This document shows, one piece after another, positions 1-64,000 of a DNA stretch of 64,000 nucleotides. Under the pieces are notes generated by a model. The model was given only the letters and a program-made list of their open reading frames with translations. It made no database searches and had not been told where the DNA came from. The stretch's first letter is position 1; each line of letters starts with the position of its first letter. A program made the translations under genes and the position numbers. The DNA is from Gloeobacter morelensis MG652769 (lineage in GTDB: Bacteria; Cyanobacteriota; Cyanobacteriia; Gloeobacterales; Gloeobacteraceae): assembly GCF_021018745.1 (NCBI RefSeq), contig NZ_CP063845.1:434001-498000 (forward strand), read 5' to 3'.

Positions 1-571
1 AAGACCAGTCAAAGAAGCGCTCGTCGGCGATCTGCAGGAACTGCTGGAGAAAAGCTCGGTGGTGATGGTGATCGACTATCGCGGTCTGAGCGTCGCCGAA
101 ATCACCGGCCTGCGCCGCCGCCTGCGCGAGCACGGCGGCACCTGCGTGGTGGCCAAAAATACCCTGATGGGGGTGGCCACCCGCGAGACGGCCTGGCAGA
201 ACATCGATCCGCTGCTGGCGGGTCCTTCGGCCTTTCTTTTCGGCAACGAAAAGATCAAGGAGATGCTCAAGACCTACGAGGACTTCGCGCGCGAGACCAA
301 AAAAACCGAGTTTCGCGGCGCGGTCGTCGACGGCGCCCTCGTCACCCTCGACGGCCTGAAGGCGATTGCCGACCTGCCGCCCAAGGAGGTGCTGTTGGCC
401 CAGTTCGCCGGTGCCCTCAAGGTGCTGCCGACCAAGATCGCCGTGGGCATCAACCAGGTGCCGACGAAGGTGGCCGTGGGCATCAACGAAGTGCCCGCCG
501 GCCTGGCCCGGGTGCTCGAAGCGCTCAGAAAACAAAAAGAAGCACAGCAGCAGCCACAGGCTGCCGCTTGA
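1..571 (+). CDS. rplJ: 50S ribosomal protein L10 (5' partial)
   Basis: Ribosomal protein L10 anchors L7/L12 dimers on the 50S stalk. The reading frame is open from base 2 and already encodes the end of the usual L10 N-terminus (a VKEALVGDLQELLEKS-like stretch) before the VVMVIDYRGLSVAEITGLRRRLR core. The true start therefore lies upstream of the window, and the internal GTG/ATG codons near 59-67 are not starts. The C-terminus is Ala/Gln-rich and contains two near-copies of a KVAVGINxVP peptide (around 435-500), an unusual small internal duplication. rplL follows after 33 bases, the normal rplJ-rplL operon. Any autoregulatory leader would lie outside the window. Confidence 0.95.
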   Translation, partial: RPVKEALVGDLQELLEKSSVVMVIDYRGLSVAEITGLRRRLREHGGTCVVAKNTLMGVATRETAWQNIDPLLAGPSAFLFGNEKIKEMLKTYEDFARETKKTEFRGAVVDGALVTLDGLKAIADLPPKEVLLAQFAGALKVLPTKIAVGINQVPTKVAVGINEVPAGLARVLEALRKQKEAQQQPQAAA

Positions 572-604
572 AGCAACAACCAAACTTACAGGAGAGATAG
601 ACCC

Positions 605-1021
605 ATGGCAAGCGAACGCGTCGAGAAAATTCTCGAAGAATTGAAAGCCCTCAGCCTGCTTGAGGCGGCCGAACTAGTCAAAGGCATCGAAGAAGTCTTC
701 GGCGTCAAGGCCGAAGCACCCGCCGGGGGCGGCATGATGATGATGCCCGGCGTGATGCCCGGCGCCCCCGCCGCCGCCGCCGCCCCGGCCGAGCCCGTCG
801 AGGAGCAGACCGAGTTCACCGTCATGCTCGAAGAAGTGCCCGCCGACAAGAAGATCGCCATCCTCAAGGTGGCCCGCGAGATCACCGGCCTCGGCCTCAA
901 AGAAGCCAAGGATCTGGTCGAAGCGGCCCCCAAGGCGGTCAAAGAAGGCGTCAACAAAGACGACGCCGCGGCCATCAAGAAGAAACTCGAAGAAGCCGGC
1001 GCCAAAGCCAGCATCAAGTAG
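605..1021 (+). CDS. rplL: 50S ribosomal protein L7/L12
   Basis: Stalk protein that recruits translation GTPases. The protein is 138 aa: an N-terminal dimerisation region ([27 protein letters not shown]), a flexible Gly/Met/Ala/Pro hinge ([21 protein letters not shown]) and the conserved C-terminal domain ([22 protein letters not shown]-like, then [15 protein letters not shown]). A purine-rich ribosome-binding site (AGGAGAG) sits a few bases before the ATG at 605. It is co-transcribed with rplJ. Slightly longer than the usual ~125 aa because of the hinge. Confidence 0.97.
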
Positions 1022-1135
1022 TTTCAATTCCCCGGTGATCCCCTTCCGGTCCTGTCCACCAGGAGGGGGTTTGGGGATCGCCAGCGATTCTTGCTATGGT
1101 TGGGCAATAGGTGCTGCCGGGCGGGAGACGAGGCT

Positions 1136-2293
1136 GTGGATATACAAATTGGACGGAGCAAGACCGTTCGCCGCGCATATGGTATCGATGAAATTGCCCT
1201 GGTGCCGGGGCGGCGCACCCTCGATCCCGATCTGGCCGACACCCGCTGGACCGTCGGCAACCTCACGCGCGAGATCCCGATCATCGCCTCGGCCATGGAC
1301 GGCGTGGTCGATGTGAAGATGGCCGTCGAGCTCTCCAGGCTCGGCGCCCTGGGCGTCATCAACCTCCAAGGGGTACAGACGCGCTACGAGAATCCGACCG
1401 AAGTGCTTGCGCGCATCGCCTCGGTGGGCAAAGAAGCGTTCGTCAGCCTGATGCAGGAACTGTACGCCGAGCCCGTGAAGCCGGAACTGATCCGCCGCCG
1501 CATCGAAGAAATCAAAGCGCAAGGGGGTATCGCCTGCGCCTCCGCCACGCCGCAGGTGGCCGGGCAGTACGGTCTCATCGCCGCCGAGGCGGGTTGCGAT
1601 CTATTTTTTGTGCAGGCGACGGTGGTCTCCACCGCCCACCTGTCGAGCTACGAAACGCTCGATCTGACCGAATTTTGCGCTGCGATGCCCATTCCGGTGG
1701 TACTGGGCAACGTCGTCACCTACGAAGTCGCCCTCGATTTGATGCAGGCCGGGGCGGCGGCGGTGCTGGTGGGGATTGGCCCAGGGGCCGCCTGCACCAG
1801 CCGCGGCGTGCTGGGTGTGGGCATTCCCCAGGCGACGGCGGTCAGCGATTGTGCCGCGGCCCGCGACGATTATTTTGCCCAGACCGGCCGCTACGTGCCG
1901 GTCATTGCCGACGGCGGCCTGGTCACCGGCGGCGACATCTGCAAGTGCGTCGCCTGCGGTGCCGACGGTGTGATGATCGGTTCCCCTTTTGCCCGGGCGG
2001 CCGAGGCTCCCGGCAACGGCTTCCACTGGGGCATGGCCACCCCAAGCCCGGTTCTGCCCCGCGGCACACGCATCAAAGTGGGCACCACCGGCACCCTGGC
2101 CGAGATCCTGCGCGGACCGGCGCGCCTCGACGACGGCACCCACAATCTGCTGGGGGCGCTCAAGACGGCGATGGGCACCCTTGGGGCCAAAGATCTCAAG
2201 GAGATGCAGCAAGTCGAGGTCGTCGTCGCCCCTTCGCTTTTGACCGAGGGCAAGGTTTATCAGAAGGCCCAGCAGTTGGGCATGGGCAAGTAG
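1136..2293 (+). CDS. guaB3: GuaB3 family IMP dehydrogenase-related protein
   Basis: TIM-barrel protein of the IMPDH/GMP-reductase superfamily. The GTG at 1136 gives [25 protein letters not shown], the usual GuaB3 N-terminus; the upstream in-frame extension to 1091 is unlikely, and GGGAGA precedes 1136 at a good distance. The protein is 385 aa and lacks the CBS pair found in true IMPDH. Visible motifs are the substrate loop ASAMDGVVD, the [17 protein letters not shown] loop with the catalytic Cys, and the phosphate-binding [28 protein letters not shown]. Family knowledge: cyanobacterial GuaB3 has been reported to act as a GMP reductase rather than an IMPDH. It follows rplL by about 115 bases, probably as a separate unit. 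Confidence 0.88.
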
Positions 2294-2347
2294 CAGCGAT
2301 CCCCGGCTACCAAATCGGCGGGCCGATGGGGCTGGATTTCCCATAAC

Positions 2348-3442
2348 ATGGTAGTCATGGATACCCTACGCCCCACTGCCTTATCCCGCGAACTTGATAC
2401 CCTTCTTAAACGGCTTGCGGACCATCCCCACGGCGAGCTGATTGCCCGGACCTTGCAGCAGATTGTGCAGATTAGCAACGCTCCGGAGCGCACCCGCCTC
2501 GACTGGAAGATTATCAACAACGCCCTCCAGGACATGGAGCAGGCGTTTCGGATCTTTGCACCCTACGCCAACCGCCGCAAAGTGGCGATCTTCGGCTCCT
2601 CGCGCACCGGCCCCGGTACCGCCATCTTCGAGCACGCCCGCGCCTTTGCCCGCCGAGTGGTGGAGCGCGGTTTCATGGTGGTGACCGGCGCTGGGGGCGG
2701 TGTGATGGAAGCGGGCAACGCCGGGGCTTCCACCGAAGAATCGTTTGGCCTCAACATCAGTCTGCCCTTCGAGCAGGGGGCCAACCCCCACATCGACGGC
2801 GACGCCAAGCTGATTCACTTCAAGTACTTCTTCACCCGCAAGCTCTTTTTTGTGCGGGAGACGGACGGGTTTGCCCTGTTTCCGGGGGGCCTGGGTACCC
2901 AGGACGAGTGCTTCGAGGTGCTGACGCTGTTGCAGACGGGCAAGGCGGCGATGCTGCCCCTGGTGATGGTCGACCTGCCCGGGGGCGACTACTGGCAAAG
3001 TTGGGACGCCTATTTGCGCACGCAGCTGTTGGGCCGCGGCCTCATCTCGCCCGCCGACGTCAATCTCTACCGGATCACCGACGACATCGACCTCGCCTGC
3101 GACCATATCTGTCAGTTCTACCGCGTCTACCATTCCAGCCGTTACGTAGGCTCGCAGCTGGTCATTCGCCTGCAGCAGGAATTGTCCAACGCGTTTGTCG
3201 AATCGCTCAACGACCACTTTTACGACATCCTCGACCAGGGACGGATCGTCAAAAGCCCGGCGCTGGCGCGCGAAGAAAAAGACGAGGCCCATCCGCTTCC
3301 CAGGTTGGTGCTGCACTTCGACCGGGCGAGTTTTGGGCGGCTGCGCATGCTCATCGACGCCATCAACAACTACGAGCCATCGCGGGATCTGCACACCGAC
3401 CCGGCGGTGCGGCTCGGAGGCAGCTGCGGCACAAATCTGTAA
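2348..3442 (+). CDS. LOG-family (lysine decarboxylase-like) protein
   Basis: 364 aa Rossmann-fold protein of the LOG / 'possible lysine decarboxylase' superfamily. It has the VAIFGSSRTGPGT nucleotide-binding segment near residue 78, VVTGAGGGVMEAGN, and the diagnostic PGGLGTQDE motif near residue 180. It is much longer than the ~200 aa cytokinin-activating LOG enzymes: about 75 residues precede the core and about 110 follow it, so it belongs to the large bacterial LOG subgroup with unsettled substrate (likely nucleotide 5'-monophosphate phosphoribohydrolase). Two start options exist (2348 GTG/ATG region or 2357 ATG); neither changes the domain. Confidence 0.8.
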   Translation: MVVMDTLRPTALSRELDTLLKRLADHPHGELIARTLQQIVQISNAPERTRLDWKIINNALQDMEQAFRIFAPYANRRKVAIFGSSRTGPGTAIFEHARAFARRVVERGFMVVTGAGGGVMEAGNAGASTEESFGLNISLPFEQGANPHIDGDAKLIHFKYFFTRKLFFVRETDGFALFPGGLGTQDECFEVLTLLQTGKAAMLPLVMVDLPGGDYWQSWDAYLRTQLLGRGLISPADVNLYRITDDIDLACDHICQFYRVYHSSRYVGSQLVIRLQQELSNAFVESLNDHFYDILDQGRIVKSPALAREEKDEAHPLPRLVLHFDRASFGRLRMLIDAINNYEPSRDLHTDPAVRLGGSCGTNL

Positions 3443-3481
3443 AACCACCGTTGACAAACCGGGCACCATTGCAAAAGTAGG

Positions 3482-3487
3482 TATAAT
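3482..3487 (+). promoter_or_regulatory. possible -10 element upstream of accD
   Basis: A perfect TATAAT lies 48 bases upstream of the accD ATG. A perfect TTGACA at 3451-3456 is present but 25 bp away, too far for a standard sigma-70 pair, so only the -10 is proposed. Confidence 0.35.
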
Positions 3488-3534
3488 GGCGCGGTACGGC
3501 TTCCACACTGGCGCCCGGTTTTGGAGAGCACGCC

Positions 3535-4449
3535 ATGGATCTGATCGAATGGTTCAAGGACCGGCGCAAGAACGGTCGCCTTACCAAAGAGCAGCGACAG
3601 CGCGAGATCGCCGACGGTCTTTGGACCAAGTGCGTTTCCTGCGCCGCGCTGCACTACACCAAAGATTTTCAGCTCAACTGGTGCGTCTGCCCGGCCTGCG
3701 GCCACCACGAACGGGTGGGTGCTCCCGAGCGCATTTCCCAACTGGTGGACCCTGACAGCTGGGTCTCCACCGACGATCATCTGCTTGCCAACGATCCGCT
3801 TGGCTTTAATGACCTCAAGAGCTACCCCGAGCGCCTCGCCCAGGCCCGCGAGAAGACCGGGCTTTCCGACGCCATCGTCACGGGGCTTGCCACCCTCGAA
3901 GGCCGGCCGATCGCCCTGGGAGTGATGGATTTTCGGTTCATGGGCGGCAGCATGGGCTCGGTGGTGGGTGAGCGGATCACCCGGCTGGTCGAGCGGGCCA
4001 CCGCCGAGCGGCGGGCGGCGATTCTGGTGTGCGCCTCGGGCGGGGCGCGCATGCAGGAAGGCGTGCTCTCGCTGGTACAGATGGCCCGCACCAGTGCGGC
4101 ACTGCAGAGCCACCGCTCTCAGCGGCAGCTGTTCGTCTCGGTGCTCACCAACCCGACCACCGGTGGCGTGACGGCAAGTTTTGCGATGCTGGGCGATATT
4201 ATCCTGGCGGAGCCCAAGGCGACGATCGGTTTTGCCGGTCGCCGCGTCATCGAGCAGACTCTGCGCCAGAAGTTGCCCGAAGGGTTTCAGACTTCGGAGT
4301 TTTTGCTCAAGCACGGGTTTGTCGATCGCATCGTCGAGCGCACCCAGTTGCGCCCGACGCTTGCCAGAATTCTGCGCCTGCACGGGGTTGGGCAGGTGCA
4401 GGCCTACCGCCCAACGCCCCAGGCTTCGCTCGCCCAGGAGCAGCAGTAG
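3535..4449 (+). CDS. accD: acetyl-CoA carboxylase carboxyltransferase subunit beta
   Basis: Beta subunit of the carboxyltransferase that moves the carboxyl group from carboxybiotin to acetyl-CoA, the first committed step of fatty-acid synthesis. The 304 aa protein has the N-terminal four-cysteine zinc finger (CVSCAAL...[11 protein letters not shown], residues ~34-63) followed by the crotonase-like core ([57 protein letters not shown]). Length and motifs are normal. The ATG follows GGAGAGC. No other acc genes are nearby, as is common in cyanobacteria. Confidence 0.97.
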
Positions 4450-4519
4450 CCGCGGCCGGGATCTAGCCCACGGAGCGTTGGGCAGCTATCGTTGAGGTTG
4501 GCCACGGTTTGATGCAGCG

Positions 4520-4807
4520 ATGACAGGCATGCAACTGCGGGATCTTCTGCAGCGCAAGTGGGGGAGACCCTACGATGTTCAACTATTTCGGCGCGGCGAT
4601 CGCCTCTATCTGCAGGTGATGTGGCGCTACCTGGGGCAGGGCACCTTCGCCCTGAGTGAAGCTCAGTACGATGCACACCTCGAGCGCATTGGTCGGCAGT
4701 TGCGCGAACTGGATGTCGAGGAGCAGGTAATCGCTTTTTTGGAGCGCACCCGCGAGAAGCCGCGCATCGGCCGGGCGGTGTCGCTGCCTTTGCAGCTGTC
4801 TGAATAA
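4520..4807 (+). CDS. DUF3067 family protein
   Basis: 95 aa protein matching the cyanobacterial/plastid DUF3067 pattern: an N-terminal MTGxQLRDLLQRKWGRxYDVQLxR, then YLQVMWRYLGQGTF and LSEAQYDAHLE. No enzymatic function is established for the family and none is visible here. A second in-frame ATG at 4529 is an alternative start. It stands alone between accD and a secreted protein gene, all on the plus strand. Confidence 0.8.
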   Translation: MTGMQLRDLLQRKWGRPYDVQLFRRGDRLYLQVMWRYLGQGTFALSEAQYDAHLERIGRQLRELDVEEQVIAFLERTREKPRIGRAVSLPLQLSE

Positions 4808-4916
4808 CCTCTCATCTGCTTTTCATATCGGGCTTAGGGCGCTTTGCGACGGTTGAAGTGGGCTTGCGGAGCGACTTTGCTTCAGCCCTACCTTTCAGCT
4901 CGGTAAGGATGATCCC

Positions 4917-5405
4917 ATGCAAAAAAGACTGGCCCTGGCACTGGGGATGGGTTTGCTGTTGCAATGGCCTTTGTTGGCGGAGACCCGTCCCAAATATGCC
5001 GTTGATCTTGGCGGTGGTCAGATGGGGATGGTCTATCTGCGCGAAGGTGGACGGCTTCTGGATCTTTATGGCGCCAACAGCCGCTATATGAGCACTTTCA
5101 GGCTTCAGCGCGCCGAGCACCATTTTCAGGATACGAGCGGTTCGTTTGCCTGGTACGCCGCCAATGAAAAGGGCAACGTGATTCTTTTTCGCGACGGCAG
5201 ACCAGGACTAGTGCAGCTCGAAGGCCAGGCAGGCGGTGCTGCGCTTCTAGCCCAGGGTTTATTTTTTTTGGAGCGCGGCATCGCGACGCAGGAGGCAACC
5301 CGGATGCTGCGCCAGGCGGCGGAGCGCTTCGAAGCCGAAGGGGATGCGGCCGGAGCCGAGCAAGCCCGCACAGCCCTCGCTCGGCTCGAAGGCACCGGCG
5401 GTTAG
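4917..5405 (+). CDS. secreted protein of unknown function
   Basis: 162 aa. The N-terminus (MQKRLALALGMGLLLQWPLLAETRP) is a typical Sec signal peptide with a probable AXA-like cleavage site near residue 22, so the mature protein is probably periplasmic. The mature part has a beta-rich stretch (YAVDLGGGQMGMVYLREGGRLLDLYGANSRYM) and ends in an Ala/Glu-rich helical region that resembles half a TPR (ATRMLRQAAERFEAEGDAAGAEQARTALARL). I do not recognise the family. RBS-like GGTAAGGA precedes the ATG. Confidence 0.65.
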   Translation: MQKRLALALGMGLLLQWPLLAETRPKYAVDLGGGQMGMVYLREGGRLLDLYGANSRYMSTFRLQRAEHHFQDTSGSFAWYAANEKGNVILFRDGRPGLVQLEGQAGGAALLAQGLFFLERGIATQEATRMLRQAAERFEAEGDAAGAEQARTALARLEGTGG

Positions 5406-5515
5406 GGCGGTTTTTTCGCTGCCCAGGCAACGACGGCAAGTTGTCTGGAAACCTTGCTGGTCAAAGATTTTTACCAGGACACCTGGCAGTTGGCTTGGCA
5501 CGACAATCTGTGGGT

Positions 5516-5550
5516 GCGAGAGGCGGAACCCCTTCGGGTTCCCCTCTCGC
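5516..5550. repeat. stem-loop in a non-coding gap
   Basis: The 375-base gap 5406-5780 has no convincing gene. It holds a strong hairpin: GCGAGAGG and GGAACC pair with GGTTCC and CCTCTCGC around a CTTC-type loop, with one bulged C. There is no T-run after it, so it is a structural repeat candidate rather than a classical terminator. The rest of the gap shows no promoter or RNA gene I can support. Confidence 0.4.
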
Positions 5551-5780
5551 GCTCTCCACCTCCCCGCGTCGAGGGTGTGCCACCCCCGACACCCCGGACT
5601 TAAAGGCACAGTAGAGTACGAGAGCTGGCGGGTGGGATCGGTTTATTCTTCCAGGGCCTGCACGACGCGTGTCGACTGCGGCGAAGGGGATGGCTTGTCG
5701 TTGGGTTGCAGAGGTCTTTGAAGGTGAAGCAGTTCAAACGCTGTGCATAATCTGATAGGCAGTGTCCGGCGGCGGGCGAA

Positions 5781-6572
5781 TTGGTGGACAAATGCACGCA
5801 GCTCCTTAAGATGAAAGCAAGCGCGCGACCAAAAGCTATGTGGCACTACGATCCCACCCGCCCTCTGCCCTCCTCGGCGGAGCTTCCCGACTCCGACGAT
5901 ACCCCCGTGGATAACGAACTGCAGGAACTGATTCCCGTACTGCTGCGCTCGATTCTCGACGAGCTGTGGCAGGAGCGCCGCGACTGGCTGTTTGCCATCG
6001 ACATGGGCGTCTACTACGACCCCGAGCTGCCCGCCATCGTCCCCGACGGCTTCATCAGCCTGGGCGTCGAGCGGGTCATCGATGAGAATTTGCGCCCGAG
6101 CTATGTGCTCTGGGAAGAAAACGGCATCGTCCCCTGCTTGGTGCTGGAGGTGGTCTCCCAGACCTACCGGGGCGAGTACGACAAGAAACTGCAGCAGTAC
6201 GCGCGCCTGGGCGTGCCCTGCTACGCCGTGTACGACCCGAGCTTGAGCCCCCGGCGGCGACGGCGGCACGCGCCGCTGGAGGTTTACAGTCTGGTGGATG
6301 GGGCTTACCAGTTGCAACCGACTGAGGGGCCAGTCTGGATACCGCAGTTGCAGCTTGCCCTCGGGCGGGAAGCGGGCACTTTCCGGGCGGTGACGCGCGA
6401 GTGGCTCTACTGGTACGACGAGCGGGGAAACCGCTACCCCACCCCCGGCGAACTGCTCGAACAATCCCGGCAGCAACTGCGCCGTGAGCAGCAGCGCGCC
6501 GAGCAGGAGCGACGAAGAGCTGAGGTTCTGGAGCGACGCCTGCGCGAACTGGGTGTCGATCCCGACAGTTGA
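5781..6572 (+). CDS. Uma2 family endonuclease-like protein (DUF820)
   Basis: 263 aa protein of the PD-(D/E)XK-like Uma2/DUF820 family, expanded in cyanobacteria. It shows the usual YDPTRPLPSSAELPDSDDTPVDNELQ opening, PAIVPDGFISLG and CLVLEVVSQTYRGEYDKK with E-V-x(n)-K, the place of the catalytic residues. It ends in an Arg/Glu-rich coiled coil (RREQQRAEQERRRAEVLERRLRELG). The start is uncertain: ATGs at 5811 or 5838 (MWHYDPTRP) fit the family better than 5781. Function is unproven; nuclease activity is inferred from fold only. Confidence 0.75.
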   Translation: MVDKCTQLLKMKASARPKAMWHYDPTRPLPSSAELPDSDDTPVDNELQELIPVLLRSILDELWQERRDWLFAIDMGVYYDPELPAIVPDGFISLGVERVIDENLRPSYVLWEENGIVPCLVLEVVSQTYRGEYDKKLQQYARLGVPCYAVYDPSLSPRRRRRHAPLEVYSLVDGAYQLQPTEGPVWIPQLQLALGREAGTFRAVTREWLYWYDERGNRYPTPGELLEQSRQQLRREQQRAEQERRRAEVLERRLRELGVDPDS

Positions 6573-6623
6573 GGAGCGGCCCGCCCCCAGTGGTCATAAT
6601 GGAACTTTCCACCGGTCCTTGCC

Positions 6624-8525
6624 ATGGCCTACGAGCCCCTGCACCATAAGTATCGCCCCCAGCGCTTCGGCGATGTGGTGGGGCAGGGACCGATCGTCAG
6701 TACCCTCACCAACGCCCTCAAAGCGGGTCGCATCGCCCACGCGTATTTGTTTACCGGCTCGCGGGGCACCGGCAAAACCACTACCGCCCGGTTGATCGCC
6801 AAGGCCCTCAACTGTATCCACGGTCCCACCTCCGACCCCTGCGGGCGCTGCGAACACTGCCTGGCCATCGCCACCGGCAGCGCCCTCGATGTCATCGAGA
6901 TCGACGCCGCCTCCAATACCGGTGTCGACAACATCCGCGAACTCATCGAGCGCGCCCAGTTCGCCCCGGTCCAGAGCAGACAAAAAGTATACATACTTGA
7001 TGAAGTTCACATGCTCAGCTCTGCGGCTTTCAATTGCCTGCTCAAGACGCTGGAGGAGCCCCCTGCGCATGTAACCTTTGTACTGGCTACTACCGATCCC
7101 CAGAAGGTGCTGCCTACGGTGATCTCTCGCTGCCAGCGCTTCGATTTTCGGCGCATCCCGCTTCCGGACATGGTCAAGCATCTGGAGGAAATTGCCTGGA
7201 AAGAGGACATCGATATCGAGCACGAGGCGGTCGAACTGGTGGCGCAGATTGCCCAGGGCGGGTTGCGCGACGCTGAGAGTCTGCTCGATCAGCTCGCTTT
7301 GCTCGAAGGGACCATCGGTGCAGAACAGATCTGGCAACTGGTGGGGGCGGTTCCCGAGCGGGAATTGCTCGCCATCGGCGAGTGCATCCAGGCCGGGGAC
7401 AGCACGCGGCTCATCGAGCAGGTGCGCCGGTTGCTCGACAGCGGCAAGGAGCCCCTGCAGGTGCTGCAGGATCTGCTCGGGTTCTACCGGGATCTGCTCA
7501 TCGCCCACACCGCCCCCGATCGCCGGGATCTGGTGGCGGTGACCGCCGCGAGCTGGCAGCAGATGTGCGAGCGGGCGAAGACCTTGAGTGCTCCGCAGCT
7601 GCTGGCGCTGCAGGAGCGATTGCGCCAGGCGGAACCGCAGATCAAAAACTCCACCCAACCGAGGCTGTGGCTGGAGGTGGGGTTGCTGGGACTGCTGGCT
7701 CCCCCCGGCCAAACGCAGCCGGTTGCACTCGCCCCGGCTGCGGCCAGACCTGCCGCTCCAGTCCCGGCCCCACCACCGCGCCCGGCTGAGGAGCGTCCGG
7801 CTCCGCCGCCGCCTGCTGCGCCCCGTGGGGTCGATGAGCGGCCCAACCACCCTGCACTGCAACCGCCGGTCGAGCCAACCCCGCCCCCACGCCCACAGGT
7901 TCCACCCCCCTCGATTGCACCGGCGGCGGCCATGCACCGGCCTGCCAGACCGCCGGGATCCACCCCCGACGGCACAAGCCTGCGCGAGCGGTGGCCGGAG
8001 TGGATCCGCCTGATTCCCCAGCCGACCCAGAGCCTGATGTCTTCGAGCTTCTGGCTGGAGGAGACTCCCAAGCGCCTGGTCATCGGCTTTACCACCGAGC
8101 CCCTGGTCAAGCGGGCCAGCGAGCCCCGGCGCCTCAAGCAGATTCAGGAAGTGCTCCAGCAATTTTTGGGCCGGCCGATCGAAGTGCAGTTCCATATCGG
8201 CAAAGCCCCTGCTGCCGCACCGGCCGCTGCGGTTGCCTCCTCCCAGTCGGCCGCCTACACTCCGCCCCCGGTGAGTTTTAGCCCGCCGGCACCTCCTGAA
8301 GTAACCCCTGTTTCTCCGACGACCGTCGCGCCGTCGAGCGCGGCAAAGCCGCCGCTCAGCGACGAGGAACCGGACGAACTCGACCGCGCCGCCCGCGGCC
8401 TCGCCGAATTTTTTAACGGCGAGGTGATCAGCTTCGACGGCGAAGCGGACGAGCTGCCCGGTGCCACCCAGCCCGGCGCCGCCGAGGTGAGCGACCTCGA
8501 TGACGACGAAGACATTCCGTTTTGA
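6624..8525 (+). CDS. dnaX: DNA polymerase III subunits gamma/tau
   Basis: Clamp-loader ATPase of the replisome. The 633 aa protein has Walker A GSRGTGKTT (residues ~46-54), a zinc-binding cysteine cluster (CIHGPTSDPCGRCEHC), Walker B with sensor (VYILDEVHMLSSAAFN) and ATTDPQKVLPTVISRCQRFDF. After the domain III region comes a long Pro/Ala-rich linker (residues ~370-470) and an acidic C-terminus ending DDDEDIPF. No intein interrupts the gene, unlike the split or intein-bearing versions known in some cyanobacteria. No obvious slippery frameshift heptamer was seen. Confidence 0.96.
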   Translation: MAYEPLHHKYRPQRFGDVVGQGPIVSTLTNALKAGRIAHAYLFTGSRGTGKTTTARLIAKALNCIHGPTSDPCGRCEHCLAIATGSALDVIEIDAASNTGVDNIRELIERAQFAPVQSRQKVYILDEVHMLSSAAFNCLLKTLEEPPAHVTFVLATTDPQKVLPTVISRCQRFDFRRIPLPDMVKHLEEIAWKEDIDIEHEAVELVAQIAQGGLRDAESLLDQLALLEGTIGAEQIWQLVGAVPERELLAIGECIQAGDSTRLIEQVRRLLDSGKEPLQVLQDLLGFYRDLLIAHTAPDRRDLVAVTAASWQQMCERAKTLSAPQLLALQERLRQAEPQIKNSTQPRLWLEVGLLGLLAPPGQTQPVALAPAAARPAAPVPAPPPRPAEERPAPPPPAAPRGVDERPNHPALQPPVEPTPPPRPQVPPPSIAPAAAMHRPARPPGSTPDGTSLRERWPEWIRLIPQPTQSLMSSSFWLEETPKRLVIGFTTEPLVKRASEPRRLKQIQEVLQQFLGRPIEVQFHIGKAPAAAPAAAVASSQSAAYTPPPVSFSPPAPPEVTPVSPTTVAPSSAAKPPLSDEEPDELDRAARGLAEFFNGEVISFDGEADELPGATQPGAAEVSDLDDDEDIPF

Positions 8526-8614
8526 GCGTTCCTGGACGGCTTCTCGGCTTGCTGGAGACTTTCGCGCATATACTCTTTGAGCGATAATTCCCAGGTCACG
8601 GATCTCAGCATCAG

Positions 8615-10873
8615 GTGAGCACCGCACATCACTCCAGAGCGCGCCCCCGTCCGGCTTGGAATTGGCTGCTTTTCGCCATAGCCTGCGGTTGGCTCCCGGC
8701 AGTACCCAGCTTCGCTCTACCCACCGTCGCGGATCTGCTGCCGGACACGAGCACCCGGGCTGGCGATCTGCTGGTCCAGTCCTCCGGCGATGCTTTGCCC
8801 GCCCAGCCCACGAGTCCCGGCAACGACAGCGATCTGCTGCCTGTGGTCACCGTCACCGCCACGCGCCGACGCGAGCCCATTCTCGATGTGCCGACGGCGA
8901 CCACGATTGTCCCGCGCGCCCAGGCTCAAGAGCGGACCCAGACGGATCTTGCGGATCTGCTGCGCGGCGAGACGGGCGTGTACGTGCGCGCCACCAACCC
9001 GAGCGCCGGCTCACCGGTAATCCGGGGGGCGACCGGCCGGGATGTGCTGTTGTTGGTGGACGGCTTTCGGCTCTCGCCCGCTTTCGCGCGTCCGAACGTT
9101 CAGTACCAGAGCCTGGTCGACCCGTTCTTCGTCGATCAAATCGAGGTTGTACGCGGACCGGTTTCGACCCTTTACGGTTCGGATGCCATGGGCGGGGCCA
9201 CCAACGTGATCACCCCGAGCTTCAAAGCGGGCGAACCCGCCTTTCGCCTGCACACCGACTACAACACCAACCCGGCCGGAAGCAGCACGTACTTTCAGTA
9301 CCAGGGCGGCAGTGAGCGCGCCTGGGCGATGGTCGGCTTCACTTACCGCAGCTTCGGCGATCTGGCCGTCGGGGCCACTCCCGATTTGCAGGTGATCTTC
9401 CCCAACCCCACGGCGCGCATCGGCCGCTCGGGCTACGAGTACTACGGCGTCAACTTCAAAGGCGAAGTGCGCCTGGCGGACAACCAGTTTTTGACCCTCA
9501 CCACCCAGTACAGCCGCATCCCGACCGTCCAGCGCCAGGACGGCATCCTCCAGGGTTACGGCGACAGCGTCGCCTCTACCCAGCGCGGCTTTTCGCCCCA
9601 GGGGCGCACCTTCGTCCTGGGCGAGTACCGGGCGGTTTTTAACAATTCCTGGCTCGACGAAGTGCGCGTGCGCCTGGGGTATCAGCAGATCCAGGACGAC
9701 CGCTTCCAGCGCAATTTCGCCCGGCCCCGGCCGAGCTTTCCGGGCTACGGCAGCGGCACCCTGAGCCCGGAGACCACCCTGGAGAGCAACTTCTCGGATC
9801 TGGTCGGCACCTCGGCGGTGCTCAAGAGCACCTGGGGCAACCACATTTTCACCTACGGCGCGGAGGCCTACTTCGACCGGGTGGGCAGCACCCGGTCGAT
9901 ACGCAACGACGCGACCGGCACCGACCCCGACCCGAACGGTCCGCGCTACGTCGACGGCTCGACATTCAACCAGTACGGTCTATTTGTGCAGGATGAGATC
10001 GACTGGAGTACCCAGTTCAAGACCCTGTTTGGGCTGCGCTATGCGCTGGTGGATGTATCCATTCCCTTCAGTGCCTTGCGCCCCAACAGTTCCGGCTTCG
10101 GCCGCCGCTTCGAGGCGCTCACCGCCAACGCCGGTTTTCTGTATCGTTTTGAGCGGGATCTGCAGTTTGTCGTGAATCTGGGCACAGGCTTTCGCGCTCC
10201 GAACATCAACGACCTGGGCAACGCCGGGGAGCGGCGCGCCAGCGACATCAACATCCCCAATTCCAGCCTCGACGCTGAGAAGGTCTTTTCGATCGACGGC
10301 GGCCTGCGCTGGGCCGGCAGCGATTTTAAAGGCGAGCTGATTGGTTTTTGGAGCCACTACACCGATCGGATCACTTCCCGGAGCGTGGGCACTGTGGTCG
10401 ACTCCGACGGCAGTACCTCCGAGGTTTTCCAGTCGCTCAACCGCGACAACGAGACCATCTGGGGAATCGAGTTGGGCGGGCGCTGCCGGCTGGGGGATAA
10501 CTGGTCGCTGTTTGCCACCGGCACCTTCACCTACGCCGAAGCGCCCCTGGTGGGCGAGACGGTGATCCCGCCCTTCAACGGCGTGCTGGGCGTTCGCTTC
10601 CAACCGACACCGGGAGCCTACGTCGAGCCGTACCTGCGCTACGCCACCTACCAGGGGCGGCTTTCAGACAACAACCTCACCGATGCGCGCATCAACCCGA
10701 ACGGCACCCCCGGCTTCGTCGTTCCCAACCTGCGGGCCGGTTTTCCCCTGAGTAGCGCCACGACGCTGCGGGTAAACATCAACAATGTACTCAACACCAA
10801 CTACCGCGAGCACGGCACCACCCTGGACGCCCCCGGCTTCGGTGTCAACGTCGGCATCGACGCGCTGTTTTGA
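8615..10873 (+). CDS. TonB-dependent outer-membrane receptor
   Basis: 752 aa outer-membrane beta-barrel transporter. A GTG start gives an N-terminus with a hydrophobic signal-like stretch (WNWLLFAIACGWLPAVPSFA). A TonB-box-like segment (LLPVVTVTATRRRE) is followed by the plug domain (DLADLLRGETGVYVR, SPVIRGATGRDVLLLVDGFRL, VEVVRGPVSTLYGSDAMGG) and a barrel that ends in aromatic Phe (VNVGIDALF). The pattern fits siderophore, haem or cobalamin receptors; the substrate cannot be told. No TonB, ExbB/D or ABC transporter genes are adjacent. Confidence 0.9.
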   Translation: MSTAHHSRARPRPAWNWLLFAIACGWLPAVPSFALPTVADLLPDTSTRAGDLLVQSSGDALPAQPTSPGNDSDLLPVVTVTATRRREPILDVPTATTIVPRAQAQERTQTDLADLLRGETGVYVRATNPSAGSPVIRGATGRDVLLLVDGFRLSPAFARPNVQYQSLVDPFFVDQIEVVRGPVSTLYGSDAMGGATNVITPSFKAGEPAFRLHTDYNTNPAGSSTYFQYQGGSERAWAMVGFTYRSFGDLAVGATPDLQVIFPNPTARIGRSGYEYYGVNFKGEVRLADNQFLTLTTQYSRIPTVQRQDGILQGYGDSVASTQRGFSPQGRTFVLGEYRAVFNNSWLDEVRVRLGYQQIQDDRFQRNFARPRPSFPGYGSGTLSPETTLESNFSDLVGTSAVLKSTWGNHIFTYGAEAYFDRVGSTRSIRNDATGTDPDPNGPRYVDGSTFNQYGLFVQDEIDWSTQFKTLFGLRYALVDVSIPFSALRPNSSGFGRRFEALTANAGFLYRFERDLQFVVNLGTGFRAPNINDLGNAGERRASDINIPNSSLDAEKVFSIDGGLRWAGSDFKGELIGFWSHYTDRITSRSVGTVVDSDGSTSEVFQSLNRDNETIWGIELGGRCRLGDNWSLFATGTFTYAEAPLVGETVIPPFNGVLGVRFQPTPGAYVEPYLRYATYQGRLSDNNLTDARINPNGTPGFVVPNLRAGFPLSSATTLRVNINNVLNTNYREHGTTLDAPGFGVNVGIDALF

Positions 10874-11020
10874 TCTTCAGCGCCGCTAGTTCTGGCGCAA
10901 AACTTCCGAGTGGGTGAAACCCTTCTGGCCGGTCCGCATCCGCAAGCCCGCTGGAATGGGCTTTAGAGCGGGCAAGGTAGACTGGACGGGTGGCCCAGAC
11001 CCACCGGGCAGGAGGCAGCA

Positions 11021-11284
11021 ATGTTCGACAAACCGATCGATTTCGCGCAGCAGGACCAGGGCTTCAGGGCACAAGAGCCTGACAACACCCTCTCACTTCT
11101 GGTCGAGTCTTTTGCCGGACGTACCCCCGAGCAACTGGAGGCGGCCCGAATCAAGGCAATTGCCATGCTCAAACCCGCTATTGCTCCGGAACCGGGGACT
11201 ATAACCATGGAGCACGTTTATGGTCAGTGGCCGGGAGGAGAAACCGACGAGCAGGTAGAGCAGGCGCTGGCGGAACTATCGTAA
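11021..11284 (+). CDS. putative antitoxin (VapB-like) of a VapBC pair
   Basis: 87 aa small acidic protein with a strong GGAGG ribosome-binding site just upstream. It ends four bases before the PIN-domain gene that follows, the classical antitoxin-then-toxin order. The sequence (EQLEAARIKAIAMLKPAIAPEPG, GGETDEQVEQALAELS) shows no clear AbrB or RHH fold by eye, so the antitoxin call rests mainly on size and position. Confidence 0.6.
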   Translation: MFDKPIDFAQQDQGFRAQEPDNTLSLLVESFAGRTPEQLEAARIKAIAMLKPAIAPEPGTITMEHVYGQWPGGETDEQVEQALAELS

Positions 11285-11288
11285 TCGG

Positions 11289-11705
11289 ATGGCAGAACTC
11301 TATCTTCTCGATACTAATGTCCTGGTGCACTTTATTCGCAAGTCTCCAAAAGGACAAGCCGTTGAAGCTAAATACGGCCTGCTCTCCACACAAATCGTTT
11401 CGCAGATCTGTATCGTCACCGCAGGCGAACTGCAATCCCTTGCCCTCCAGTGGAACTGGGGACCGGCCCCGCTAATCAGGTTGAACAACTTGCTGATGCG
11501 TTTGGCACAAGTACCGCTGGATTATCCCGGTTTGATCGACGCGTACGCTGCTATCGACTCCTGGAGTCTCAGCAGGGGTCGGCGCATGGGAAAGAACGAC
11601 CTGTGGATCGCGGCGGCGGCGGCAGTGACCGGTGCGCAGCTGCTGACCACCGACAGCGATTTTGATTACCTGGACGGGACTTTTCTGAACAGAGAGCGTG
11701 TGTAG
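11289..11705 (+). CDS. PIN-domain ribonuclease, VapC-type toxin
   Basis: 138 aa PIN-domain protein, a predicted Mg-dependent RNase. Acidic active-site residues are visible: D8 in YLLDTNVLVHF, a Glu in the TAGELQSLAL segment, D in GKNDLWIAAAA, and DSDFDYLDG at the end. It is co-transcribed with the small upstream gene. Its TAG stop codon (11703-11705) lies inside the 9-bp target-site duplication of the following IS4 element, so the insertion left the toxin intact. Confidence 0.82.
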   Translation: MAELYLLDTNVLVHFIRKSPKGQAVEAKYGLLSTQIVSQICIVTAGELQSLALQWNWGPAPLIRLNNLLMRLAQVPLDYPGLIDAYAAIDSWSLSRGRRMGKNDLWIAAAAAVTGAQLLTTDSDFDYLDGTFLNRERV

Positions 11706-11710
11706 TGGAT

Positions 11711-12985
11711 TTGACGGGGTGACAGATAGCCTAAGAAGTGGACTGCAAGAGCATCACAGCCCGCTGACCCTCGCGATATCGTTGCCGCCATTTCTTACGC
11801 ATGTCCATCAATTGCTCTACCAGTGACTGGCAGCTCGCCATCCCTTCGAGCCACACTTCACTGTGCAACCCGGCTGCAAACGTGCTGCGACGTCTAATAC
11901 TTCTACCTCGCTCCGACACCCGCGACACGTACTTTTCTACTCCTTGAGCCTTCAGGCGTTGTCCACGCAACACCGACACACTCATCGCCACGGCAAGCAC
12001 CAATAACAGTCGCTTGAAGCGCCGTGGCTCCACCCGCAACTTCTCCAGATTGTAACCGCCGCTTTTGCAATCTCGAAACATCTCCTCGATGCCCCAGCGA
12101 CAACGGTACCAGGCAATAGCCTCTTGCGGTGTTGCCAGGTTAGTCAACAGCCACCACGGTTCGTGGTACGGCTTTCTACTGCCAGGTTGGAATCCGAGTT
12201 TACCAACGATGTTCACCGGCCCGAATCGCTTCTTCTTGACCAGAGTCACCCCTTTGTACCAAAGAGTTTGTCCAGGTTCAAGATGGATATTCGCCAGGCA
12301 TCGCCAGGGTGCTTCCTCGGAGTACCGCAACCACTCGCTTTGCTTCAACCGCAGACAGTAAGCGACGTTTTCCGCCTGGAGCCACCGGGCGAAATCGACA
12401 GAACCGAACTCGCGGTCCCCGAGGACCACAATCGATTTGGAGCAGAAAAATCGGAAAACAGGCCGAAGCACACTTCTGCGCTCAGCCAAACTGGAATTGC
12501 CGTCATGGTTCAGTAGCCTCCAGTAAATGGGGATGGCGCGTTTTTGCCAGATAAGAGCAACCATCAGCAGATTGTACTTGTACCAGTTGGTGCGGTCGAT
12601 AGCAAGGATAAGGCGATGAGGATTATCGGCAAAGCGTTGGATAATCAGGGCAAGCAAGGGCAGCCAGAGGTGCCAGATGTTGAGTTTGGGAAGCAGCAGA
12701 AAGCGTTGGATGGCTTTGCGCCTGCTGTCGGTCTTGATCGTCAGGGGAAGCGCCTCGGCCAGTCGTTGGATGCAGAGGTGCTGTTGACGTTGTAGAGTAT
12801 GGACAAGCAGCTGAAGGAAGATGACCTGGTCGTAGGCAAGTCGCTCTTTGAGCAAGTGTTGGTAGAATAGAGGCAACATAATTTGGATATGGGGGTTTGC
12901 CCACAGTGGCAAGCCCTTCTTCTTTAGGTTACAGGCATCAAAGCAAGACGCTGCAGGCGTTCCAGCCTTTCTGTCACCCCGTCAA
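11711..12985 (-). mobile_element. complete IS4-family insertion sequence
   Basis: 1275-bp element. Its ends are 16-bp perfect inverted repeats (TTGACGGGGTGACAGA at 11711-11726 and its complement at 12970-12985). It is flanked by an exact 9-bp direct repeat GTAGTGGAT (11702-11710 and 12986-12994), the target-site duplication. One transposase gene fills the interior on the minus strand. Intact ends and ORF suggest a recent insertion. Confidence 0.92.
11731..12879 (-). CDS. IS4-family DDE transposase
   Basis: 382 aa from the ATG at 12879; a TTG at 12912 would add 11 residues. DDE signature: LAIDRTNWYKYN (first Asp), VVLGDREFGSVDF (second Asp), and the IS4-type YRCRWGIEEMFRDCKSGGYNLE motif with the catalytic Glu (Y-x2-R-W-x-IE-x2-F-x2-K). 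The frame is uninterrupted, so the transposase may be active. It lies within the inverted repeats at 11711 and 12985. Confidence 0.93.
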   Translation of the reverse strand: MLPLFYQHLLKERLAYDQVIFLQLLVHTLQRQQHLCIQRLAEALPLTIKTDSRRKAIQRFLLLPKLNIWHLWLPLLALIIQRFADNPHRLILAIDRTNWYKYNLLMVALIWQKRAIPIYWRLLNHDGNSSLAERRSVLRPVFRFFCSKSIVVLGDREFGSVDFARWLQAENVAYCLRLKQSEWLRYSEEAPWRCLANIHLEPGQTLWYKGVTLVKKKRFGPVNIVGKLGFQPGSRKPYHEPWWLLTNLATPQEAIAWYRCRWGIEEMFRDCKSGGYNLEKLRVEPRRFKRLLLVLAVAMSVSVLRGQRLKAQGVEKYVSRVSERGRSIRRRSTFAAGLHSEVWLEGMASCQSLVEQLMDMRKKWRQRYREGQRAVMLLQSTS

Positions 12986-13079
12986 GTAGTGGATACGGCA
13001 AAGTCTGACATGCACTTCATTCCGTGGAGGTTGATCTGCCGTTCAGTTTCCTGTAAGGTTCAACCACTCGATAAATTAT

Positions 13080-14228
13080 CTATTGATAAGTCCGACTAAA
13101 AGTTGCTTCTTGGGTACCCAAAATCTCAAGGAATGCAAAGTCATTTTTGACGTTTTCTGCTCTTGAAACTGGTAACTGCAGGAGATCAAGAATGTACTCT
13201 GCCAATTCATCTTTATGGTTGCGTTTCTGTGCATCATCTTTGTTTAAAACACGATTAATACTCCCTATAAATAAATCCGATAATTGCATAAACAAATTGC
13301 CCTTCGAGCTAACTGCTTGGTAGTTTTCAAACGTTATTTTTCCATTAAAATAACGCTCAAAATTAGCCTGCAGGCTTTGCCTTAGTTTCGCTTCCATTAT
13401 TTGGTCTTTGCTATCTTCTGAATCTTTGTAAAGCGTAAAGTTTCTAGGAAAAGACATTCTTCTTGAACTTAATTCATGTTCTAATCCTTGATGGACAAGC
13501 TGATAATAAGCATCACAAATCAAATCATCATAACTGCGTTTTATCAATCCTTCCCTAGGAATGGCAATTGCTTTAAAGCCAAAAAAGTGGGAAGAGGCAA
13601 GAGCTAACTTAAAAAAATGCTTGTACTGTTCAAGCTTTATTTTTGTTGCTTCTACAAAATGGAACTCGTAATTTATATTCTGCTCCTGTTTCCATTTTTG
13701 CAAGCTAATCGCCATACGAGCACTTTCTACAGCATCTGTGGCGCACAAGCCGCCAACCAACAAATATTTATCGTTCTTTCCGCTCTCATCTGCCCAAAAT
13801 AGAACTTTGAGGACACTAGGCTTGTCGGCAATTTGCGCTTCTCTATGTTCTGCATCTAGACTTCTTCTGCGGACTTGAACTTCTTGACTGCCCAGAAATA
13901 GCTTGTATTCGTTTTGGATTTTGGCTCTCGCTCTTGTAATAGAGCTAGGTTTTTCGATTCTGTACATTGTCTTCTTGTTAACTCCACCGTCTTGAGCAAC
14001 TAATTCAGGATAAAATACTTCCCAATATTTATACATTAAGGCGACATCAGAATCACGTGTCTCCTCAAAATGGTTTAGTATAAATGCCACTCTGGGGCGA
14101 ATTTGCTTCAAATCACTAGCCGCAAGTTGGGCTAGCAATCGCTCTATTTCCTTTTCTCTCTTTTGTTCCTTAGAATGTTTCTTCTTACTTGAATTTTCAA
14201 TAAAAGCGTCATCTTTTTGATTTTTCAT
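13080..14228 (-). CDS. DUF3800 domain protein
   Basis: 382 aa. After a highly charged N-terminus (many Lys/Glu, residues 1-35) and a ~110-residue region of unknown type, a DUF3800-like RNase-H-fold domain follows: FWADESGKNDKYLLVGGL (D-E-S-G motif, residues ~145-162), a central FHFVEATKIK segment and a C-terminal MQLSDLFIGSINR (Q-x2-D). Base composition is clearly more AT-rich than the flanking core genes. It sits between an IS4 and an IS630 element, which suggests acquisition by transfer. Family knowledge: DUF3800 genes are frequent in mobile and defence regions, but a biochemical role is not settled. Confidence 0.72.
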   Translation of the reverse strand: MKNQKDDAFIENSSKKKHSKEQKREKEIERLLAQLAASDLKQIRPRVAFILNHFEETRDSDVALMYKYWEVFYPELVAQDGGVNKKTMYRIEKPSSITRARAKIQNEYKLFLGSQEVQVRRRSLDAEHREAQIADKPSVLKVLFWADESGKNDKYLLVGGLCATDAVESARMAISLQKWKQEQNINYEFHFVEATKIKLEQYKHFFKLALASSHFFGFKAIAIPREGLIKRSYDDLICDAYYQLVHQGLEHELSSRRMSFPRNFTLYKDSEDSKDQIMEAKLRQSLQANFERYFNGKITFENYQAVSSKGNLFMQLSDLFIGSINRVLNKDDAQKRNHKDELAEYILDLLQLPVSRAENVKNDFAFLEILGTQEATFSRTYQ

Positions 14229-14282
14229 TAATGAATGCTTTCCTCAGTGTGAGCCGGTTTGTCATTAAGTAGGCTTACTGGA

Positions 14283-14753
14283 TTAAAGCAAATATCGCTT
14301 GACTGAGTGCCCTTTCTTTGCGAAGCGGTTCTCTATCGCCTCCACGAGTGCTTTTTCTAGAGCAGATTCTTCAGTAAAGCTTTTTCCTCTCAGTTCATCG
14401 TACTTCAAATGTAGCCACTCGCCCTCAATAAGGTTCTGCTGGGGGCTGTACGGTGCGATAAAAAACATGTGCAACCCTTGCCTATGCCACAACCTCCAGT
14501 GCTTCTGGATTTTCTTGCTTTTGTGAATCGATGCATTGTCCTGAACGATCACGGTCGGCTGGCCCGTCGCCAGAAAATGTCTCCAGGCTTCCCGTGCCTC
14601 CTGCTCCATAATCTTCAGATATTCCTCACTCGTAAAGTTCTTCTTGATCAGGGCATATTTGAAATCTTTGCTCGGTTCCCAAATACCCAAGATGCTCTGA
14701 CGTTTCGCCGCTTCTTTGGGTTGCTTAATGTGCTTTTGCCGGCCAATCTTCAT
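14283..14753 (-). CDS. IS630-family transposase, C-terminal part (orfB)
   Basis: Catalytic half of the transposase. The frame is open upstream of the ATG at 14753, where it encodes FIRLKYLDETGKDGE (first catalytic Asp), so translation probably enters by frameshift from orfA rather than at this ATG. The second Asp is in VIVQDNASIHKSKK and the Glu is in FIAPYSPQQNLIEGEWLHLK. Together with orfA it makes one protein of about 345 aa, the normal IS630 length. Confidence 0.8.
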   Translation of the reverse strand: MKIGRQKHIKQPKEAAKRQSILGIWEPSKDFKYALIKKNFTSEEYLKIMEQEAREAWRHFLATGQPTVIVQDNASIHKSKKIQKHWRLWHRQGLHMFFIAPYSPQQNLIEGEWLHLKYDELRGKSFTEESALEKALVEAIENRFAKKGHSVKRYLL

Positions 14754-14806
14754 CCAGGTGTAGTTGACTGTGCTTTCCCCGTCTTTTCCCGTCTCATCCA
14801 GATACT

Positions 14807-15325
14807 TTAATCGGATGAAACCATCTTCTGCCGACGCTTTGAGCTCGTCGAGCTGTTTTTGCCTCTCCTGCCGGAGCTTTGGATCCGCTCCACCAGGACT
14901 TTTGCGTGTGCGTTTCCAGACGTAGCCATTTTTTTTAGCGCCCTGCGCAGCGGCACCGCGGACATACTGACCCCGCGCTCCGCCAAAAGCAACTCGGACA
15001 ACTGCCGAGCGTTGTACGTTTGCTCGTCTTCGAGAATGCGCTTCTCAAGACAGGCCAAGTCCTCTTGCGTGCATCTTGATTTCCCGCCACGACCGGGAGC
15101 TTCATAAAGACCTTCAATGCCACCATCCCACCAACGCTGAAACGTCTCACGTATCGTCTGCTGATGGCAATGGAAGAATTCTGCGATGCGAGGTACCGTC
15201 CAATCTCTTGCGGACAATCTGAGGGCTTCAGCCCGCTGTCGAACCCGAGACGGTACCGTACTGTTCTGAGAAAGTGCGAGCAAGGCCAGGTCTTCATCGG
15301 CAGAGAGATGGATCTTATGAGGCAT
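14807..15325 (-). CDS. IS630-family transposase, N-terminal part (orfA)
   Basis: 172 aa DNA-binding half with a winged helix-turn-helix pattern (SRVRQRAEALRLSARDWTVPRIAEFFHCHQQTIRETFQRWWDGG, then GLYEAPGRGGKSR). The orfB frame lies at -1 relative to this one. A run of five A residues on the coding strand (complement of 14856-14860) sits in the overlap where both frames are open, a plausible slippage site. The arrangement is either programmed -1 frameshifting, known in this family, or a single disabling mutation. Confidence 0.8.
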   Translation of the reverse strand: MPHKIHLSADEDLALLALSQNSTVPSRVRQRAEALRLSARDWTVPRIAEFFHCHQQTIRETFQRWWDGGIEGLYEAPGRGGKSRCTQEDLACLEKRILEDEQTYNARQLSELLLAERGVSMSAVPLRRALKKMATSGNAHAKVLVERIQSSGRRGKNSSTSSKRRQKMVSSD

Positions 15326-15419
15326 AGTCTGAAAGATGCGGCATCCTCAGTATATTCAGTTTTTCCCTATCTCCCTACTTATACTGTATTAGCTTATTTG
15401 GGGCTCGCTTATGCGATGG

Positions 15420-16040
15420 CTAGGCGCTCGCAGATAGACCGTAGAGACCGCGCCTGTGAATATAGACAGCCACCGGCTTGCTCAGTAGCTTTTCCCACCC
15501 TGCCCGGCCTGTAGCGAGTTGCTCGCGCACCTGCGTCGAGGAAATATCGCACTCGAAACCTGTAAGCAGGGCGAACATTTCCCCAAAGCGCTCGGTGAGA
15601 TCCGCCATCGCCTGCTTGGGATCCGCTCCGCTGCCGGGGCGGGGTACAACGATCCAGCGACAGCGGGGGATAAGTTCGGCGGCGCGGTACCAGCCCGGCA
15701 AATCGGCAAGGCCGTCCTGGCCGAGCAGCCAGTACCATTGCGCTCCCGGGTACTGCTCCTGCAGAAGCCTGAGGGTGTCAATCGCGTAGGAAGGGCCAGG
15801 TCGGCGCGCGTCCACCAGCGACAGTGCCATGCCCGCCTCTCCGGCAATCGCAAGGCGCACCATCTCGACGCGCTCGTCGATCGAGGCTCCCCCGGCCAGG
15901 GGTTTGTGGGGCGGCTGGGCCGCCGGTACCCAGAGGATTTGATCGAGTTTGCAGCGCTCGCGCGCGGCGTGGGCCATGGCAAGGTGTCCCCGGTGGACCG
16001 GATTGAAGGTGCCGCCGAAGATTCCGAGCCGCTCGCCCAT
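15420..16040 (-). CDS. nadD: nicotinate-nucleotide adenylyltransferase
   Basis: Converts nicotinate mononucleotide and ATP to deamido-NAD in NAD synthesis. The 206 aa protein opens with LGIFGGTFNPVHRGHLAMA, containing the HxGH nucleotidyltransferase motif, and carries the second signature CDISSTQVREQL near the C-terminus. Length is typical. It ends about 40 bases from the tentative IS630 boundary. miaB lies just upstream on the same strand (3-base gap), so the two are probably co-transcribed. Confidence 0.94.
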   Translation of the reverse strand: MGERLGIFGGTFNPVHRGHLAMAHAARERCKLDQILWVPAAQPPHKPLAGGASIDERVEMVRLAIAGEAGMALSLVDARRPGPSYAIDTLRLLQEQYPGAQWYWLLGQDGLADLPGWYRAAELIPRCRWIVVPRPGSGADPKQAMADLTERFGEMFALLTGFECDISSTQVREQLATGRAGWEKLLSKPVAVYIHRRGLYGLSASA

Positions 16041-16043
16041 CGG

Positions 16044-17369
16044 TTAGATTGCCGTGCCCGTCAGCGAAAAGGCGCGCGCCGCGGTGATCTGCACATCGAC
16101 CAGTTGGCCGCGCAGTTTCGCCAGTTCGCCCGCAAAAAAGACCAGGCGGTTGGTGCGGGTGCGGCCTGCCACCTGGGATGGGTCGCGGGGGTTGGTCTCT
16201 TCTACCAGTACCTGCTCGGTGCGGCCCAGATAGCGCTGGGAGCGCTCGAAGGCTTTTTGGGCCACCAGCCGGTTGACGCGCTGCAGGCGGTCCTGCTTCA
16301 CCTCGTCGTCCAGTTGTCCCGGCCAGCGCGCCGCCGGGGTGCCGGGGCGGGGCGAGTAGGCCGCCGTGTTGAGGGCGTCGAATTCGAGTTCGTCCACCAG
16401 GCGCAGGGAATTTTCAAACTGCTCTTCGGTTTCACCGGGAAAGCCCACAATCAGATCCGCCGAGACGGCAGCATCGGGCGTGGTGGCGCGAATTTTCTCG
16501 ATAATGGCGCGGTATTTTTGATGGGTGTACCCGCGGGCCATGCGCCGGAGTACTTCGTTATCGCCTGACTGAAAAGGAATATGAAAGTGCTCGCACACTT
16601 TCGGCAGTGCGGCACAGGTGGCAATCAGTTCGTCGCTGAAGTAGCGCGGGTGGGAAGTGGCGAAGCGCAGGCGTTCGATACCCGGCGCGTCGTGGATGAA
16701 GCGCAGCAGTACAGCCAGATTGGTGCCGATGTCGCGGCCGTAGGCGTCGATATTTTGGCCCAGCAGGGTCACTTCTTTAAAGCCCAGTTCACCCAGCTCG
16801 CAAATTTCGGCCTTGATCGCTTCGGGGGTACGCGATTGTTCGCGCCCGCGCACCGAGGGCACGATGCAGTAGGTACACCCTTCGTTGCAGCCGTAGATGA
16901 TGTTGACCCAGGCGGTGACGGCGCTGTCGCGGCGGGGCTTGGTGATATCTTCGAGAATTTCGATAGGTTCGGTGGCCACCACCTGCTCGCCCTCAGCCAC
17001 CCGCTCGAGCAAATCCGAAAGGCGATTGACGTGCTGCGGTCCCATCACCAGGTCCAGTTCCGGCACCCGCCGGAGCAATTTTTCGCCCTCCTGCTGGGCC
17101 ACGCAGCCCGCCAATACCAGCGTGATGTGCGGGTCGCGCTGTTTGCGCTTAGCCTGCTGGCCCAGGTAGGAATAGACCTTTTGCTCGGCGTTGTCGCGGA
17201 TGGTGCAGGTGTTGAACAGGACCAGGTCGGCGCAGTCGCTCTCTTCGACGATCCGGTAGCCCAGGTGGGTGAGTGCCCCGGCCATGCGCTCGGAGTCGGC
17301 CTTGTTCATCTGGCAGCCGAAGGTGACGAGGCAGGCGGTTTTGCCCTGGGGGTTGGTGGTGGATTGCAT
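16044..17369 (-). CDS. miaB: tRNA-2-methylthio-N6-dimethylallyladenosine synthase
   Basis: Radical-SAM methylthiotransferase acting on i6A37 of tRNAs. The ATG at 17369 ([29 protein letters not shown]) gives 441 aa, the normal length; the longer in-frame extension to 17588 overlaps the divergent fabF and is rejected. It has the N-terminal UPF0004 domain with TFGCQMN, the radical-SAM cluster motif [15 protein letters not shown], and a C-terminal TRAM domain ([25 protein letters not shown]). CQMN distinguishes it from RimO. Confidence 0.95.
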
Positions 17370-17479
17370 GGCGAAATGGGGGCGGGTTGCGGACACCCTC
17401 CAGGCTACTACTTTCATCGGCCAACTGCCCAAGCCTGTTATTCTTGAAAGGATTAGCCTACGCGAGGTACAGGGTCTCG

Positions 17480-18724
17480 ATGGAAAAAAAGCGGGTGGTG
17501 GTGACCGGCGTCGGCGCGGTGACGCCTCTTGGCAACACGGCGGCCGACTTCTGGGGAGGCTTGCTCGCAGGCCGTTCCGGCGTGGCACCTATCAGTCTGT
17601 TTGACCCGAGCCGCCACGACGCGCGCATCGCAGCCGAGGTCAAAAATTTTGATCCCCACCAGTACCTCGAAAAAAAAGAAGTCAAGCGCACGGTGCGCTT
17701 TACCCAGATGGCGGTGGCTGCGAGCAAGCAGGCGGTTGCCGACGCGGCGCTTGCCATCAACGAATTCAACAGCGAACAGGTCGGGGTGATCATCGGCAAC
17801 GGCACCGGCGGCATGGAGTGGCTGGAGCAGCAGGACGGCATCCTGCGCGAGCAGGGACCCAGCCGCGTCTCGCCCTTTATGGTGCCGCTGTTTATCGCCA
17901 ACATGGCCGCCGGTTTCACCGCCATTCAGCTGGGCGCCAAAGGCCCCAATTCCTGCACCGTCACCGCCTGCGCCGCCGGCTCCAACGCCATCGGCGACGC
18001 CTTTCGGCTTATCCAGTACGGTGAAGCCCAGGCGGTGATCTGCGGAGGCACCGAGGCGTGCATCACCCCGCTGGTGGTGGCGGGCTTCGCCGCCTCGCGC
18101 GCCCTTTCGACCCGCAACGACGAACCTGAAACAGCGAGCCGGCCTTTCGATTTAAACCGCGACGGCTTTGTGATCGGTGAGGGGGCGGGCATTCTGGTGC
18201 TCGAAGAACTCAGCCACGCCCTGGCGCGCGGCGCGCGCATCTACGCCGAAATCTGCGGCTACGCGATGACCTGCGACGCCTATCATATGACCTCGCCCGC
18301 ACCGGCCGGCGAAGGGGCCGCTCGGGCCATCCGGCTGGCGCTCAAGGACGCAGGCGTGTTTGCGGACCAGGTGAGCTATATCAACGCCCACGGCACCAGT
18401 ACGCCACTCAACGACACCAACGAGACCCAGGCGATTAAGACCGTGCTGGGGGAGGCTGCTTACGGCGTGGCGGTCAGCTCCACCAAATCGATGACCGGCC
18501 ACCTGCTGGGCGGATCCGGGGGCATCGAGGCAGTGGCCACGGCCCTGGCTGTTTACCACGAAATCGCGCCGCCTACTATCAACCTTGAGACCCCCGACCC
18601 GAGCTGCGACCTCGACTACGTGCCGGGGGTCGCCCGGGCGATGCCCATCGAGGTGGCTCTATCGAATTCCTTCGGCTTCGGCGGCCACAACGTCACGCTG
18701 GTCTTCAAGAAATTCCGCGATTAA
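17480..18724 (+). CDS. fabF: beta-ketoacyl-ACP synthase II
   Basis: Condensing enzyme that elongates acyl-ACP with malonyl-ACP. The ATG at 17480 ([19 protein letters not shown]) gives 414 aa; the upstream in-frame extension is not family-like. The catalytic triad is visible: Cys164 in [11 protein letters not shown], His in [15 protein letters not shown], and His in [14 protein letters not shown], with the C-terminal NSFGFGGHN loop. It is divergent from miaB with a 110-base shared promoter region. No acpP or other fab genes are next to it. Confidence 0.96.
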
Positions 18725-18740
18725 CGAAGGGCCACTTGCC

Positions 18741-19199
18741 GTGCATGAGAGCTTGTACGAGACGGACTTTTACGCGTGGACCCAGGTTCAGGCAAAAGCA
18801 ATCCGCGCGCGGGCTTTTGAACTGGTCGACATCGAAAATCTCGTTGAGGAGGTCGAGTCGTTGGGCCGCCGCGAGAAGCAGCAGCTTGAGAAACGGCTGA
18901 GCGTTCTTATCGGTCATCTGCTGAAGTGGCAGTTCCAGCCGCAGCGGCGCAGCAACAGCTGGCTGGCTACGATCCGTGAGCAGCGGCGCAAAATTCGAAG
19001 ACTGCTATTGGAAAATCCAAGTTTACAACCTGCAATGGTGGAGCTGGAGTCTGAGGCTTACAAAGATGGCCTGGATCTGGCCGTGCGCGAAACAGATTTA
19101 CCTTTTGAGATATTTTCGGGTGTCTGTCCCTACGCCCTCGAAGACGTTTTAGACGATGCCTTTCTCCCCGCCGACGATTCGTCCCAGACATTAGAATAA
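18741..19199 (+). CDS. DUF29 family protein
   Basis: 152 aa from a GTG at 18741 (VHESLYETDFYAWTQVQAKAIRARAFELVDIENLVEEVESLGRREKQQL), the standard DUF29 opening, followed by LIGHLLKWQFQPQRRSNSWLATIREQRRKI. The family is widespread in cyanobacteria and often sits beside Uma2 genes, as here. Function is unknown. It begins 16 bases after fabF and is probably read from the same transcript. Confidence 0.85.
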   Translation: MHESLYETDFYAWTQVQAKAIRARAFELVDIENLVEEVESLGRREKQQLEKRLSVLIGHLLKWQFQPQRRSNSWLATIREQRRKIRRLLLENPSLQPAMVELESEAYKDGLDLAVRETDLPFEIFSGVCPYALEDVLDDAFLPADDSSQTLE

Positions 19200-19228
19200 C
19201 GGCAGTTCCCAGATGGGGAAGCGTACCA

Positions 19229-20005
19229 GTGATCCAGCCCGTTGCTTCTGAATTTCCAGGCTCGCCCATCGAGTCTTTTCTCCCCCCTCCTGTCGATCTC
19301 TGGAGCGATGAGCCTCCGATGGAGTCCGACCGCCACCGCAAGCAGATGGACCTGCTCATCCGCTCTTTGGAGTGTTGGTGGCAGGACCGGCAGAACTTCT
19401 ATTGCTCGGGCAACCTGACGATTTACTACAGCCTCACCCAGCGAAAGTCCTCGGACTTTCGCGGGCCGGATTTTTTTGTGGTGCTCGGCTGTGAGCGGCG
19501 GGAGCGGCGCAGCTGGACGGTCTGGCAGGAAGGAGGCCGTCTGCCCAATGTGATCGTCGAAATTTTGTCCGCCTCGACGGCCGCCATCGACAGGGGCCTC
19601 AAAAAGCAAATCTACCAGGACGTCCTGCGGGTGCCCGAGTATTTTTGGTTCGACCCTGAAACTCTGGAGTGGTGCGGCTTCCATCTGGTCGAGGGTCAGT
19701 ATGAGCCCCTGGAGCCGGATGGGCACGGTCGGCTGTGGAGTCGGCAACTGGAGCTATACCTGGGAAGCCACAACACTCAACTGCGCTTTTTCACACCCAA
19801 CGGTCAGCTGGTGCTCCTGCAGGAAGAATTGGTTGCCCTACAAGCCGAACAGGAGCGACAGGCTAGAGAACAGGCCGTCCAGATGGCCGAACAGGAGCGA
19901 CAGGCTAGAGAACAGGCCGTCCAGATGGCCGAACAGGAGCGACAGGCCAAAGAAAAGCTCGCCCGGTACCTGCGGGAACGGGGCATCGATCCTGATACCC
20001 TCTGA
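19229..20005 (+). CDS. Uma2 family protein with tandem coiled-coil repeats
   Basis: 258 aa (GTG start) Uma2/DUF820-type protein. The core includes FRGPDFFVVLG, NVIVEILSASTAAIDRGLKKQIYQ and VPEYFWFDPETLEWCGF, the expected D-x(n)-E-x-L...K pattern of the PD-(D/E)XK fold. The C-terminus is a coiled coil made of a 14-residue unit EQERQAREQAVQMA repeated twice exactly plus a partial copy. It follows the DUF29 gene by 29 bases. Role unknown; nuclease activity is inferred only. Confidence 0.8.
   Translation: MIQPVASEFPGSPIESFLPPPVDLWSDEPPMESDRHRKQMDLLIRSLECWWQDRQNFYCSGNLTIYYSLTQRKSSDFRGPDFFVVLGCERRERRSWTVWQEGGRLPNVIVEILSASTAAIDRGLKKQIYQDVLRVPEYFWFDPETLEWCGFHLVEGQYEPLEPDGHGRLWSRQLELYLGSHNTQLRFFTPNGQLVLLQEELVALQAEQERQAREQAVQMAEQERQAREQAVQMAEQERQAKEKLARYLRERGIDPDTL
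19844..19948 (+). repeat. 42-bp tandem repeat inside the Uma2 gene
   Basis: A 42-bp unit beginning GCCGAACAGGAGCGACAGG occurs twice without mismatch (19844-19885, 19886-19927), and a third, truncated copy starts at 19928. The repeat keeps the reading frame and adds 14 residues (two heptads) per copy to the coiled coil. Confidence 0.9.
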
Positions 20006-20020
20006 ATTGCACCAGAACGC

Positions 20021-20941
20021 CTATCTGCCTTGCAGCTTCTCGTGGGCGGCGGGCAGCAACCCGCCCGTCGCACCGAGCGCCTCGGCACAGGTGGCCGCAT
20101 CGCGCCCGCTCCAGTGCATCAGTAAGGCAACTTTGACTCGCAGGCCGCTCGCTTCGAGCAAAGCGAGGGCGGCGGTGCGCTCAAGCTCCGTAAGGGTAGT
20201 CAGGATGCGCACGGCCCGATCACGCAGCTTCTGGTTGGTGACCGCCACATCGACCATCAAGTTGCCGTAGGTCTTGCCGAGGCGGACCATGGCTCCGGTC
20301 GAAAGAATATTGAGTACGAGCTTGGTGGCAGTGCCCGCCTTGAGGCGCGTCGAACCGGCGAGCACCTCCGGCCCCACCGGCACCCGAATCTCGATGTCCC
20401 AGCGCTCGGGAATCTGGCTTGTGGGCACGCAGGCTACGAAGACCGTGCCGGCCCCCAGCGAGCGGGCGTAGGCGAGGGCACCTGTGACGTAGGGAGCCGT
20501 GCCCCCGGCGCTGATACCCACCACCACATCCGCAGCACTCAGAGCGCGCGCCGCAAGCTCGGCCGCTCCCGCCTCGGGGTCGTCCTCGGCCCCTTCGATG
20601 CTGCGGGTGAGGGCGGCCATTCCCCCGGCGATGATCCCCTGCACCCGATCGGGGTCGGTACAAAAAGTCGGCGGGCACTCGCTTGCGTCGAGCACCCCGA
20701 GCCGGCCGCTGGTGCCCGCTCCGATATAAAATAAGCGCCCCCCGCCGCGTAAAGCGGCAGCGACGACATCGATGGCCCGGGCGATGGCGGGGGCGGCAGC
20801 CCGCACGGCCGGCACCACCCGCTCGTCCTCGCGGCAGAACAACTCGACCAGTGACAGGCTGTCGAGCTGGTCGAGTCGGGCACTATCGCGATTGACTTGC
20901 TCGGTAACCAGATGCGCACGCTCGGGCAGCCATTCAGCCAT
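20021..20941 (-). CDS. murQ: N-acetylmuramic acid 6-phosphate etherase
   Basis: Cleaves the lactyl ether of MurNAc-6-P to give GlcNAc-6-P, a peptidoglycan-recycling step. The ATG at 20941 (MAEWLPERAHLVTEQVN) gives 306 aa, the usual size; the longer frame overlaps the D1 gene. It is a SIS-domain protein with FYIGAGTSGRLGVLDASECPPTF and GGTAPYVTGAL, and a C-terminal UBA-like helical end. It begins 8 bases after the stop of the divergent psbA on the same strand, so the two are probably one transcript. No MurNAc kinase gene is visible nearby. Confidence 0.93.
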   Translation of the reverse strand: MAEWLPERAHLVTEQVNRDSARLDQLDSLSLVELFCREDERVVPAVRAAAPAIARAIDVVAAALRGGGRLFYIGAGTSGRLGVLDASECPPTFCTDPDRVQGIIAGGMAALTRSIEGAEDDPEAGAAELAARALSAADVVVGISAGGTAPYVTGALAYARSLGAGTVFVACVPTSQIPERWDIEIRVPVGPEVLAGSTRLKAGTATKLVLNILSTGAMVRLGKTYGNLMVDVAVTNQKLRDRAVRILTTLTELERTAALALLEASGLRVKVALLMHWSGRDAATCAEALGATGGLLPAAHEKLQGR

Positions 20942-20949
20942 GGGTGGTG

Positions 20950-22014
20950 CTAGGGCTTGGGAGCCCAGCGCTGGGCTGAGCGGTGCACCAGTTCGGAGAC
21001 GGCCATCGTGCCGGGCTCCATCGAGTTTTCGATACCCGCCCCGGCGCGCTTCACTACATCTGCCCAGGTGGGAATGGCACGGTAACCCTGGCTCTCGATA
21101 ATCGGCCGATAGCGAAAACCATCGAGGTTGAAGGCCACCGCCGTCACCAGGGCCGTGCCGCACCAGACGCCCACGGTTGCATAGACCGCCAGAAAAGCCG
21201 CCACCATGCGCGGGTTAATCATCCCGGCCGGGCCAATGGCCAGGCGGCCGACAAAACCGTAGGCCGCCCAGGGGCTGTAGGTCTCCTCGGCCTGGCCGAA
21301 GCGGTAGCCCTGATTGACCGATTCTTCGTCGCTGGTGCGGCTGACAAAGGACGAGGTGACCACCGAACCGTCGAAGGCGCACAAACAGGCGGCACCGAGC
21401 ACACCGGTCACCGCGAGCATGTGCAGCGGGTGGTTGAGAATATCGTGCGCCGCCTGCAGCTGCAGCATCCAGTTAAAAGTCCCGGTAATCCCCAAAGGCA
21501 TGCCGCTCGCGAATGCCCCCTGACCGATGGGATAAATAAGGCAAATAGCGAAGGCGGCGGAGGCAGGAGCGCTGAAGGCCACCGCGATCCAGGGGCGCAT
21601 GCCCAGCCGGTAGGAAAATTCCCACAACCGGCCCAGGTAGCAGGCCACCGCCACCAGAAAGTGCAGTACGATGAGCTGGTAGGGTCCGCCGTTGAGCAGC
21701 CACTCGTCGAGCGACGGTGCGGACCAAACGGGATACAGGTGCAACCCGATAGCCGGGGAAGTAGGCAGAACCGCCGCGGTGATCAGATTGTTGCCGTCGA
21801 GCAGCGAACCGCTCACCATGCGGCCCAGACCATCGACGACCACCGGCGGCGCCGCAACGATCGCCGCGAGAAAACAGATGGCCGCAGCAAACATGCACGG
21901 TACCATCACGACACCGAACCAGCCGAGATAAAAGCGGTTATCGGTGCTGGTGACCCAGTTGCAAAAACGGTCCCAATATCCCTTGGGACGCAGTCTTTCA
22001 AGTATCGCAACCAT
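20950..22014 (-). CDS. psbA: highly divergent photosystem II D1 protein
   Basis: 354 aa D1 homologue that aligns without gaps to standard D1 up to about residue 329, so numbering is shared. Kept: Asp61, His118, Tyr161 (TyrZ), Gln165, His190 and the P680 ligand His198. Changed: Asp170 to Ser, Glu189 to Ala, His332 to Met, His337 to Met, Asp342 to Leu and Ala344 to His, so the Mn4CaO5 cluster cannot form normally and the C-terminal processing site is gone. His215 to Asp and His272 to Ala remove both D1 ligands to the non-haem iron; Ser264 to Gly and Phe255 to Val alter the QB pocket. The reading frame is intact, with five predicted membrane helices retained. It resembles neither standard D1 nor, by loss of His215/His272, the ChlF type as I know it. 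Confidence 0.93.
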
Positions 22015-22282
22015 GGTGGTTTTCCTTCGATCCGATGAGACCCCCTCATTAGTAGCAGCTCAGACTGCCCAGCCCTCCACAGCCTGATGTCTTGTAACTT
22101 TCGGGGAGTAAGCACTCAAATGTAGGCCATATCTGAATCAACGCCTAAAAGCTGTGAAAGGACGCTTTGCGATGCCTGTAGTCTATAAAAAACTTAATGG
22201 TCCGTTTAGACTTGAAATGCAGAATCACTCTAGAATGCAAAAGTCTCGCTCCCAGAATGTTTCGAGTTGGAGGATGGTGCCG

Positions 22283-22819
22283 ATGACGCTCAATTATCAG
22301 GAAGATTTTCTCGGGATCGATCGGTTCTTTCAAGAAGCGACGTACCACGACCAGACCGATTTGAACGCGGCCTCTTCGATCGAAGTGGAGATCTACGAGC
22401 ACGAGTGCATGTACCCGACCTTTGCCGAAATCGCCCGTCAGTCGGGAGCGAGCGAAGTTGCCGGCATGTTCGAGGCGATCGCCCGCGAAGAGAAGGAGCA
22501 CGCCGATCTATTGCGCGAACTCTATCCGCAATTGGAGATTAAAGATTCCCCCGAGACCGCCGAGGCGCGGCGGCTGGTGGGTGAAATCGAAGCCCAGATG
22601 GCCGTGGTGAGCACCGACCCGCGCGGCCTGCGCCGGGCGTTGGAAACCGCCCTGGAAGTCGAATCGATCGAGGCCACCAAGACCTACCCGGCCTTCGCCC
22701 GTCTCGCGCGCGAGCAGGGTAAAGAGGAGATCGCCCAGCGCTTCGATTCCATCACCGCAAGTGAACAGCGCCATATGCAGTGGGTGCAGCGCGCCCTCGA
22801 CCGGCTGGTCAGCGCCTGA
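22283..22819 (+). CDS. rubrerythrin-like ferritin-family diiron protein
   Basis: 178 aa four-helix-bundle protein. The ATG at 22283 is chosen because GGAGG lies nine bases upstream; the frame is open further upstream but AT-rich and non-conserved. Two ExxH-type repeats supply diiron ligands: EVEIYEHECMYPTFAEIA with AREEKEHADLL, and ALEVESIEATKTYPAFARLA with ASEQRHMQWVQ. No C-terminal rubredoxin domain is present, so it is an erythrin-type peroxide-scavenging candidate. It is divergent from the atypical psbA, sharing a ~270-base upstream region in which I see no clear promoter pair. Confidence 0.85.
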   Translation: MTLNYQEDFLGIDRFFQEATYHDQTDLNAASSIEVEIYEHECMYPTFAEIARQSGASEVAGMFEAIAREEKEHADLLRELYPQLEIKDSPETAEARRLVGEIEAQMAVVSTDPRGLRRALETALEVESIEATKTYPAFARLAREQGKEEIAQRFDSITASEQRHMQWVQRALDRLVSA

Positions 22820-22834
22820 TCTTCTAAGCTCTGC

Positions 22835-22876
22835 GACGCCCAATGCCCGGCGCTTGCGCGCCGGGCATTGGGCGTC
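22835..22876. terminator. bidirectional terminator-like palindrome
   Basis: A perfect 19-bp inverted repeat around a TTGC loop (arms GACGCCCAATGCCCGGCGC and complement) lies exactly between two converging genes and overlaps the last two bases of argC. Very stable; no T-tract, but position suggests a shared terminator. Confidence 0.75.
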
Positions 22877-23927
22877 AGGGGTAAAATCCGACGGCGGGTA
22901 GCCCCAGCATCTCCTCCCAACCCTGGGTAAGATTCATCGCCTGGATCGCCTGTCCGGACTGGCCCTTTACCAGATTGTCAAGGGCAGAAAGCACTATTAC
23001 CCGCTCGGTGCGTTGGTCGACCTCCAGGCCGATAAAGCAGGTATTGGTGCCGCTCGCCCACTTGGTCTGCGGATAGATGCCGCTACCCAGTACACGCACG
23101 GCCGACGCCTGACGGTAAAACGCTTCGTAAATAGTGAGCATGTCTTCGCTCACCAGTCCCGGATCGCGCAATTGGGCATAGAGCGTTACGAGCATTCCCC
23201 GCGCCATCGGGATCAAATGGGGGGTGAACTGCACCTGCACGCGCATACCGGCTAGATCCGAGCAAATTTGCTCGATCTCCGGGATATGGCGGTGGCGCGC
23301 GACGCTGTAGGCCGCCACGCTGCTGTCGGCCTCGGCAAAGAGCGAACCGGTCTTGAGGGTGCGCCCGGCCCCGGAGACACCGGATTTGGCGTCGATGATC
23401 AAGCTGCGCGGATCGATCAGCCCTTGCTTGAGCAGAGGGGCAGCAGCCAGCAACGAAGCGGTCGGGTAACACCCCGGGCAACCCACCAGCCGGGCGGTGC
23501 GGATGCGCTCGCGGTACAGTTCCGGCAGACCATAGACCGCCTCGCGGGCCACCGCCGCGTCGTGGCGATCGCCGCCGTACCAGGACTGATAGGTTTCGAG
23601 ATTGACAAACCGGTAGTCCGCCGAGAGATCGAACACCCGCAAGCCACCGGCGAGCAACCCCGGCGCCAGGGTATAGGCGATGCCGTTGGGGGTAGCCAGG
23701 AAGACCACCGAGCACGCCTCGACGATTCGATCCAGTTCAACCGCTTCGCACACGCGATCGATGCGGTGCGCCAACTGCGGGTACAGTTCGCCAAAGGGCA
23801 CGCCGGCGTTCTGGTTCGCCCCCAAATAAGCGATCTCGACGCGCGGGTGATCCAGTAGCAGGCGCACCAGTTGTACCCCCCCGTACCCGGAGGCGCCCAC
23901 GATCCCGACACGCAATTTTTCGGCCAT
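22875..23927 (-). CDS. argC: N-acetyl-gamma-glutamyl-phosphate reductase
   Basis: NADPH-dependent step three of arginine biosynthesis. The ATG at 23927 ([24 protein letters not shown]) gives 350 aa. It has the GASGYGG dinucleotide motif, the catalytic Cys in [14 protein letters not shown], and the conserved HRHIPEIEQ and [15 protein letters not shown] segments. The longer in-frame start at 24038 adds unrelated residues. It converges on the rubrerythrin-like gene. No other arg genes are in the window. Confidence 0.95.
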
Positions 23928-24134
23928 AGATACCCGCCCGGAAGCTGTTGTCCGGCCATCAGTGTAATGCCTGCGCCCGATATCGCGACCGCCGCCGAGC
24001 AAGCCCATCCACACCAGCCCCCCCAAAAATGGCCCCACAGTGTCGGTTCATCTTCAAAAATTTACTTATGTTCACTATCTTTGGAGCCAATCCTCACGGC
24101 ATAATAGGGAGAATTACTTATTCAGGTCCATCCT

Positions 24135-24509
24135 ATGGAAACACTGATCTACGGAAGCTATGTCGTTGCCATCGGTGGGGCCATCCGCGCCATCGACGGC
24201 CGCATCATCAACGCGCTGGCGCTGCTTCCCGACGATCAGTACCGCCCCTTGCTCGGTTGGCTTCTGGGGGTACTCTACATCTGTCTGGGTTGGGCCTTCA
24301 CCGAACTGGTTCACATCTTCGACGCCCCGGTCATCGGTCTTTCGGTGGCCTGGATCGGTCTGAGCTGGTGGCTGGTCGACCGCCACCTCAAAGACCCCGA
24401 CGCCCAGGAGCACGCCTACGCCTGGACCGGCCGCCACCTGATGTTCTCGGGGGCCTTTTTCTTGCTGTTGTGGCTGGAGCGCAGCATGATCGACGGTCTC
24501 GGCCTCTAA
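24135..24509 (+). CDS. small multi-pass membrane protein, unknown function
   Basis: 124 aa with about three hydrophobic segments: YRPLLGWLLGVLYICLGWAF, APVIGLSVAWIGLSWWLV and LMFSGAFFLLLWLE. Between them lie polar loops with His/Asp (DRHLKDPDAQEHAYAWTGRH). I do not recognise the family. A CATAAT-like -10 element occurs about 30 bases upstream. The gene converges on acpS and the two overlap by four bases at their stop codons. Confidence 0.65.
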   Translation: METLIYGSYVVAIGGAIRAIDGRIINALALLPDDQYRPLLGWLLGVLYICLGWAFTELVHIFDAPVIGLSVAWIGLSWWLVDRHLKDPDAQEHAYAWTGRHLMFSGAFFLLLWLERSMIDGLGL

Positions 24510-24913
24510 GAAAAGCCGATTACCGAGACGGTGGCGACGGCGTACTCGCGGTCGTGGCTGAAACTGACCTGCCAATCGAGCCGCCCGTAGCGCTCCACCA
24601 AAAGCACCGCCCGGCCGTGCAAGCAGATGGTCGGCTCTCCGGTGCTAAGCCGTACCACTTCGATGTCGCGGTAGCCCACTCCCCGCCAGCCCGTACCGAG
24701 GGCCTTGGTCACCGCCTCCTTGGCCGCCCAGCGCCCCGCCAGCCGGTTGGTCCGGTGCGGCTTCGATGCCAGACAGTAGTGCTGTTCGCCTTCGGTGTAG
24801 ACGCGATCGAGAAACTGTTTGCCGTAGCGCTCCAGCATTCCCTCGATGCGGGGAATGTGCACCAGGTCGGTGCCGATGCGGTGCAAAAACGTCTGGCCGG
24901 CAGCAGCATTCAT
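24506..24913 (-). CDS. acpS: holo-[acyl-carrier-protein] synthase
   Basis: Transfers 4'-phosphopantetheine from CoA to a serine of ACP. The 135 aa protein has the two AcpS signatures: IGTDLVHIPRIEGML near the N-terminus (Mg-binding Asp) and RWAAKEAVTKALGTG in the middle, with SFSHDREYAVATV near the end. Length is typical. It overlaps the converging membrane-protein gene by four bases. Confidence 0.92.
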   Translation of the reverse strand: MNAAAGQTFLHRIGTDLVHIPRIEGMLERYGKQFLDRVYTEGEQHYCLASKPHRTNRLAGRWAAKEAVTKALGTGWRGVGYRDIEVVRLSTGEPTICLHGRAVLLVERYGRLDWQVSFSHDREYAVATVSVIGFS

Positions 24914-25051
24914 ATAGATATGTTTGGTCGAAGGATTGACGCCATTGATGTTGGCATACCGTAGCTTAATGTGACATAATCCACCTGGGCAAGAATCGTT
25001 GCTGACTGGCCAACCACCTCTGTCTGGACTAGAACTTCACCATTTGTTTAA

Positions 25052-25323
25052 TGCGCCCGGAAGGATTCGAACCTTCGGCTTACCGCTTAGCATCGCAGCT
25101 ATAGCTTTCGCTACCAGGTGAACCTGTTTGTGCGCTGGACTATATCTTCACCATCTCAGGTGGAGCGCGTGTAGTCTCTACGGTGTCCTCCAATTCGGAG
25201 GTTCCCTCGGTGTTGCCATTTGACAGGTTTCACCGATATAGCGCTCTCCACTCTGCAAGTTCCTATTCCTTGCAGAGGCTCCCTCCTGTAAGGCGGCTAC
25301 TCTATCCCCTGAGTTACGGGCGC
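25052..25323 (-). tRNA. trnR-UCU: tRNA-Arg(UCU), interrupted by a group I intron
   Basis: Exons are 25290-25323 (nt 1-34) and 25052-25090 (nt 35-73). The joined 73-nt molecule folds as a full cloverleaf: acceptor GCGCCCG/CGGGCGC, D arm ACTC/GAGT, anticodon stem GCCGC/GCGGT with loop CTTCTAA (anticodon TCT), T arm GAAGG-TTCGAAT-CCTTC, and discriminator A73. CCA is not encoded. TACAAT at 25337-25342 (complement) is a possible -10. Without removing the intron, no intact tRNA forms here. Confidence 0.9.
25091..25289 (-). other. group I intron in the tRNA-Arg anticodon
   Basis: 199-nt self-splicing intron candidate with no ORF. The 5' exon ends in CCTT, which pairs with internal GAGG three to four bases into the intron, giving the expected U-G pair at the splice site (P1). 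The intron ends in G. Conserved R (around AGAGACTACACG, complement of 25167-25181) and S (AAGATATAGTCC, complement of 25137-25148) elements form P7 (GACTA/TAGTC). These match the IC3-like introns of cyanobacterial tRNA genes. Confidence 0.88.
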
Positions 25324-25413
25324 ATGGATCGGACACATTGTAGAACATCCTTGGCAAGATGGCTATACTTCCTTTAGAATATAACAGTAACTTCTTCAAT
25401 TATTTGCAGGAAT

Positions 25414-26034
25414 ATGCTGTGTACTGTTTGCGGTAAAGAAACAGCAAATCCGAAATTTTGCAGCAAGTCTTGTGCTGCTTCATTCAATAATAAACTTTAT
25501 CCGAAACGTCAAAAGCACTGTAAAAAATGCAATATTCTTGTGCCACCAGGACGCCACTACTGTGTCGAATGCCATCCCCATTACCGAGATTGGTCGAAAA
25601 GTACTTTGGCGGAACAAAAACAAATCAGAAAGTATCAGCCCTATTCTCGAATTCGAGAGTTGGCCAGAACCGCCTACAAAAACTCCAGCAAACCCAAGGA
25701 GTGTTGCAACTGCGGCTACAAAAAACACTACGAGATTTGCCACATCGCTGCTATCAACAGCTTCGAAGACCTTACCCCAATCTCTATCATCAATTCCTTA
25801 GACAACCTCGTGGCCCTCTGCCCCAATTGTCATTGGGAGTTGGATAACGGATACCTTACATTGGTGAACAGTGACTTTGTCGAGGTTGAGCCCAAGCCTT
25901 CCAAGAGAGCAAGGGAAATTTGGGCAGTCTACGATTTGCGTTATATATCGGCCAACGCCGCCACCGCTTCGATTTCGACTTTCACCCCCCGGGGTAAAGC
26001 GGCGACCGCCACGCAGGAGCGGGCGGGCAGGTGA
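25414..26034 (+). CDS. zinc-finger HNH endonuclease, free-standing
   Basis: 206 aa. The N-terminus carries several CxxC zinc motifs (MLCTVCGKE, FCSKSC, HCKKC, YCVECHPHY), and an HNH domain follows (CCNCGYKKHYEICHIAAI, then SLDNLVALCPNCHWELDNG with the H, N, N and paired-Cys positions). It is AT-rich compared with neighbours and has an AGGA ribosome-binding site before the ATG. It is divergent from the intron-bearing tRNA gene, 90 bases away, and may be a homing endonuclease. The last ~30 codons (from 25941) are antisense to ridA and lack family character, so the native 3' end was probably lost. Confidence 0.78.
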   Translation: MLCTVCGKETANPKFCSKSCAASFNNKLYPKRQKHCKKCNILVPPGRHYCVECHPHYRDWSKSTLAEQKQIRKYQPYSRIRELARTAYKNSSKPKECCNCGYKKHYEICHIAAINSFEDLTPISIINSLDNLVALCPNCHWELDNGYLTLVNSDFVEVEPKPSKRAREIWAVYDLRYISANAATASISTFTPRGKAATATQERAGR

Positions 26035-26315
26035 TCGGTAAAAAATGTCTGGTAGACGCGGTTGAGGCCGGCAAAATCGGCCATGTCGGTCAGAAACACC
26101 GTCACCTTGATCACCTGGCTCAGATCGCTGCCTGCAAGCTTGAGCACGTTGTGCAGGTTGGTGAGCGTCTGGTGGGCCTGGGCTTCGATGTCGCCGGTGA
26201 CGACTTCACCGCTGTCGGGCACCAGGGGGATCTGGCCGGCGGTATAGACCAGTCCCCCGTGAATAACGGCGGGAGAGTAGGGGTAGGGGTTGTTCTCGCC
26301 GCGAATAGCCTTCAT
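25941..26315 (-). CDS. ridA: RidA family reactive-intermediate deaminase
   Basis: 124 aa YjgF/YER057c/UK114 protein that hydrolyses enamine/imine intermediates from PLP enzymes. It has YSPAVIHGGLVYTAGQIPL at the start, the conserved Arg in LPARSCVAVAALPRG and the Glu in VKVEIEAVA. Its ATG overlaps the stop of the upstream ycf23 by four bases (26312-26315), an operon. The 3' 94 bases overlap the converging HNH frame. Confidence 0.93.
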   Translation of the reverse strand: MKAIRGENNPYPYSPAVIHGGLVYTAGQIPLVPDSGEVVTGDIEAQAHQTLTNLHNVLKLAGSDLSQVIKVTVFLTDMADFAGLNRVYQTFFTDHLPARSCVAVAALPRGVKVEIEAVAALADI

Positions 26316-27061
26316 GGAGAAACCCGCTCAAACACACAGGCTTGCTCGACCGCTTCGACGATGGCGCGCACCTGGGCGACCATGGCCACCTCGTCGTCCA
26401 GGCGGTTGACCGCCGAACCGACGCCGACGCCCGCCGCGCCGCAGGCAAGAGCCATGGGCACAGTGACCGCCGACAGACCCGAAGCGCACAGCACCGGCAC
26501 GCTCACCGAGCGCGAAATTTCGTAGGCCGCAGCCAGGGTGGGAGCGGCCTTCTCCACCAGGCCCAGGGTGCCGGGGTGGGTGGGCCGGCTGCTGGTGCCG
26601 CCTTCGGTCTGGATGATATCGGCGCCCAGCGCTTCGAGCTGCACCGCCAGACTGACCTGTACATCGAGGCTCAGGGTGTGGGGGACAGTCACCGAGAGCA
26701 TGACGTCGCAACCTAGCAGGTCGCGGCTGCGGCGGGCCAGATCGAGCACCACCTCAGCGTCGAAGCGAACGCCACGGGCATAGAAGCTGTCGAAGTTGCC
26801 GATCTCGACGCAGTCGGCACCGCTGCGCACGGCCATCAGCAGGCCCTGCGGTTCGATGGCGGAGACGCACACGGGCAAATCGGTGCTGCGGCGCACCAGG
26901 CGAATCAGTTCGGCATCACAGGCGATATCGACGAAGGTGGCCCCTCCCGCCTCGGCAGCGCGCACGATCTGGACGACGCGGGCGCTGTCGAAATTGTTGA
27001 GCCCGGCAATGATCTTGACGGCCCGTCTGGCTTGGAAGGCCTGCTGGAGGATGGCAACCAT
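26312..27061 (-). CDS. ycf23: Ycf23 / DUF561 family TIM-barrel protein
   Basis: 249 aa cyanobacterial/plastid Ycf23-type protein with predicted TIM-barrel fold: AVKIIAGLNNFDSARVVQIVRAAEAGGATFVDIACD, LPVCVSAIEP, GADCVEIGNFDSFYARG, IIQTEGGTSSRP and SVPVLCASGLSAVTVPMALACGAAGVGVGSAVN. No enzymatic activity is established. Translationally coupled to ridA downstream. Confidence 0.88.
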   Translation of the reverse strand: MVAILQQAFQARRAVKIIAGLNNFDSARVVQIVRAAEAGGATFVDIACDAELIRLVRRSTDLPVCVSAIEPQGLLMAVRSGADCVEIGNFDSFYARGVRFDAEVVLDLARRSRDLLGCDVMLSVTVPHTLSLDVQVSLAVQLEALGADIIQTEGGTSSRPTHPGTLGLVEKAAPTLAAAYEISRSVSVPVLCASGLSAVTVPMALACGAAGVGVGSAVNRLDDEVAMVAQVRAIVEAVEQACVFERVSP

Positions 27062-27177
27062 CGGATATGCTCCTGTGCAAAGTCTGGGTTATTGTAATTG
27101 ATCCGCTCAAATCAGGGCAATAATGTGGAGAAAGCCTGCGGGCGGTTCGGACTCTTCGCAAGCTTGGGAGAAGGGGC

Positions 27178-27468
27178 GTGCTTTTAACCCTGCTGCTGCT
27201 ACTGTTGGTCGTCTGCCTGGGTGTGCAGTTTTTCGTCATCCAGCAGACTCTCAAGCAAACCGACCAGCAGCTAGAAGATATCCAGCGGGCGATGACCCAG
27301 ACGCGGCTGGCCCCCGGCACCCAGTCCTACTGCCGGACCTGCCGCTATTACGGGTCGAACCGCTATATTGTCTGTGCGCTGCATCCGGAGGGTTGGACCG
27401 ACCTGGAGGCCGGGCGGTGCGTCGATTTTGATGGGATCGCCTGTGACGAGAAGCATCACAACAAGTAG
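27178..27468 (+). CDS. DUF6464-like small membrane-anchored cysteine protein
   Basis: 96 aa (GTG start). One N-terminal membrane helix (LLTLLLLLLVVCLGVQFFVI) is followed by a short coiled stretch (QQTLKQTDQQLEDIQRAM) and a four-Cys module CRTCRYYGSNRYIVCALHPEGWTDLEAGRCVDF. The CxxC...CAxHP...C-x-DF pattern fits cyanobacterial DUF6464. It probably binds metal or an FeS cluster; this is inferred. The next gene starts inside its 3' end. Confidence 0.7.
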   Translation: MLLTLLLLLLVVCLGVQFFVIQQTLKQTDQQLEDIQRAMTQTRLAPGTQSYCRTCRYYGSNRYIVCALHPEGWTDLEAGRCVDFDGIACDEKHHNK

Positions 27469-28540
27469 CCGCCGCCGGTTTCTCCAGGTTCTGGGGGGCT
27501 TGGGGGTTTTGGCCGTTCCGGCTGGGGCGGCTCCGGCCCTGGGGCTGACCATTGAGCGCTACGCCGCCACCTTGCCTGGAGGCTACGGCGCGCGGGCGGT
27601 GCTAAAAGCCGGGGCTACCTGGCAGGGGGGGCGCATCGTGCTGGTGGGCCGCGCCCTCGAAGCGCGCGACCGGGCGGCGCTCGAAGCGGCTTTTTCCCGC
27701 CTGGGTCCGGTGGATAACCGTATGGAAATTTTTCCGTTCAAAGCGATGGGCGAGCGGGCCTGGGGGGCAGTACGCGCCTCGGGAACGGACCTGCGCGCCG
27801 AACCGGACGCCGGATCTGAACTGGTTTCCCAGGCGCTGCCCGGCGATACGCTCAAAGTGCTTGCGCGCAGTGGCGACGGGCGCTGGTACCAGATTTTGCG
27901 CGAGTGGGACGGCTACGTGGGCTGGATCCCCGCCGAGCGGGCGGTGCTGTGGACCGAGGCTGAGTGGCAGGCCTGGCAATCGGCGCCGCGCTCGATGCTG
28001 ATGCGCTCGCTGCCCGGTTTGCCGCGCGGCAGTATCGTTGCGGGTGTCGGCGGCCGGCGCGGCCGCACTGCCGAGGGCCAGGAAGTAACGATTCCAAGTG
28101 AAGCCTTGCGCCGAATCGAACCTGGCGAGGTGCCCACAGCGGCGCGGGTCGTCGAGCTGGCCCGGGTGCTGCTGGCTGACCAGCCCACCCGCTACCTCTG
28201 GGGGGGCACGCTCGACCGCGCCCTCGACTGCAGCGGCTTCAATCAAACCGTTTACCGGATGGCTGGGGGGGCGATCCCCAGAGATTCCTACCAGCAACAG
28301 GCGGCCAGTCGGCCGGTGGCACCGCGCGCCGAGGACTGGCGCCAATTGGCGCCTGGGGATTTGCTGTTTTTTAGTGAGAAGCGCAGCCGCGCCACCCACA
28401 CCGGTATTTACGTGGGCGACGGCCGCTTCATCCATGCTTCGAGCCACAACCAGGGCATCGCCGAAAATCACCTGATGGGCGAGGGCGAATACGAGCGCTT
28501 CTTGCGGCGGATCTACTTCGGCGCCGGACGGGTGGTCTAG
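27431..28540 (+). CDS. NlpC/P60 family cell-wall hydrolase with Tat-like signal
   Basis: 369 aa. The N-terminus TTSSRRRFLQVLGGLGVLAVPAGAAPA carries a twin-arginine signal (SRRRFLQ), so export folded through Tat is likely. Two SH3-like segments (VRASGTDLRAEPDAGSELVSQALPGDTLKVL and YQILREWDGYVGWIP) precede the NlpC/P60 catalytic domain: Cys in LDCSGFNQTVYRMAGG, His in ATHTGIYVGDG and His in FIHASSHN. Predicted gamma-D-Glu-diamino-acid endopeptidase of peptidoglycan. The start is 27431 ATG or 27443 GTG; it overlaps the DUF6464 gene by up to 38 bases. Confidence 0.87.
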   Translation: MGSPVTRSITTSSRRRFLQVLGGLGVLAVPAGAAPALGLTIERYAATLPGGYGARAVLKAGATWQGGRIVLVGRALEARDRAALEAAFSRLGPVDNRMEIFPFKAMGERAWGAVRASGTDLRAEPDAGSELVSQALPGDTLKVLARSGDGRWYQILREWDGYVGWIPAERAVLWTEAEWQAWQSAPRSMLMRSLPGLPRGSIVAGVGGRRGRTAEGQEVTIPSEALRRIEPGEVPTAARVVELARVLLADQPTRYLWGGTLDRALDCSGFNQTVYRMAGGAIPRDSYQQQAASRPVAPRAEDWRQLAPGDLLFFSEKRSRATHTGIYVGDGRFIHASSHNQGIAENHLMGEGEYERFLRRIYFGAGRVV

Positions 28541-28547
28541 ACACCCG

Positions 28548-30407
28548 ATGGATCTCCAGGCTGAAAAAGGCTCGATCGAAACCACCTACCGGGAGCGTCT
28601 GGAGCGCTTCGGTGCGGCGCGGCGGCTGTACGAGCGGCGCACCGGGCAGATTGCCAACGCCCGGGTGGCGGTGTTTTTGATCGCCGTGGCCTTTTTGATC
28701 GTGGGACTTGCCGACCGCAACGCTTTGCAACCGCTGATGCTCACCCTGGCGGCCGCCGCCGCCGTAGGCTTCGTTGGGTTGCTAGTCCTGTTTGGGCGCA
28801 ACGCAGGGAAAATGCGGCGCCTCGAAGCGCTGGAGGAGGAGAATCGCGAAGCCCTCGCCCGCCACCGCCGCGACTGGCAGGCCGCACCGGTGCCCACCAC
28901 GCCCGAATTTGCCGAGCAAGTCACTTTCGCGCGCGATCTGGACCTGTTCGGGCGCGCCTCGCTGTTTCAACTGACCTGCACCGCCCACACCCCGATGGGC
29001 CTGAGGCTGCTGGCGCGCTGGCTGGTCGAACCGGCCGAGCCGACGGTGATTGCCGGGCGGCAGCGGGCGATTGCCGATCTGGCCCCCCTGCTCGACTGGC
29101 GGCAGGATCTGGCAGCCGCCGGGCGGCCCCTTACCCAGAAGCCTCCTGACCCGGCGTCCTTCGTAGCCTGGGCGGAGGATCCATCCTGGCTGGCTGGGCG
29201 ACCCTGGCTTGTCTGGGTGGCGCGGCTGACAGCCGCTGCCACGGTAGCGCTCATTGCTCTGCAGGTGGCGGAAGTTTCGGCCTTGCCGCTGTGGCTCGGG
29301 CCTTTGACACTCAATATTATATTGAGTGTCATATATACCGATACGATACATCGAATTTTTGCGGCGGTTTCCAACCGCTCCGGCAGCGTGCGCGCCTACG
29401 CGGGGCTCTTTGCGGCGCTGTCGCGCCTTGAAAGCCGCGACGCAACCCTCAAATCCCTGCAGAGCGAAAGCCTGAATGCCGAGCGTCGCCTGCGCAGGCT
29501 CGATACGATCGTGGGCTACTCGGATCTGCGCTTCTCGCAACTGATCTATCTGGCGGTGCAGTGGATTACCCTCTGGGACGTACATGTGCTGAGCTTTCTT
29601 GAAAGCTGGCGGCGGCAATCGGGGAACCGGGTGCGCAGCTGGCTTGAAGCGCTCGCCCAAATCGAAGCGCTCGCCTCCCTCGCCTCCCTGGCCCACGACC
29701 AGCCGGAGTGGGTCTTTGCCGAGATCGACACGCGCTTGCAAGTCATTGCTGCCGGGCAACTGGGTCATCCGCTCATCGGCGAAGCGGCGCGCGTCGCCAA
29801 CGACGTCACCCTCGGTCCTCCCGGCACGTTTTTGCTGGTGACCGGCTCGAATATGTCCGGCAAAAGCACGCTGCTGAGATCCATCGGCCTCAATGTCGTG
29901 CTCGCTCTGGCCGGAGCGCCCGTGTGCGCCCGCTCGCTGACGCTGCCGCCGGTGACGCTCAAGACGAGCATGCGCGTACAAGATTCGCTCGCCAGCGGTC
30001 TGTCGTTCTATATGGCCGAGCTGCAGCGGCTCAAAGAGGTGGTCGACGCCGCCCGGCCTGCGGAGCGTCCACTGCTGTACCTGCTTGATGAAATTTTGCT
30101 CGGCACCAATTCGGCAGAGAGACAGGTGGCTGTGCGCCGAGTGCTCACCTTCCTGCTAGATCGCGGCGCCCTGGGGGCCATCTCCACCCACGATCTGGCC
30201 CTGGCGGATCTGCCGGAATTGGCCGCGGCTGCCCGTACGGTGCACTTTCGCGAACATTTTGCGGCGGGGGCCGCAGGACCGGTGATGACCTTTGACTACC
30301 GCATGCGCCCCGGAGTCGCTCCGACCACCAATGCCCTCAAGCTGCTGGAGTTGGTCGGCCTGGGTGCCCCCGAAAACAACCGACCCGACGACAGGACCAA
30401 CGTGTAG
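28548..30407 (+). CDS. membrane-anchored MutS-like ATPase
   Basis: 619 aa. Two transmembrane segments lie near residues 38-83 (ARVAVFLIAVAFLIVGLA; LMLTLAAAAAVGFVGLLVLF), with another hydrophobic pair near 220-265. The C-terminal third is a MutS-type ABC ATPase: Walker A TGSNMSGKSTLLRS, Walker B LLYLLDEILLGTN and switch His in AISTHDLAL. No mismatch-recognition domain (MutS I) and no Smr nuclease domain are present. This architecture is found in a poorly studied 'MutS-related' membrane family; a role in mismatch repair is not implied. It starts 7 bases after the NlpC/P60 gene. Confidence 0.82.
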   Translation: MDLQAEKGSIETTYRERLERFGAARRLYERRTGQIANARVAVFLIAVAFLIVGLADRNALQPLMLTLAAAAAVGFVGLLVLFGRNAGKMRRLEALEEENREALARHRRDWQAAPVPTTPEFAEQVTFARDLDLFGRASLFQLTCTAHTPMGLRLLARWLVEPAEPTVIAGRQRAIADLAPLLDWRQDLAAAGRPLTQKPPDPASFVAWAEDPSWLAGRPWLVWVARLTAAATVALIALQVAEVSALPLWLGPLTLNIILSVIYTDTIHRIFAAVSNRSGSVRAYAGLFAALSRLESRDATLKSLQSESLNAERRLRRLDTIVGYSDLRFSQLIYLAVQWITLWDVHVLSFLESWRRQSGNRVRSWLEALAQIEALASLASLAHDQPEWVFAEIDTRLQVIAAGQLGHPLIGEAARVANDVTLGPPGTFLLVTGSNMSGKSTLLRSIGLNVVLALAGAPVCARSLTLPPVTLKTSMRVQDSLASGLSFYMAELQRLKEVVDAARPAERPLLYLLDEILLGTNSAERQVAVRRVLTFLLDRGALGAISTHDLALADLPELAAAARTVHFREHFAAGAAGPVMTFDYRMRPGVAPTTNALKLLELVGLGAPENNRPDDRTNV

Positions 30408-30644
30408 CCAATCTCCCTGGCCGACTCCGTTCGTCGGCCGTCGCTGTAGCCACTGCCATCCCGACTGATGGGAAGCTGTCTATCTTCAAGATGATCTAAA
30501 GTCGTGCTAAGTCGCCCAGAGGGGTCATTGGACAAGATTGTCATATCTCTATCGACGAGCCTGCATCCAGTCTGGTATGAATTGTCGTAGTATCTTTATC
30601 GACACCGGGCAGCCCCTTTCCTCGGTTCACCCAGGCAGATCACC

Positions 30645-33600
30645 ATGAATGTAAATAAACTGGCATTTATTATTATTATTTCGTGGATAGTGCTGTTGGG
30701 TAGTCCTGCTGTTGTTTTGCCGCAGACGGCGGGCACGACCCTTAGTTTCTCGGCACCGGTCTCCACCACCATCCTCGACAAAGATGGGCAGGGCACCGGA
30801 TTTACGTCCGTGCAGCCGAACGCGGCCGGCAATCAGTACGACGCCGACCGCATCGACCTTGACACGGCCTTGGGCAGTCTGAAGATGACGGCCACCCAGG
30901 GAAGCAACGCCACCGCCAACAATCTGGTCAACGGCTTGCAGGTGGCGGCCGATACCACGGTTCCGTTTACTGTCACAGCCCGCCTCAAAGGTCCTCTGAC
31001 CAATCTGGCCAGCGCCTATCAACAGGGGGGGATCTTCCTGGGCACCAATCAGGACAACTACGTCAAGTTCGTGATCGTCAACGCCGGCAGCGGCAGCGGC
31101 AGCCTCGGTTTGCAGTTCTATCAGGAACAGAACGCCGTGCGTCAGAGCGTCGGCGGCGGTCAGCTTCCCCAGATAAGCGGCCTCAACTGGGCAAGTATCA
31201 ACACGCTGGATCTGTTCTTAAAAGGCGATCCGGCCACCGGCAAGATCACCGTCAGCTACCGGATCAACTCCGATACCGCCACCCCGATTCAGCTGTCCCA
31301 GGTCTTCCAGCCCACCGCTCCCGCCTCGTTTTTTGCGGGCTCCTCGACGATGCGAGCAGGTATCCTCGCCTTTACCAGCTCGGCGCCGGATGTGACGGTC
31401 AATTTCGAGAGCTTTGCCGTTCAGTACCCCCAAACGGTCTACGATCTGGCCCTCAGCACAGCCCCCGACCGCAGCGGGGCTGTGCTCCTGAGCGCTCAGG
31501 AAGTCACAGGCAATATTTACGTCTTTCTCAACGCCAAATCCGGCAACGGCATCTCCAAGGTGTCTTTTTACATCGACGACCCTGAGCGCGCCGGTACCCC
31601 CGCCCGGGTCGAAAGCATCTTTCCATACGATCTTGCCGGCACCAACGCGACGAACGGCCAGGCCAAGCCCTTCGACACACGCACCCTGGCCGACGGCGAG
31701 CACACGTTCACCACCGCCGTTGCCCTCACCAACGGCACCCAGACCGTCAAAAGCGGGAAGCTCCGTGTCGCTAACGGCGGCAGTTGTCCACCGATCTCGA
31801 CGCTGCCGTGCTCGCAAGTGCTGGTCAATCTGCCCTACCAGCTCAACTTCAGCGAAAGCAAGGGCAAGCTCCTCGATAAAAACGGCGTCGGTACCGGCTT
31901 CAGCATCGTCGACCCCACCGGCAAAGGTACCGGCTACTTGCCTGCCAAGCTGCTGGTCGATCAGCAGGCGGGGGTTTTCAAAATTACGACCACCGCCGGC
32001 CTCGCCTTCGAAGCAAGTAACTCCCAGGACAATGCCCTGGCGGTGGGCATCGACGCCCCCAGCCAGATTTCGATTATCGGCACCACGCTGGTCAATCCGC
32101 CGGCGGGTACCGGAAACTTCGAGCAGGCCGGCCTGTGGTTCGGCAATGATCAGGACAATTATTTAAAGCTGGTAGTGATCTCCACCCCAGGGGGCACCCA
32201 GATTCGCTATGACATGGAAGTCGGCGGCAAGCTGACGGCCAGTTTGTCCACCCCCGGCTCGCTGGACTTGAGCGGCGCCAGAGTTGGGCTCGAACTGCGC
32301 GCCGATCCGGTCGCCAAGACCATTTCCGCAAGCTACAGCCTCAACGGCACCACCCCGGTCGCCATCGGCGCTTTTACTCCCCCCAACGACTTTTTCAGCT
32401 TCGACGCGGCCACCATCGACCCGACCATCGGCACCAAGAGTTTCGGCGGCGTTTTTGCAAGCCACCGCAACGGTCCTGCCGCCCTCACCTACAGCTTCGA
32501 CGACTTTGCGGTCATCTCCGGTTCAGCACCGCCGCCGCCCAGTGGTTTTGAATTCACGCGCACCTCCTTCCTGTCGCCGGGCGGTCCCACCGGGATGGTC
32601 TGGGGTCCGGACGGCAGGCTGTACGTGGCGGAACTGTTCGGCACCATCCGTGCTTTTACCCTGGGTCCAGATAAACTGCCCGTCAGCGAACAGCTCATCA
32701 CTGCGTTGGTCGACCGGCAAGGCGACCGGCTGCTGTTGGGGATCGCCGTCGATCCGGCTTCGACAGCGGGCAACGTCATTCTCTGGGTGACCCATTCGAG
32801 TCCATCCACCAACCAGGGCATCATCAATTCCGCCAAGGTCACTCGTCTTTCAGGCACCAACTTCGCCACCGTCGAAGACAAGATTACCGGGCTGCCGCGG
32901 GCGCTCAACAACCACTCCACCAACTCGCTGCACTTCGGCCCGGACGGCAAGCTCTATATTTCCGTGGGCGGCAACACCGCCGCCGGAGCCCCCAACGACG
33001 CCGGCACCGAGTTTGGCGATCGCGAGGAGCAGCCGCTCTCGGCGGCGATTCTGGTGGCGGACGTCAAAAGCGGCAGCTTCGATGGCTCCTGCGAGAACAC
33101 CAGCGACCCTTACGGCCCCCCCCCCTGCAGCGTCGTGACGCACGCGACGGGTCTACGCAACTCCTACGATTTTGTCTTCCACAGCAACGGCAACCTCTAC
33201 GCCACCGACAATGGCCTGGGGGTGACCGGCACCTACCCGCCCTCGCCCACTCCACCCTGTCTGGGCTTCGGCGATCCCGCGCCGGTGAGCGAAGGCGGCG
33301 ACAACCCTGGACTGCAGCCGGACCTGCTGCACTGGGTGAAAAAGGGCAAATACTATGGCCACCCCAATCCCCGCCGCAACGAGTGCGTCTTCAAAGACGG
33401 CAGTTATCAGCGGGTGCCGCCCCTACCTAACTGGGAGCCGCCTTTCTTCCAATTGGGCACCAATAAATCGGCCAACGGTATTATCGAGTACACCGCCGGG
33501 GCATTCTGCGGCGCACTCAAGAACAACCTGCTGACGGTCAATTACTCCAACGGCGACGATCTCACCCGCATCGTGCTTGCTAACGACGGCAAATCGGTGA

Positions 33601-33743
33601 TTTCCTCCCAGAGCCTCATCGGGGGCTTCGATGAACCGCTGCCGATTGCCCAAAGCCCGGACGGGACGATCTTCGTGGGTGAACTGAGCGGCGGCAAAGT
33701 GACCGCTCTTACCCCCAAGAGCGCGACGTGCAATGCACCATAA
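30645..33743 (+). CDS. large secreted glucose/sorbosone dehydrogenase-like protein
   Basis: 1032 aa with a signal peptide (MNVNKLAFIIIISWIVLLGSPAVV). Two homologous beta-sandwich regions (about residues 25-265 and 395-640) share F-S-E/A...LLDKxGxGTGF and the FLGTNQDNYVKFVIVN / WFGNDQDNYLKLVVIS motif, an internal duplication. An Ig-like region (270-375) lies between. The C-terminal ~390 residues resemble a GSDH/PQQ-type beta-propeller (GPTGMVWGPDGRLYVAEL, LHFGPDGKLYISVGGN, ATGLRNSYDFVFHSNGNLYATDNG). Substrate and cofactor are unknown. Transcribed alone. Confidence 0.8.
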   Translation: MNVNKLAFIIIISWIVLLGSPAVVLPQTAGTTLSFSAPVSTTILDKDGQGTGFTSVQPNAAGNQYDADRIDLDTALGSLKMTATQGSNATANNLVNGLQVAADTTVPFTVTARLKGPLTNLASAYQQGGIFLGTNQDNYVKFVIVNAGSGSGSLGLQFYQEQNAVRQSVGGGQLPQISGLNWASINTLDLFLKGDPATGKITVSYRINSDTATPIQLSQVFQPTAPASFFAGSSTMRAGILAFTSSAPDVTVNFESFAVQYPQTVYDLALSTAPDRSGAVLLSAQEVTGNIYVFLNAKSGNGISKVSFYIDDPERAGTPARVESIFPYDLAGTNATNGQAKPFDTRTLADGEHTFTTAVALTNGTQTVKSGKLRVANGGSCPPISTLPCSQVLVNLPYQLNFSESKGKLLDKNGVGTGFSIVDPTGKGTGYLPAKLLVDQQAGVFKITTTAGLAFEASNSQDNALAVGIDAPSQISIIGTTLVNPPAGTGNFEQAGLWFGNDQDNYLKLVVISTPGGTQIRYDMEVGGKLTASLSTPGSLDLSGARVGLELRADPVAKTISASYSLNGTTPVAIGAFTPPNDFFSFDAATIDPTIGTKSFGGVFASHRNGPAALTYSFDDFAVISGSAPPPPSGFEFTRTSFLSPGGPTGMVWGPDGRLYVAELFGTIRAFTLGPDKLPVSEQLITALVDRQGDRLLLGIAVDPASTAGNVILWVTHSSPSTNQGIINSAKVTRLSGTNFATVEDKITGLPRALNNHSTNSLHFGPDGKLYISVGGNTAAGAPNDAGTEFGDREEQPLSAAILVADVKSGSFDGSCENTSDPYGPPPCSVVTHATGLRNSYDFVFHSNGNLYATDNGLGVTGTYPPSPTPPCLGFGDPAPVSEGGDNPGLQPDLLHWVKKGKYYGHPNPRRNECVFKDGSYQRVPPLPNWEPPFFQLGTNKSANGIIEYTAGAFCGALKNNLLTVNYSNGDDLTRIVLANDGKSVISSQSLIGGFDEPLPIAQSPDGTIFVGELSGGKVTALTPKSATCNAP

Positions 33744-33749
33744 GCAGGT

Positions 33750-33767
33750 AGCCACCTTGAGGTGGCT
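33750..33767. terminator. stem-loop between converging genes
   Basis: AGCCACC-TTGA-GGTGGCT hairpin followed by TTC, immediately after the sugar-dehydrogenase-like gene and before the end of the converging secreted-protein gene. Likely an intrinsic terminator, though the T-run is short. Confidence 0.5.
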
Positions 33768-33827
33768 TTCGGTTGTGCAAACAACGGCCAGTCAGAAACG
33801 CCTCCCGGTAGACAACTGTTTTCACCC

Positions 33828-34769
33828 TTACGGCCCCGACGGCGGCTCTTCCTCCGCAGGCGGCGGCTCGGGAATATCGCTGCTGTAGTTGCCCTCGCGA
33901 CCGGTATAGCGCTGTTGCCACTTGCCGTCGTGGCGGCTGTAGATGCCGTAGACCCAACGGTCAAAGCGGGTTTCGCGCACAATTAGATCGTCGTTGCCGT
34001 CGCCGTTGAGATCGACCACCGCAAGGGGACCGTAGACCGTACTGGTCTCGGGATTGCCGAAGCTTGCCAGGCTTAGCTGGGGCTGCCAGGTGGTCTGGCC
34101 TTTTTCGGTGACCGGTTCGGCCACCAACAGCAGGTTCACCAGCCGTTTGAAGGTGGCCCCCGCCTGTCTGAGGGAAAACGTGTGCCGGTAGAGCGCCACC
34201 ACCGCCTCGGGCCGACCAGGCATCACCGCCGCCGCCGCCCACACCCGCGATGTTTTGGCAACCAGATCGTCCGGCAGTCCCTGTTTGGCAAGGGCCGCCT
34301 GGGCAAGGCTGTCGACCACCGCAAGGGTCTCTTCGGTCGGGACTTTGCGTGGGCGGACCTTGAGCGGTTGATCGGTCGCCAGGACCAGAGCCAGTTCCGG
34401 TAGGGGCAGCAGGCGTTGCTCGCTCTGCAGCGGCGCTTCGAGGCTGCCGTACAGCGAAGGCACTTTATCCGGCAGCACCGCCTTCGCCTCGCCTAACGGT
34501 TCGTCCTGTCGCCATAAAAAGTAACGATTGTTTTTCCTGAAGTAATTCTCGCCGAAGAATTTAAAATCCGTATCGGAAGGCAGAGGGGGGTTGCGAAACT
34601 GTTCACCGCGAATCTGAGCTACAAATTCTAGAGCCGGGTAAGCGGCGAGCTCGCCGCCGCTACCGACCGCCGTGCGCTCCTGCAGCGCAAATACGACACC
34701 CGGGGCGGCCCACAGGGGCGACACCCAACTCAAAAGTCCGAACGCGGACCATACGAACCAACTGCGCAT
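33828..34769 (-). CDS. secreted protein with FG-GAP-like repeat
   Basis: 313 aa from the ATG at 34769 (MRSWFVWSAFGLLSWVSPLWAAPG, a signal peptide). The longer in-frame extension to 34994 runs through DnaA boxes and is rejected. The mature protein carries one calcium-binding FG-GAP/EF-like motif, VVDLNGDGNDDLIVRE, and a Pro/Glu-rich tail (PEPPPAEEEPPSGP). I do not recognise the rest. It lies just left of the putative origin, transcribed away from it. Confidence 0.65.
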   Translation of the reverse strand: MRSWFVWSAFGLLSWVSPLWAAPGVVFALQERTAVGSGGELAAYPALEFVAQIRGEQFRNPPLPSDTDFKFFGENYFRKNNRYFLWRQDEPLGEAKAVLPDKVPSLYGSLEAPLQSEQRLLPLPELALVLATDQPLKVRPRKVPTEETLAVVDSLAQAALAKQGLPDDLVAKTSRVWAAAAVMPGRPEAVVALYRHTFSLRQAGATFKRLVNLLLVAEPVTEKGQTTWQPQLSLASFGNPETSTVYGPLAVVDLNGDGNDDLIVRETRFDRWVYGIYSRHDGKWQQRYTGREGNYSSDIPEPPPAEEEPPSGP

Positions 34770-34860
34770 CCGAACGATGGTTATTTCTAGCACGATGCGT
34801 TTTTCCTGACCTGAGCGGGCCGTCGCCCGCTTTTGCCGACTTCTCAGGCTACCATTTTCG

Positions 34861-35221
34861 GAACCTTCCCCGGCTGTGGAAGAAGCTGTGGAAAAACCGC
34901 GAACCCCAGTGGAAAAACCCCGGGTTTTTCCACTGAGTATTTGTACCCTGTGGAAAAACGAGGAGCTTTCCACAGGGTATTCCACAGGGGGCAAGGCCGG
35001 GGATCGCTCACTGGAGGCGGATTTGGGCTTCGATTTCCACTTTTCCCCAGGCCCTACTACTACTAGATCAGTAAATTAATAGAAGAGTAGAAGAAAAGGC
35101 ATCTGGGGAAAAAGGGTCTACCCGTAGTTGAGATCGGTCGGTTCGGACTGGTCGCAACACTAAACGTGGATCTATCGGCCGGTGCTATACTCGCTGCCAT
35201 AGCCGGGCGTGGTGCGCTGCA
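34861..35221. other. probable chromosomal replication origin (oriC)
   Basis: DnaA-box-like 9-mers (consensus TTTTCCACA): 34875-34883, 34887-34895, 34908-34916, 34926-34934, 34949-34957, 34966-34974 and 34978-34986, with weaker ones at 35033-35041 and 35041-35049. The last is followed by GGCC and four CTA trinucleotides (35054-35065), which on the other strand read as 3'-GAT DnaA-trios, then AT-rich sequence (35066-35098). A 10-bp inverted repeat (35041-35050 / 35103-35112) encloses this. dnaN begins at 35222; cyanobacterial origins are known beside dnaN. Confidence 0.85.
34907..34935. repeat. palindromic DnaA-box pair in oriC
   Basis: Perfect 14-bp inverted repeat around a single C: CAGTGGAAAAACCC and its complement. 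Each arm holds one DnaA-like box (AGTGGAAAA / TTTTCCACT), placing two boxes head to head. Confidence 0.85.
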
Positions 35222-36352
35222 ATGAAGATTGTTTGTTCACAAGCTGTGTTGAATCAGAACCTCTCGCTGGTGGGCCGGGCGGTGCCCTCGCGGCCGACGC
35301 ACCCGATTCTGGCCAATATTTTGCTGGAGGCGGACGCTCGCTCGGGTACGGTCACCCTGACCGGCTTTGACCTCGATCTGGGTATTGACACGCGCTTCGG
35401 AGCCGAGCAAGTCGAGGGGAGCGGGCGCACGACACTACCGGCGCGGGTGCTCAGCGACATCATCTCAAGGCTGCCCAACGAATCGCTGGCGATGGAGGTG
35501 AGCGAGGACAACGCCATCAGCCTCGTATGCGGCAGCAGTCACTATCAGGTACAGGGGGCGAGTGCCGAAGAATTTCCGAAGTTGCCCGAACTGCCCGACG
35601 GTGCCGCTCACGTTCTGCCGGTGAGCGAATTTCTGGAGGGCGTCCAACGCAGCTTGTTCGCTGCATCTACCGATGAGAGTAAGCAGATTCTCAACGGTGT
35701 CTCGGTGAAGGCCCTCAAGGAGGGTATGGAGTTCGTGGCCACCGACGCCCATCGCCTGTCGTTCTATCGCACGGACTTTACGCTGCCTGAGGCGGGCACG
35801 CAGGCGATCGCTGCGGTGCTGCCGGTGCGCTCGGTGCGCGAACTCGAAAAAATCCTGGGGGCGCAGGCGGGCGACAGCGTCGAGGTGCGCTTCGACGAGA
35901 AGCAAATGATCTTCCAGTTTCCCAACCAGACACTCACCACGAGGTTGTTGGGTGGCCGCTACCCGGACTACCAGCAGCTACTTCCCAAGCAGTTTCAGCA
36001 GACCGCCGACATGGAGCGCAAGCGGCTCATCGGCTGCCTGGAGCGGATCGCCGTGCTGGCAGACCAGAAAAACCACATCGTCAAGCTCGACTTTGCCCCG
36101 CGCGAGCACCTGATGACCGTCTCGGTGGACGCCCCCGACGTCGGCCGCGGTCGCGAGAGCGTGCCGGTACAGTACAGCGGTCAGGACTTTTCTGTGGCTT
36201 TCAACGTGCGCTATTTGCTCGAAGGGCTCAAAGCGATGGACGCGACCGATGTGTCGTTTTGCCTCAACGGAGCGAGCGATCCGGCGGTGCTCAAGCCTGT
36301 GGGCAACGGAAATTACCAGTATCTGATCATGCCGGTCAGTATCCGGGGATAG
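35222..36352 (+). CDS. dnaN: DNA polymerase III subunit beta (sliding clamp)
   Basis: 376 aa ring-forming processivity clamp. It starts MKIVCSQAVLNQNLSLVGRAVPSRPTHPILANILLEA and shows the three-fold repeated clamp architecture, with GVSVKALKEGMEFVATDAHRLSFYR in the middle domain and the C-terminal YLIMPVSIRG (family pattern Y-x-x-MPMR). Length is normal. It lies immediately right of the putative origin, the standard cyanobacterial arrangement in which dnaA is located elsewhere. Confidence 0.97.
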   Translation: MKIVCSQAVLNQNLSLVGRAVPSRPTHPILANILLEADARSGTVTLTGFDLDLGIDTRFGAEQVEGSGRTTLPARVLSDIISRLPNESLAMEVSEDNAISLVCGSSHYQVQGASAEEFPKLPELPDGAAHVLPVSEFLEGVQRSLFAASTDESKQILNGVSVKALKEGMEFVATDAHRLSFYRTDFTLPEAGTQAIAAVLPVRSVRELEKILGAQAGDSVEVRFDEKQMIFQFPNQTLTTRLLGGRYPDYQQLLPKQFQQTADMERKRLIGCLERIAVLADQKNHIVKLDFAPREHLMTVSVDAPDVGRGRESVPVQYSGQDFSVAFNVRYLLEGLKAMDATDVSFCLNGASDPAVLKPVGNGNYQYLIMPVSIRG

Positions 36353-36583
36353 CAACTCCATACCCCCGTCCAGGCTTTACCACCTTGTACAGGTACTACC
36401 GGTACTCCCGATGCGACTTTACGTCCAGGTCAGTAGGACGGTTATCCGGCGAACTGTGCTGAGAACAGCTCTCGGCAAGTGCAAAGGAATGTTTGTATAT
36501 GCTGAACTTGGGCGCGAAGATCTCGACTTTGATCCCGGTTCTCGTTCCGATAAAAATACTGAATACCGCTGCTTTTTTGACGG

Positions 36584-36769
36584 TCATCCTTTACGGGTGA
36601 CAGCCTGGTCAGGTTCGAATTCCGTGAAGTCAAAATCTTCTGCTGTTGCAGGTCTTTCCATCTTGATGCGACGGCGCACAATCAGCTCGCGATTCTGGGC
36701 GATGAACGCTGCCATCTCTTCAAGAGGTATCTCAACGGTTCTGCCGTCTATCAGCGTTACCTTGGGCAT
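36584..36769 (-). CDS. small hypothetical protein
   Basis: 61 aa: MPKVTLIDGRTVEIPLEEMAAFIAQNREL followed by a basic stretch and an acidic tail (EDFDFTEFEPDQ). It has reasonable protein character but no recognised family and only a weak ribosome-binding site. It is the only candidate gene in the 550-base region between dnaN and ychF; the remainder shows nothing I can support. Confidence 0.45.
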   Translation of the reverse strand: MPKVTLIDGRTVEIPLEEMAAFIAQNRELIVRRRIKMERPATAEDFDFTEFEPDQAVTRKG

Positions 36770-36903
36770 TGCAAGACCCTACAAATTGCTACAGCGAATT
36801 TCCCTGCTGCAGGACAAGTGAGTTTCATAGTAACTCTGCAAGTCTGTCAGAGCAACTCGATTTTTCCCAATGTTGGCAAGCAGATTTGCTTTTAGACCAC
36901 CCA

Positions 36904-37998
36904 TTACACATTGAACCGAAAGTGCATCACATCGCCGTCTTTGACGATGTACTCCTTGCCCTCGGAGCGCACCTGGCCCTTTTCGCGGGCGGCCACCTGG
37001 GATCCTGCTGTCACCAGATCGGGGTAGGCCACGGTCTCAGCCCGAATAAAGCCGCGCTCGAAGTCGGTGTGGATGGTGCCGGCGGCCTGGGGGGCGGTGG
37101 TGCCGCGGGTGATGGTCCAGGCGCGCACTTCCTTTTCGCCTGCGGTGAAAAACGTCTGCAGACCCAACAGGTCGTAGGTGGCGCGGATCATCTTCTGTAA
37201 CCCCGAATCGCTCACCCCCAGATCCGTGAGGTAGGCGCTGCGTTCTTCAGGCTCCAGTTCCGCCAGTTCCGCCTCCAGTTGGGCGGAAATCACCACCATC
37301 AGGGCGTTCTCCTCGGCGGCAACGGCGGCCACCTGCTCGGTGAAGCGGTTGCCGGTGGCGAGTTCTTCTTCGGAGACGTTCGCGGCGTAGATGACCGGTT
37401 TGAAGGTGAGCAACTCCAAAGGGACGACGGTCTCCTTTTCGGCGTCGGTGAGGGCGCAGGAACGGGCGGGCTTGCCCTCGTTGAGTACCGCGGTGATCTT
37501 TTCGAGCGCATTGCTCTCGACGGCGTACTGGTCTTTGCTGGTGCCTTTTTGCTTAGCAATTTTCTGCTGGCGCTTGTCGACTTGCCCAAGATCCGCGAGG
37601 GCCAGCTCCAGATTGATGGTCGAAATGTCGCGGACCGGATCGACCGAACCTTCGACGTGCACGATGTCGGTGCTCTCGAAGCAGCGCACGACGTGGACGA
37701 TCGCGTCCACCTGGCGGATGTGCGAAAGAAACTGGTTGCCCAGACCCTCGCCCTGGCTGGCACCGCGCACCAGACCGGCGATATCGACGTACTCGATGCG
37801 CGCCGGGATGATCGTGCTGGTGGAGACGATGCGGGCCAAGATCCCCAGCCGTTCGTCCGGCACGTTCACCACCCCGGTATTGGGCTCGATAGTGCAGAAC
37901 GGAAAGTTGGCGGCCTGGGCCTTGGCGTTTTCAACCAGGGCGTTAAAAAGGGTGGATTTGCCGACGTTGGGCAGACCGACGATGCCTGTCTTGAGCAT
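36904..37998 (-). CDS. ychF: redox-regulated ATPase YchF (Obg family)
   Basis: 364 aa from the ATG at 37998 ([21 protein letters not shown]). Universally conserved P-loop protein that prefers ATP over GTP. Walker [10 protein letters not shown] and [36 protein letters not shown] (G3 region) are present, NxxE replaces the NKxD specificity motif, and the TGS-type C-terminus reads [27 protein letters not shown]...[13 protein letters not shown]. The longer in-frame start at 38094 is rejected. Confidence 0.95.
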
Positions 37999-38188
37999 GG
38001 GTGGCGCGACACTCGAATGTAAAACGATCTTAATGCGTCCTGTCCCCGGTCGGGGAGGAGGGGGCTGCGGGGCCGCATCCTGCAACGCAGCCAAAAAATC
38101 ATGGTAAAGTTCTCAACGAGATGTTACGGGCGGTAAAGGACGGGGTAAAGCCACTGTGCGCTTTTCCCGACCGATACAGAAGTGTTTT

Positions 38189-39058
38189 ATGTATCTGATT
38201 ACCGGCGCGGGCGGACAACTGGGCAGGGAGCTGTGCGCGCTGCTTGCAGCGCAGGAAGAGCCTTTCGTCGCCTATGGGCGGGCGCAGCTCGATATCGCCG
38301 ATTCCGGAGCCGTCCGGCAGGCCCTTGAGCAGAGCGGTGCAGCGGTGCTTTTCAATTGCGCCGCTTATACCCGCGTCGACAAAGCCGAATCGGAAGCGGA
38401 AGAAGCGCACCGGGTCAACGCCACCGGAGCAAAGGTGCTTGCGGAAGCTTGCAGCGCGGCGGGCAGCCGGTTGGTGCACATTTCTACCGACTATGTCTTT
38501 GACGGCAGTGCGTGTCGGCCTTACCCGGAAGACGCTCCAACCCAACCGCTCGGGGTCTACGGCCAGAGTAAGCTGAATGGCGAAGTGGCGGTGCTCGAAG
38601 GGGGCAGGGAGCATCTGGTGGTGCGCACCGCCTGGGTCTACGGCAGTGGCGGACCGAATTTTGTGCGGACGATCTTGCGCCTGGCGGGCGAGCGCGAACA
38701 GTTGCGCGTGGTGGCCGATCAGGTGGGCTCTCCTACCTGGACCTTCGACCTGGCCGCGGCGCTCGTGGGGTTGGTAAAGGCCCGGGCCGAGGGCGGCATC
38801 TACCACGTCACCAACAGCGGGGTGACCAGCTGGTACGACTTCGCGGTCGCAATTGCCGAGGAGGCGCAGGCCCTCGGTCGCGCCCTCCAACTGCAAAGCG
38901 TGGTACCGATCACCACCGCCGAGTACCCGACACCCGCCGCGCGGCCCGCCTATTCGGTGCTCTCCAACGCCCGGGCCATCCGGGTGCTGGGCAGTCCCCT
39001 GCCGCAGTGGCGCCAATCGCTGCGGCGCATGCTCCAACAGCTCGACAAGGAGGGTTGA
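38189..39058 (+). CDS. rmlD: dTDP-4-dehydrorhamnose reductase
   Basis: Final step of dTDP-L-rhamnose synthesis. The ATG at 38189 (MYLITGAGGQLGRELCALL) gives 289 aa. Short-chain dehydrogenase fold with GAGGQLG, the catalytic VHISTDYVFDG and YGQSKLNGE (Y-x3-K). First gene of an rml/EPS cluster; rmlB starts 4 bases after its stop. Confidence 0.93.
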   Translation: MYLITGAGGQLGRELCALLAAQEEPFVAYGRAQLDIADSGAVRQALEQSGAAVLFNCAAYTRVDKAESEAEEAHRVNATGAKVLAEACSAAGSRLVHISTDYVFDGSACRPYPEDAPTQPLGVYGQSKLNGEVAVLEGGREHLVVRTAWVYGSGGPNFVRTILRLAGEREQLRVVADQVGSPTWTFDLAAALVGLVKARAEGGIYHVTNSGVTSWYDFAVAIAEEAQALGRALQLQSVVPITTAEYPTPAARPAYSVLSNARAIRVLGSPLPQWRQSLRRMLQQLDKEG

Positions 39059-39061
39059 ATC

Positions 39062-40102
39062 TTGAAACATCTGTTGGTGACCGGCGGCGCGGGCTTTATC
39101 GGCAGCAACTTCGTGCACTACTGGTTTACCCACCACCCGGAAGACCGGGTGGTCGTGTTCGACAAGCTCACCTACGCCGGCAACCGCGCCAACCTCGAAA
39201 CCCTCGAAGGCGACCCGCGCCTGCGCTTTGTGGCGGGCGACATCTGCGACGCGCCGCGCGTCCAGTCGCTGCTTGAGGAGGAGCGCATCGATACGGTGGT
39301 GCACTTTGCCGCCGAATCCCACGTCGACCGCTCGATCGTGGGTCCGGAGCCTTTTATCGAGACCAACATTCGCGGTACGTTCGTGCTGCTGGAGGCTTCC
39401 CGCCGCTACTGGGAGGACGAAGCTTCCGATTGCCGCTTCTTGCACGTCTCGACCGACGAGGTCTACGGCACCCTGGCCCCGGAGGATCCGCCCTTCACCG
39501 AGACGACGCCCTATCGGCCCAACAGCCCCTACGCCGCGAGCAAAGCCGGTTCTGACCACCTGGTGCGCGCCTACTACCACACCTACGGGCTGCCGGTGCT
39601 CACCACCAACTGCTCCAACAACTACGGCCCCTACCAGTTTCCGGAGAAGTTGATTCCGCTCATCATCACCCGCGCCCTGGAGGGCCAGAGCCTGCCGGTC
39701 TACGGCGACGGGCAGCAGGTGCGCGACTGGCTTTACGTCGAAGATCACTGCCGGGGGATCGAGGCAGTATTAGAGCGGGGACAGCTGGGCGAGACGTACA
39801 ATATCGGCACCCGCAACGAGCAGCGCAACCTCGAAACGGTCGGGCTCGTCTGCGACATCCTGGGGTCGATTTATCCCGAGCGCGCCGAGCAGTTCCGCTC
39901 TCTTATCACCTTCGTCACCGACCGCCCCGGCCACGACCGCCGCTATGCCATCGACCCCGCGCGCATCGAGCGCGAACTGGACTGGCGGCCGGTCGAAAAC
40001 TTCGAGACGGGCCTGCGCAAAACCGTCGAGTGGTATATCGAGAATCGGGCCTGGTGGCAGGCCCTGCGCGCCCGCCAGACGCTGACGTTCCCTTCCGGGT
40101 GA
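39062..40102 (+). CDS. rmlB: dTDP-glucose 4,6-dehydratase
   Basis: 346 aa extended SDR enzyme, second step of dTDP-rhamnose synthesis. It starts with TTG (MKHLLVTGGAGFIGSNFVHYW). Motifs are GGAGFIGS, HFAAESHVDRSI, VSTDEVYG, YAASKAGSDHLVRAY (Y-x3-K) and TNCSNNYGPYQFPEKLIPL. The rare start codon, so close to the rmlD stop, suggests translational coupling. Confidence 0.95.
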   Translation: MKHLLVTGGAGFIGSNFVHYWFTHHPEDRVVVFDKLTYAGNRANLETLEGDPRLRFVAGDICDAPRVQSLLEEERIDTVVHFAAESHVDRSIVGPEPFIETNIRGTFVLLEASRRYWEDEASDCRFLHVSTDEVYGTLAPEDPPFTETTPYRPNSPYAASKAGSDHLVRAYYHTYGLPVLTTNCSNNYGPYQFPEKLIPLIITRALEGQSLPVYGDGQQVRDWLYVEDHCRGIEAVLERGQLGETYNIGTRNEQRNLETVGLVCDILGSIYPERAEQFRSLITFVTDRPGHDRRYAIDPARIERELDWRPVENFETGLRKTVEWYIENRAWWQALRARQTLTFPSG

Positions 40103-40110
40103 ACCGTGCC

Positions 40111-40767
40111 ATGTCCACGAGCAGCCCCCTAACCGGTGCCTTTCCCGCCGATGTGCGCTCGGGGTGGTCCTTCCGCCTCAAGCGTCTCATCGACCTGCTG
40201 CTGGCCGCGGGCATCCTGACGGCGCTTGCACCCTTGCTCATTGCGATTGCCCTGCTGGTGCGCATCGGTTCGCCGGGACCGGCACTGTTTGTCCAGTGGC
40301 GCGTCGGCGTGGGGGGACGCCTGTTTCGCATCTACAAGTTTCGCAGCATGTACCTCGATGCCGAGCAGCGCAAGGCGAGCCTGATGGCCCTCAACGAAGC
40401 CCCAGGGCCGCTGTTCAAGCTGCGCAACGATCCGCGGGTGACGCCTATCGGGGCGTTTTTGCGCCGCACGAGCCTCGACGAGCTGCCCCAGCTCTGGAAC
40501 GTGCTGGTGGGCGAGATGAGCCTGGTCGGTCCGCGACCTCCCTTGCCCTCGGAGGTGGAGCGCTATGAGCTCTGGCAGCGCGAGCGGCTGGCGGTCCTGC
40601 CGGGGATCACGGGGCTGACGCAGGTCTCCGGCCGTTCGGATCTAAGATCTTTTGACGATATCGTCCGCATGGACATCCGGTACATTCGCACCTGGTCGCT
40701 GGCGCTCGATTTCGCCATATTGATCAAGACCGTAGGCGCGGTGGTGAGAGCCCGGGGAGCCTACTGA
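40111..40767 (+). CDS. undecaprenyl-phosphate sugar phosphotransferase (WbaP-like)
   Basis: 218 aa monotopic phosphoglycosyl transferase that starts polysaccharide repeat-unit assembly by placing a sugar-1-P on undecaprenyl phosphate. The ATG at 40111 is used. It has one N-terminal re-entrant/hydrophobic helix ([25 protein letters not shown]), then [13 protein letters not shown], the catalytic-type [31 protein letters not shown] and [10 protein letters not shown]. It lacks the N-terminal membrane domain of full-length WbaP. The stop overlaps the start of rmlA (TGATG). Confidence 0.92.
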
Positions 40768-41834
40768 TGCGCGGACTGATCCTCTCGGGGGGCAAGGGCA
40801 CCCGCCTGCGGCCCCTCACCTACACCGGCGCCAAGCAACTGGTGCCCGTCGCCAACAAACCGATCCTCTGGTACGGCATCGAGGCGATGGTCGCCTCGGG
40901 CATTCGCGAAATTGGCATCGTCATCTCGCCGGAAACGGGCGAACAGGTGCGCGCCCTCACCGGCGACGGCAGCCGGTTCGCAGCCCAAATCGCGTACATC
41001 CTGCAGTCGGAGCCGGGGGGGCTCGCCCACGCCGTGCGCACCGCCCGGCCCTTTCTGGGCGAGAGTTCCTTTGCGATGTATCTCGGGGACAACTTGATCC
41101 AGGCAGGTCTCGCAGCTCCTATCGAGCGCTTCGAGGCCAACCAACCTGAGGCGCTCATCCTGCTCAAGCGCGTCGCCAACCCGACTGCTTTTGGGGTGGC
41201 CGAACTCGACGGGCAAGGGCGGGTGATGCGGCTCATCGAAAAGCCCAAAGTACCGCCTTCGGATCTGGCATTGGTGGGGGTCTACTTGTTTTCGCCCCAG
41301 ATCCACGCGGCCATCGATGCGATCCGCCCCTCGGCGCGCGGCGAGCTGGAAATTACCGATGCCATCCAGCAGCTGATCGAGGTGGGGAAGCGGGTGGAGT
41401 CGGTGGAATTGACCGGCTGGTGGCTCGACACCGGCAAAAAAGACGATCTGCTGGAAGCAAACCGCGTCATCCTCGACGAGCAGGTGCACTGCCCAATGGA
41501 AGGGTCGCTCGATGAGGCAACCAAAGTGAGCGGGCGCGTCTGCATCGCCAAGGGAGCAAGGCTGGTGCGCTCGATGGTGCGCGGCCCGGTCACCATCGGT
41601 CCTGAGTGCCTGATCGAAGACAGCTACATCGGCCCCTACACGAGCATCGCGGGTGGTGTCCAGCTCAAGAACGTCGACATCGAGCACAGCGTCGTGATGG
41701 AAAAAACCCGCATCAGCGGCGCCGGGCGCATCGTGGACAGCCTCATCGGCCAGCGCACGGTAATCTCCCGCCACAACGGCAAACCGGAGGCTCACCGCTT
41801 TTTGCTTGGGGACGATTCGCTCATCGAGTTATAA
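40767..41834 (+). CDS. rmlA: glucose-1-phosphate thymidylyltransferase, long form
   Basis: 355 aa nucleotidyltransferase that makes dTDP-glucose. N-terminal GT-A-like domain: [33 protein letters not shown] with the [11 protein letters not shown] signature. The C-terminal ~110 residues form left-handed beta-helix hexapeptide-like repeats ([43 protein letters not shown]). Length fits the long subfamily seen in actinobacteria and cyanobacteria rather than the ~290 aa RmlA. Overlaps the preceding gene by one base. Confidence 0.88.
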
Positions 41835-41843
41835 CTGCCTGTA

Positions 41844-42080
41844 ATGAAAACGGTTATTTCTATTTCGAGTCCACTTTTTCGCAAAGCTGACCGGTTGGCG
41901 AAGCGCCTGGGTATCTCGCGTAGCGAGCTGTACGCTCGCGCTATTGAAGCTTTTGCGGAAACCCATAAGCATCAAGGGGTTACCGAAGCTCTCGATACTC
42001 TGTACAGTGGGCAGCCTAGCGCCCTGGAGCCAGGTTTGGCCTGTCTCCAATTTGCCTCTCTAAAACGGGAAGATTGGTAG
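41844..42080 (+). CDS. ribbon-helix-helix antitoxin-like protein, orphan
   Basis: 78 aa. The N-terminus KTVISISSPLFRKADRLAKRLGISRSELYARAIEAFAE is a typical RHH (CopG/MazE-like) DNA-binding unit, and the C-terminus FASLKREDW resembles the toxin-binding tail of cyanobacterial MazE partners. No toxin gene follows: the next 100 bases hold no MazF/PIN frame. It interrupts the polysaccharide cluster. Possibly a relic antitoxin or a stand-alone regulator. Confidence 0.65.
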   Translation: MKTVISISSPLFRKADRLAKRLGISRSELYARAIEAFAETHKHQGVTEALDTLYSGQPSALEPGLACLQFASLKREDW

Positions 42081-42186
42081 CCTTTGCCTTGCGCTTACTC
42101 GATGGGATTATTTCCTTAGGGAAAGTATTTCTCGCGACGAGAGCAGCCCATTGCAGTACACTGGTGCCCGTTGCGGGGTGTTGCAA

Positions 42187-43242
42187 ATGGTGAAAGCCTC
42201 GTTCCAGTTGGTAAGCGTACTGGCGGCGCTGGTTATGGTCGCTCCGGTCTTTGCCCAGCAGGCGGCGCCGCCGGTGTTTGATCTGGGCGCGTCGCAGGAC
42301 GGCTACTTGCTTGGGCCGGGGGATCGGCTCAATATCAAAGTCTTCGGTTCCGAAGAATTCAGCGGCGTGCAACTGGTGCTCCCGGACGGCACGGTGAATA
42401 TGCCCCTGGTGGGGGCGGTGCCCGCCATCAACCAGACGGTGCCGGAATTGAGCGCGCTTCTGGAGAGAAGACTGGCGGCCTACGTCAAAAAGCCTCGCGT
42501 CGCAGTGCGGGTCGAAGCGTTTCGGCCTCTGCGCATCGCGGTCTCGGGCGAGGTGCTCCAGCCGGGGCCGCGCCAGATCCAGTCGTTGCTCACCACCGGC
42601 AGCACTCCCAACCAGACGGCCAGCACCCTGCCCACGCTCACCTCGGCTTTGGCGGCGGCGGGCGGGGTGAGTAACCAGGCGGACGTGAGCCAGATCCGCG
42701 TCTCGCGCCGCACCTCCGAAGGCCAGGTAGTCGAAAAGCGCGTCGATCTGTGGCAAACGCTGGAGCAGGGGCGCACAGAAGAAGACATCCTCCTCAAAGA
42801 CGGTGACGCCATCTTCGTACCTAAAGTGAGCCCGGGCAGCACCATCGACAGCCGTCTGCTGGCGCGCACCACCCTCGCCCCCGGCAAGATCCGCGTGCGA
42901 ATTTTCGGCGAAGTCAACAAAGCCGGCACCCAGGAACTCGATGCCCGGGCCACCGTTGTCGATGCGGTCGCCTCCGCCGGGGGGCTCACCAACTTTGCCG
43001 CCCCCGATGCCGTCGAAGTGGCATCGCTGGAGCCCGACGGGCGGGTCACCAACCGCACGATCAACGTCAACGCCGCCATCGCGGGCGACGCCGCCCAGAA
43101 TGTCCAGCTGCGCGACCAGGACGCTGTGATCGTCCGCAGAAGCGTCGGCGGCGAAATGCTCAATGCCCTGAATGTCTTTGCCGCTCCGATCAGCACGGTG
43201 GCCAACTTGTTTTTTATCTTCCGCAACTTCTACCGCTACTGA
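42187..43242 (+). CDS. Wza-like polysaccharide export protein
   Basis: 351 aa periplasmic/outer-membrane export protein. A signal peptide (SFQLVSVLAALVMVAPVFAQQ) is followed by the poly-export domain (GYLLGPGDRLNIKVFGSEEFSGVQLVLPDGTVNMPLVG...VPELSALLERRLAAYVKKPRVAVRV) and two SLBB-like domains (AVSGEVLQPGPRQI; RIFGEVNKAGTQEL). No lipobox Cys is seen after the signal. It pairs functionally with the CpsB-like phosphatase downstream, but no Wzc kinase is in the window. Confidence 0.88.
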   Translation: MVKASFQLVSVLAALVMVAPVFAQQAAPPVFDLGASQDGYLLGPGDRLNIKVFGSEEFSGVQLVLPDGTVNMPLVGAVPAINQTVPELSALLERRLAAYVKKPRVAVRVEAFRPLRIAVSGEVLQPGPRQIQSLLTTGSTPNQTASTLPTLTSALAAAGGVSNQADVSQIRVSRRTSEGQVVEKRVDLWQTLEQGRTEEDILLKDGDAIFVPKVSPGSTIDSRLLARTTLAPGKIRVRIFGEVNKAGTQELDARATVVDAVASAGGLTNFAAPDAVEVASLEPDGRVTNRTINVNAAIAGDAAQNVQLRDQDAVIVRRSVGGEMLNALNVFAAPISTVANLFFIFRNFYRY

Positions 43243-43243
43243 C

Positions 43244-44473
43244 ATGCGCGCGTTCTGGGGATGGCTGGTACTGTATCTGGCGAGCGGGCTGCTCGCCGCC
43301 GCAGTCGCCCGGGCGGCACCCGGACCGGCGGTGCCGCCCCCCAAGGCCCTCGAAGAGCAGGTGCGCGCTGCCCTCAAGTCCCAACCCAGGGAGCCGCGGC
43401 TCTGGAACAATCTGGGGGTGAGCCTCAGGCGCCAGGGCCGCAATGCCGAAGCGATCAGCGCCTACCGCCAGGCGGTGCGCCTCGACAGCAAGTACGCCGA
43501 CGCCTACAGCAATCTGGCGGTCGCCCTCACGGCTATCGGTCGCCACGACGAGGCGCTGGGAGCTATCCGCACGGCCCTCAAGCTTGAGCGCGACAACCCG
43601 GTCTACCGCCTCAACCTGGCTACGGTCTACGAAGGGTTGGGCCGCCACGGCGAGGCGGCTATCGAGTACCGGGCCTATCTGCAGCGGGCCGGGGAGTCGG
43701 CTGCGGTCTACGAGCGGCTCGCCAAAATCCAGCAGAAGCTCGGGCGCAACACCCAGGCGCGCACCAGCTGGCAAAAAGCTGTGGACCTGGAGCCTGAGAA
43801 CGGTGCCTACCGCCTCGCCTACGGCCAGGCTCTCACAGCCGCCGGCCAGGATTTTGCTGCTATCGCCCAACTGGAGGCGGCGGTACGCCTGAAGGCGATG
43901 GACGCGCGCTCCTGGTTGCTCTTGGCAACGCTCTATAACGGCCAGCAGCAGACCGACGCTGCTGCTGCTGCGCTGCGCGAGGCGGCGGCCCTCGACCCAT
44001 CTTCCGCCCGCGTCCAGAACGATCTGGGGGTGACCCTCAGCAAGCTCAAACTCACCGACCAGGCCGCCGAGGCCCTGAACCGCGCCGTCACCCTCGCCCC
44101 CAGCTACGCCGAAGCCTGGAGCAACCTCGGGGTGGTCCTGAGAGGGCAGGGTAAGATGAATGAGGCCGAGCAAGCCTACCAGCGCGCCCTGGGCATCGAA
44201 AGCAGGCTGCCGCAGATTTATAACAATCTCGGTGTGCTCTACCTGGAGAGCGAGCGCGTCCAGGAGGCTGTACCCCAGTTCCAACAGGCCCTTGTCCTTG
44301 AACCTGGCTACTGGGAAGCGCGTCGGAATCTGGCGATGGCCCTGGGTCGACTCGGCAAGTGGGGAGCTGCAGCCGACCAGCTCAAATTGGCGCTCGAAGC
44401 GGCGCAGGTTCCATCCGCGCTCATCACCCAGGTGCAGGCGGATTTGCAGAAACTACAGGAGGCATCGCGTTGA
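43244..44473 (+). CDS. TPR-repeat protein
   Basis: 409 aa from the ATG at 43244, one base after the export-protein stop. N-terminal membrane or signal segment (FWGWLVLYLASGLLAAAVARAA), then at least nine tetratricopeptide repeats, for example PRLWNNLGVSLRRQGRNAEAISAYRQAVRLDSKY and AEAWSNLGVVLRGQGKMNEAEQAYQRALGIES. Probably a periplasmic or membrane-tethered scaffold for polysaccharide assembly or export, inferred from its place between wza-like and cpsB-like genes. The stop overlaps the next gene's TTG start. Confidence 0.85.
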   Translation: MRAFWGWLVLYLASGLLAAAVARAAPGPAVPPPKALEEQVRAALKSQPREPRLWNNLGVSLRRQGRNAEAISAYRQAVRLDSKYADAYSNLAVALTAIGRHDEALGAIRTALKLERDNPVYRLNLATVYEGLGRHGEAAIEYRAYLQRAGESAAVYERLAKIQQKLGRNTQARTSWQKAVDLEPENGAYRLAYGQALTAAGQDFAAIAQLEAAVRLKAMDARSWLLLATLYNGQQQTDAAAAALREAAALDPSSARVQNDLGVTLSKLKLTDQAAEALNRAVTLAPSYAEAWSNLGVVLRGQGKMNEAEQAYQRALGIESRLPQIYNNLGVLYLESERVQEAVPQFQQALVLEPGYWEARRNLAMALGRLGKWGAAADQLKLALEAAQVPSALITQVQADLQKLQEASR

Positions 44474-45270
44474 TTGATCTGCACGTGCACCTTTTTCCGG
44501 GGATCGACGACGGCCCGAAGGATTGGGATACCGCCCTGGCCCTTGCCCGCAAAGCTTACGAAGGGGGCATCCGCACAGCGACGATCACCCCGCACCACAT
44601 GCCGGGCACCTACGAGAATACCGCCGAGCAGATCCAGAACTACGTGCGCGAGCTGCAGGCGGTTTACGAGCGCGAGGGTATCGGCATCGCGCTTTTGCCC
44701 GGTCAGGAAGCCTACCCCGAAGGCGATCTGCGCGAGCGCTACGAGCGGGGCGAACTGCAAACTCTGGCGGGTGGCTCCTATTTGTTAGTCGATCTCCCTC
44801 AGCAGGATTGCCCGTTTTACATGGAGCAGTTGCTCTTTTCGCTGCAGGCCAAGGGCATCCTGCCCATCCTCGCCCACCCTGAGCGCAACCGCACCCTGCG
44901 CCACCACCCTGAGCGCCTCGAAGAAATCATCCGCACCGGCGTGCGCGCGGTGATGAGCGCCGGCAGCATGCACGGCGCCTACGGCCCTTCCGCCCAGAAG
45001 GCTTCCCACGACTTTCTGCGCCGCGGCCTGATCCAGATAGTCGCCTCCGACGCCCACCACCCTGAGGGACCGGCTTTCTTCCCACTGCAGAACCGCCCGC
45101 TGGTCGAATCGCTCATCGGCCCGGACCGCGCCTGGGAAGTCATGGAGCGCAATCCCCAATGGGTGCTTGAATCGAAAGAAATTCCCGCTCCTCTCTACGA
45201 GCGCGAGTCGAGCGAGACCGCCAAGAAAAAAAGCGGCGGCTTCTGGTCGCGGCTGTTTGCGAGGGTCTAG
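44470..45270 (+). CDS. CpsB/CapC-type tyrosine-protein phosphatase (PHP domain)
   Basis: 266 aa, TTG start overlapping the TPR gene stop (TTGA). Mn-dependent PHP-fold phosphatase that dephosphorylates the tyrosine kinase of Wzx/Wzy-type capsule systems. Metal-ligand motifs: LIDLHVHLFPGIDDGP (DxHxH), ITPHHMPG, LLPGQEAYPE, ILAHPERN and IVASDAHHPEGP. The C-terminus is basic (KKKSGGFWSRLFARV). It belongs to the polysaccharide operon; its kinase partner must lie elsewhere. Confidence 0.9.
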   Translation: MIDLHVHLFPGIDDGPKDWDTALALARKAYEGGIRTATITPHHMPGTYENTAEQIQNYVRELQAVYEREGIGIALLPGQEAYPEGDLRERYERGELQTLAGGSYLLVDLPQQDCPFYMEQLLFSLQAKGILPILAHPERNRTLRHHPERLEEIIRTGVRAVMSAGSMHGAYGPSAQKASHDFLRRGLIQIVASDAHHPEGPAFFPLQNRPLVESLIGPDRAWEVMERNPQWVLESKEIPAPLYERESSETAKKKSGGFWSRLFARV

Positions 45271-45276
45271 TTCGTC

Positions 45277-45567
45277 ATGCGCCGCATCGATGCTGTCTAC
45301 ATCGGCCTGGGAGTACTCGCAGCGGGCGGTCTGCTGTACCTGCTACTGGGTCTGTTCGGGCTGTCGCGCATCGATGCCGGGTTGTGGTCGCAACTATTAT
45401 TGGTGGTGGGTCTGGTCGCCTGGGTTGGCTCCTACGTTTTTCGGGTCTTCGGCCGCAAGATGACCTTCAATACCCAGATGCGCGACTACAAAGAAGCCGT
45501 CCTCCAGAAGCGCCGCGAGGAGCAACAGTCCAGAACCCGGGGTGAACCGCCGAAGCCCGGTCGCTAG
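45277..45567 (+). CDS. DUF3007 family membrane protein
   Basis: 96 aa with two membrane helices (VYIGLGVLAAGGLLYLLLGLFG; LWSQLLLVVGLVAWVGSYVF) followed by KMTFNTQMRDYKEAVLQKRREE, the typical DUF3007 pattern of cyanobacteria and plastids. Function unknown. It starts 6 bases after the phosphatase gene; possibly co-transcribed but probably unrelated to polysaccharide export. Confidence 0.8.
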   Translation: MRRIDAVYIGLGVLAAGGLLYLLLGLFGLSRIDAGLWSQLLLVVGLVAWVGSYVFRVFGRKMTFNTQMRDYKEAVLQKRREEQQSRTRGEPPKPGR

Positions 45568-45572
45568 CGCAG

Positions 45573-47201
45573 GTGGAGCAGGTGCCGGTGAAATCCCGTT
45601 TGCGCCTCTGGTTGACCTGGCTGTGCTGCCTGCTCGCCCTTGGTGGGGGATCGCCGGGGATGGCGGCTCCGACGCTGGATTTGAGCGTCGGCCGAAGACT
45701 CGACGAATTTGACATCGAGCGCTATTTGGGAATCGAACTGCTCGACGCGCCCCAGCCGGGGGTGCAACCGGCCCGCTTTTTCGGCAGCCGCCTCGATCTG
45801 ACTGTAGAAGGTGGGCCGGTGCGCTCGGTGGAACCAGAACAGCTCAAGCGACTCACCGGGGCTGCGCCGCGCTTTATCGGCACTTCCCAGGTGCAGTGGC
45901 TCTTGCCCCCGGCGCGGATTGTGGCCGTGCGTGCCTCCCGCTCTGCCGAAGGCGAGCGGCTGGTGGTCGAACTCGATAGACCGGCTTTTTACGAAATGAT
46001 CCCCGCCGGGTCCGGGCTGCAGTTGATTGTGCAGGCCGCGCCACCGCCGCAGACGATCGCCGCAGATGGAGTGCAGATCACAGCAGGGCCGGAGCAGACC
46101 ATCGTCGCCGCTGCTGGGCTGCCGAACGCTTATCCTGTGCTCACCACCCTCGGCGCACCCGACCGTATTGTGCTCGATTGGCGTACTGCAGGCCGCTTCG
46201 AGCGCGCTCGGGCCTGGGGTGTGGGCCTGGTCTATCGTGAGGTGCGTCTGGTTTGGGAGGGGCTCCCTCAGCAATTGCACCTGCTGGAATTTGACCCGGC
46301 CCGCGTGCGCCTCGCTCTGCTGCGTCCCCCCTCCCTAGGCGAGCTGGCCCCCCTCAGCGCTCTGGGAAGGAGCCAGGGTGCCTGGGGAGCAGTCAACGGC
46401 AGCTTTTTCAACCGCAACACCCACGAAGCGCTCGGAGCGCTGCGAAGCGACGGGCAGTGGTGGACCGGCGCTGTGGCGGGATTGCCGCCCCGTGGAGCGG
46501 TGAGTTGGCAGGATGGACGGATGGATTTCGATCGACTCAACTGGTCCGCCGCCATCCGCCTGGGCGCTCCAACCCTTCCGGTTGGGGCACTGAACGGTAC
46601 GGCGGCGGGTACAGGTCTCTCGGTATTCACTCCCGACTGGGGATCGCTCTGCCTGGCCCGCGCCGGCGAGACGGTGGCCATTGCCCGTGCCGGCCGCCTC
46701 GAAAGTGTCGTCGAACCGGTGACGGATCAAGTCGTCTCGCTGCCGCCGGACGGTTTGGTGCTGGTGGCCCGCTCCGAACCTTTGCGCACCGCGCTGCGGG
46801 CTGTAGCCGCCGGGACGCCGGTTGTCCTGGATGTTCAACCGTCCGGATCCGGTTCGATTTTGGGAGCGGGACCGCTTCTGGTCCAAAACGGTAAACTCGT
46901 CCTCGACGCGCAAGGGGAGCGCTTCCGGCCGGATGTGCGCGCCCCCGGTGTCGCGCGCACAGCCATTGCCCGGCGCGGCTCGCGGGGTATGCTGGCTGTC
47001 GCTGCCCGCAGCGGCTGGGCTGCCGGTCTGTCGCTCGAATCGTGGGGCAACTTGCTTCTCCAGCAGTTTCAAGCTGACGATGCACTCAATCTCGACGGCG
47101 GCGGTTCAAGCGGTTTCTATCTGGGCGGCCACCTGCGCGATCGCCTGGAAGGCTCCTTCGAGCGGCCCGTCCACCATGGTCTGGGTCTGTGGCTCAAATA
47201 A
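45573..47201 (+). CDS. phosphodiester glycosidase (NAGPA-like) family protein
   Basis: 542 aa exported protein (GTG start; signal LRLWLTWLCCLLALGGGSPGMAAP). The N-terminal half resembles an AMIN-like beta domain (VVAVRASRSAEGERLVVELDRPAFYEM). The C-terminal half matches the NAGPA / exopolysaccharide phosphodiester glycosidase domain: GAVNGSFFNRNTHEALG, RAPGVARTAIARRG and DALNLDGGGSSGFYLGG. Predicted to act on sugar phosphodiesters in the cell envelope, in line with the polysaccharide cluster upstream. Confidence 0.84.
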   Translation: MEQVPVKSRLRLWLTWLCCLLALGGGSPGMAAPTLDLSVGRRLDEFDIERYLGIELLDAPQPGVQPARFFGSRLDLTVEGGPVRSVEPEQLKRLTGAAPRFIGTSQVQWLLPPARIVAVRASRSAEGERLVVELDRPAFYEMIPAGSGLQLIVQAAPPPQTIAADGVQITAGPEQTIVAAAGLPNAYPVLTTLGAPDRIVLDWRTAGRFERARAWGVGLVYREVRLVWEGLPQQLHLLEFDPARVRLALLRPPSLGELAPLSALGRSQGAWGAVNGSFFNRNTHEALGALRSDGQWWTGAVAGLPPRGAVSWQDGRMDFDRLNWSAAIRLGAPTLPVGALNGTAAGTGLSVFTPDWGSLCLARAGETVAIARAGRLESVVEPVTDQVVSLPPDGLVLVARSEPLRTALRAVAAGTPVVLDVQPSGSGSILGAGPLLVQNGKLVLDAQGERFRPDVRAPGVARTAIARRGSRGMLAVAARSGWAAGLSLESWGNLLLQQFQADDALNLDGGGSSGFYLGGHLRDRLEGSFERPVHHGLGLWLK

Positions 47202-47490
47202 GCACTCTGCCTTGCGCTTGACTTGCACCGATGCACTCTCCTACCGGGGGCGTAGAACCTGAGAGGGATCTTGAAGCCGACCGCTCCAAACTCCCTCCAA
47301 ACTCCCAATGAATGGGGGAGCTTCAATGCAATGGATATGTTCATCTGGAGAAGAGCCCGTTCGAACCAGTGGTTCGATTAACCGCTTTCCTCCTGTCGCC
47401 GTTGCCCGCGTGTGGGGCGCCTTGAGGTAGACCGTGCCCATGCATGGCGGAAGAACATTCGGGACGCATGGCATTCAACACCAAAGAGCA

Positions 47491-48054
47491 ATGGTACCCA
47501 CACTGCAAGCAAGAACGACGGCTGCAAAGCCAATTCCAACCGATATCAATACCCGCTTTTTACCGCGTGCAGCACCGCGACGCGCCCATCCTTCGCGAAG
47601 GGCTGTTGTGCGATCCTCAGCTTCGGATAGCAACCGCTGTCTGCGCCGTTTACTCGACGATTTCAGTCGACAGGGCTGGCGATGCGCGCTCATCGAAGGT
47701 TCTGTTTACACCGATTCTCTACTTTCGCGGATAGGACCGGCGCCGACGCTGCGGCTGCTGCGTCGCTTGCTGAAAGTCGACAGCGTCGGCGCCGGGCTGC
47801 TGGAGCTGGAGGTGTTACTTTCAGGCCAACAGTTTGACCTGGTCATTTTGCACGAACTGCCCTGTTCCCTGGCTCGGGTGCGCGCCCATCTTGCCCAGAC
47901 TCCCGGTTCCGGTAGGGTGCTCTGGATTCGACAAAATGAAGCCGTTTTGCTCGACGAGGAGCAGACCCGACCTTCGCTGTGGACGATACTTGCGGAGCGC
48001 TGCGGTCCCAAGCTCGAGAAATGGTTAAAATTTCTGGACCGTTGGGGAGCTTGA
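47491..48054 (+). CDS. hypothetical protein
   Basis: 187 aa if started at 47491. The first ~60 residues have poor protein character; from about 47640 the frame looks coding (RRLLDDFSRQGWRCALIEGSVYTDSLL, LELEVLLSGQQFDLVILHELPCSLARVRAHL, GRVLWIRQNEAVLLDEEQTRPSLWTIL). No family is recognised. The 290-base region before it (47202-47490) contains no gene or RNA that I can support. Confidence 0.42.
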   Translation: MVPTLQARTTAAKPIPTDINTRFLPRAAPRRAHPSRRAVVRSSASDSNRCLRRLLDDFSRQGWRCALIEGSVYTDSLLSRIGPAPTLRLLRRLLKVDSVGAGLLELEVLLSGQQFDLVILHELPCSLARVRAHLAQTPGSGRVLWIRQNEAVLLDEEQTRPSLWTILAERCGPKLEKWLKFLDRWGA

Positions 48055-48173
48055 ATGCCATTCTTATCTCCTCGAAATCACCTTCCAGAAGTCGATAGAA
48101 ATCTCCACCTAAAGAGGCAAGGCGCAGTGCAGCCCGTCTGTGAAGATAAATGGCAGCAAAGCCTGGAGGAAAC

Positions 48174-48401
48174 ATGACCGAAGAGTTCAAAGTTGGGGAT
48201 CGGGTGGAGTGGCATAGCTCCGGCGGCAAATCTGTTGGAAAGATCAAGAAAAAGTTGATTGATCCCATAGAAATCAAAGGTCACAAGGTAGCGGCTTCCA
48301 AAGAGAATCCTCAATTTCTTGTCGTCAGCGAAAAAACCGGCGAAGAGGCTGCCCACAAGCCTGAGTCCCTTAAAAAAGTAAGCGAGAAATCCAAGTCATG
48401 A
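48174..48401 (+). CDS. DUF2945 (TUDOR-like) small protein
   Basis: 75 aa from the ATG at 48174, preceded by a perfect GGAGG. The pattern MTEEFKVGDRVEWHSSGGKSVGKIKKKL and SKENPQFLVVSEKTGEEAAHKPESLKKV fits the hypervirulence-associated TUDOR/DUF2945 family. It overlaps the next gene by four bases (ATGA), a translationally coupled pair. Confidence 0.82.
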   Translation: MTEEFKVGDRVEWHSSGGKSVGKIKKKLIDPIEIKGHKVAASKENPQFLVVSEKTGEEAAHKPESLKKVSEKSKS

Positions 48402-48730
48402 CCACTGACCAAAAGACCATCGTTGCCGACTTTCAGCAAGTCGTGAACATGTCGTCCAAGGAAATTGAGCGCTGGCTCGCCACCAAGGAATCGCAGTCCG
48501 TCGGTCAAAAGCAAGACGAAAACGAATCGATCGGCCATCAATCAGGCAAGAAGATCATTCAAATTCTCGATAAGAAAACATCCGATTACACCGACGATGA
48601 TATGCAACACATGCAGCGCGTGGTGAGCTACGTGCGGCGTCACAGCGCTCAAAAGCCCGAAGGAGACATCGAGCACAGCCGCTGGCGCTACTCGCTGATG
48701 AACTGGGGCCATGACCCGCTCAACTCCTGA
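48398..48730 (+). CDS. DUF3140 family protein
   Basis: 110 aa. Motifs are IERWLATKESQSVGQKQDENESIGHQSGKKIIQIL, YTDDDMQHMQRVVSYVRRHSAQKP and WRYSLMNWGHDPL, the hallmark of DUF3140. The function is unknown; the pairing with DUF2945 is a recurrent gene neighbourhood as I recall, which suggests they act together. Confidence 0.85.
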   Translation: MTTDQKTIVADFQQVVNMSSKEIERWLATKESQSVGQKQDENESIGHQSGKKIIQILDKKTSDYTDDDMQHMQRVVSYVRRHSAQKPEGDIEHSRWRYSLMNWGHDPLNS

Positions 48731-48733
48731 GCG

Positions 48734-49324
48734 TCAACTTGCCAACCGCCTGGCAAGGGCACCGGCGATCGCCTGCTGGTTTTCAAGGGTCTCCAAATTG
48801 CGCTCGGCATAAGCCCGGACATCGGCATCGGCGGCCTGCGCGGAGGCCGCACGGTACTCGCGCAGCCCCTCTGTCTGGTTGGAGTAGGCCAGCTTCAGGT
48901 ACTCCCGATCGAAGCGCTCCCCGGACCAGACGCTCATGCGGTCCAGCAGCGACCGCAGTTTGCTTTGGGAACGGGTCGAAAGATCTTTGCGGGTCGAAGG
49001 CACCGTCAGGTTTTTCTCAGCCGCGAGCAACTGCAGTTCTTTGTCGTTGCGCTCGTGCCCGGCGATCACTTCGCTCGCGTACTGTCGGACGGTCGGGTTT
49101 TTGGAGCGCCTGAGGGCCACTTCCGCCAGCGCGAGTTCGCGTACCCCGAATTCGGCCATCGAGGCGAGCAGCCGGGCGTCCACCTGCGAATCAGCCGGGT
49201 TGATCGTGGTGGTCTCGGTGCGCTGAATAGTCGTTTGCTCCACCTGGGCACCGACTGGCCAAACCGGTGCGATCGCGGCTACAAGAGCGGTGGTGAGTGC
49301 AATCCTGGTCAGGAATGGTTGCAT
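48734..49324 (-). CDS. DUF4142 exported protein
   Basis: 196 aa with a signal peptide (MQPFLTRIALTTALVAAIAPVWPVGAQ). The mature part is helical and ferritin-like, with DARLLASMAEFGVRELALAEVALRRSKNPTVRQYASEVIAGHERNDKEL, the DUF4142 signature with two HExxN/D-type positions. Possibly a periplasmic stress protein; no direct evidence. It converges on the DUF3140 gene with a 3-base gap. Confidence 0.82.
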   Translation of the reverse strand: MQPFLTRIALTTALVAAIAPVWPVGAQVEQTTIQRTETTTINPADSQVDARLLASMAEFGVRELALAEVALRRSKNPTVRQYASEVIAGHERNDKELQLLAAEKNLTVPSTRKDLSTRSQSKLRSLLDRMSVWSGERFDREYLKLAYSNQTEGLREYRAASAQAADADVRAYAERNLETLENQQAIAGALARRLAS

Positions 49325-49451
49325 TTTTGCCTCCAGGTCGCAGACATCTATTTACTTTCATTGTGACCTTCGTTATACCTGCCAACCTCTTTCCCAGGGA
49401 GGGCTTCTGCGCCAAACGAACGGGTTCAAGGCAACCGCATAGGCAGGGATT

Positions 49452-49619
49452 ATGGCTGCCGAAGGCTTGGAGAACGGCTCGCCGTCGGCGAAGCTGGAGG
49501 AAAGGTGCTCAGCCAAACGCGAGATGCGCCCCAACCGACACCAGCGAGCGCACTTCGACGCCCAGGCGCAGGCCGACCGCCTCGGACGCGAGCGGCAGAG
49601 CGCCGCCTTCCATCAGTAA
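49452..49619 (+). CDS. possible small basic protein
   Basis: 55 aa open frame (MAAEGLENGSPSAKLEERCSAKREMRPNRHQRAHFD...) in the otherwise empty 290-base gap 49325-49612, overlapping the end of the converging methyltransferase gene. Upstream GGCAGGGA could be a ribosome-binding site. Low support; no family recognised. Confidence 0.22.
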   Translation: MAAEGLENGSPSAKLEERCSAKREMRPNRHQRAHFDAQAQADRLGRERQSAAFHQ

Positions 49620-50737
49620 AGCTCGTAGAGCAAAAGGGTGCACGCCAGCGATCCGTTGAACACCGGCAGGCGGCGCGAAGGGCGCAGGCCGATCTGCTTG
49701 GCCAGTTCGCGGTTGCCGGTTAGAATGCCCGCTTGCCAGCCTTTGAATCGCTGTTTGAATACATCACCAAGGCTGGAATAGAGTTCGCCCAACGCCGATG
49801 CCTCCCCGAGGCGCTCGCCGTAGGGCGGGTTGCAGAGGATCACACCCCGGTCGCTCGGCGCTTCGAGGTGGGCGAGTTCGGTGGCGCTCCAGGCGACGAG
49901 TTTTTCGACCCCGCAGCGACGGGCGTTCTCCCTGGCCAGTTGCAGCACCTCCACATCGCTGTCGCTGCCTGCTATCGGTGCAGGCAATTGGGTGCGCTGC
50001 ATGGACTTCGCCTCGGCACGCAGGCGTTCCCACAGCGGTTGGTCAAAGTCCGGCCAGCCCTCGAAGCCGAAGCGGTCGCGAAACAAGCCGGGCGCGATGG
50101 CGAGCGCTTTGGTGGCCGCTTCGAGCGGCAGCGTCCCCGAACCGCAGAGCGGATCGACAAACGCCTGGGCGGGATCCCAGCCGACAAGCTCGATAAGGGC
50201 CGCGGCCAGGGTTTCTTTGAGGGGCGCTGCCCCCATCGCCGGGCGGTAGCCCCGCCGGTGCAGGCTCTCGCCGGAACTGTCGAGACTGAGCACGGCGCGA
50301 TCGTTGTCGATGTGGATGTTCAGCCGCACGTCGGGTCGGTGGGCATCGACGCTCGATCGCCTGCCCGTGCGGTCGCGCTGCTGATCGACGATCGCGTTTT
50401 TGACTTGCAGGGCGGTGAAGTGGGTATGGTTGAGCCGGGCATTGCCGCCGGTGGCATCGACCGCGAGCGTCGCCTCCATCGGCACGTAGCGCTGCCAGTC
50501 GATTTTTTGGACGGCCCGGTAGAGTCGCTCGCGGTCCGGTGCCGCAAATTCGGCGATGGGCACCAGCACCCGAAAGATCGTGCGCGCCCAGAGGTTGACC
50601 CGATACAGCAGCGCTCGATCCCCCCAGAACTGCACTCCGGCAAAGGCCGCTTCCACCCGTTCGGCCCCGAGTCGCTCCAGTTCGGCGGCGGCGACCGCTT
50701 CGAGGCCGCGGGCGACGGTGGCAAAGTAGCGCTCCAC
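49613..50737 (-). CDS. THUMP-domain class I RNA methyltransferase
   Basis: 374 aa protein resembling the RlmL N-terminal unit/YpsC family, which methylates 23S rRNA guanine. It has a THUMP region at the N-terminus (residues ~40-150), the SAM-binding FVDPLCGSGTLPLEAA, GSDSDVEVLQLARENARRCGV and catalytic NPPYGERLGE. The RlmK half of E. coli RlmL is absent. It is co-directional with and 5 bases after the RF-1-like gene, so probably one operon concerned with ribosome function. Confidence 0.87.
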   Translation of the reverse strand: MERYFATVARGLEAVAAAELERLGAERVEAAFAGVQFWGDRALLYRVNLWARTIFRVLVPIAEFAAPDRERLYRAVQKIDWQRYVPMEATLAVDATGGNARLNHTHFTALQVKNAIVDQQRDRTGRRSSVDAHRPDVRLNIHIDNDRAVLSLDSSGESLHRRGYRPAMGAAPLKETLAAALIELVGWDPAQAFVDPLCGSGTLPLEAATKALAIAPGLFRDRFGFEGWPDFDQPLWERLRAEAKSMQRTQLPAPIAGSDSDVEVLQLARENARRCGVEKLVAWSATELAHLEAPSDRGVILCNPPYGERLGEASALGELYSSLGDVFKQRFKGWQAGILTGNRELAKQIGLRPSRRLPVFNGSLACTLLLYELY

Positions 50738-50742
50738 GGCGT

Positions 50743-51120
50743 CTATTCGGCCAGATCGCGGCCGGAGCGGGCGCGCTTGACGGCGGAGCGGCGTTTTTTC
50801 GCTTCGAGGTCGCGCAATTTGGCCGCCCGGGGTTTGCGGGTCGGTTTGCGCGGAGCCCGAACCCGCTGCAGATCGGCGAGCCTGGCGGCCATGCGCTCAA
50901 AGGCCACTTCCCGGTTCTGGTGCTGCGAGCGCCGCTCGGTGGCGGTGACCACGACGCCGCTCGGGCGGTGGGTCAGCCGCACGCCGCTTTCGGTCTTGTT
51001 GCGATGCTGCCCGCCGGGTCCGCTGGCAATCACAAATTCCAGAGCACAGTCGCGCTCCAGCGCCTCCCGGTCGAGGGGATAGGCGGGCAAATCGCGCTGG
51101 TGATTGCGAATCAGTTCCAT
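50743..51120 (-). CDS. RF-1 domain protein, ArfB/PrfH-like
   Basis: 125 aa with the release-factor GGQ motif in IASGPGGQHRNKTESGVRLTHRPSGVVVTATERRSQHQN and a long basic tail (RKPTRKPRAAKLRDLEAKKRRSAVKRARSG) like that of ArfB, which inserts into the mRNA channel of stalled ribosomes. No codon-recognition domain is present. Likely peptidyl-tRNA hydrolase in ribosome rescue; whether it is ArfB proper or a related paralogue is undecided. Confidence 0.85.
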   Translation of the reverse strand: MELIRNHQRDLPAYPLDREALERDCALEFVIASGPGGQHRNKTESGVRLTHRPSGVVVTATERRSQHQNREVAFERMAARLADLQRVRAPRKPTRKPRAAKLRDLEAKKRRSAVKRARSGRDLAE

Positions 51121-51157
51121 GCTTCCAGGCTAGCAGGAACGTCCGGAGGATGGGCTG

Positions 51158-52333
51158 CTAAGCGATGCTGCCGCGCTTGCGCGCTTCTTTGCGCGAGACG
51201 CGCACGTCGCTGAGGCCGGCTTTGAGCAAAGCGGCTTCGAGCATCGCAAAAAAGCGCGCCCGGTCGCCCCCCTGCACCACCGCCCGGTTGTGGGCCTCAG
51301 CTAGCGCCACCGGATAGCCAAAACCCTTCTCGACTTGAGCCAGGCACGCTCCCAGCACCCGCTCGCGCAACTCGGCGTCGAGGGCCACCCAGGCGGGCAT
51401 CTCGACGCGGGCAATCTCCGAGCCGACGTGCAGATAACAAAAGTGGACGCGGTGCGGTCCGTAGTGCTCAAGAATGCGGGAGGTACTCGCCCAGAGGCCC
51501 GAGCGCTCGCCGGGAGCGAGCAATTTGTCGAAAAGCCGCCGGTCGCTCAGGCCGTGGAGAATACCGCAGGGGGCGCCCCGGCCGGTGTTGCCGGTGCAGT
51601 GGCGGTCGCAGTCGGGGTCGGGGTGGGGGCACAGTTGCAGGCGCAAAAAATTCATCGCATCGCCCGAGCGCGACGAACTGATGTAGCCCGCCACCGGGAT
51701 GCGCCGTTCGCGCAGCCGCTCCCAGGCAGCCAGCATCGGTTCGAGAATCGCCTGCTGGTGTTTGGTGGAAACCTGCTCCAGTTGCCAGTAGATGAGCGAG
51801 CCGTCCACCAGCGCCACAGCAGGACGTTCGCCCGCGCCACAGTCGAGGGCCACATCGGCGAGCACTTCCATCTCGGCTCTGGAGCGGCGCAGGGCAAGCG
51901 ACTCCTCGGTGTTGAGTCCCCAGGGGCCGTACAGATCCTCTTCGCGGTAGAACACCTCCGGCTGCGAATCGAGCAAAGGCCGCTCGCCGGTGCCGTAGTG
52001 CAGGCAGACTTTGCCGACGTTGATCAGCGAGCAGTAGGCAATCTCGTGGTGGCTGGGGGCAATCTGCGAGCCGTCGGTGGCAATCACCGTGTGCACAGGC
52101 GGCACCGGGACAACCGGATGGTTCTCACCGAGCGCTTCGACCGGCTCGCCCACCAAAAACGTGATTTTGGGGCGTACCTCGGCGGTGCGGGCAATCACCG
52201 CCTGCTGGTTCTGCCGGACCCAGCCGAGCACGCGGTCGGCTTCTTCGAGGCGGCGCGAGGCGCGCTGCGCTTCCTCGGCGAGCTGGCGGCTCACCCCCTG
52301 CATCTGGCGTGCAATCTTCAGAAAGTCCAGCAT
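51158..52333 (-). CDS. nurA: NurA-domain nuclease
   Basis: 391 aa from the ATG at 52333 (MLDFLKIARQMQGVSRQLAEEAQRASRRLEEADRVL). NurA 5'-3' nuclease domain: VIATDGSQIAPSHHEIAYCSLINVG with the first catalytic Asp, and AVALVDGSLIYWQLE with the second. A Cys/His cluster (CPHPDPDCDRHCTGNTGRGAPC) in the middle may bind zinc. In archaea NurA works with HerA in DNA end resection; no HerA gene is seen in the window. Confidence 0.85.
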   Translation of the reverse strand: MLDFLKIARQMQGVSRQLAEEAQRASRRLEEADRVLGWVRQNQQAVIARTAEVRPKITFLVGEPVEALGENHPVVPVPPVHTVIATDGSQIAPSHHEIAYCSLINVGKVCLHYGTGERPLLDSQPEVFYREEDLYGPWGLNTEESLALRRSRAEMEVLADVALDCGAGERPAVALVDGSLIYWQLEQVSTKHQQAILEPMLAAWERLRERRIPVAGYISSSRSGDAMNFLRLQLCPHPDPDCDRHCTGNTGRGAPCGILHGLSDRRLFDKLLAPGERSGLWASTSRILEHYGPHRVHFCYLHVGSEIARVEMPAWVALDAELRERVLGACLAQVEKGFGYPVALAEAHNRAVVQGGDRARFFAMLEAALLKAGLSDVRVSRKEARKRGSIA

Positions 52334-52488
52334 GGCGCTCAAAATATGGCAATTGTGGACAGTTGTTATCCGTAAGCTACCGCCTTCGGCCCCCAAACGC
52401 AAGCACCGGAGCGCTTTTCGTGCCCGATCCGGCCGCGCCGCCCGCCGGTGTGGGTACGATAAATGTGAATCGTCGGCAGCACCGCGTT

Positions 52489-53661
52489 ATGTCTACCGCC
52501 AAACTCACCTGCGAATGGGTCGATTCGCTCCAGTCGATCGACCCGCGCGAATGGAACACCCTGGTGGGCGACGGCTCGCCGTTTCTGGAGTGGGAGTGGC
52601 TAAGAAGCATGGAACTCGCGGGCTGCGTCTCGCCGAGCGAAGGCTGGCAGCCGGTCCATCTGCTGGCCCGGCGCGGCAGCCATCTGGTGGGAGCGGCACC
52701 GCTCTATCTCAAAGGCCACAGCTACGGCGAATTCGTCTTCGACCACGCCTGGGCGGAGGCGGCCGGACGCCTGGGCCTGCGCTATTACCCGAAGCTGATG
52801 GGGGTGACGCCTTTTACCCCGGCCACGGGCTACCGCTTCTTGATGCACCCGGGCGAGGAGCCGGGCGCGCTGATGACCGGCATGACCCAGGCCATCGACA
52901 CCTTCGCGCGCAACAACCGCATCCTGAGTGCGAGCTTTTTGTACGTCGCCCCGCGCGAGCGCGAACGCTTCCAGGCCCAGGACTGCCTGGAGCGCATCAC
53001 CCACAATTACCAGTGGGTCAACGGCGGCTACCGCGACTTCGACGAGTACTTGCAGCGCTTCAACGCCAACCAGCGCCGCAACATCCGCCGCGAGCGCGCC
53101 GCACTGGAGCGAGAAGGGTTGACTTTTACCACCTACACCGGTGACAGCATCCGGGCGGATCTCTTTGGGCTGATGTACCGGCTCTACGACGACACCTGCA
53201 GCAAATTCATGTGGAGCAGCAAGTACCTCAACCGGCGCTTTTTTCAGCTCATCGCCGAGTGCTTCGCCCACCGCACGGTCTTTATCGCCGCCCACAAGCA
53301 AGCAGACATCCTCGCCATGTCCTTCAACATCCGCAAGGGCAACCATCTCTACGGCCGCTACTGGGGCTGCACCGAGGAGGTCAAGTTTCTGCACTTCAGC
53401 ACCTGCTATTACCAGCCGGTGGAAGCGGCTATCGAGATGGGCCTCAAAGTCTTCGATCCGGGGGCGGGCGGGCAGTTCAAAATGCGCCGCGGTTTTGCCG
53501 CCACCCCCAACTACAGCCTGCACCGCATCTACCATCCACGCTTTCGGCAAATCCTCGAAGAGCACCTCAAACAGGCCAACCGCGCCACCCTCGAAGGCAT
53601 CGACGACCTCAACAACGACCTGCCGATGAAGGAACTGCCCGAGTCGGCCATCCAGATCTAA
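52489..53661 (+). CDS. FemAB/DUF482-type N-acyltransferase
   Basis: 390 aa from the ATG at 52489. Pattern of the peptidogalycan-biosynthesis/DUF482 GNAT-like family: FLEWEWLRSMELAGCVSPSEGWQPVHLLARRGSHLVGAAPLYLKGHSYGEFVFDHAWA, NANQRRNIRRERAALEREGLTF and FDPGAGGQFKMRRGFAATPNYSLHRIYHP. Predicted to transfer an acyl or aminoacyl group in the envelope; the substrate is unknown. Divergent from nurA with a TACGAT-type -10 about 30 bases upstream. Confidence 0.85.
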   Translation: MSTAKLTCEWVDSLQSIDPREWNTLVGDGSPFLEWEWLRSMELAGCVSPSEGWQPVHLLARRGSHLVGAAPLYLKGHSYGEFVFDHAWAEAAGRLGLRYYPKLMGVTPFTPATGYRFLMHPGEEPGALMTGMTQAIDTFARNNRILSASFLYVAPRERERFQAQDCLERITHNYQWVNGGYRDFDEYLQRFNANQRRNIRRERAALEREGLTFTTYTGDSIRADLFGLMYRLYDDTCSKFMWSSKYLNRRFFQLIAECFAHRTVFIAAHKQADILAMSFNIRKGNHLYGRYWGCTEEVKFLHFSTCYYQPVEAAIEMGLKVFDPGAGGQFKMRRGFAATPNYSLHRIYHPRFRQILEEHLKQANRATLEGIDDLNNDLPMKELPESAIQI

Positions 53662-53732
53662 GCGGAAGAGCCGCAATTTCGGCAGATCCCGTAGAATATA
53701 GGTGAACGTGAATTTATACCTACTCGATCCCC

Positions 53733-54005
53733 ATGCCTGAGACCCGCGTGTCTAGCGAATCCCTCTCCGATCGGGAGATGCAGATTCTGGAATTGGTGGC
53801 CCAGGGCCATACCAATGAAGACATTGCGGAAGTTCTGGAGATCAGCAAACGCACGGTGGACAATCACGTGAGCAACATTCTTCAGAAAACCAAGACCAAA
53901 AACCGCGTCGAGCTGGTGCGCTGGGCTTTGCAGTGGGGCAAAGTCTGCATCGATGAAGTCAACTGCTGCACCTTGCGCTATGGCAACGGTTCGGCCGCCG
54001 GCTGA
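53733..54005 (+). CDS. pedR: LuxR-type regulator PedR
   Basis: 90 aa, almost entirely a LuxR helix-turn-helix: LSDREMQILELVAQGHTNEDIAEVLEISKRTVDNHVSNILQKTKTKNRVELVRWALQWGKVCIDEVNCCTL. The C-terminal Cys residues (KVCIDEVNCC) match PedR of Synechocystis, a regulator whose activity responds to photosynthetic electron transport through thioredoxin. By analogy this is a light/redox-responsive transcription factor. The next gene starts inside its 3' end. Confidence 0.88.
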   Translation: MPETRVSSESLSDREMQILELVAQGHTNEDIAEVLEISKRTVDNHVSNILQKTKTKNRVELVRWALQWGKVCIDEVNCCTLRYGNGSAAG

Positions 54006-54333
54006 AAAGATCCGTCTCTACCTTCCCGGTTGGCCCTTTGCCAGTTGCCGCGAGTGTGCCGTGCACATCGCCCAGTTGGGTGTCGAATCGCAGATCGTGC
54101 TGCGCACCAGTCCGGTCTTCGACAGCCATCTCGACCAGATCGAGTGCATCGAATTTACTCGTCCGACAGAATCGGGCGGGCTCGAACGCCTCGCGGGCAT
54201 TCTCGAATTTTATCTGGGACGGTACTACCAGACTCCTGACACCCGCCGCGACACCGCCCGGCTGGTGCGCGGGGTTCAAGAATTTGCCCTGGCGCGTGGG
54301 GTGCCGGTGCGATGGCTTTTGGGGTCCGCCTGA
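53980..54333 (+). CDS. conserved-looking hypothetical protein overlapping pedR
   Basis: 117 aa from the ATG at 53980, overlapping pedR by 26 bases in another frame. Sequence: IRLYLPGWPFASCRECAVHIAQLGVESQIVLRTSPVF, then helices ending VRGVQEFALARGVPVRWLLGSA. A CRECAVH motif near residue 24 could bind metal or a thiol partner. I do not recognise the family. Overlap implies coupled translation with pedR. The following 54334-54542 contains no gene, only a TACGAT-like -10 near 54508. Confidence 0.6.
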   Translation: MATVRPPAEKIRLYLPGWPFASCRECAVHIAQLGVESQIVLRTSPVFDSHLDQIECIEFTRPTESGGLERLAGILEFYLGRYYQTPDTRRDTARLVRGVQEFALARGVPVRWLLGSA

Positions 54334-54542
54334 TCATGAGAGCGCTTTGCAGATGCCTCCAGTACAGCCGACCGGTGAAAGGCTTCGTGGGCAACGGTTT
54401 TTTACCTAACACCTGGTACCTGCTCTAGAGATCCTCAGGTTCCAGCCTGGTGCTGTGCCGTCCTGGTCTTCTTTCGACAGCCTCGCCGGCATGGCAGAAC
54501 CCTGTACGATAGTGGCTCACCGACCGAGAACAGAAGCTGACC

Positions 54543-56939
54543 ATGGCGCTCAAGAAATCCGAGCTGTATTCATCCATCTGGCAAAGTTGCGACGCGCTGC
54601 GCGGGGGCATGGACGCCAGCCAGTACAAGGACTACGTTCTGGTGTTGCTCTTTATCAAATACGTCAGCGACCGCTACACCGGACAGCGCTATGCCCCGAT
54701 CACCATCCCTGACGGGGCCAGTTTCAAGGATATGGTCGCGCTCAAGGGCAAGCCCGACATCGGCGACCAGATCAACAAGCAGATCATCGGGCCGCTAGCA
54801 AAGGAGAACGCCCTCTCCGACCTGCCGGATTTTAACGATGCGACCAAACTTGGCACCGGCAAGGAGATGGTCGATCGCCTCAGCGATCTGATCGCCATCT
54901 TCGAGCGCAAAGAACTCGACTTCAGCAAGAACCGCGCCGACGGCGACGACCTGCTCGGGGACGCCTACGAATACTTGATGCGCAACTTTGCCACCGAGAG
55001 CGGCAAGAGCAAAGGCCAGTTCTACACCCCGGCGGAGGTGAGCCGGGTGATTGCCCAGATCCTCGGCATCCACGGAGCAGCCACGACCAGCGCGACCACC
55101 GTCTACGATCCGACCTGCGGCTCCGGTTCATTGCTCCTCAAGGTGGCGGATGCGGCGACGACAAAAGTCTCCCTCTACGGCCAGGAAAAAGACGCTGCCA
55201 CGACCGGCCTCGCCCGGATGAACATGGTCCTGCACAATTACCCCGAGGCTGAGATCGTTCAGGGCAATACCCTCACCGATCCCCGCTTCCGAGACGGCAC
55301 TGTCTTAAAGACTTTCGATTACGTGGTGGCTAACCCGCCCTTCAGCGACAAGCGCTGGAGCACGGGGATCACACCGGGGCTCGACCCGTTCGATCGCTTC
55401 AGAGCCTTTGGCATTCCCCCCGACCGGCAGGGCGATTACGCCTATTTGCTGCACATCGTCCGTTCACTCAAGAGCACCGGCAGAGGCGCCTGCATCCTGC
55501 CCCACGGCGTCCTCTTCCGGGGCAATGCCGAGGCGGAGATTCGCCGCAACCTGATTTCCAAGGGTTACATCCAGGGCATCATCGGCCTGCCCGCCAACCT
55601 CTTTTACGGCACGGGCATTCCGGCCTGCATCATTGTCATCGATAAAGCCAACGCCCATTCCCGCCGGGGCATCTTCCTGATCGACGCCAGCGCCGACTTT
55701 ATGAAGGACGGCAACAAGAACCGCCTGCGCAGCCGCGACATCCACAAGATCGTCGATATTTTCACCCGAGGGCTGGAAGTGCCCGGTTACTCCCGCCTCG
55801 TTCCCTTCGAGGAGATTGAGCGCAACGAGTGCAACCTCAACATTCCGCGTTACATCGACAGCCGGACGGCGGAGGACACCCAGGACATCGAGGCCCACCT
55901 GCGGGGCGGCATCCCTGCCTCCGACATCGACGCTCTGGAGCGCTACTGGACCGTCTGCCCGCAACTGCGCCGGGTGCTTTTTAGTGACAACCGACCCGGC
56001 TACCTCGATCTGGCCGTTCCCAAAGAAGCGATCAAAGCCACCATCTACAACCATCCCGAGTTCGTAATCTTCATCGAGCACATCAACGCCCAGTTCGCCC
56101 AATGGCAGCAGCGCAGCACCGCCACCCTCAAGAGCCTGGAAGCCGGTTGCCATCCCAAAGCCGTGATTCGCGAACTGTCCGAGGACTTGCTCGCCCACTA
56201 CCTGGGCACACCGCTCATCGACCCCTACGCCATCTACCAGCACCTGATGGACTACTGGGCCGAGACGATGCAGGACGACTGCTACTTGATTTCTGGTGAC
56301 GGCTGGCTAGCCAAACCGGCCCCTGTATTAGTAAAGAACGCTAAAGGCAAAGAAGTAGCCAGAGGTTGGGCCTGCGATCTGGTGCCCAAGCCCCTGATCG
56401 TCGCCCGCTACTTCAGCACCGAACAGACCGCCATTCATGAACTGGAAGCCCAGATCGAAAACCTGAGCGCCCAGATCGGCGAACTCGAAGAAGAGCACAG
56501 CGGTGAAGAAGGCGTCTTTGCCGAGTTCGAGAAGGTGAACAAAGCCGGCGTCATCGCCCGCCTCAAGGACATCCGAGACGACGACGAAGCGGGCGACGAG
56601 GTTGCCGTCCTCAACACCTGGCTGCAACTGACTGCCGAAGAGACCGAAGCCAAGAAAACCCTCAAAGCCGCCGAGGACGATCTCGACAAACAAGCTTTTG
56701 CCAAATATGCCAAACTTTCCGAAGATGAGATCAAGACCCTCGTGGTCGAGGACAAGTGGATGACGACCCTAGCGGCTGCCATTCACAGTGAGACCGAGCG
56801 CGTCAGCCAGACCCTCACCCGCCGCGTCAAGGAACTGGCCGAACGCTATGAAACCCCATTGCCGCAGGCTGTGAGCAGAGTAGCCGAACTTGAGCAGGCC
56901 GTGAACTGCCACCTGGAAAGGATGGGATTTCAGCTATGA
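54543..56939 (+). CDS. hsdM: type I restriction-modification DNA methyltransferase HsdM
   Basis: 798 aa N6-adenine methyltransferase subunit. The N-terminal HsdM_N domain (LKKSELYSSIWQSCDALRGGMDASQYKDYVLVLLFIKYVSDRY) is followed by the SAM-binding YDPTCGSGSLLLK, GQEKDAATTGLARMNMVLHN and catalytic NPPFSDKRW. A C-terminal extension (about residues 560-798) contains a coiled coil (HELEAQIENLSAQIGELEEEHSGEEG). This makes it longer than classical ~530 aa HsdM but normal for one subfamily. First gene of the RM locus; hsdS and hsdR follow after an inserted toxin-antitoxin pair. Confidence 0.95.
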   Translation: MALKKSELYSSIWQSCDALRGGMDASQYKDYVLVLLFIKYVSDRYTGQRYAPITIPDGASFKDMVALKGKPDIGDQINKQIIGPLAKENALSDLPDFNDATKLGTGKEMVDRLSDLIAIFERKELDFSKNRADGDDLLGDAYEYLMRNFATESGKSKGQFYTPAEVSRVIAQILGIHGAATTSATTVYDPTCGSGSLLLKVADAATTKVSLYGQEKDAATTGLARMNMVLHNYPEAEIVQGNTLTDPRFRDGTVLKTFDYVVANPPFSDKRWSTGITPGLDPFDRFRAFGIPPDRQGDYAYLLHIVRSLKSTGRGACILPHGVLFRGNAEAEIRRNLISKGYIQGIIGLPANLFYGTGIPACIIVIDKANAHSRRGIFLIDASADFMKDGNKNRLRSRDIHKIVDIFTRGLEVPGYSRLVPFEEIERNECNLNIPRYIDSRTAEDTQDIEAHLRGGIPASDIDALERYWTVCPQLRRVLFSDNRPGYLDLAVPKEAIKATIYNHPEFVIFIEHINAQFAQWQQRSTATLKSLEAGCHPKAVIRELSEDLLAHYLGTPLIDPYAIYQHLMDYWAETMQDDCYLISGDGWLAKPAPVLVKNAKGKEVARGWACDLVPKPLIVARYFSTEQTAIHELEAQIENLSAQIGELEEEHSGEEGVFAEFEKVNKAGVIARLKDIRDDDEAGDEVAVLNTWLQLTAEETEAKKTLKAAEDDLDKQAFAKYAKLSEDEIKTLVVEDKWMTTLAAAIHSETERVSQTLTRRVKELAERYETPLPQAVSRVAELEQAVNCHLERMGFQL

Positions 56940-57123
56940 GCAGCCTTCTCCATCAACAAATTAGGCAGCAATCTGCTGCCCAGATGCGCTGGTAACTGTA
57001 TCAGCAAGTTAGATAGAATGAGTACAACGCGAGGGAGAGCAGAAAAGCTGAGCAACAAAAAAACAGGAAATCCGAATCTTACACTTTTCAAGATTTAGTA
57101 CTTATAGTCAGGAGAATCGAACA

Positions 57124-57327
57124 ATGCGACTGATTATCGAGATCGAAAATGATGACGAACTGAGTAAGGCTCAAGCTTTACTAGCAGCTCTTTCTCCAAA
57201 ATCTGCTCAAATCAGAATTCGCACAAAAGAAGACAGGATGCGGAACTTTATGCGCTGGTGTGAGGCAAACAAAATAACTGTCCCCGATCTCAAAATTCCC
57301 TCTAGAGAAGAGAGAAATGCAAGATAA
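57124..57327 (+). CDS. putative antitoxin of a PIN-toxin pair
   Basis: 67 aa small gene, AT-rich, with AGGAGAATCG upstream of the ATG. Sequence MRLIIEIENDDELSKAQALLAAL then a basic stretch and KITVPDLKIPSREERNAR. It overlaps the PIN-domain gene by 11 bases. The antitoxin role is inferred from this layout; the fold is not obvious. Confidence 0.68.
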   Translation: MRLIIEIENDDELSKAQALLAALSPKSAQIRIRTKEDRMRNFMRWCEANKITVPDLKIPSREERNAR

Positions 57328-57760
57328 TGTCTTCATAGACACAAATATTTGGCTCTACCAGATATTGCAATCAGAAGACTCAGATCATCAGAGAAAACGG
57401 TTGACAGCATTAGAGGTTTGCCAAAATCAAGACACTACCATTTTCATCTCTACTCAAGTATTAAATGAAATTTCTAACGTTCTCTTGAAGAAATTCTTTT
57501 TTCAAAGAGAAGCAGTACTAGACTTTTTGGAACTTGTTTTGGATGTCGCAGAAGTAATTCCCTTGGACGCTTCTATGACGATTGATGGTGTAGAAGTCGC
57601 TTGCAGGTATAGGTTTTCCCTTTATGACTCTCTTATTGTTGTTGCAGCCTTGAATTCAGGGTGCTCTCAACTGCTAACAGAAGATTTGCAAAACCAGCAA
57701 GTTGTTAGATATAAGAATTATCAGACAACGGTTATTAACCCTTTTGAGAAGCATCAATAG
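57317..57760 (+). CDS. PIN-domain ribonuclease, VapC-type toxin
   Basis: 147 aa PIN-domain RNase candidate. Acidic residues: D8 in NVFIDTNIWLYQ, a Glu in QVLNEISNVLLKKF, D in FSLYDSLIVVAAL and the DCS-like LTEDLQNQQ end. AT-rich (near 40% GC by eye) against GC-rich hsdM and hsdR. It ends 2 bases before hsdS, so the pair sits within the RM operon and may stabilise it. Confidence 0.85.
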   Translation: MQDNVFIDTNIWLYQILQSEDSDHQRKRLTALEVCQNQDTTIFISTQVLNEISNVLLKKFFFQREAVLDFLELVLDVAEVIPLDASMTIDGVEVACRYRFSLYDSLIVVAALNSGCSQLLTEDLQNQQVVRYKNYQTTVINPFEKHQ

Positions 57761-57762
57761 AA

Positions 57763-59010
57763 ATGAACATTCCTCAGTTGCTCAAGGGATACAAGGAAAC
57801 AGAGCTAGGAATAATTCCAAACAATTGGAAAGTCGTAGCTCTTTGCGACTATTCCAAGAAAATCACTGATGGAGAGCATTTAACACCTAAGAGATCCTCT
57901 AATGGTTACTATCTCCTATCAGCAAGAAACATCCTCAACGGACACCTAAATTTGTCAGATGTTGACTTCGTTGATGCTAGTGAATATCAGCGAATCCGAC
58001 AGAGATGCAATCCGGAAGTCGGGGATGTACTAATCTCTTGCTCTGGTTCAGTTGGCCGGGTTGCGATTGTTCCACAGGGCCTCGAATGCGTAATGGTCAG
58101 AAGTGCCGCCCTAATAAAACCAAACCCTATGTTTCTTAGTGGCCAGTACCTACAATATTTCCTTCAATCAAAAATTGCTCAAGATCAGATCAGCGCTAGC
58201 CTAAACCAGGCTGCTCAGGCGAACCTTTTTCTAAATCATATCGAGCGTTTGCTTGTTGCTCTTCCTCCCACTAAAGCCGAACAAGAAGCTATTGCCAAGG
58301 CATTGAACGACGCGGACGCCCTCATCGAATCTCTGGAGCAACTCATCGCCAAGAAGCGCCAGATCAAACAGGGTGCGATGCAGGAATTGCTCACTGGTAA
58401 AAGACGGCTGCCGGGCTTCAGCGGTGAGTGGAAGGTAGAACGGTTAGATGCGGTTGCCGAGATAGACCCGGAGAATCTTGGAAGTACTACGCCTAATAAC
58501 TATGGATTTAACTATATTTCGCTTGAGGATATAGAAGTTGGTTTCCTGACTGGCTACTCTGAAGAAAAATTTGGCTCTTCTCCCTCACGAGCACGCCGTC
58601 AGCTGAGAGCAGGAGATATACTTGTAGCCACAGTGCGACCGAATTTGAAATCACACTTGCTCTTCACAATGCCTCAATCAAATTGGGTTTGTTCAACAGG
58701 ATTTTCCGTTGTACGTTGTAGAAAAAAAGAAGCCAATTCTCGCTATATCTTCTTTCATTTTTTTAGTGATTATGTGAACAAACAAATAGAGTCACTTCTC
58801 ACAGGTTCCAACTATCCTGCTATCAGTGGAAAAGATGTAGCGGCGCTGGAAATGCCATTGCCAAAGCCTCATGAGCAAATGGCAGTTGCCGCAATCCTCT
58901 CCGATATGGATGCCGAGATTTTTGCGCTGGAAGCAAAACTATCCAAAGCACGCCAGATCAAACAAGGCATGATGCAGGAGTTGCTGACTGGGAGGATTCG
59001 CCTTGTATGA
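57763..59010 (+). CDS. hsdS: type I restriction system specificity subunit HsdS
   Basis: 415 aa DNA-recognition subunit with two target-recognition domains (residues ~5-175 and ~215-385), each followed by a conserved coiled-coil repeat: LIAKKRQIKQGAMQELLTGKRRLPGF and KLSKARQIKQGMMQELLTGRIRLV. Each TRD starts with the usual WKV... and ends in the LPPTKAEQEAIAKAL / LPKPHEQMAVAAIL helix. The TRDs are AT-rich while the conserved repeats are GC-rich. The stop overlaps the next gene's ATG. Confidence 0.95.
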   Translation: MNIPQLLKGYKETELGIIPNNWKVVALCDYSKKITDGEHLTPKRSSNGYYLLSARNILNGHLNLSDVDFVDASEYQRIRQRCNPEVGDVLISCSGSVGRVAIVPQGLECVMVRSAALIKPNPMFLSGQYLQYFLQSKIAQDQISASLNQAAQANLFLNHIERLLVALPPTKAEQEAIAKALNDADALIESLEQLIAKKRQIKQGAMQELLTGKRRLPGFSGEWKVERLDAVAEIDPENLGSTTPNNYGFNYISLEDIEVGFLTGYSEEKFGSSPSRARRQLRAGDILVATVRPNLKSHLLFTMPQSNWVCSTGFSVVRCRKKEANSRYIFFHFFSDYVNKQIESLLTGSNYPAISGKDVAALEMPLPKPHEQMAVAAILSDMDAEIFALEAKLSKARQIKQGMMQELLTGRIRLV

Positions 59011-60383
59011 AGGAACATCAGCATATCGAATGGAAGGAGGTGTGGAAGGACGAATGTCTCAAGTGGATTTCGGGCTTTGCCAATGCCGAAGGCGGTGTGC
59101 TCGAGATCGGAAAGGATGATTCGGGTGTCGTCGTTGGTGTGCCGGAGGTAGAGAAGCTACTGGAGGTTCTTCCCAACAAGGTGCGCGATGTGCTCGGGAT
59201 TCTCGTCGCGGTCAATTTGCGAGAAGAGGCAGGGCGGGAGTATCTGGAGATTGTGGTTGATTCCTATCTGTACCCGGTCAGTTACAGGGGCCAGTATTTT
59301 GTCCGCGTGGGCAGCACGCTGCAGGAACTCAAAGGCGGAGCGCTCGACGGCTTTTTATTGAAGAAGCAGGGTAAGCACTGGGATGGTGTACCTGTGCCCT
59401 ATGTGAGCGCGGCGGATCTCGATGCTCAGGCGCTACAGCGCTTTCGTGAGCGGGCTGCCAGGAGTCGCCGCCTTTCACCTGAAATCCTGGAGGAGGACAA
59501 TGCCCATCTGATCGACAAGTTGCACCTGATGGAAGGCAGCTATCTGAAACGGGCGGCGCTGCTATTGTTTCACGCCGATCCGGAGCGCTTCGTCACCGGG
59601 GCATATGTCAAGGTCGGTTTTTTCGAGAGCAATGCGGACCTGCTCTATCAGGACGAGATCCACGGTGACCTCTTCAGCCAGGTCAACCGGACGATCGAGG
59701 TGCTACAGGCCAAGTATCTGAGGGCACTGATTTCTTACGAGGGGCTGCAGCGGGTGGAGACGTACCCGGTGCCTGAGGAGGCGCTGCGCGAGGCGATTTT
59801 GAATGCGATTGCCCACAAGGACTACGGCAGCGGCATTCCCATCCAGATCAGCGTGTACGACGACAAAATCATGATCTGGAATTCGGGACAGTTGCCGCCG
59901 GAGTGGACGGTAGAGCGATTGACCGAAAAGCACAATTCGCGGCCCTATAACCCTGATGTCGCGAACGCTTTTTTCCGAGCTGGGATGATCGAAGCCTGGG
60001 GACGAGGCATCGAGCGCATCGTTCACGCCTGTCAGGCGCAGGGATTGCCGTTGCCCGTGTGGCAGTATGAAAAAACGGGGTTGTGGACAGTTTTTGGATT
60101 TGCAGCAAAACCACAGCCAGAGTCACAGCCAGAGTCACAGCCAGAGTCGGTGTCACTGGAGGTGCGGGTGTTGAGGCTGCTGGCAACGCGCGGGCCTCTG
60201 TCCAAATCGGCGCTCTCCTCCATGCTTGGGCAGAAAGAGGTTTCTGGGTCTCTGAATCAATTGATTCGCCGTCTGTTGACGACAGGAATGTTAGCCTATA
60301 CGCTTCCTGATAAGCCCCAAAGCCGTTTGCAACAATATCGCCTCACTGAGGCAGGTTTGCAGTTCCTGGCAACTCTAAGGTGA
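59007..60383 (+). CDS. AlbA_2 / Schlafen-type putative ATP-binding protein
   Basis: 458 aa protein. The N-terminal AlbA_2 domain (EHQHIEWKEVWKDECLKWISGFANAEGGVLEIGKDDSGVVVGVPEVEKLLEVLPNKVRD) is followed by a helical region and a GHKL-like HATPase segment (EALREAILNAIAHKDYGSGIPIQISVYDDKIMIWNSGQLPPEWTVE, RNPDVANAFFRAGMIEAWGRGIERI-like). A Gln-Pro-Glu-Ser repeat linker and a C-terminal winged helix complete it. Such genes are often found inside type I RM operons; a regulatory or defence role is likely but unproven. Confidence 0.85.
   Translation: MKEHQHIEWKEVWKDECLKWISGFANAEGGVLEIGKDDSGVVVGVPEVEKLLEVLPNKVRDVLGILVAVNLREEAGREYLEIVVDSYLYPVSYRGQYFVRVGSTLQELKGGALDGFLLKKQGKHWDGVPVPYVSAADLDAQALQRFRERAARSRRLSPEILEEDNAHLIDKLHLMEGSYLKRAALLLFHADPERFVTGAYVKVGFFESNADLLYQDEIHGDLFSQVNRTIEVLQAKYLRALISYEGLQRVETYPVPEEALREAILNAIAHKDYGSGIPIQISVYDDKIMIWNSGQLPPEWTVERLTEKHNSRPYNPDVANAFFRAGMIEAWGRGIERIVHACQAQGLPLPVWQYEKTGLWTVFGFAAKPQPESQPESQPESVSLEVRVLRLLATRGPLSKSALSSMLGQKEVSGSLNQLIRRLLTTGMLAYTLPDKPQSRLQQYRLTEAGLQFLATLR
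60114..60149 (+). repeat. 12-bp tandem repeat encoding QPES linker
   Basis: Three copies of the unit CAGCCAGAGTCA (last base differs in the final copy) encode QPESQPESQPES between the ATPase-like domain and the C-terminal winged helix. Confidence 0.8.
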
Positions 60384-60392
60384 GATACCAGT

Positions 60393-63300
60393 GTGAACAA
60401 GATCGTCCAGACTGAACGAGAGGCGCAGGACCGGGTCATCGCCCTGTTCCGCAACGAGCTGGGCTACCGCTATCTTGGCGACTGGCACGACCGCGACGAC
60501 AACAGCAACATCGAAGAGACGTTGCTCACGGCTTATCTGGAGGGGAGGGGCTACAGCTCTCCCCAGATCTCAAAGGTGCTTGACCGCCTGCGCGCCGAAG
60601 CGGATCACCCAAATCGCGATCTCTACGAGAACAACAGGGCGGTCTACGAGCTTCTGCGCTACGGGGTGCCGGTGAAGCTGGCGGCGGGCCTGAAGACCGA
60701 GACGATCCAGCTCATCGACTGGCAGCATCCCGAGCGCAACGACTTTGCCATCGCCGAGGAAGTGACACTCAAAGGCAAGCTCGAGCGGCGGCCCGATCTG
60801 GTGTTGTACGTGAATGGGATTGCCCTGGCGGTGCTGGAACTGAAGAGTGGCTGCGTCTCGATCGGCGACGGCATCCGTCAGCTGATTTCTAATCAGAGAT
60901 CTGAATTTAATGCCTGGTTCTTCAGTACTGTACAGTTCGTCTTCGCCGGGAACAATTCGGAAGGACTGCGCTACGGCACGGTCGGCACCTCCGAGAAGTA
61001 CTTTCTCAAATGGAAGGAGGATGAAAAGGACAATAGCCGCTTCCCACTCGATAAATATCTGCTCAAGTTGTGTGCAAAAGAGCGGTTGCTCGAGCTGATC
61101 TACGACTTCGTGCTCTTCGATGGCGGGATCAAGAAGGTGCCCCGGCCCCACCAGTACGTCGGCGTCAAGAAAGCCCAGAAGCATGCCAACGATCACGAGG
61201 GCGGGATCATCTGGCACACCCAGGGTAGCGGCAAGAGCATCGTCATGGTGCTGCTCGCCAAGTGGATTCTTGAAAACAAGCCCAACGCCCGCGTGCTGAT
61301 CGTCACCGACCGCGACGAACTCGATAAGCAGATCGAATCGGTCTTCTTGGGAGCAGGTGAAAAGATTTCGCGTGCTAGTAGCGGCCTTGAACTGCTGCGC
61401 CGGCTGAGCCAGCCGACGCCGCGCCTGCTCTGCGCGCTCGTCCACAAGTTCGGCAAAAAGGGCAGCGATAACTTTGACGTGTTCATCAAAGAACTGAGGG
61501 CTCAGCCTTCTCAGACGTTCGGTGAGGTGTTCGTCTTCGTAGACGAATGCCACCGCACCCAGAGCGGCAGATTGCACAGTGCGATGAAGGCACGGATGCC
61601 CAACGCTGTCTTGATCGGCTTTACCGGCACACCGCTGCTTAAAGCGGATAAACAGACCAGCCTCGAAGTCTTCGGCAAGTACATCGACACCTATCTATAC
61701 AAAGAGGCGGTCGAAGATGGGGTCATCCTCGATCTGGTCTACGAGGCGCGCGACATCGATCAGCGCCTCGGCTCACCGCAGCGGGTCGATAGCTGGTTTG
61801 CGGCCAAGACCAGCGGGCTGAATGACTGGCAGAAGGCCGCCCTGCGCGAAAAGTGGGGCACGATGCAGAACGTGCTGAGTTCTTACTCCCGGATGGAGCA
61901 GGTCGTAAATGAAATCGTCCTTGATTTCAACGTCAAGCCGCGCCTGTTAAGTAGACATGGCAACGCGATGCTGGTAGCGTCCAGTATCTACGAAGCCTGC
62001 CGCTACTACGTGCTATTCCAGCGGACAGAACTCAAGGAAGGACGGTGTGCGCTCATCACTTCCTACAGTCCCCACACCAAGGACATCACCAAGGAGGACA
62101 CCGGTGCCAATACCGAGACGGATAAGCAGTTCATCTATGAAACGTACAACGAGTTGCTGAAAGGTACCACTGCTGCACCGGGCAAGAGCAGGACAGAAAC
62201 TTACGAAGATCAGGCAAAGCAGCTATTCAAAGAAAAACCCGCAACTATGCGGCTGCTCATCGTCGTGGACAAGCTGCTCACCGGCTTCGATGCGCCGAGT
62301 TGCACTTATCTTTACATTGATAAGAATATGCAGGATCACGGCCTGTTCCAGGCGATCTGCCGCACCAACCGCATCGATGGCGAGGACAAAGATTTTGGCT
62401 ACATCGTGGACTTCAAGAATTTGCTCACCAAGGTCGAGAATGCCATCGCCGTCTACACCTCCGAACTCGACCCCAGCCCGGACGGCACCGACCCGCAAAT
62501 TCTTCTGCAGGACCGCCTGGTCAAGAACCGTGAACGTCTGGATGGTGCGCTCGAGCAGCTTGCATTCCTCTGCGAATCGGTCGAGACGCCAGGGGGAGAT
62601 AAGCAATACATACAGTACTTCTGCGGCAATCCCGACCTTGAAGACGATCTGCAGGAGCGGGAGCCCCAGCGCCTGGCGCTCTACAAAACCACGGCTACCC
62701 TGCTCAGGGCTTACGGCAACATCGCCGACGATCTGGAACGTGCAGGTTACAACGAGGCGGACAGCCAGCGGCTCAGGCGTTCGGTCGATCAGTATACAAA
62801 GCTGCGCGATCTGATTCGCCTGGCCAGCGGCGAAAGCATCGATCTCAAAGCCTACGAGGCTGACATGCGCTACCTGATCGACAGCTTCATCCAGGCCGAC
62901 GAGCCTAGGAAGATTTCGCCCTTCGACGAGACGCCGCTGCTGGAACTGATCGCCAGGGAGGGCATCGCGAAGGCCATCGAGAGCAGGCTCAAAAACCTCA
63001 AGCACAACCCGGAGGCTGTGGCTGAGACGATCGAGAACAACGTCCGCAGCCTGATCCTCAAAGAAGGCGCAAGCGATCCCGCCTACTACGACAGGATGTC
63101 GGAATTGCTCAAAGAGATCATCGCCGAGCGCAGAGACAGGGCGCTGGAGTACGAGGAGTACCTGAAGCGAATCGCCGAGTTGGTCCAGCGGGTGACGACC
63201 GGCCAGGGTGAGGGCGTGCCGGAGCAGTTGAATACGCCGGGACGGCGGGCTCTCTACAACAACCTCGGAGAGGATGAGGCGCTGGCTCTCAAGATTGACG

Positions 63301-63446
63301 AAACTGTCAAAAGGATGCGACCTGACGACTGGCGTGGTAATCGAGTCAAGGAGAACGTTATCAAGTATGCCCTGCACGAAGTCCTACAGGATGAAGCTGA
63401 GGTGGAGCGGATCTTTCTGACGATCAGGCAGCAGCCGGAGTACTGA
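60393..63446 (+). CDS. hsdR: type I restriction endonuclease subunit HsdR
   Basis: 1017 aa motor and nuclease subunit (GTG start). N-terminal PD-(D/E)XK nuclease: RPDLVLYVNGIALAVLELKSG. Superfamily 2 helicase core: Walker A WHTQGSGKSIVMV, DEAD-like FVFVDECHRTQSG, IGFTGTPLLK and the motif VI region FQAICRTNR. A helical C-terminus follows. Reading frame intact, so the system is probably functional. Its stop overlaps the next gene's start (TGATG). Confidence 0.96.
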   Translation: MNKIVQTEREAQDRVIALFRNELGYRYLGDWHDRDDNSNIEETLLTAYLEGRGYSSPQISKVLDRLRAEADHPNRDLYENNRAVYELLRYGVPVKLAAGLKTETIQLIDWQHPERNDFAIAEEVTLKGKLERRPDLVLYVNGIALAVLELKSGCVSIGDGIRQLISNQRSEFNAWFFSTVQFVFAGNNSEGLRYGTVGTSEKYFLKWKEDEKDNSRFPLDKYLLKLCAKERLLELIYDFVLFDGGIKKVPRPHQYVGVKKAQKHANDHEGGIIWHTQGSGKSIVMVLLAKWILENKPNARVLIVTDRDELDKQIESVFLGAGEKISRASSGLELLRRLSQPTPRLLCALVHKFGKKGSDNFDVFIKELRAQPSQTFGEVFVFVDECHRTQSGRLHSAMKARMPNAVLIGFTGTPLLKADKQTSLEVFGKYIDTYLYKEAVEDGVILDLVYEARDIDQRLGSPQRVDSWFAAKTSGLNDWQKAALREKWGTMQNVLSSYSRMEQVVNEIVLDFNVKPRLLSRHGNAMLVASSIYEACRYYVLFQRTELKEGRCALITSYSPHTKDITKEDTGANTETDKQFIYETYNELLKGTTAAPGKSRTETYEDQAKQLFKEKPATMRLLIVVDKLLTGFDAPSCTYLYIDKNMQDHGLFQAICRTNRIDGEDKDFGYIVDFKNLLTKVENAIAVYTSELDPSPDGTDPQILLQDRLVKNRERLDGALEQLAFLCESVETPGGDKQYIQYFCGNPDLEDDLQEREPQRLALYKTTATLLRAYGNIADDLERAGYNEADSQRLRRSVDQYTKLRDLIRLASGESIDLKAYEADMRYLIDSFIQADEPRKISPFDETPLLELIAREGIAKAIESRLKNLKHNPEAVAETIENNVRSLILKEGASDPAYYDRMSELLKEIIAERRDRALEYEEYLKRIAELVQRVTTGQGEGVPEQLNTPGRRALYNNLGEDEALALKIDETVKRMRPDDWRGNRVKENVIKYALHEVLQDEAEVERIFLTIRQQPEY

Positions 63447-64000
63447 TGGTCACGCAGATCGATTTGGGCACTATCACGGTGGAAGTGGTCAGAAAAAAGA
63501 TCAAGAACATCCACCTGAGTGTCCATCCACCCAGCGGCAAAGTCAGAATTGCAGCGCCGTTGCGACTAGATCTCGATACCATTCGCGTCTTTGTGATCAC
63601 CAGGCTCGAATGGATCAAGCGCCAACAGCAGAAATTGCGCGCTCAGGAGCGCGAGCCTGCCCGCGAGTACATCGAGCGCGAGAGTCATTACGTCTGGGGA
63701 AGGCGCTATCTGCTCCAGGTGATCGAAAAGGATGCGCCGCCGAGAGTCGAACTGCAGCACAACAAACTCGTTCTTCAGGTTCGCCCCGGTGCGGATCGAG
63801 CGAAGAAGCAATCGATCCTCGAAGACTGGTACCGAACACAGTTGAAGCAGGCCGTGCCCCCCCTGATTGCAAAATGGGAGCCCTTGATGGGTGTCACTGT
63901 CGAGCGCTTCTTCGTACAGCGGATGAAGACCCAGTGGGGTAGTTGCAACCCTGTCACCGCAAGCATTCGGTTAAACACCGACCTGGCTAAGAAACCGCCG
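63446..64000 (+). CDS. YgjP-like (DUF45) metal-dependent hydrolase, 3' partial
   Basis: 185 codons are present before the window ends. The pattern NIHLSVHPPSGKVRIAAPLRLDLDTIRVFVITRLEWIKRQQQKL, REYIERESHYVWGRRYLL and VQRMKTQWGSCNPVTASIRLNTDLA is typical of YgjP/M48-like proteins; the HExxH zinc motif would fall just beyond the window. It is translationally coupled to hsdR, and this family is a frequent partner of type I RM loci. Confidence 0.85.
   Translation, partial: MVTQIDLGTITVEVVRKKIKNIHLSVHPPSGKVRIAAPLRLDLDTIRVFVITRLEWIKRQQQKLRAQEREPAREYIERESHYVWGRRYLLQVIEKDAPPRVELQHNKLVLQVRPGADRAKKQSILEDWYRTQLKQAVPPLIAKWEPLMGVTVERFFVQRMKTQWGSCNPVTASIRLNTDLAKKPP

Follow-up and report, generated by a model that had tools for sequence, protein, structure and literature searches.

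The window, that is, the whole stretch of 64,000 nucleotides that was analysed, encodes a D1 paralogue which, judged from its alignment with other D1 proteins, has lost nearly all ligands of the Mn4CaO5 cluster, the two ligands that D1 contributes to the non-haem iron, and the QB proton relay formed by His252 and Ser264, and which retains the chlorophyll ligands His198 and His118, Thr179, Met183, and the TyrZ-His190 pair. By identity and gene order the protein is the already known "G0" D1 of Gloeobacter. It is under purifying selection, with a weaker constraint than that on ordinary D1. The protein is tentatively regarded here as an accessory non-oxygenic D1 paralogue that is retained by selection and may work like ChlF without being ChlF itself, a reading that we would put at somewhat below an even chance.

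The genome carrying the window (G000; 5.10 Mb, with a main contig of 4,921,229 bases) contains five standard psbA loci and one psbD besides the G0 gene. The genomes used for comparison included G001, which we take to be G. kilaueensis, and G003, presumably G. violaceus. The features of the locus are listed below.

20950..22014, minus strand: G0-type D1 (psbA paralogue), 354 aa, stop codon at 20950-20952, identified from the ORF, Pfam, the D1-chain alignment, and the G001 orthologue.
20021..20941, minus strand: murQ-like gene (SIS domain), 78% identical in G001, its ATG located by eye 8 nt past the G0 stop.
22283..22819, plus strand: divergent rubrerythrin-like gene, adjoining G0 in both genomes that have G0.
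22085..22120, minus strand: conserved block upstream of G0, seen by eye in G001 and retained in G003 despite the loss of the gene.
20942..22075, no strand assigned: stretch of about 1.13 kb absent from G003, where the flanks match at 94% and 87%.

The G0 ORF begins with ATG and contains no internal stops. Pfam Photo_RC matched the protein with an E value of 1.6e-69, which identifies it as a type II reaction-centre protein. The closest solved relatives were PSII D1 chains, with which residues 2-331 were aligned to 2-331; the gap-free alignment to about residue 329 reported in the sequence-only reading was therefore nearly exact, apart from an offset of one residue that opens and is compensated around residues 304-311. 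Beyond residue 334 or so the alignment was ambiguous, and gaps were placed there in two alignments. The AlphaFold model (mean pLDDT 64.6) was too poor for site geometry, and its top Foldseek matches were PSII D1 chains with a TM score of about 0.56. Against the TIGR01151 psbA profile G0 scored 458 bits, below the cut-off of 596.05, which was also missed by three of six scanned rogue-type rows (571.6, 591.8, and 581.9 bits); against the psbD (D2) profile it scored 131 bits with a cut-off of 600.6, and its identity to D2 was 27-28%. The genome's own standard D1 was at best 59% identical to G0 and the G001 orthologue 73%. This latter identity, the gene order shared with G001, and PMC12096807, which assigns the only two known G0 sequences to G. 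kilaueensis and G. morelensis, identify the gene as G0, as had been proposed beforehand, and the pair grouped at 100/100. The function, expression, and incorporation of the two sequences are described as unknown in the same source.

The roles of D1 positions as ligands and relay residues are well established; His198 and His118 are chlorophyll ligands, and His252 and Ser264 form the QB proton relay. Both G0 copies keep Asp61, His118, Tyr126, Tyr161 (TyrZ), Gln165, Thr179, Met183, His190, His198, Glu244, and Tyr246, and both carry the changes Asp59Val, Glu65Arg, Glu130Leu, Tyr147Phe, Asp170Ser, His215Asp, His252Tyr, Phe255Val, Ser264Gly, and His272Ala. The window copy also has Glu189Ala and, in a C-terminus whose alignment is uncertain past 334, Met332, Glu333, Met337, Leu342, and His344, so that Glu333, which the sequence-only reading had not counted among the losses, is the one retained of the seven D1 ligands of the Mn4CaO5 cluster. 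These data bear out what had been read from the sequence, namely that Tyr161, His190, His198, and Asp61 are kept (in both copies), that Asp170, Glu189, His332, His337, Asp342, and Ala344 are replaced (by Ser, Ala, Met, Met, Leu, and His in the window copy), and that Ser264 and Phe255 of the QB pocket are changed (Gly264 and Val255 in both copies). The loss of Mn ligands holds for the window copy and is not identical in G001, where position 189 is Glu and position 333 is Gln. Glu189 was given as the sole retained Mn ligand of the G. kilaueensis sequence in PMC4773611, a pattern that differs from the Ala189 and Glu333 of the window copy. Across 66 other D1 rows, a set without ChlF, 89 positions were invariant; both G0 proteins retain 66 of these positions, 14 of the remainder show the identical replacement in both copies and nine differ or are altered in one.

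Both His215 and His272 were present in 94 of 96 rows (52 standard-type D1, 14 rogue-type, 20 ChlF, 3 D2, and 5 L/M), and the two exceptions were the G0 pair, in which Asp215 and Ala272 replace the two iron-ligand histidines expected of a type II reaction-centre protein. The Asp and Ala noted earlier in the window thus recur in the G001 orthologue; because that orthologue has the same Ser170, Asp215, Tyr252, Val255, Gly264, and Ala272 while all 94 other rows keep both histidines, the pattern goes beyond chance. According to the sequence-only reading, the iron histidines are retained in rogue D1 and ChlF, and this was the case in 14/14 rogue-type and 20/20 ChlF rows. Histidines occur in the window protein at 92, 118, 190, 195, and 198 and once in the C-terminal tail, and in the G001 protein His198 is the last one. 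Placement of the iron ligands at shifted positions, the case raised beforehand as fatal to the claim, was excluded, since in both copies the region that runs from His198 to the C-terminal tail is free of histidines and no spare one is available as a substitute. A literature search, with text finds for H215 and H272 in PMC12096807 and PMC4773611, returned no earlier mention of the iron-ligand loss, which is not claimed here to be unreported. Separately, His198 is replaced by Ser198, Ser198, and Gln198 in rogue-type D1s of three genomes (G012, L138; G049, L139; and G062, L144, respectively), in which the iron histidines are kept.

The D1 row set was thinned from 147 to 76 by removing near-identical rows (at least 91% identity, or 98.5% within Gloeobacterales) and those shorter than 300 aa, and 20 of 23 ChlF matches were read; the tree with ChlF was built from residues 10-331 of 67 of the 96 rows, which were selected for speed. 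When D2 served as outgroup, the pair of G0 proteins (100/100) formed a long branch outside standard D1. Without D2 it grouped with the rogue rows (96/85), and with ChlF included it joined ChlF plus rogue D1 (85/98), nearest to ChlF with weak support (78/41); the 14 rogue rows formed one group without G0 (95/90). Within the pair the branch of the G001 copy was longer (0.46) than that of the window copy (0.19). In the ChlF set, grouping G0 with Gloeobacterales D1 was 6.86 lnL worse (p 0.27), and in the sets without ChlF it was 2.01 and 3.10 lnL worse (p 0.446 and 0.309). The power of the AU test was low, as a grouping with a group-3-like clade was rejected (p 0.008) and one with a Cyanobium clade was not (p 0.126). 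G0 shares four of 18 Gloeobacterales-diagnostic residues, compared with 0/11, 1/7, and 0/7 for control clades and 2/15 for rogue D1. This tally would suit a Gloeobacterales in-paralogue, but the Met139 and Ala144 of G0, where the Gloeobacterales rows have Leu and Cys, speak against one, and such an origin is neither demonstrated nor rejected. Judged from these trees, the first-branching position published for G0 or the G. kilaueensis sequence (PMC12096807, PMC4773611) is neither favoured nor rejected, and ChlF-sister, first-branching, and Gloeobacterales-sister placements all stand unrejected. This agrees with the omission of the G. kilaueensis sequence from one dataset of PMC8047818, where its position was unstable.

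The placement matters because G0 has been used in print as evidence of a D1 that existed before water oxidation, and the argument made for the G. kilaueensis sequence would have G0 preserve a D1 predating the Mn4CaO5 cluster. The published first-branching position would suit such a relic, and in the ChlF set that topology was 0.41 lnL below the best tree (p-AU 0.35); Met332 and Pro334 of G0 resemble D2 in the alignment, as judged by eye, and Met139 and Ala144 leave room for a deep branch. We nevertheless consider a relic clearly improbable. The iron histidines are carried by the D1, D2, L, and M rows, so their absence from G0 must be derived; the same may then apply to the Mn ligands that are missing, which weakens the case for a D1 from before water oxidation. 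Moreover, only two D2-only residues occur in G0 at 10-331, the best tree containing ChlF does not place G0 first, and positions 189 and 333 vary between the two copies.

Selection was estimated from the window copy and its G001 orthologue, which gave a dN of 0.185, a dS of 1.10, and a dN/dS of 0.168 (bootstrap 0.117-0.229), with differences of 0.216, 0.129, and 0.46 at the three codon positions. With the frame open in both species, this supports the earlier suggestion that selection keeps it intact. In the same run dN/dS was 0.031 for psbD, 0.065, 0.069, and 0.095 for psbA pairs, 0.070 for argC, 0.044 for rubrerythrin, and 0.141 for murQ, so the G0 value was the highest of the eight pairs; a separate, single run gave 0.203 for acpS.

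Constraint was distributed unevenly along the protein. Identity of the pair was 83% at residues 10-222 (177/213) and 59% at 223-331 (61/104), a divergence ratio of 2.45. By region it was 93% in helix B, 84% in helix C, 97% in the CD loop, 78% in helix D, 53% in the DE loop, 70% in helix E, and 57% at residues 295-331. Pair counts are descriptive, as pairs share branches. A ratio at least as high was found in none of 1490 other D1 pairs (identity range 0.68-0.82, ChlF not included), and none of these had a CD loop diverging as little. This first comparison was made without ChlF, and adding ChlF changed its reading because ChlF shares the skew: 105 of 184 ChlF pairs (184/190 used, identity range 0.60-0.85) reached the ratio of G0, with a median of 2.54, and only one of the 184 had a CD loop as quiet. 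The median for rogue D1 pairs was 1.25, and 0/88 were as high as G0. Near-identical standard D1 orthologue pairs of G000 and G001 gave ratios of 1.17, 1.56, and 2.74, with zero CD-loop change in two and few differences throughout. In these alignments, then, the two G0 proteins are conserved from helix B through the CD loop and only loosely constrained in the DE loop and towards the C-terminus, and ChlF has this skew as well.

The order acpS, small ORF, argC, divergent rubrerythrin, G0, murQ is identical in G001. The murQ-like gene is possibly co-transcribed with G0, given that its ATG lies so close to the G0 stop, and the block at 22085..22120 is a possible promoter, at which a consensus promoter scan found no site. 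Rubrerythrin is present in 9/9 genomes of the order and murQ in 8/9. The exception is G002, in whose contigs murQ was not found; the locus there runs into the end of contig C11, and the last 400 bases or so (L175), where G0 or murQ would be expected, hold a transposase-like ORF that by eye reads as an IS30-like transposase. G0 is intact in two of six genomes of the family (G000 and G001). In G003 it is deleted and rubrerythrin and murQ are adjacent; in G007 G0 is absent and the gap measures 168 bases. G006, from another genus, has a decayed copy between rubrerythrin and murQ at about 6598-6748 of L174 (contig C83), a shattered remnant whose G0-like fragments lie in three frames and are 69, 85, and 80% identical over 13, 13, and 25 residues. 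The occurrence of intact, deleted, and shattered states across the family is most simply explained if G0 predates the split of the G000 and G006 genera and has been lost since.

These losses could also mean that G0 is a once-useful D1 duplicate on its way out, with selection weakening in both remaining species. The deletion in G003, the shattering in G006, the highest dN/dS of the main run, and the shortened DE loop and longer branch of the G001 copy all fit such decay. The frame is, however, open in both species with dN/dS far below 1, nearby acpS is equally high (0.203), the same 14 replacements of invariant residues stand in both copies, and identity in the CD loop reaches 97%. We hold a decaying duplicate to be clearly improbable.

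Outside the G0 pair, no full-length relative above 60% identity was found in 59 genomes of the class or among the best 80 of 182 species-collection matches; partial matches of standard-type D1 at contig ends reached 65%. Phage origin was rejected, as all 512 phage records with a match had less than 60% identity. On plasmid pNsp_g of Nostoc sp. ATCC 53789 (L182, 601-1624), a psbA-like stretch was matched as two separate pieces and coincides with none of the listed genes; it is possibly a broken copy.

Under the favoured ChlF-like reading, G0 would pair with the single ordinary D2 to form a reaction centre whose acceptor side is altered and in which charge separation would reach P680+/TyrZ and at most QA. 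The oxidising pigment half might then act, as in ChlF, on some substrate such as a bound pigment; QB would not turn over and the quinone pool would not be fed. In favour of this we count the residue pattern, purifying selection, the lopsided constraint and its recurrence in ChlF, the remodelling of the QB pocket in ChlF as well, the ChlF-adjacent tree (weak), and the lack of a private D2 or CP43/CP47 partner in the genome, a search of which returned one D2, one CP47-type, and one CP43-type match. Against it we count the missing QD motif, the retention of the iron histidines in all 20 ChlF rows, a tally of 4/33 ChlF-diagnostic residues, a CD loop atypically quiet for ChlF, the near-identical standard pairs with zero CD-loop change, one with a skew of 2.74 and very few differences, and the dispensability of G0, which was lost in G003 and broken in G006. 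Chl f is an unlikely product, because G0 is without the QD motif.

The main rival is that G0 is a placeholder or sentinel, which would take the place of D1 in darkness, under low oxygen, or in the course of repair and give a PSII that is assembled but inactive and quenches energy. Such a role has been proposed for rogue D1, which forms inactive PSII according to PMC4773611 and PMC6492235. The Mn and QB sites are gone while the pigment ligands and 66/89 invariant D1 positions are kept, as such a role would have it, and the rubrerythrin-like neighbour hints at most at oxidative or low-oxygen conditions. Rogue-type rows, however, keep His215, His272, His332, and His337, so inactivity requires no loss of the iron site; their constraint skew is lower, and a passive filler needs no near-invariance around TyrZ. 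We rate the placeholder as a possible but rather unlikely role. A more specific proposal, that G0 and ordinary D2 form a light-driven oxidase whose four-histidine iron-quinone site is dismantled on the D1 side, so that its photochemistry stays in the P680/TyrZ half and a bound pigment or other substrate is oxidised, and that Asp215 with the two remaining iron histidines of D2 might form a 2-His-1-carboxylate iron centre, appears improbable; were it true, G0 would perhaps be a second D1-family photoenzyme beside ChlF. Provided that it is expressed, G0 would represent a reaction-centre subunit from which the D1 side of the iron-quinone site is missing, and in this it would differ from all 94 other rows examined.

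Among known systems, the atypical D1 of G. kilaueensis JS-1 (AGY58976.1, cited in PMC8047818) is the orthologue if G001 is that species, with the same iron and QB residues lost; it differs in having Glu189, Gln333, and a shortened DE loop, where the window protein has Ala189, Glu333, and a full-length DE loop. The DE loops of G0 and G1 are described as most divergent in PMC12096807. Standard D1 (groups 3 and 4) shares the pigment and TyrZ residues of G0, which unlike it has lost Mn, iron, and QB residues. Rogue or sentinel D1 (group 2) resembles G0 in missing some Mn ligands and in having Phe147 and Leu211, but its rows retain His215, His272, His332, and His337; G0, with Met332 and Met337, falls outside the rogue group as delimited by clustering together with His332 and His337. 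ChlF (group 1, super-rogue D1) is at best about 53% identical to G0 and likewise has its Mn ligands lost, its QB pocket remodelled, and its acceptor half relaxed. In the 20 ChlF rows (L193-L212) Gln252 and Gln255 were constant (20/20), 264 was variable, and the 332-344 region highly variable. Of the ChlF set Leu117, Phe147, Gln252, and Ser285, G0 has the first two, with Tyr252 and Cys285 for the others, and the two G0 proteins have in common four of 33 ChlF-diagnostic residues. The QD motif at 127-128, listed among ChlF-characteristic residues in PMC10535343, is Leu127 Gly128 in G0, and a pattern search with that motif found no match elsewhere in G000. ChlF thus shares with G0 the loss of Mn ligands and differs from it in Gln127-Asp128, Gln252, Ser285, and both iron histidines.
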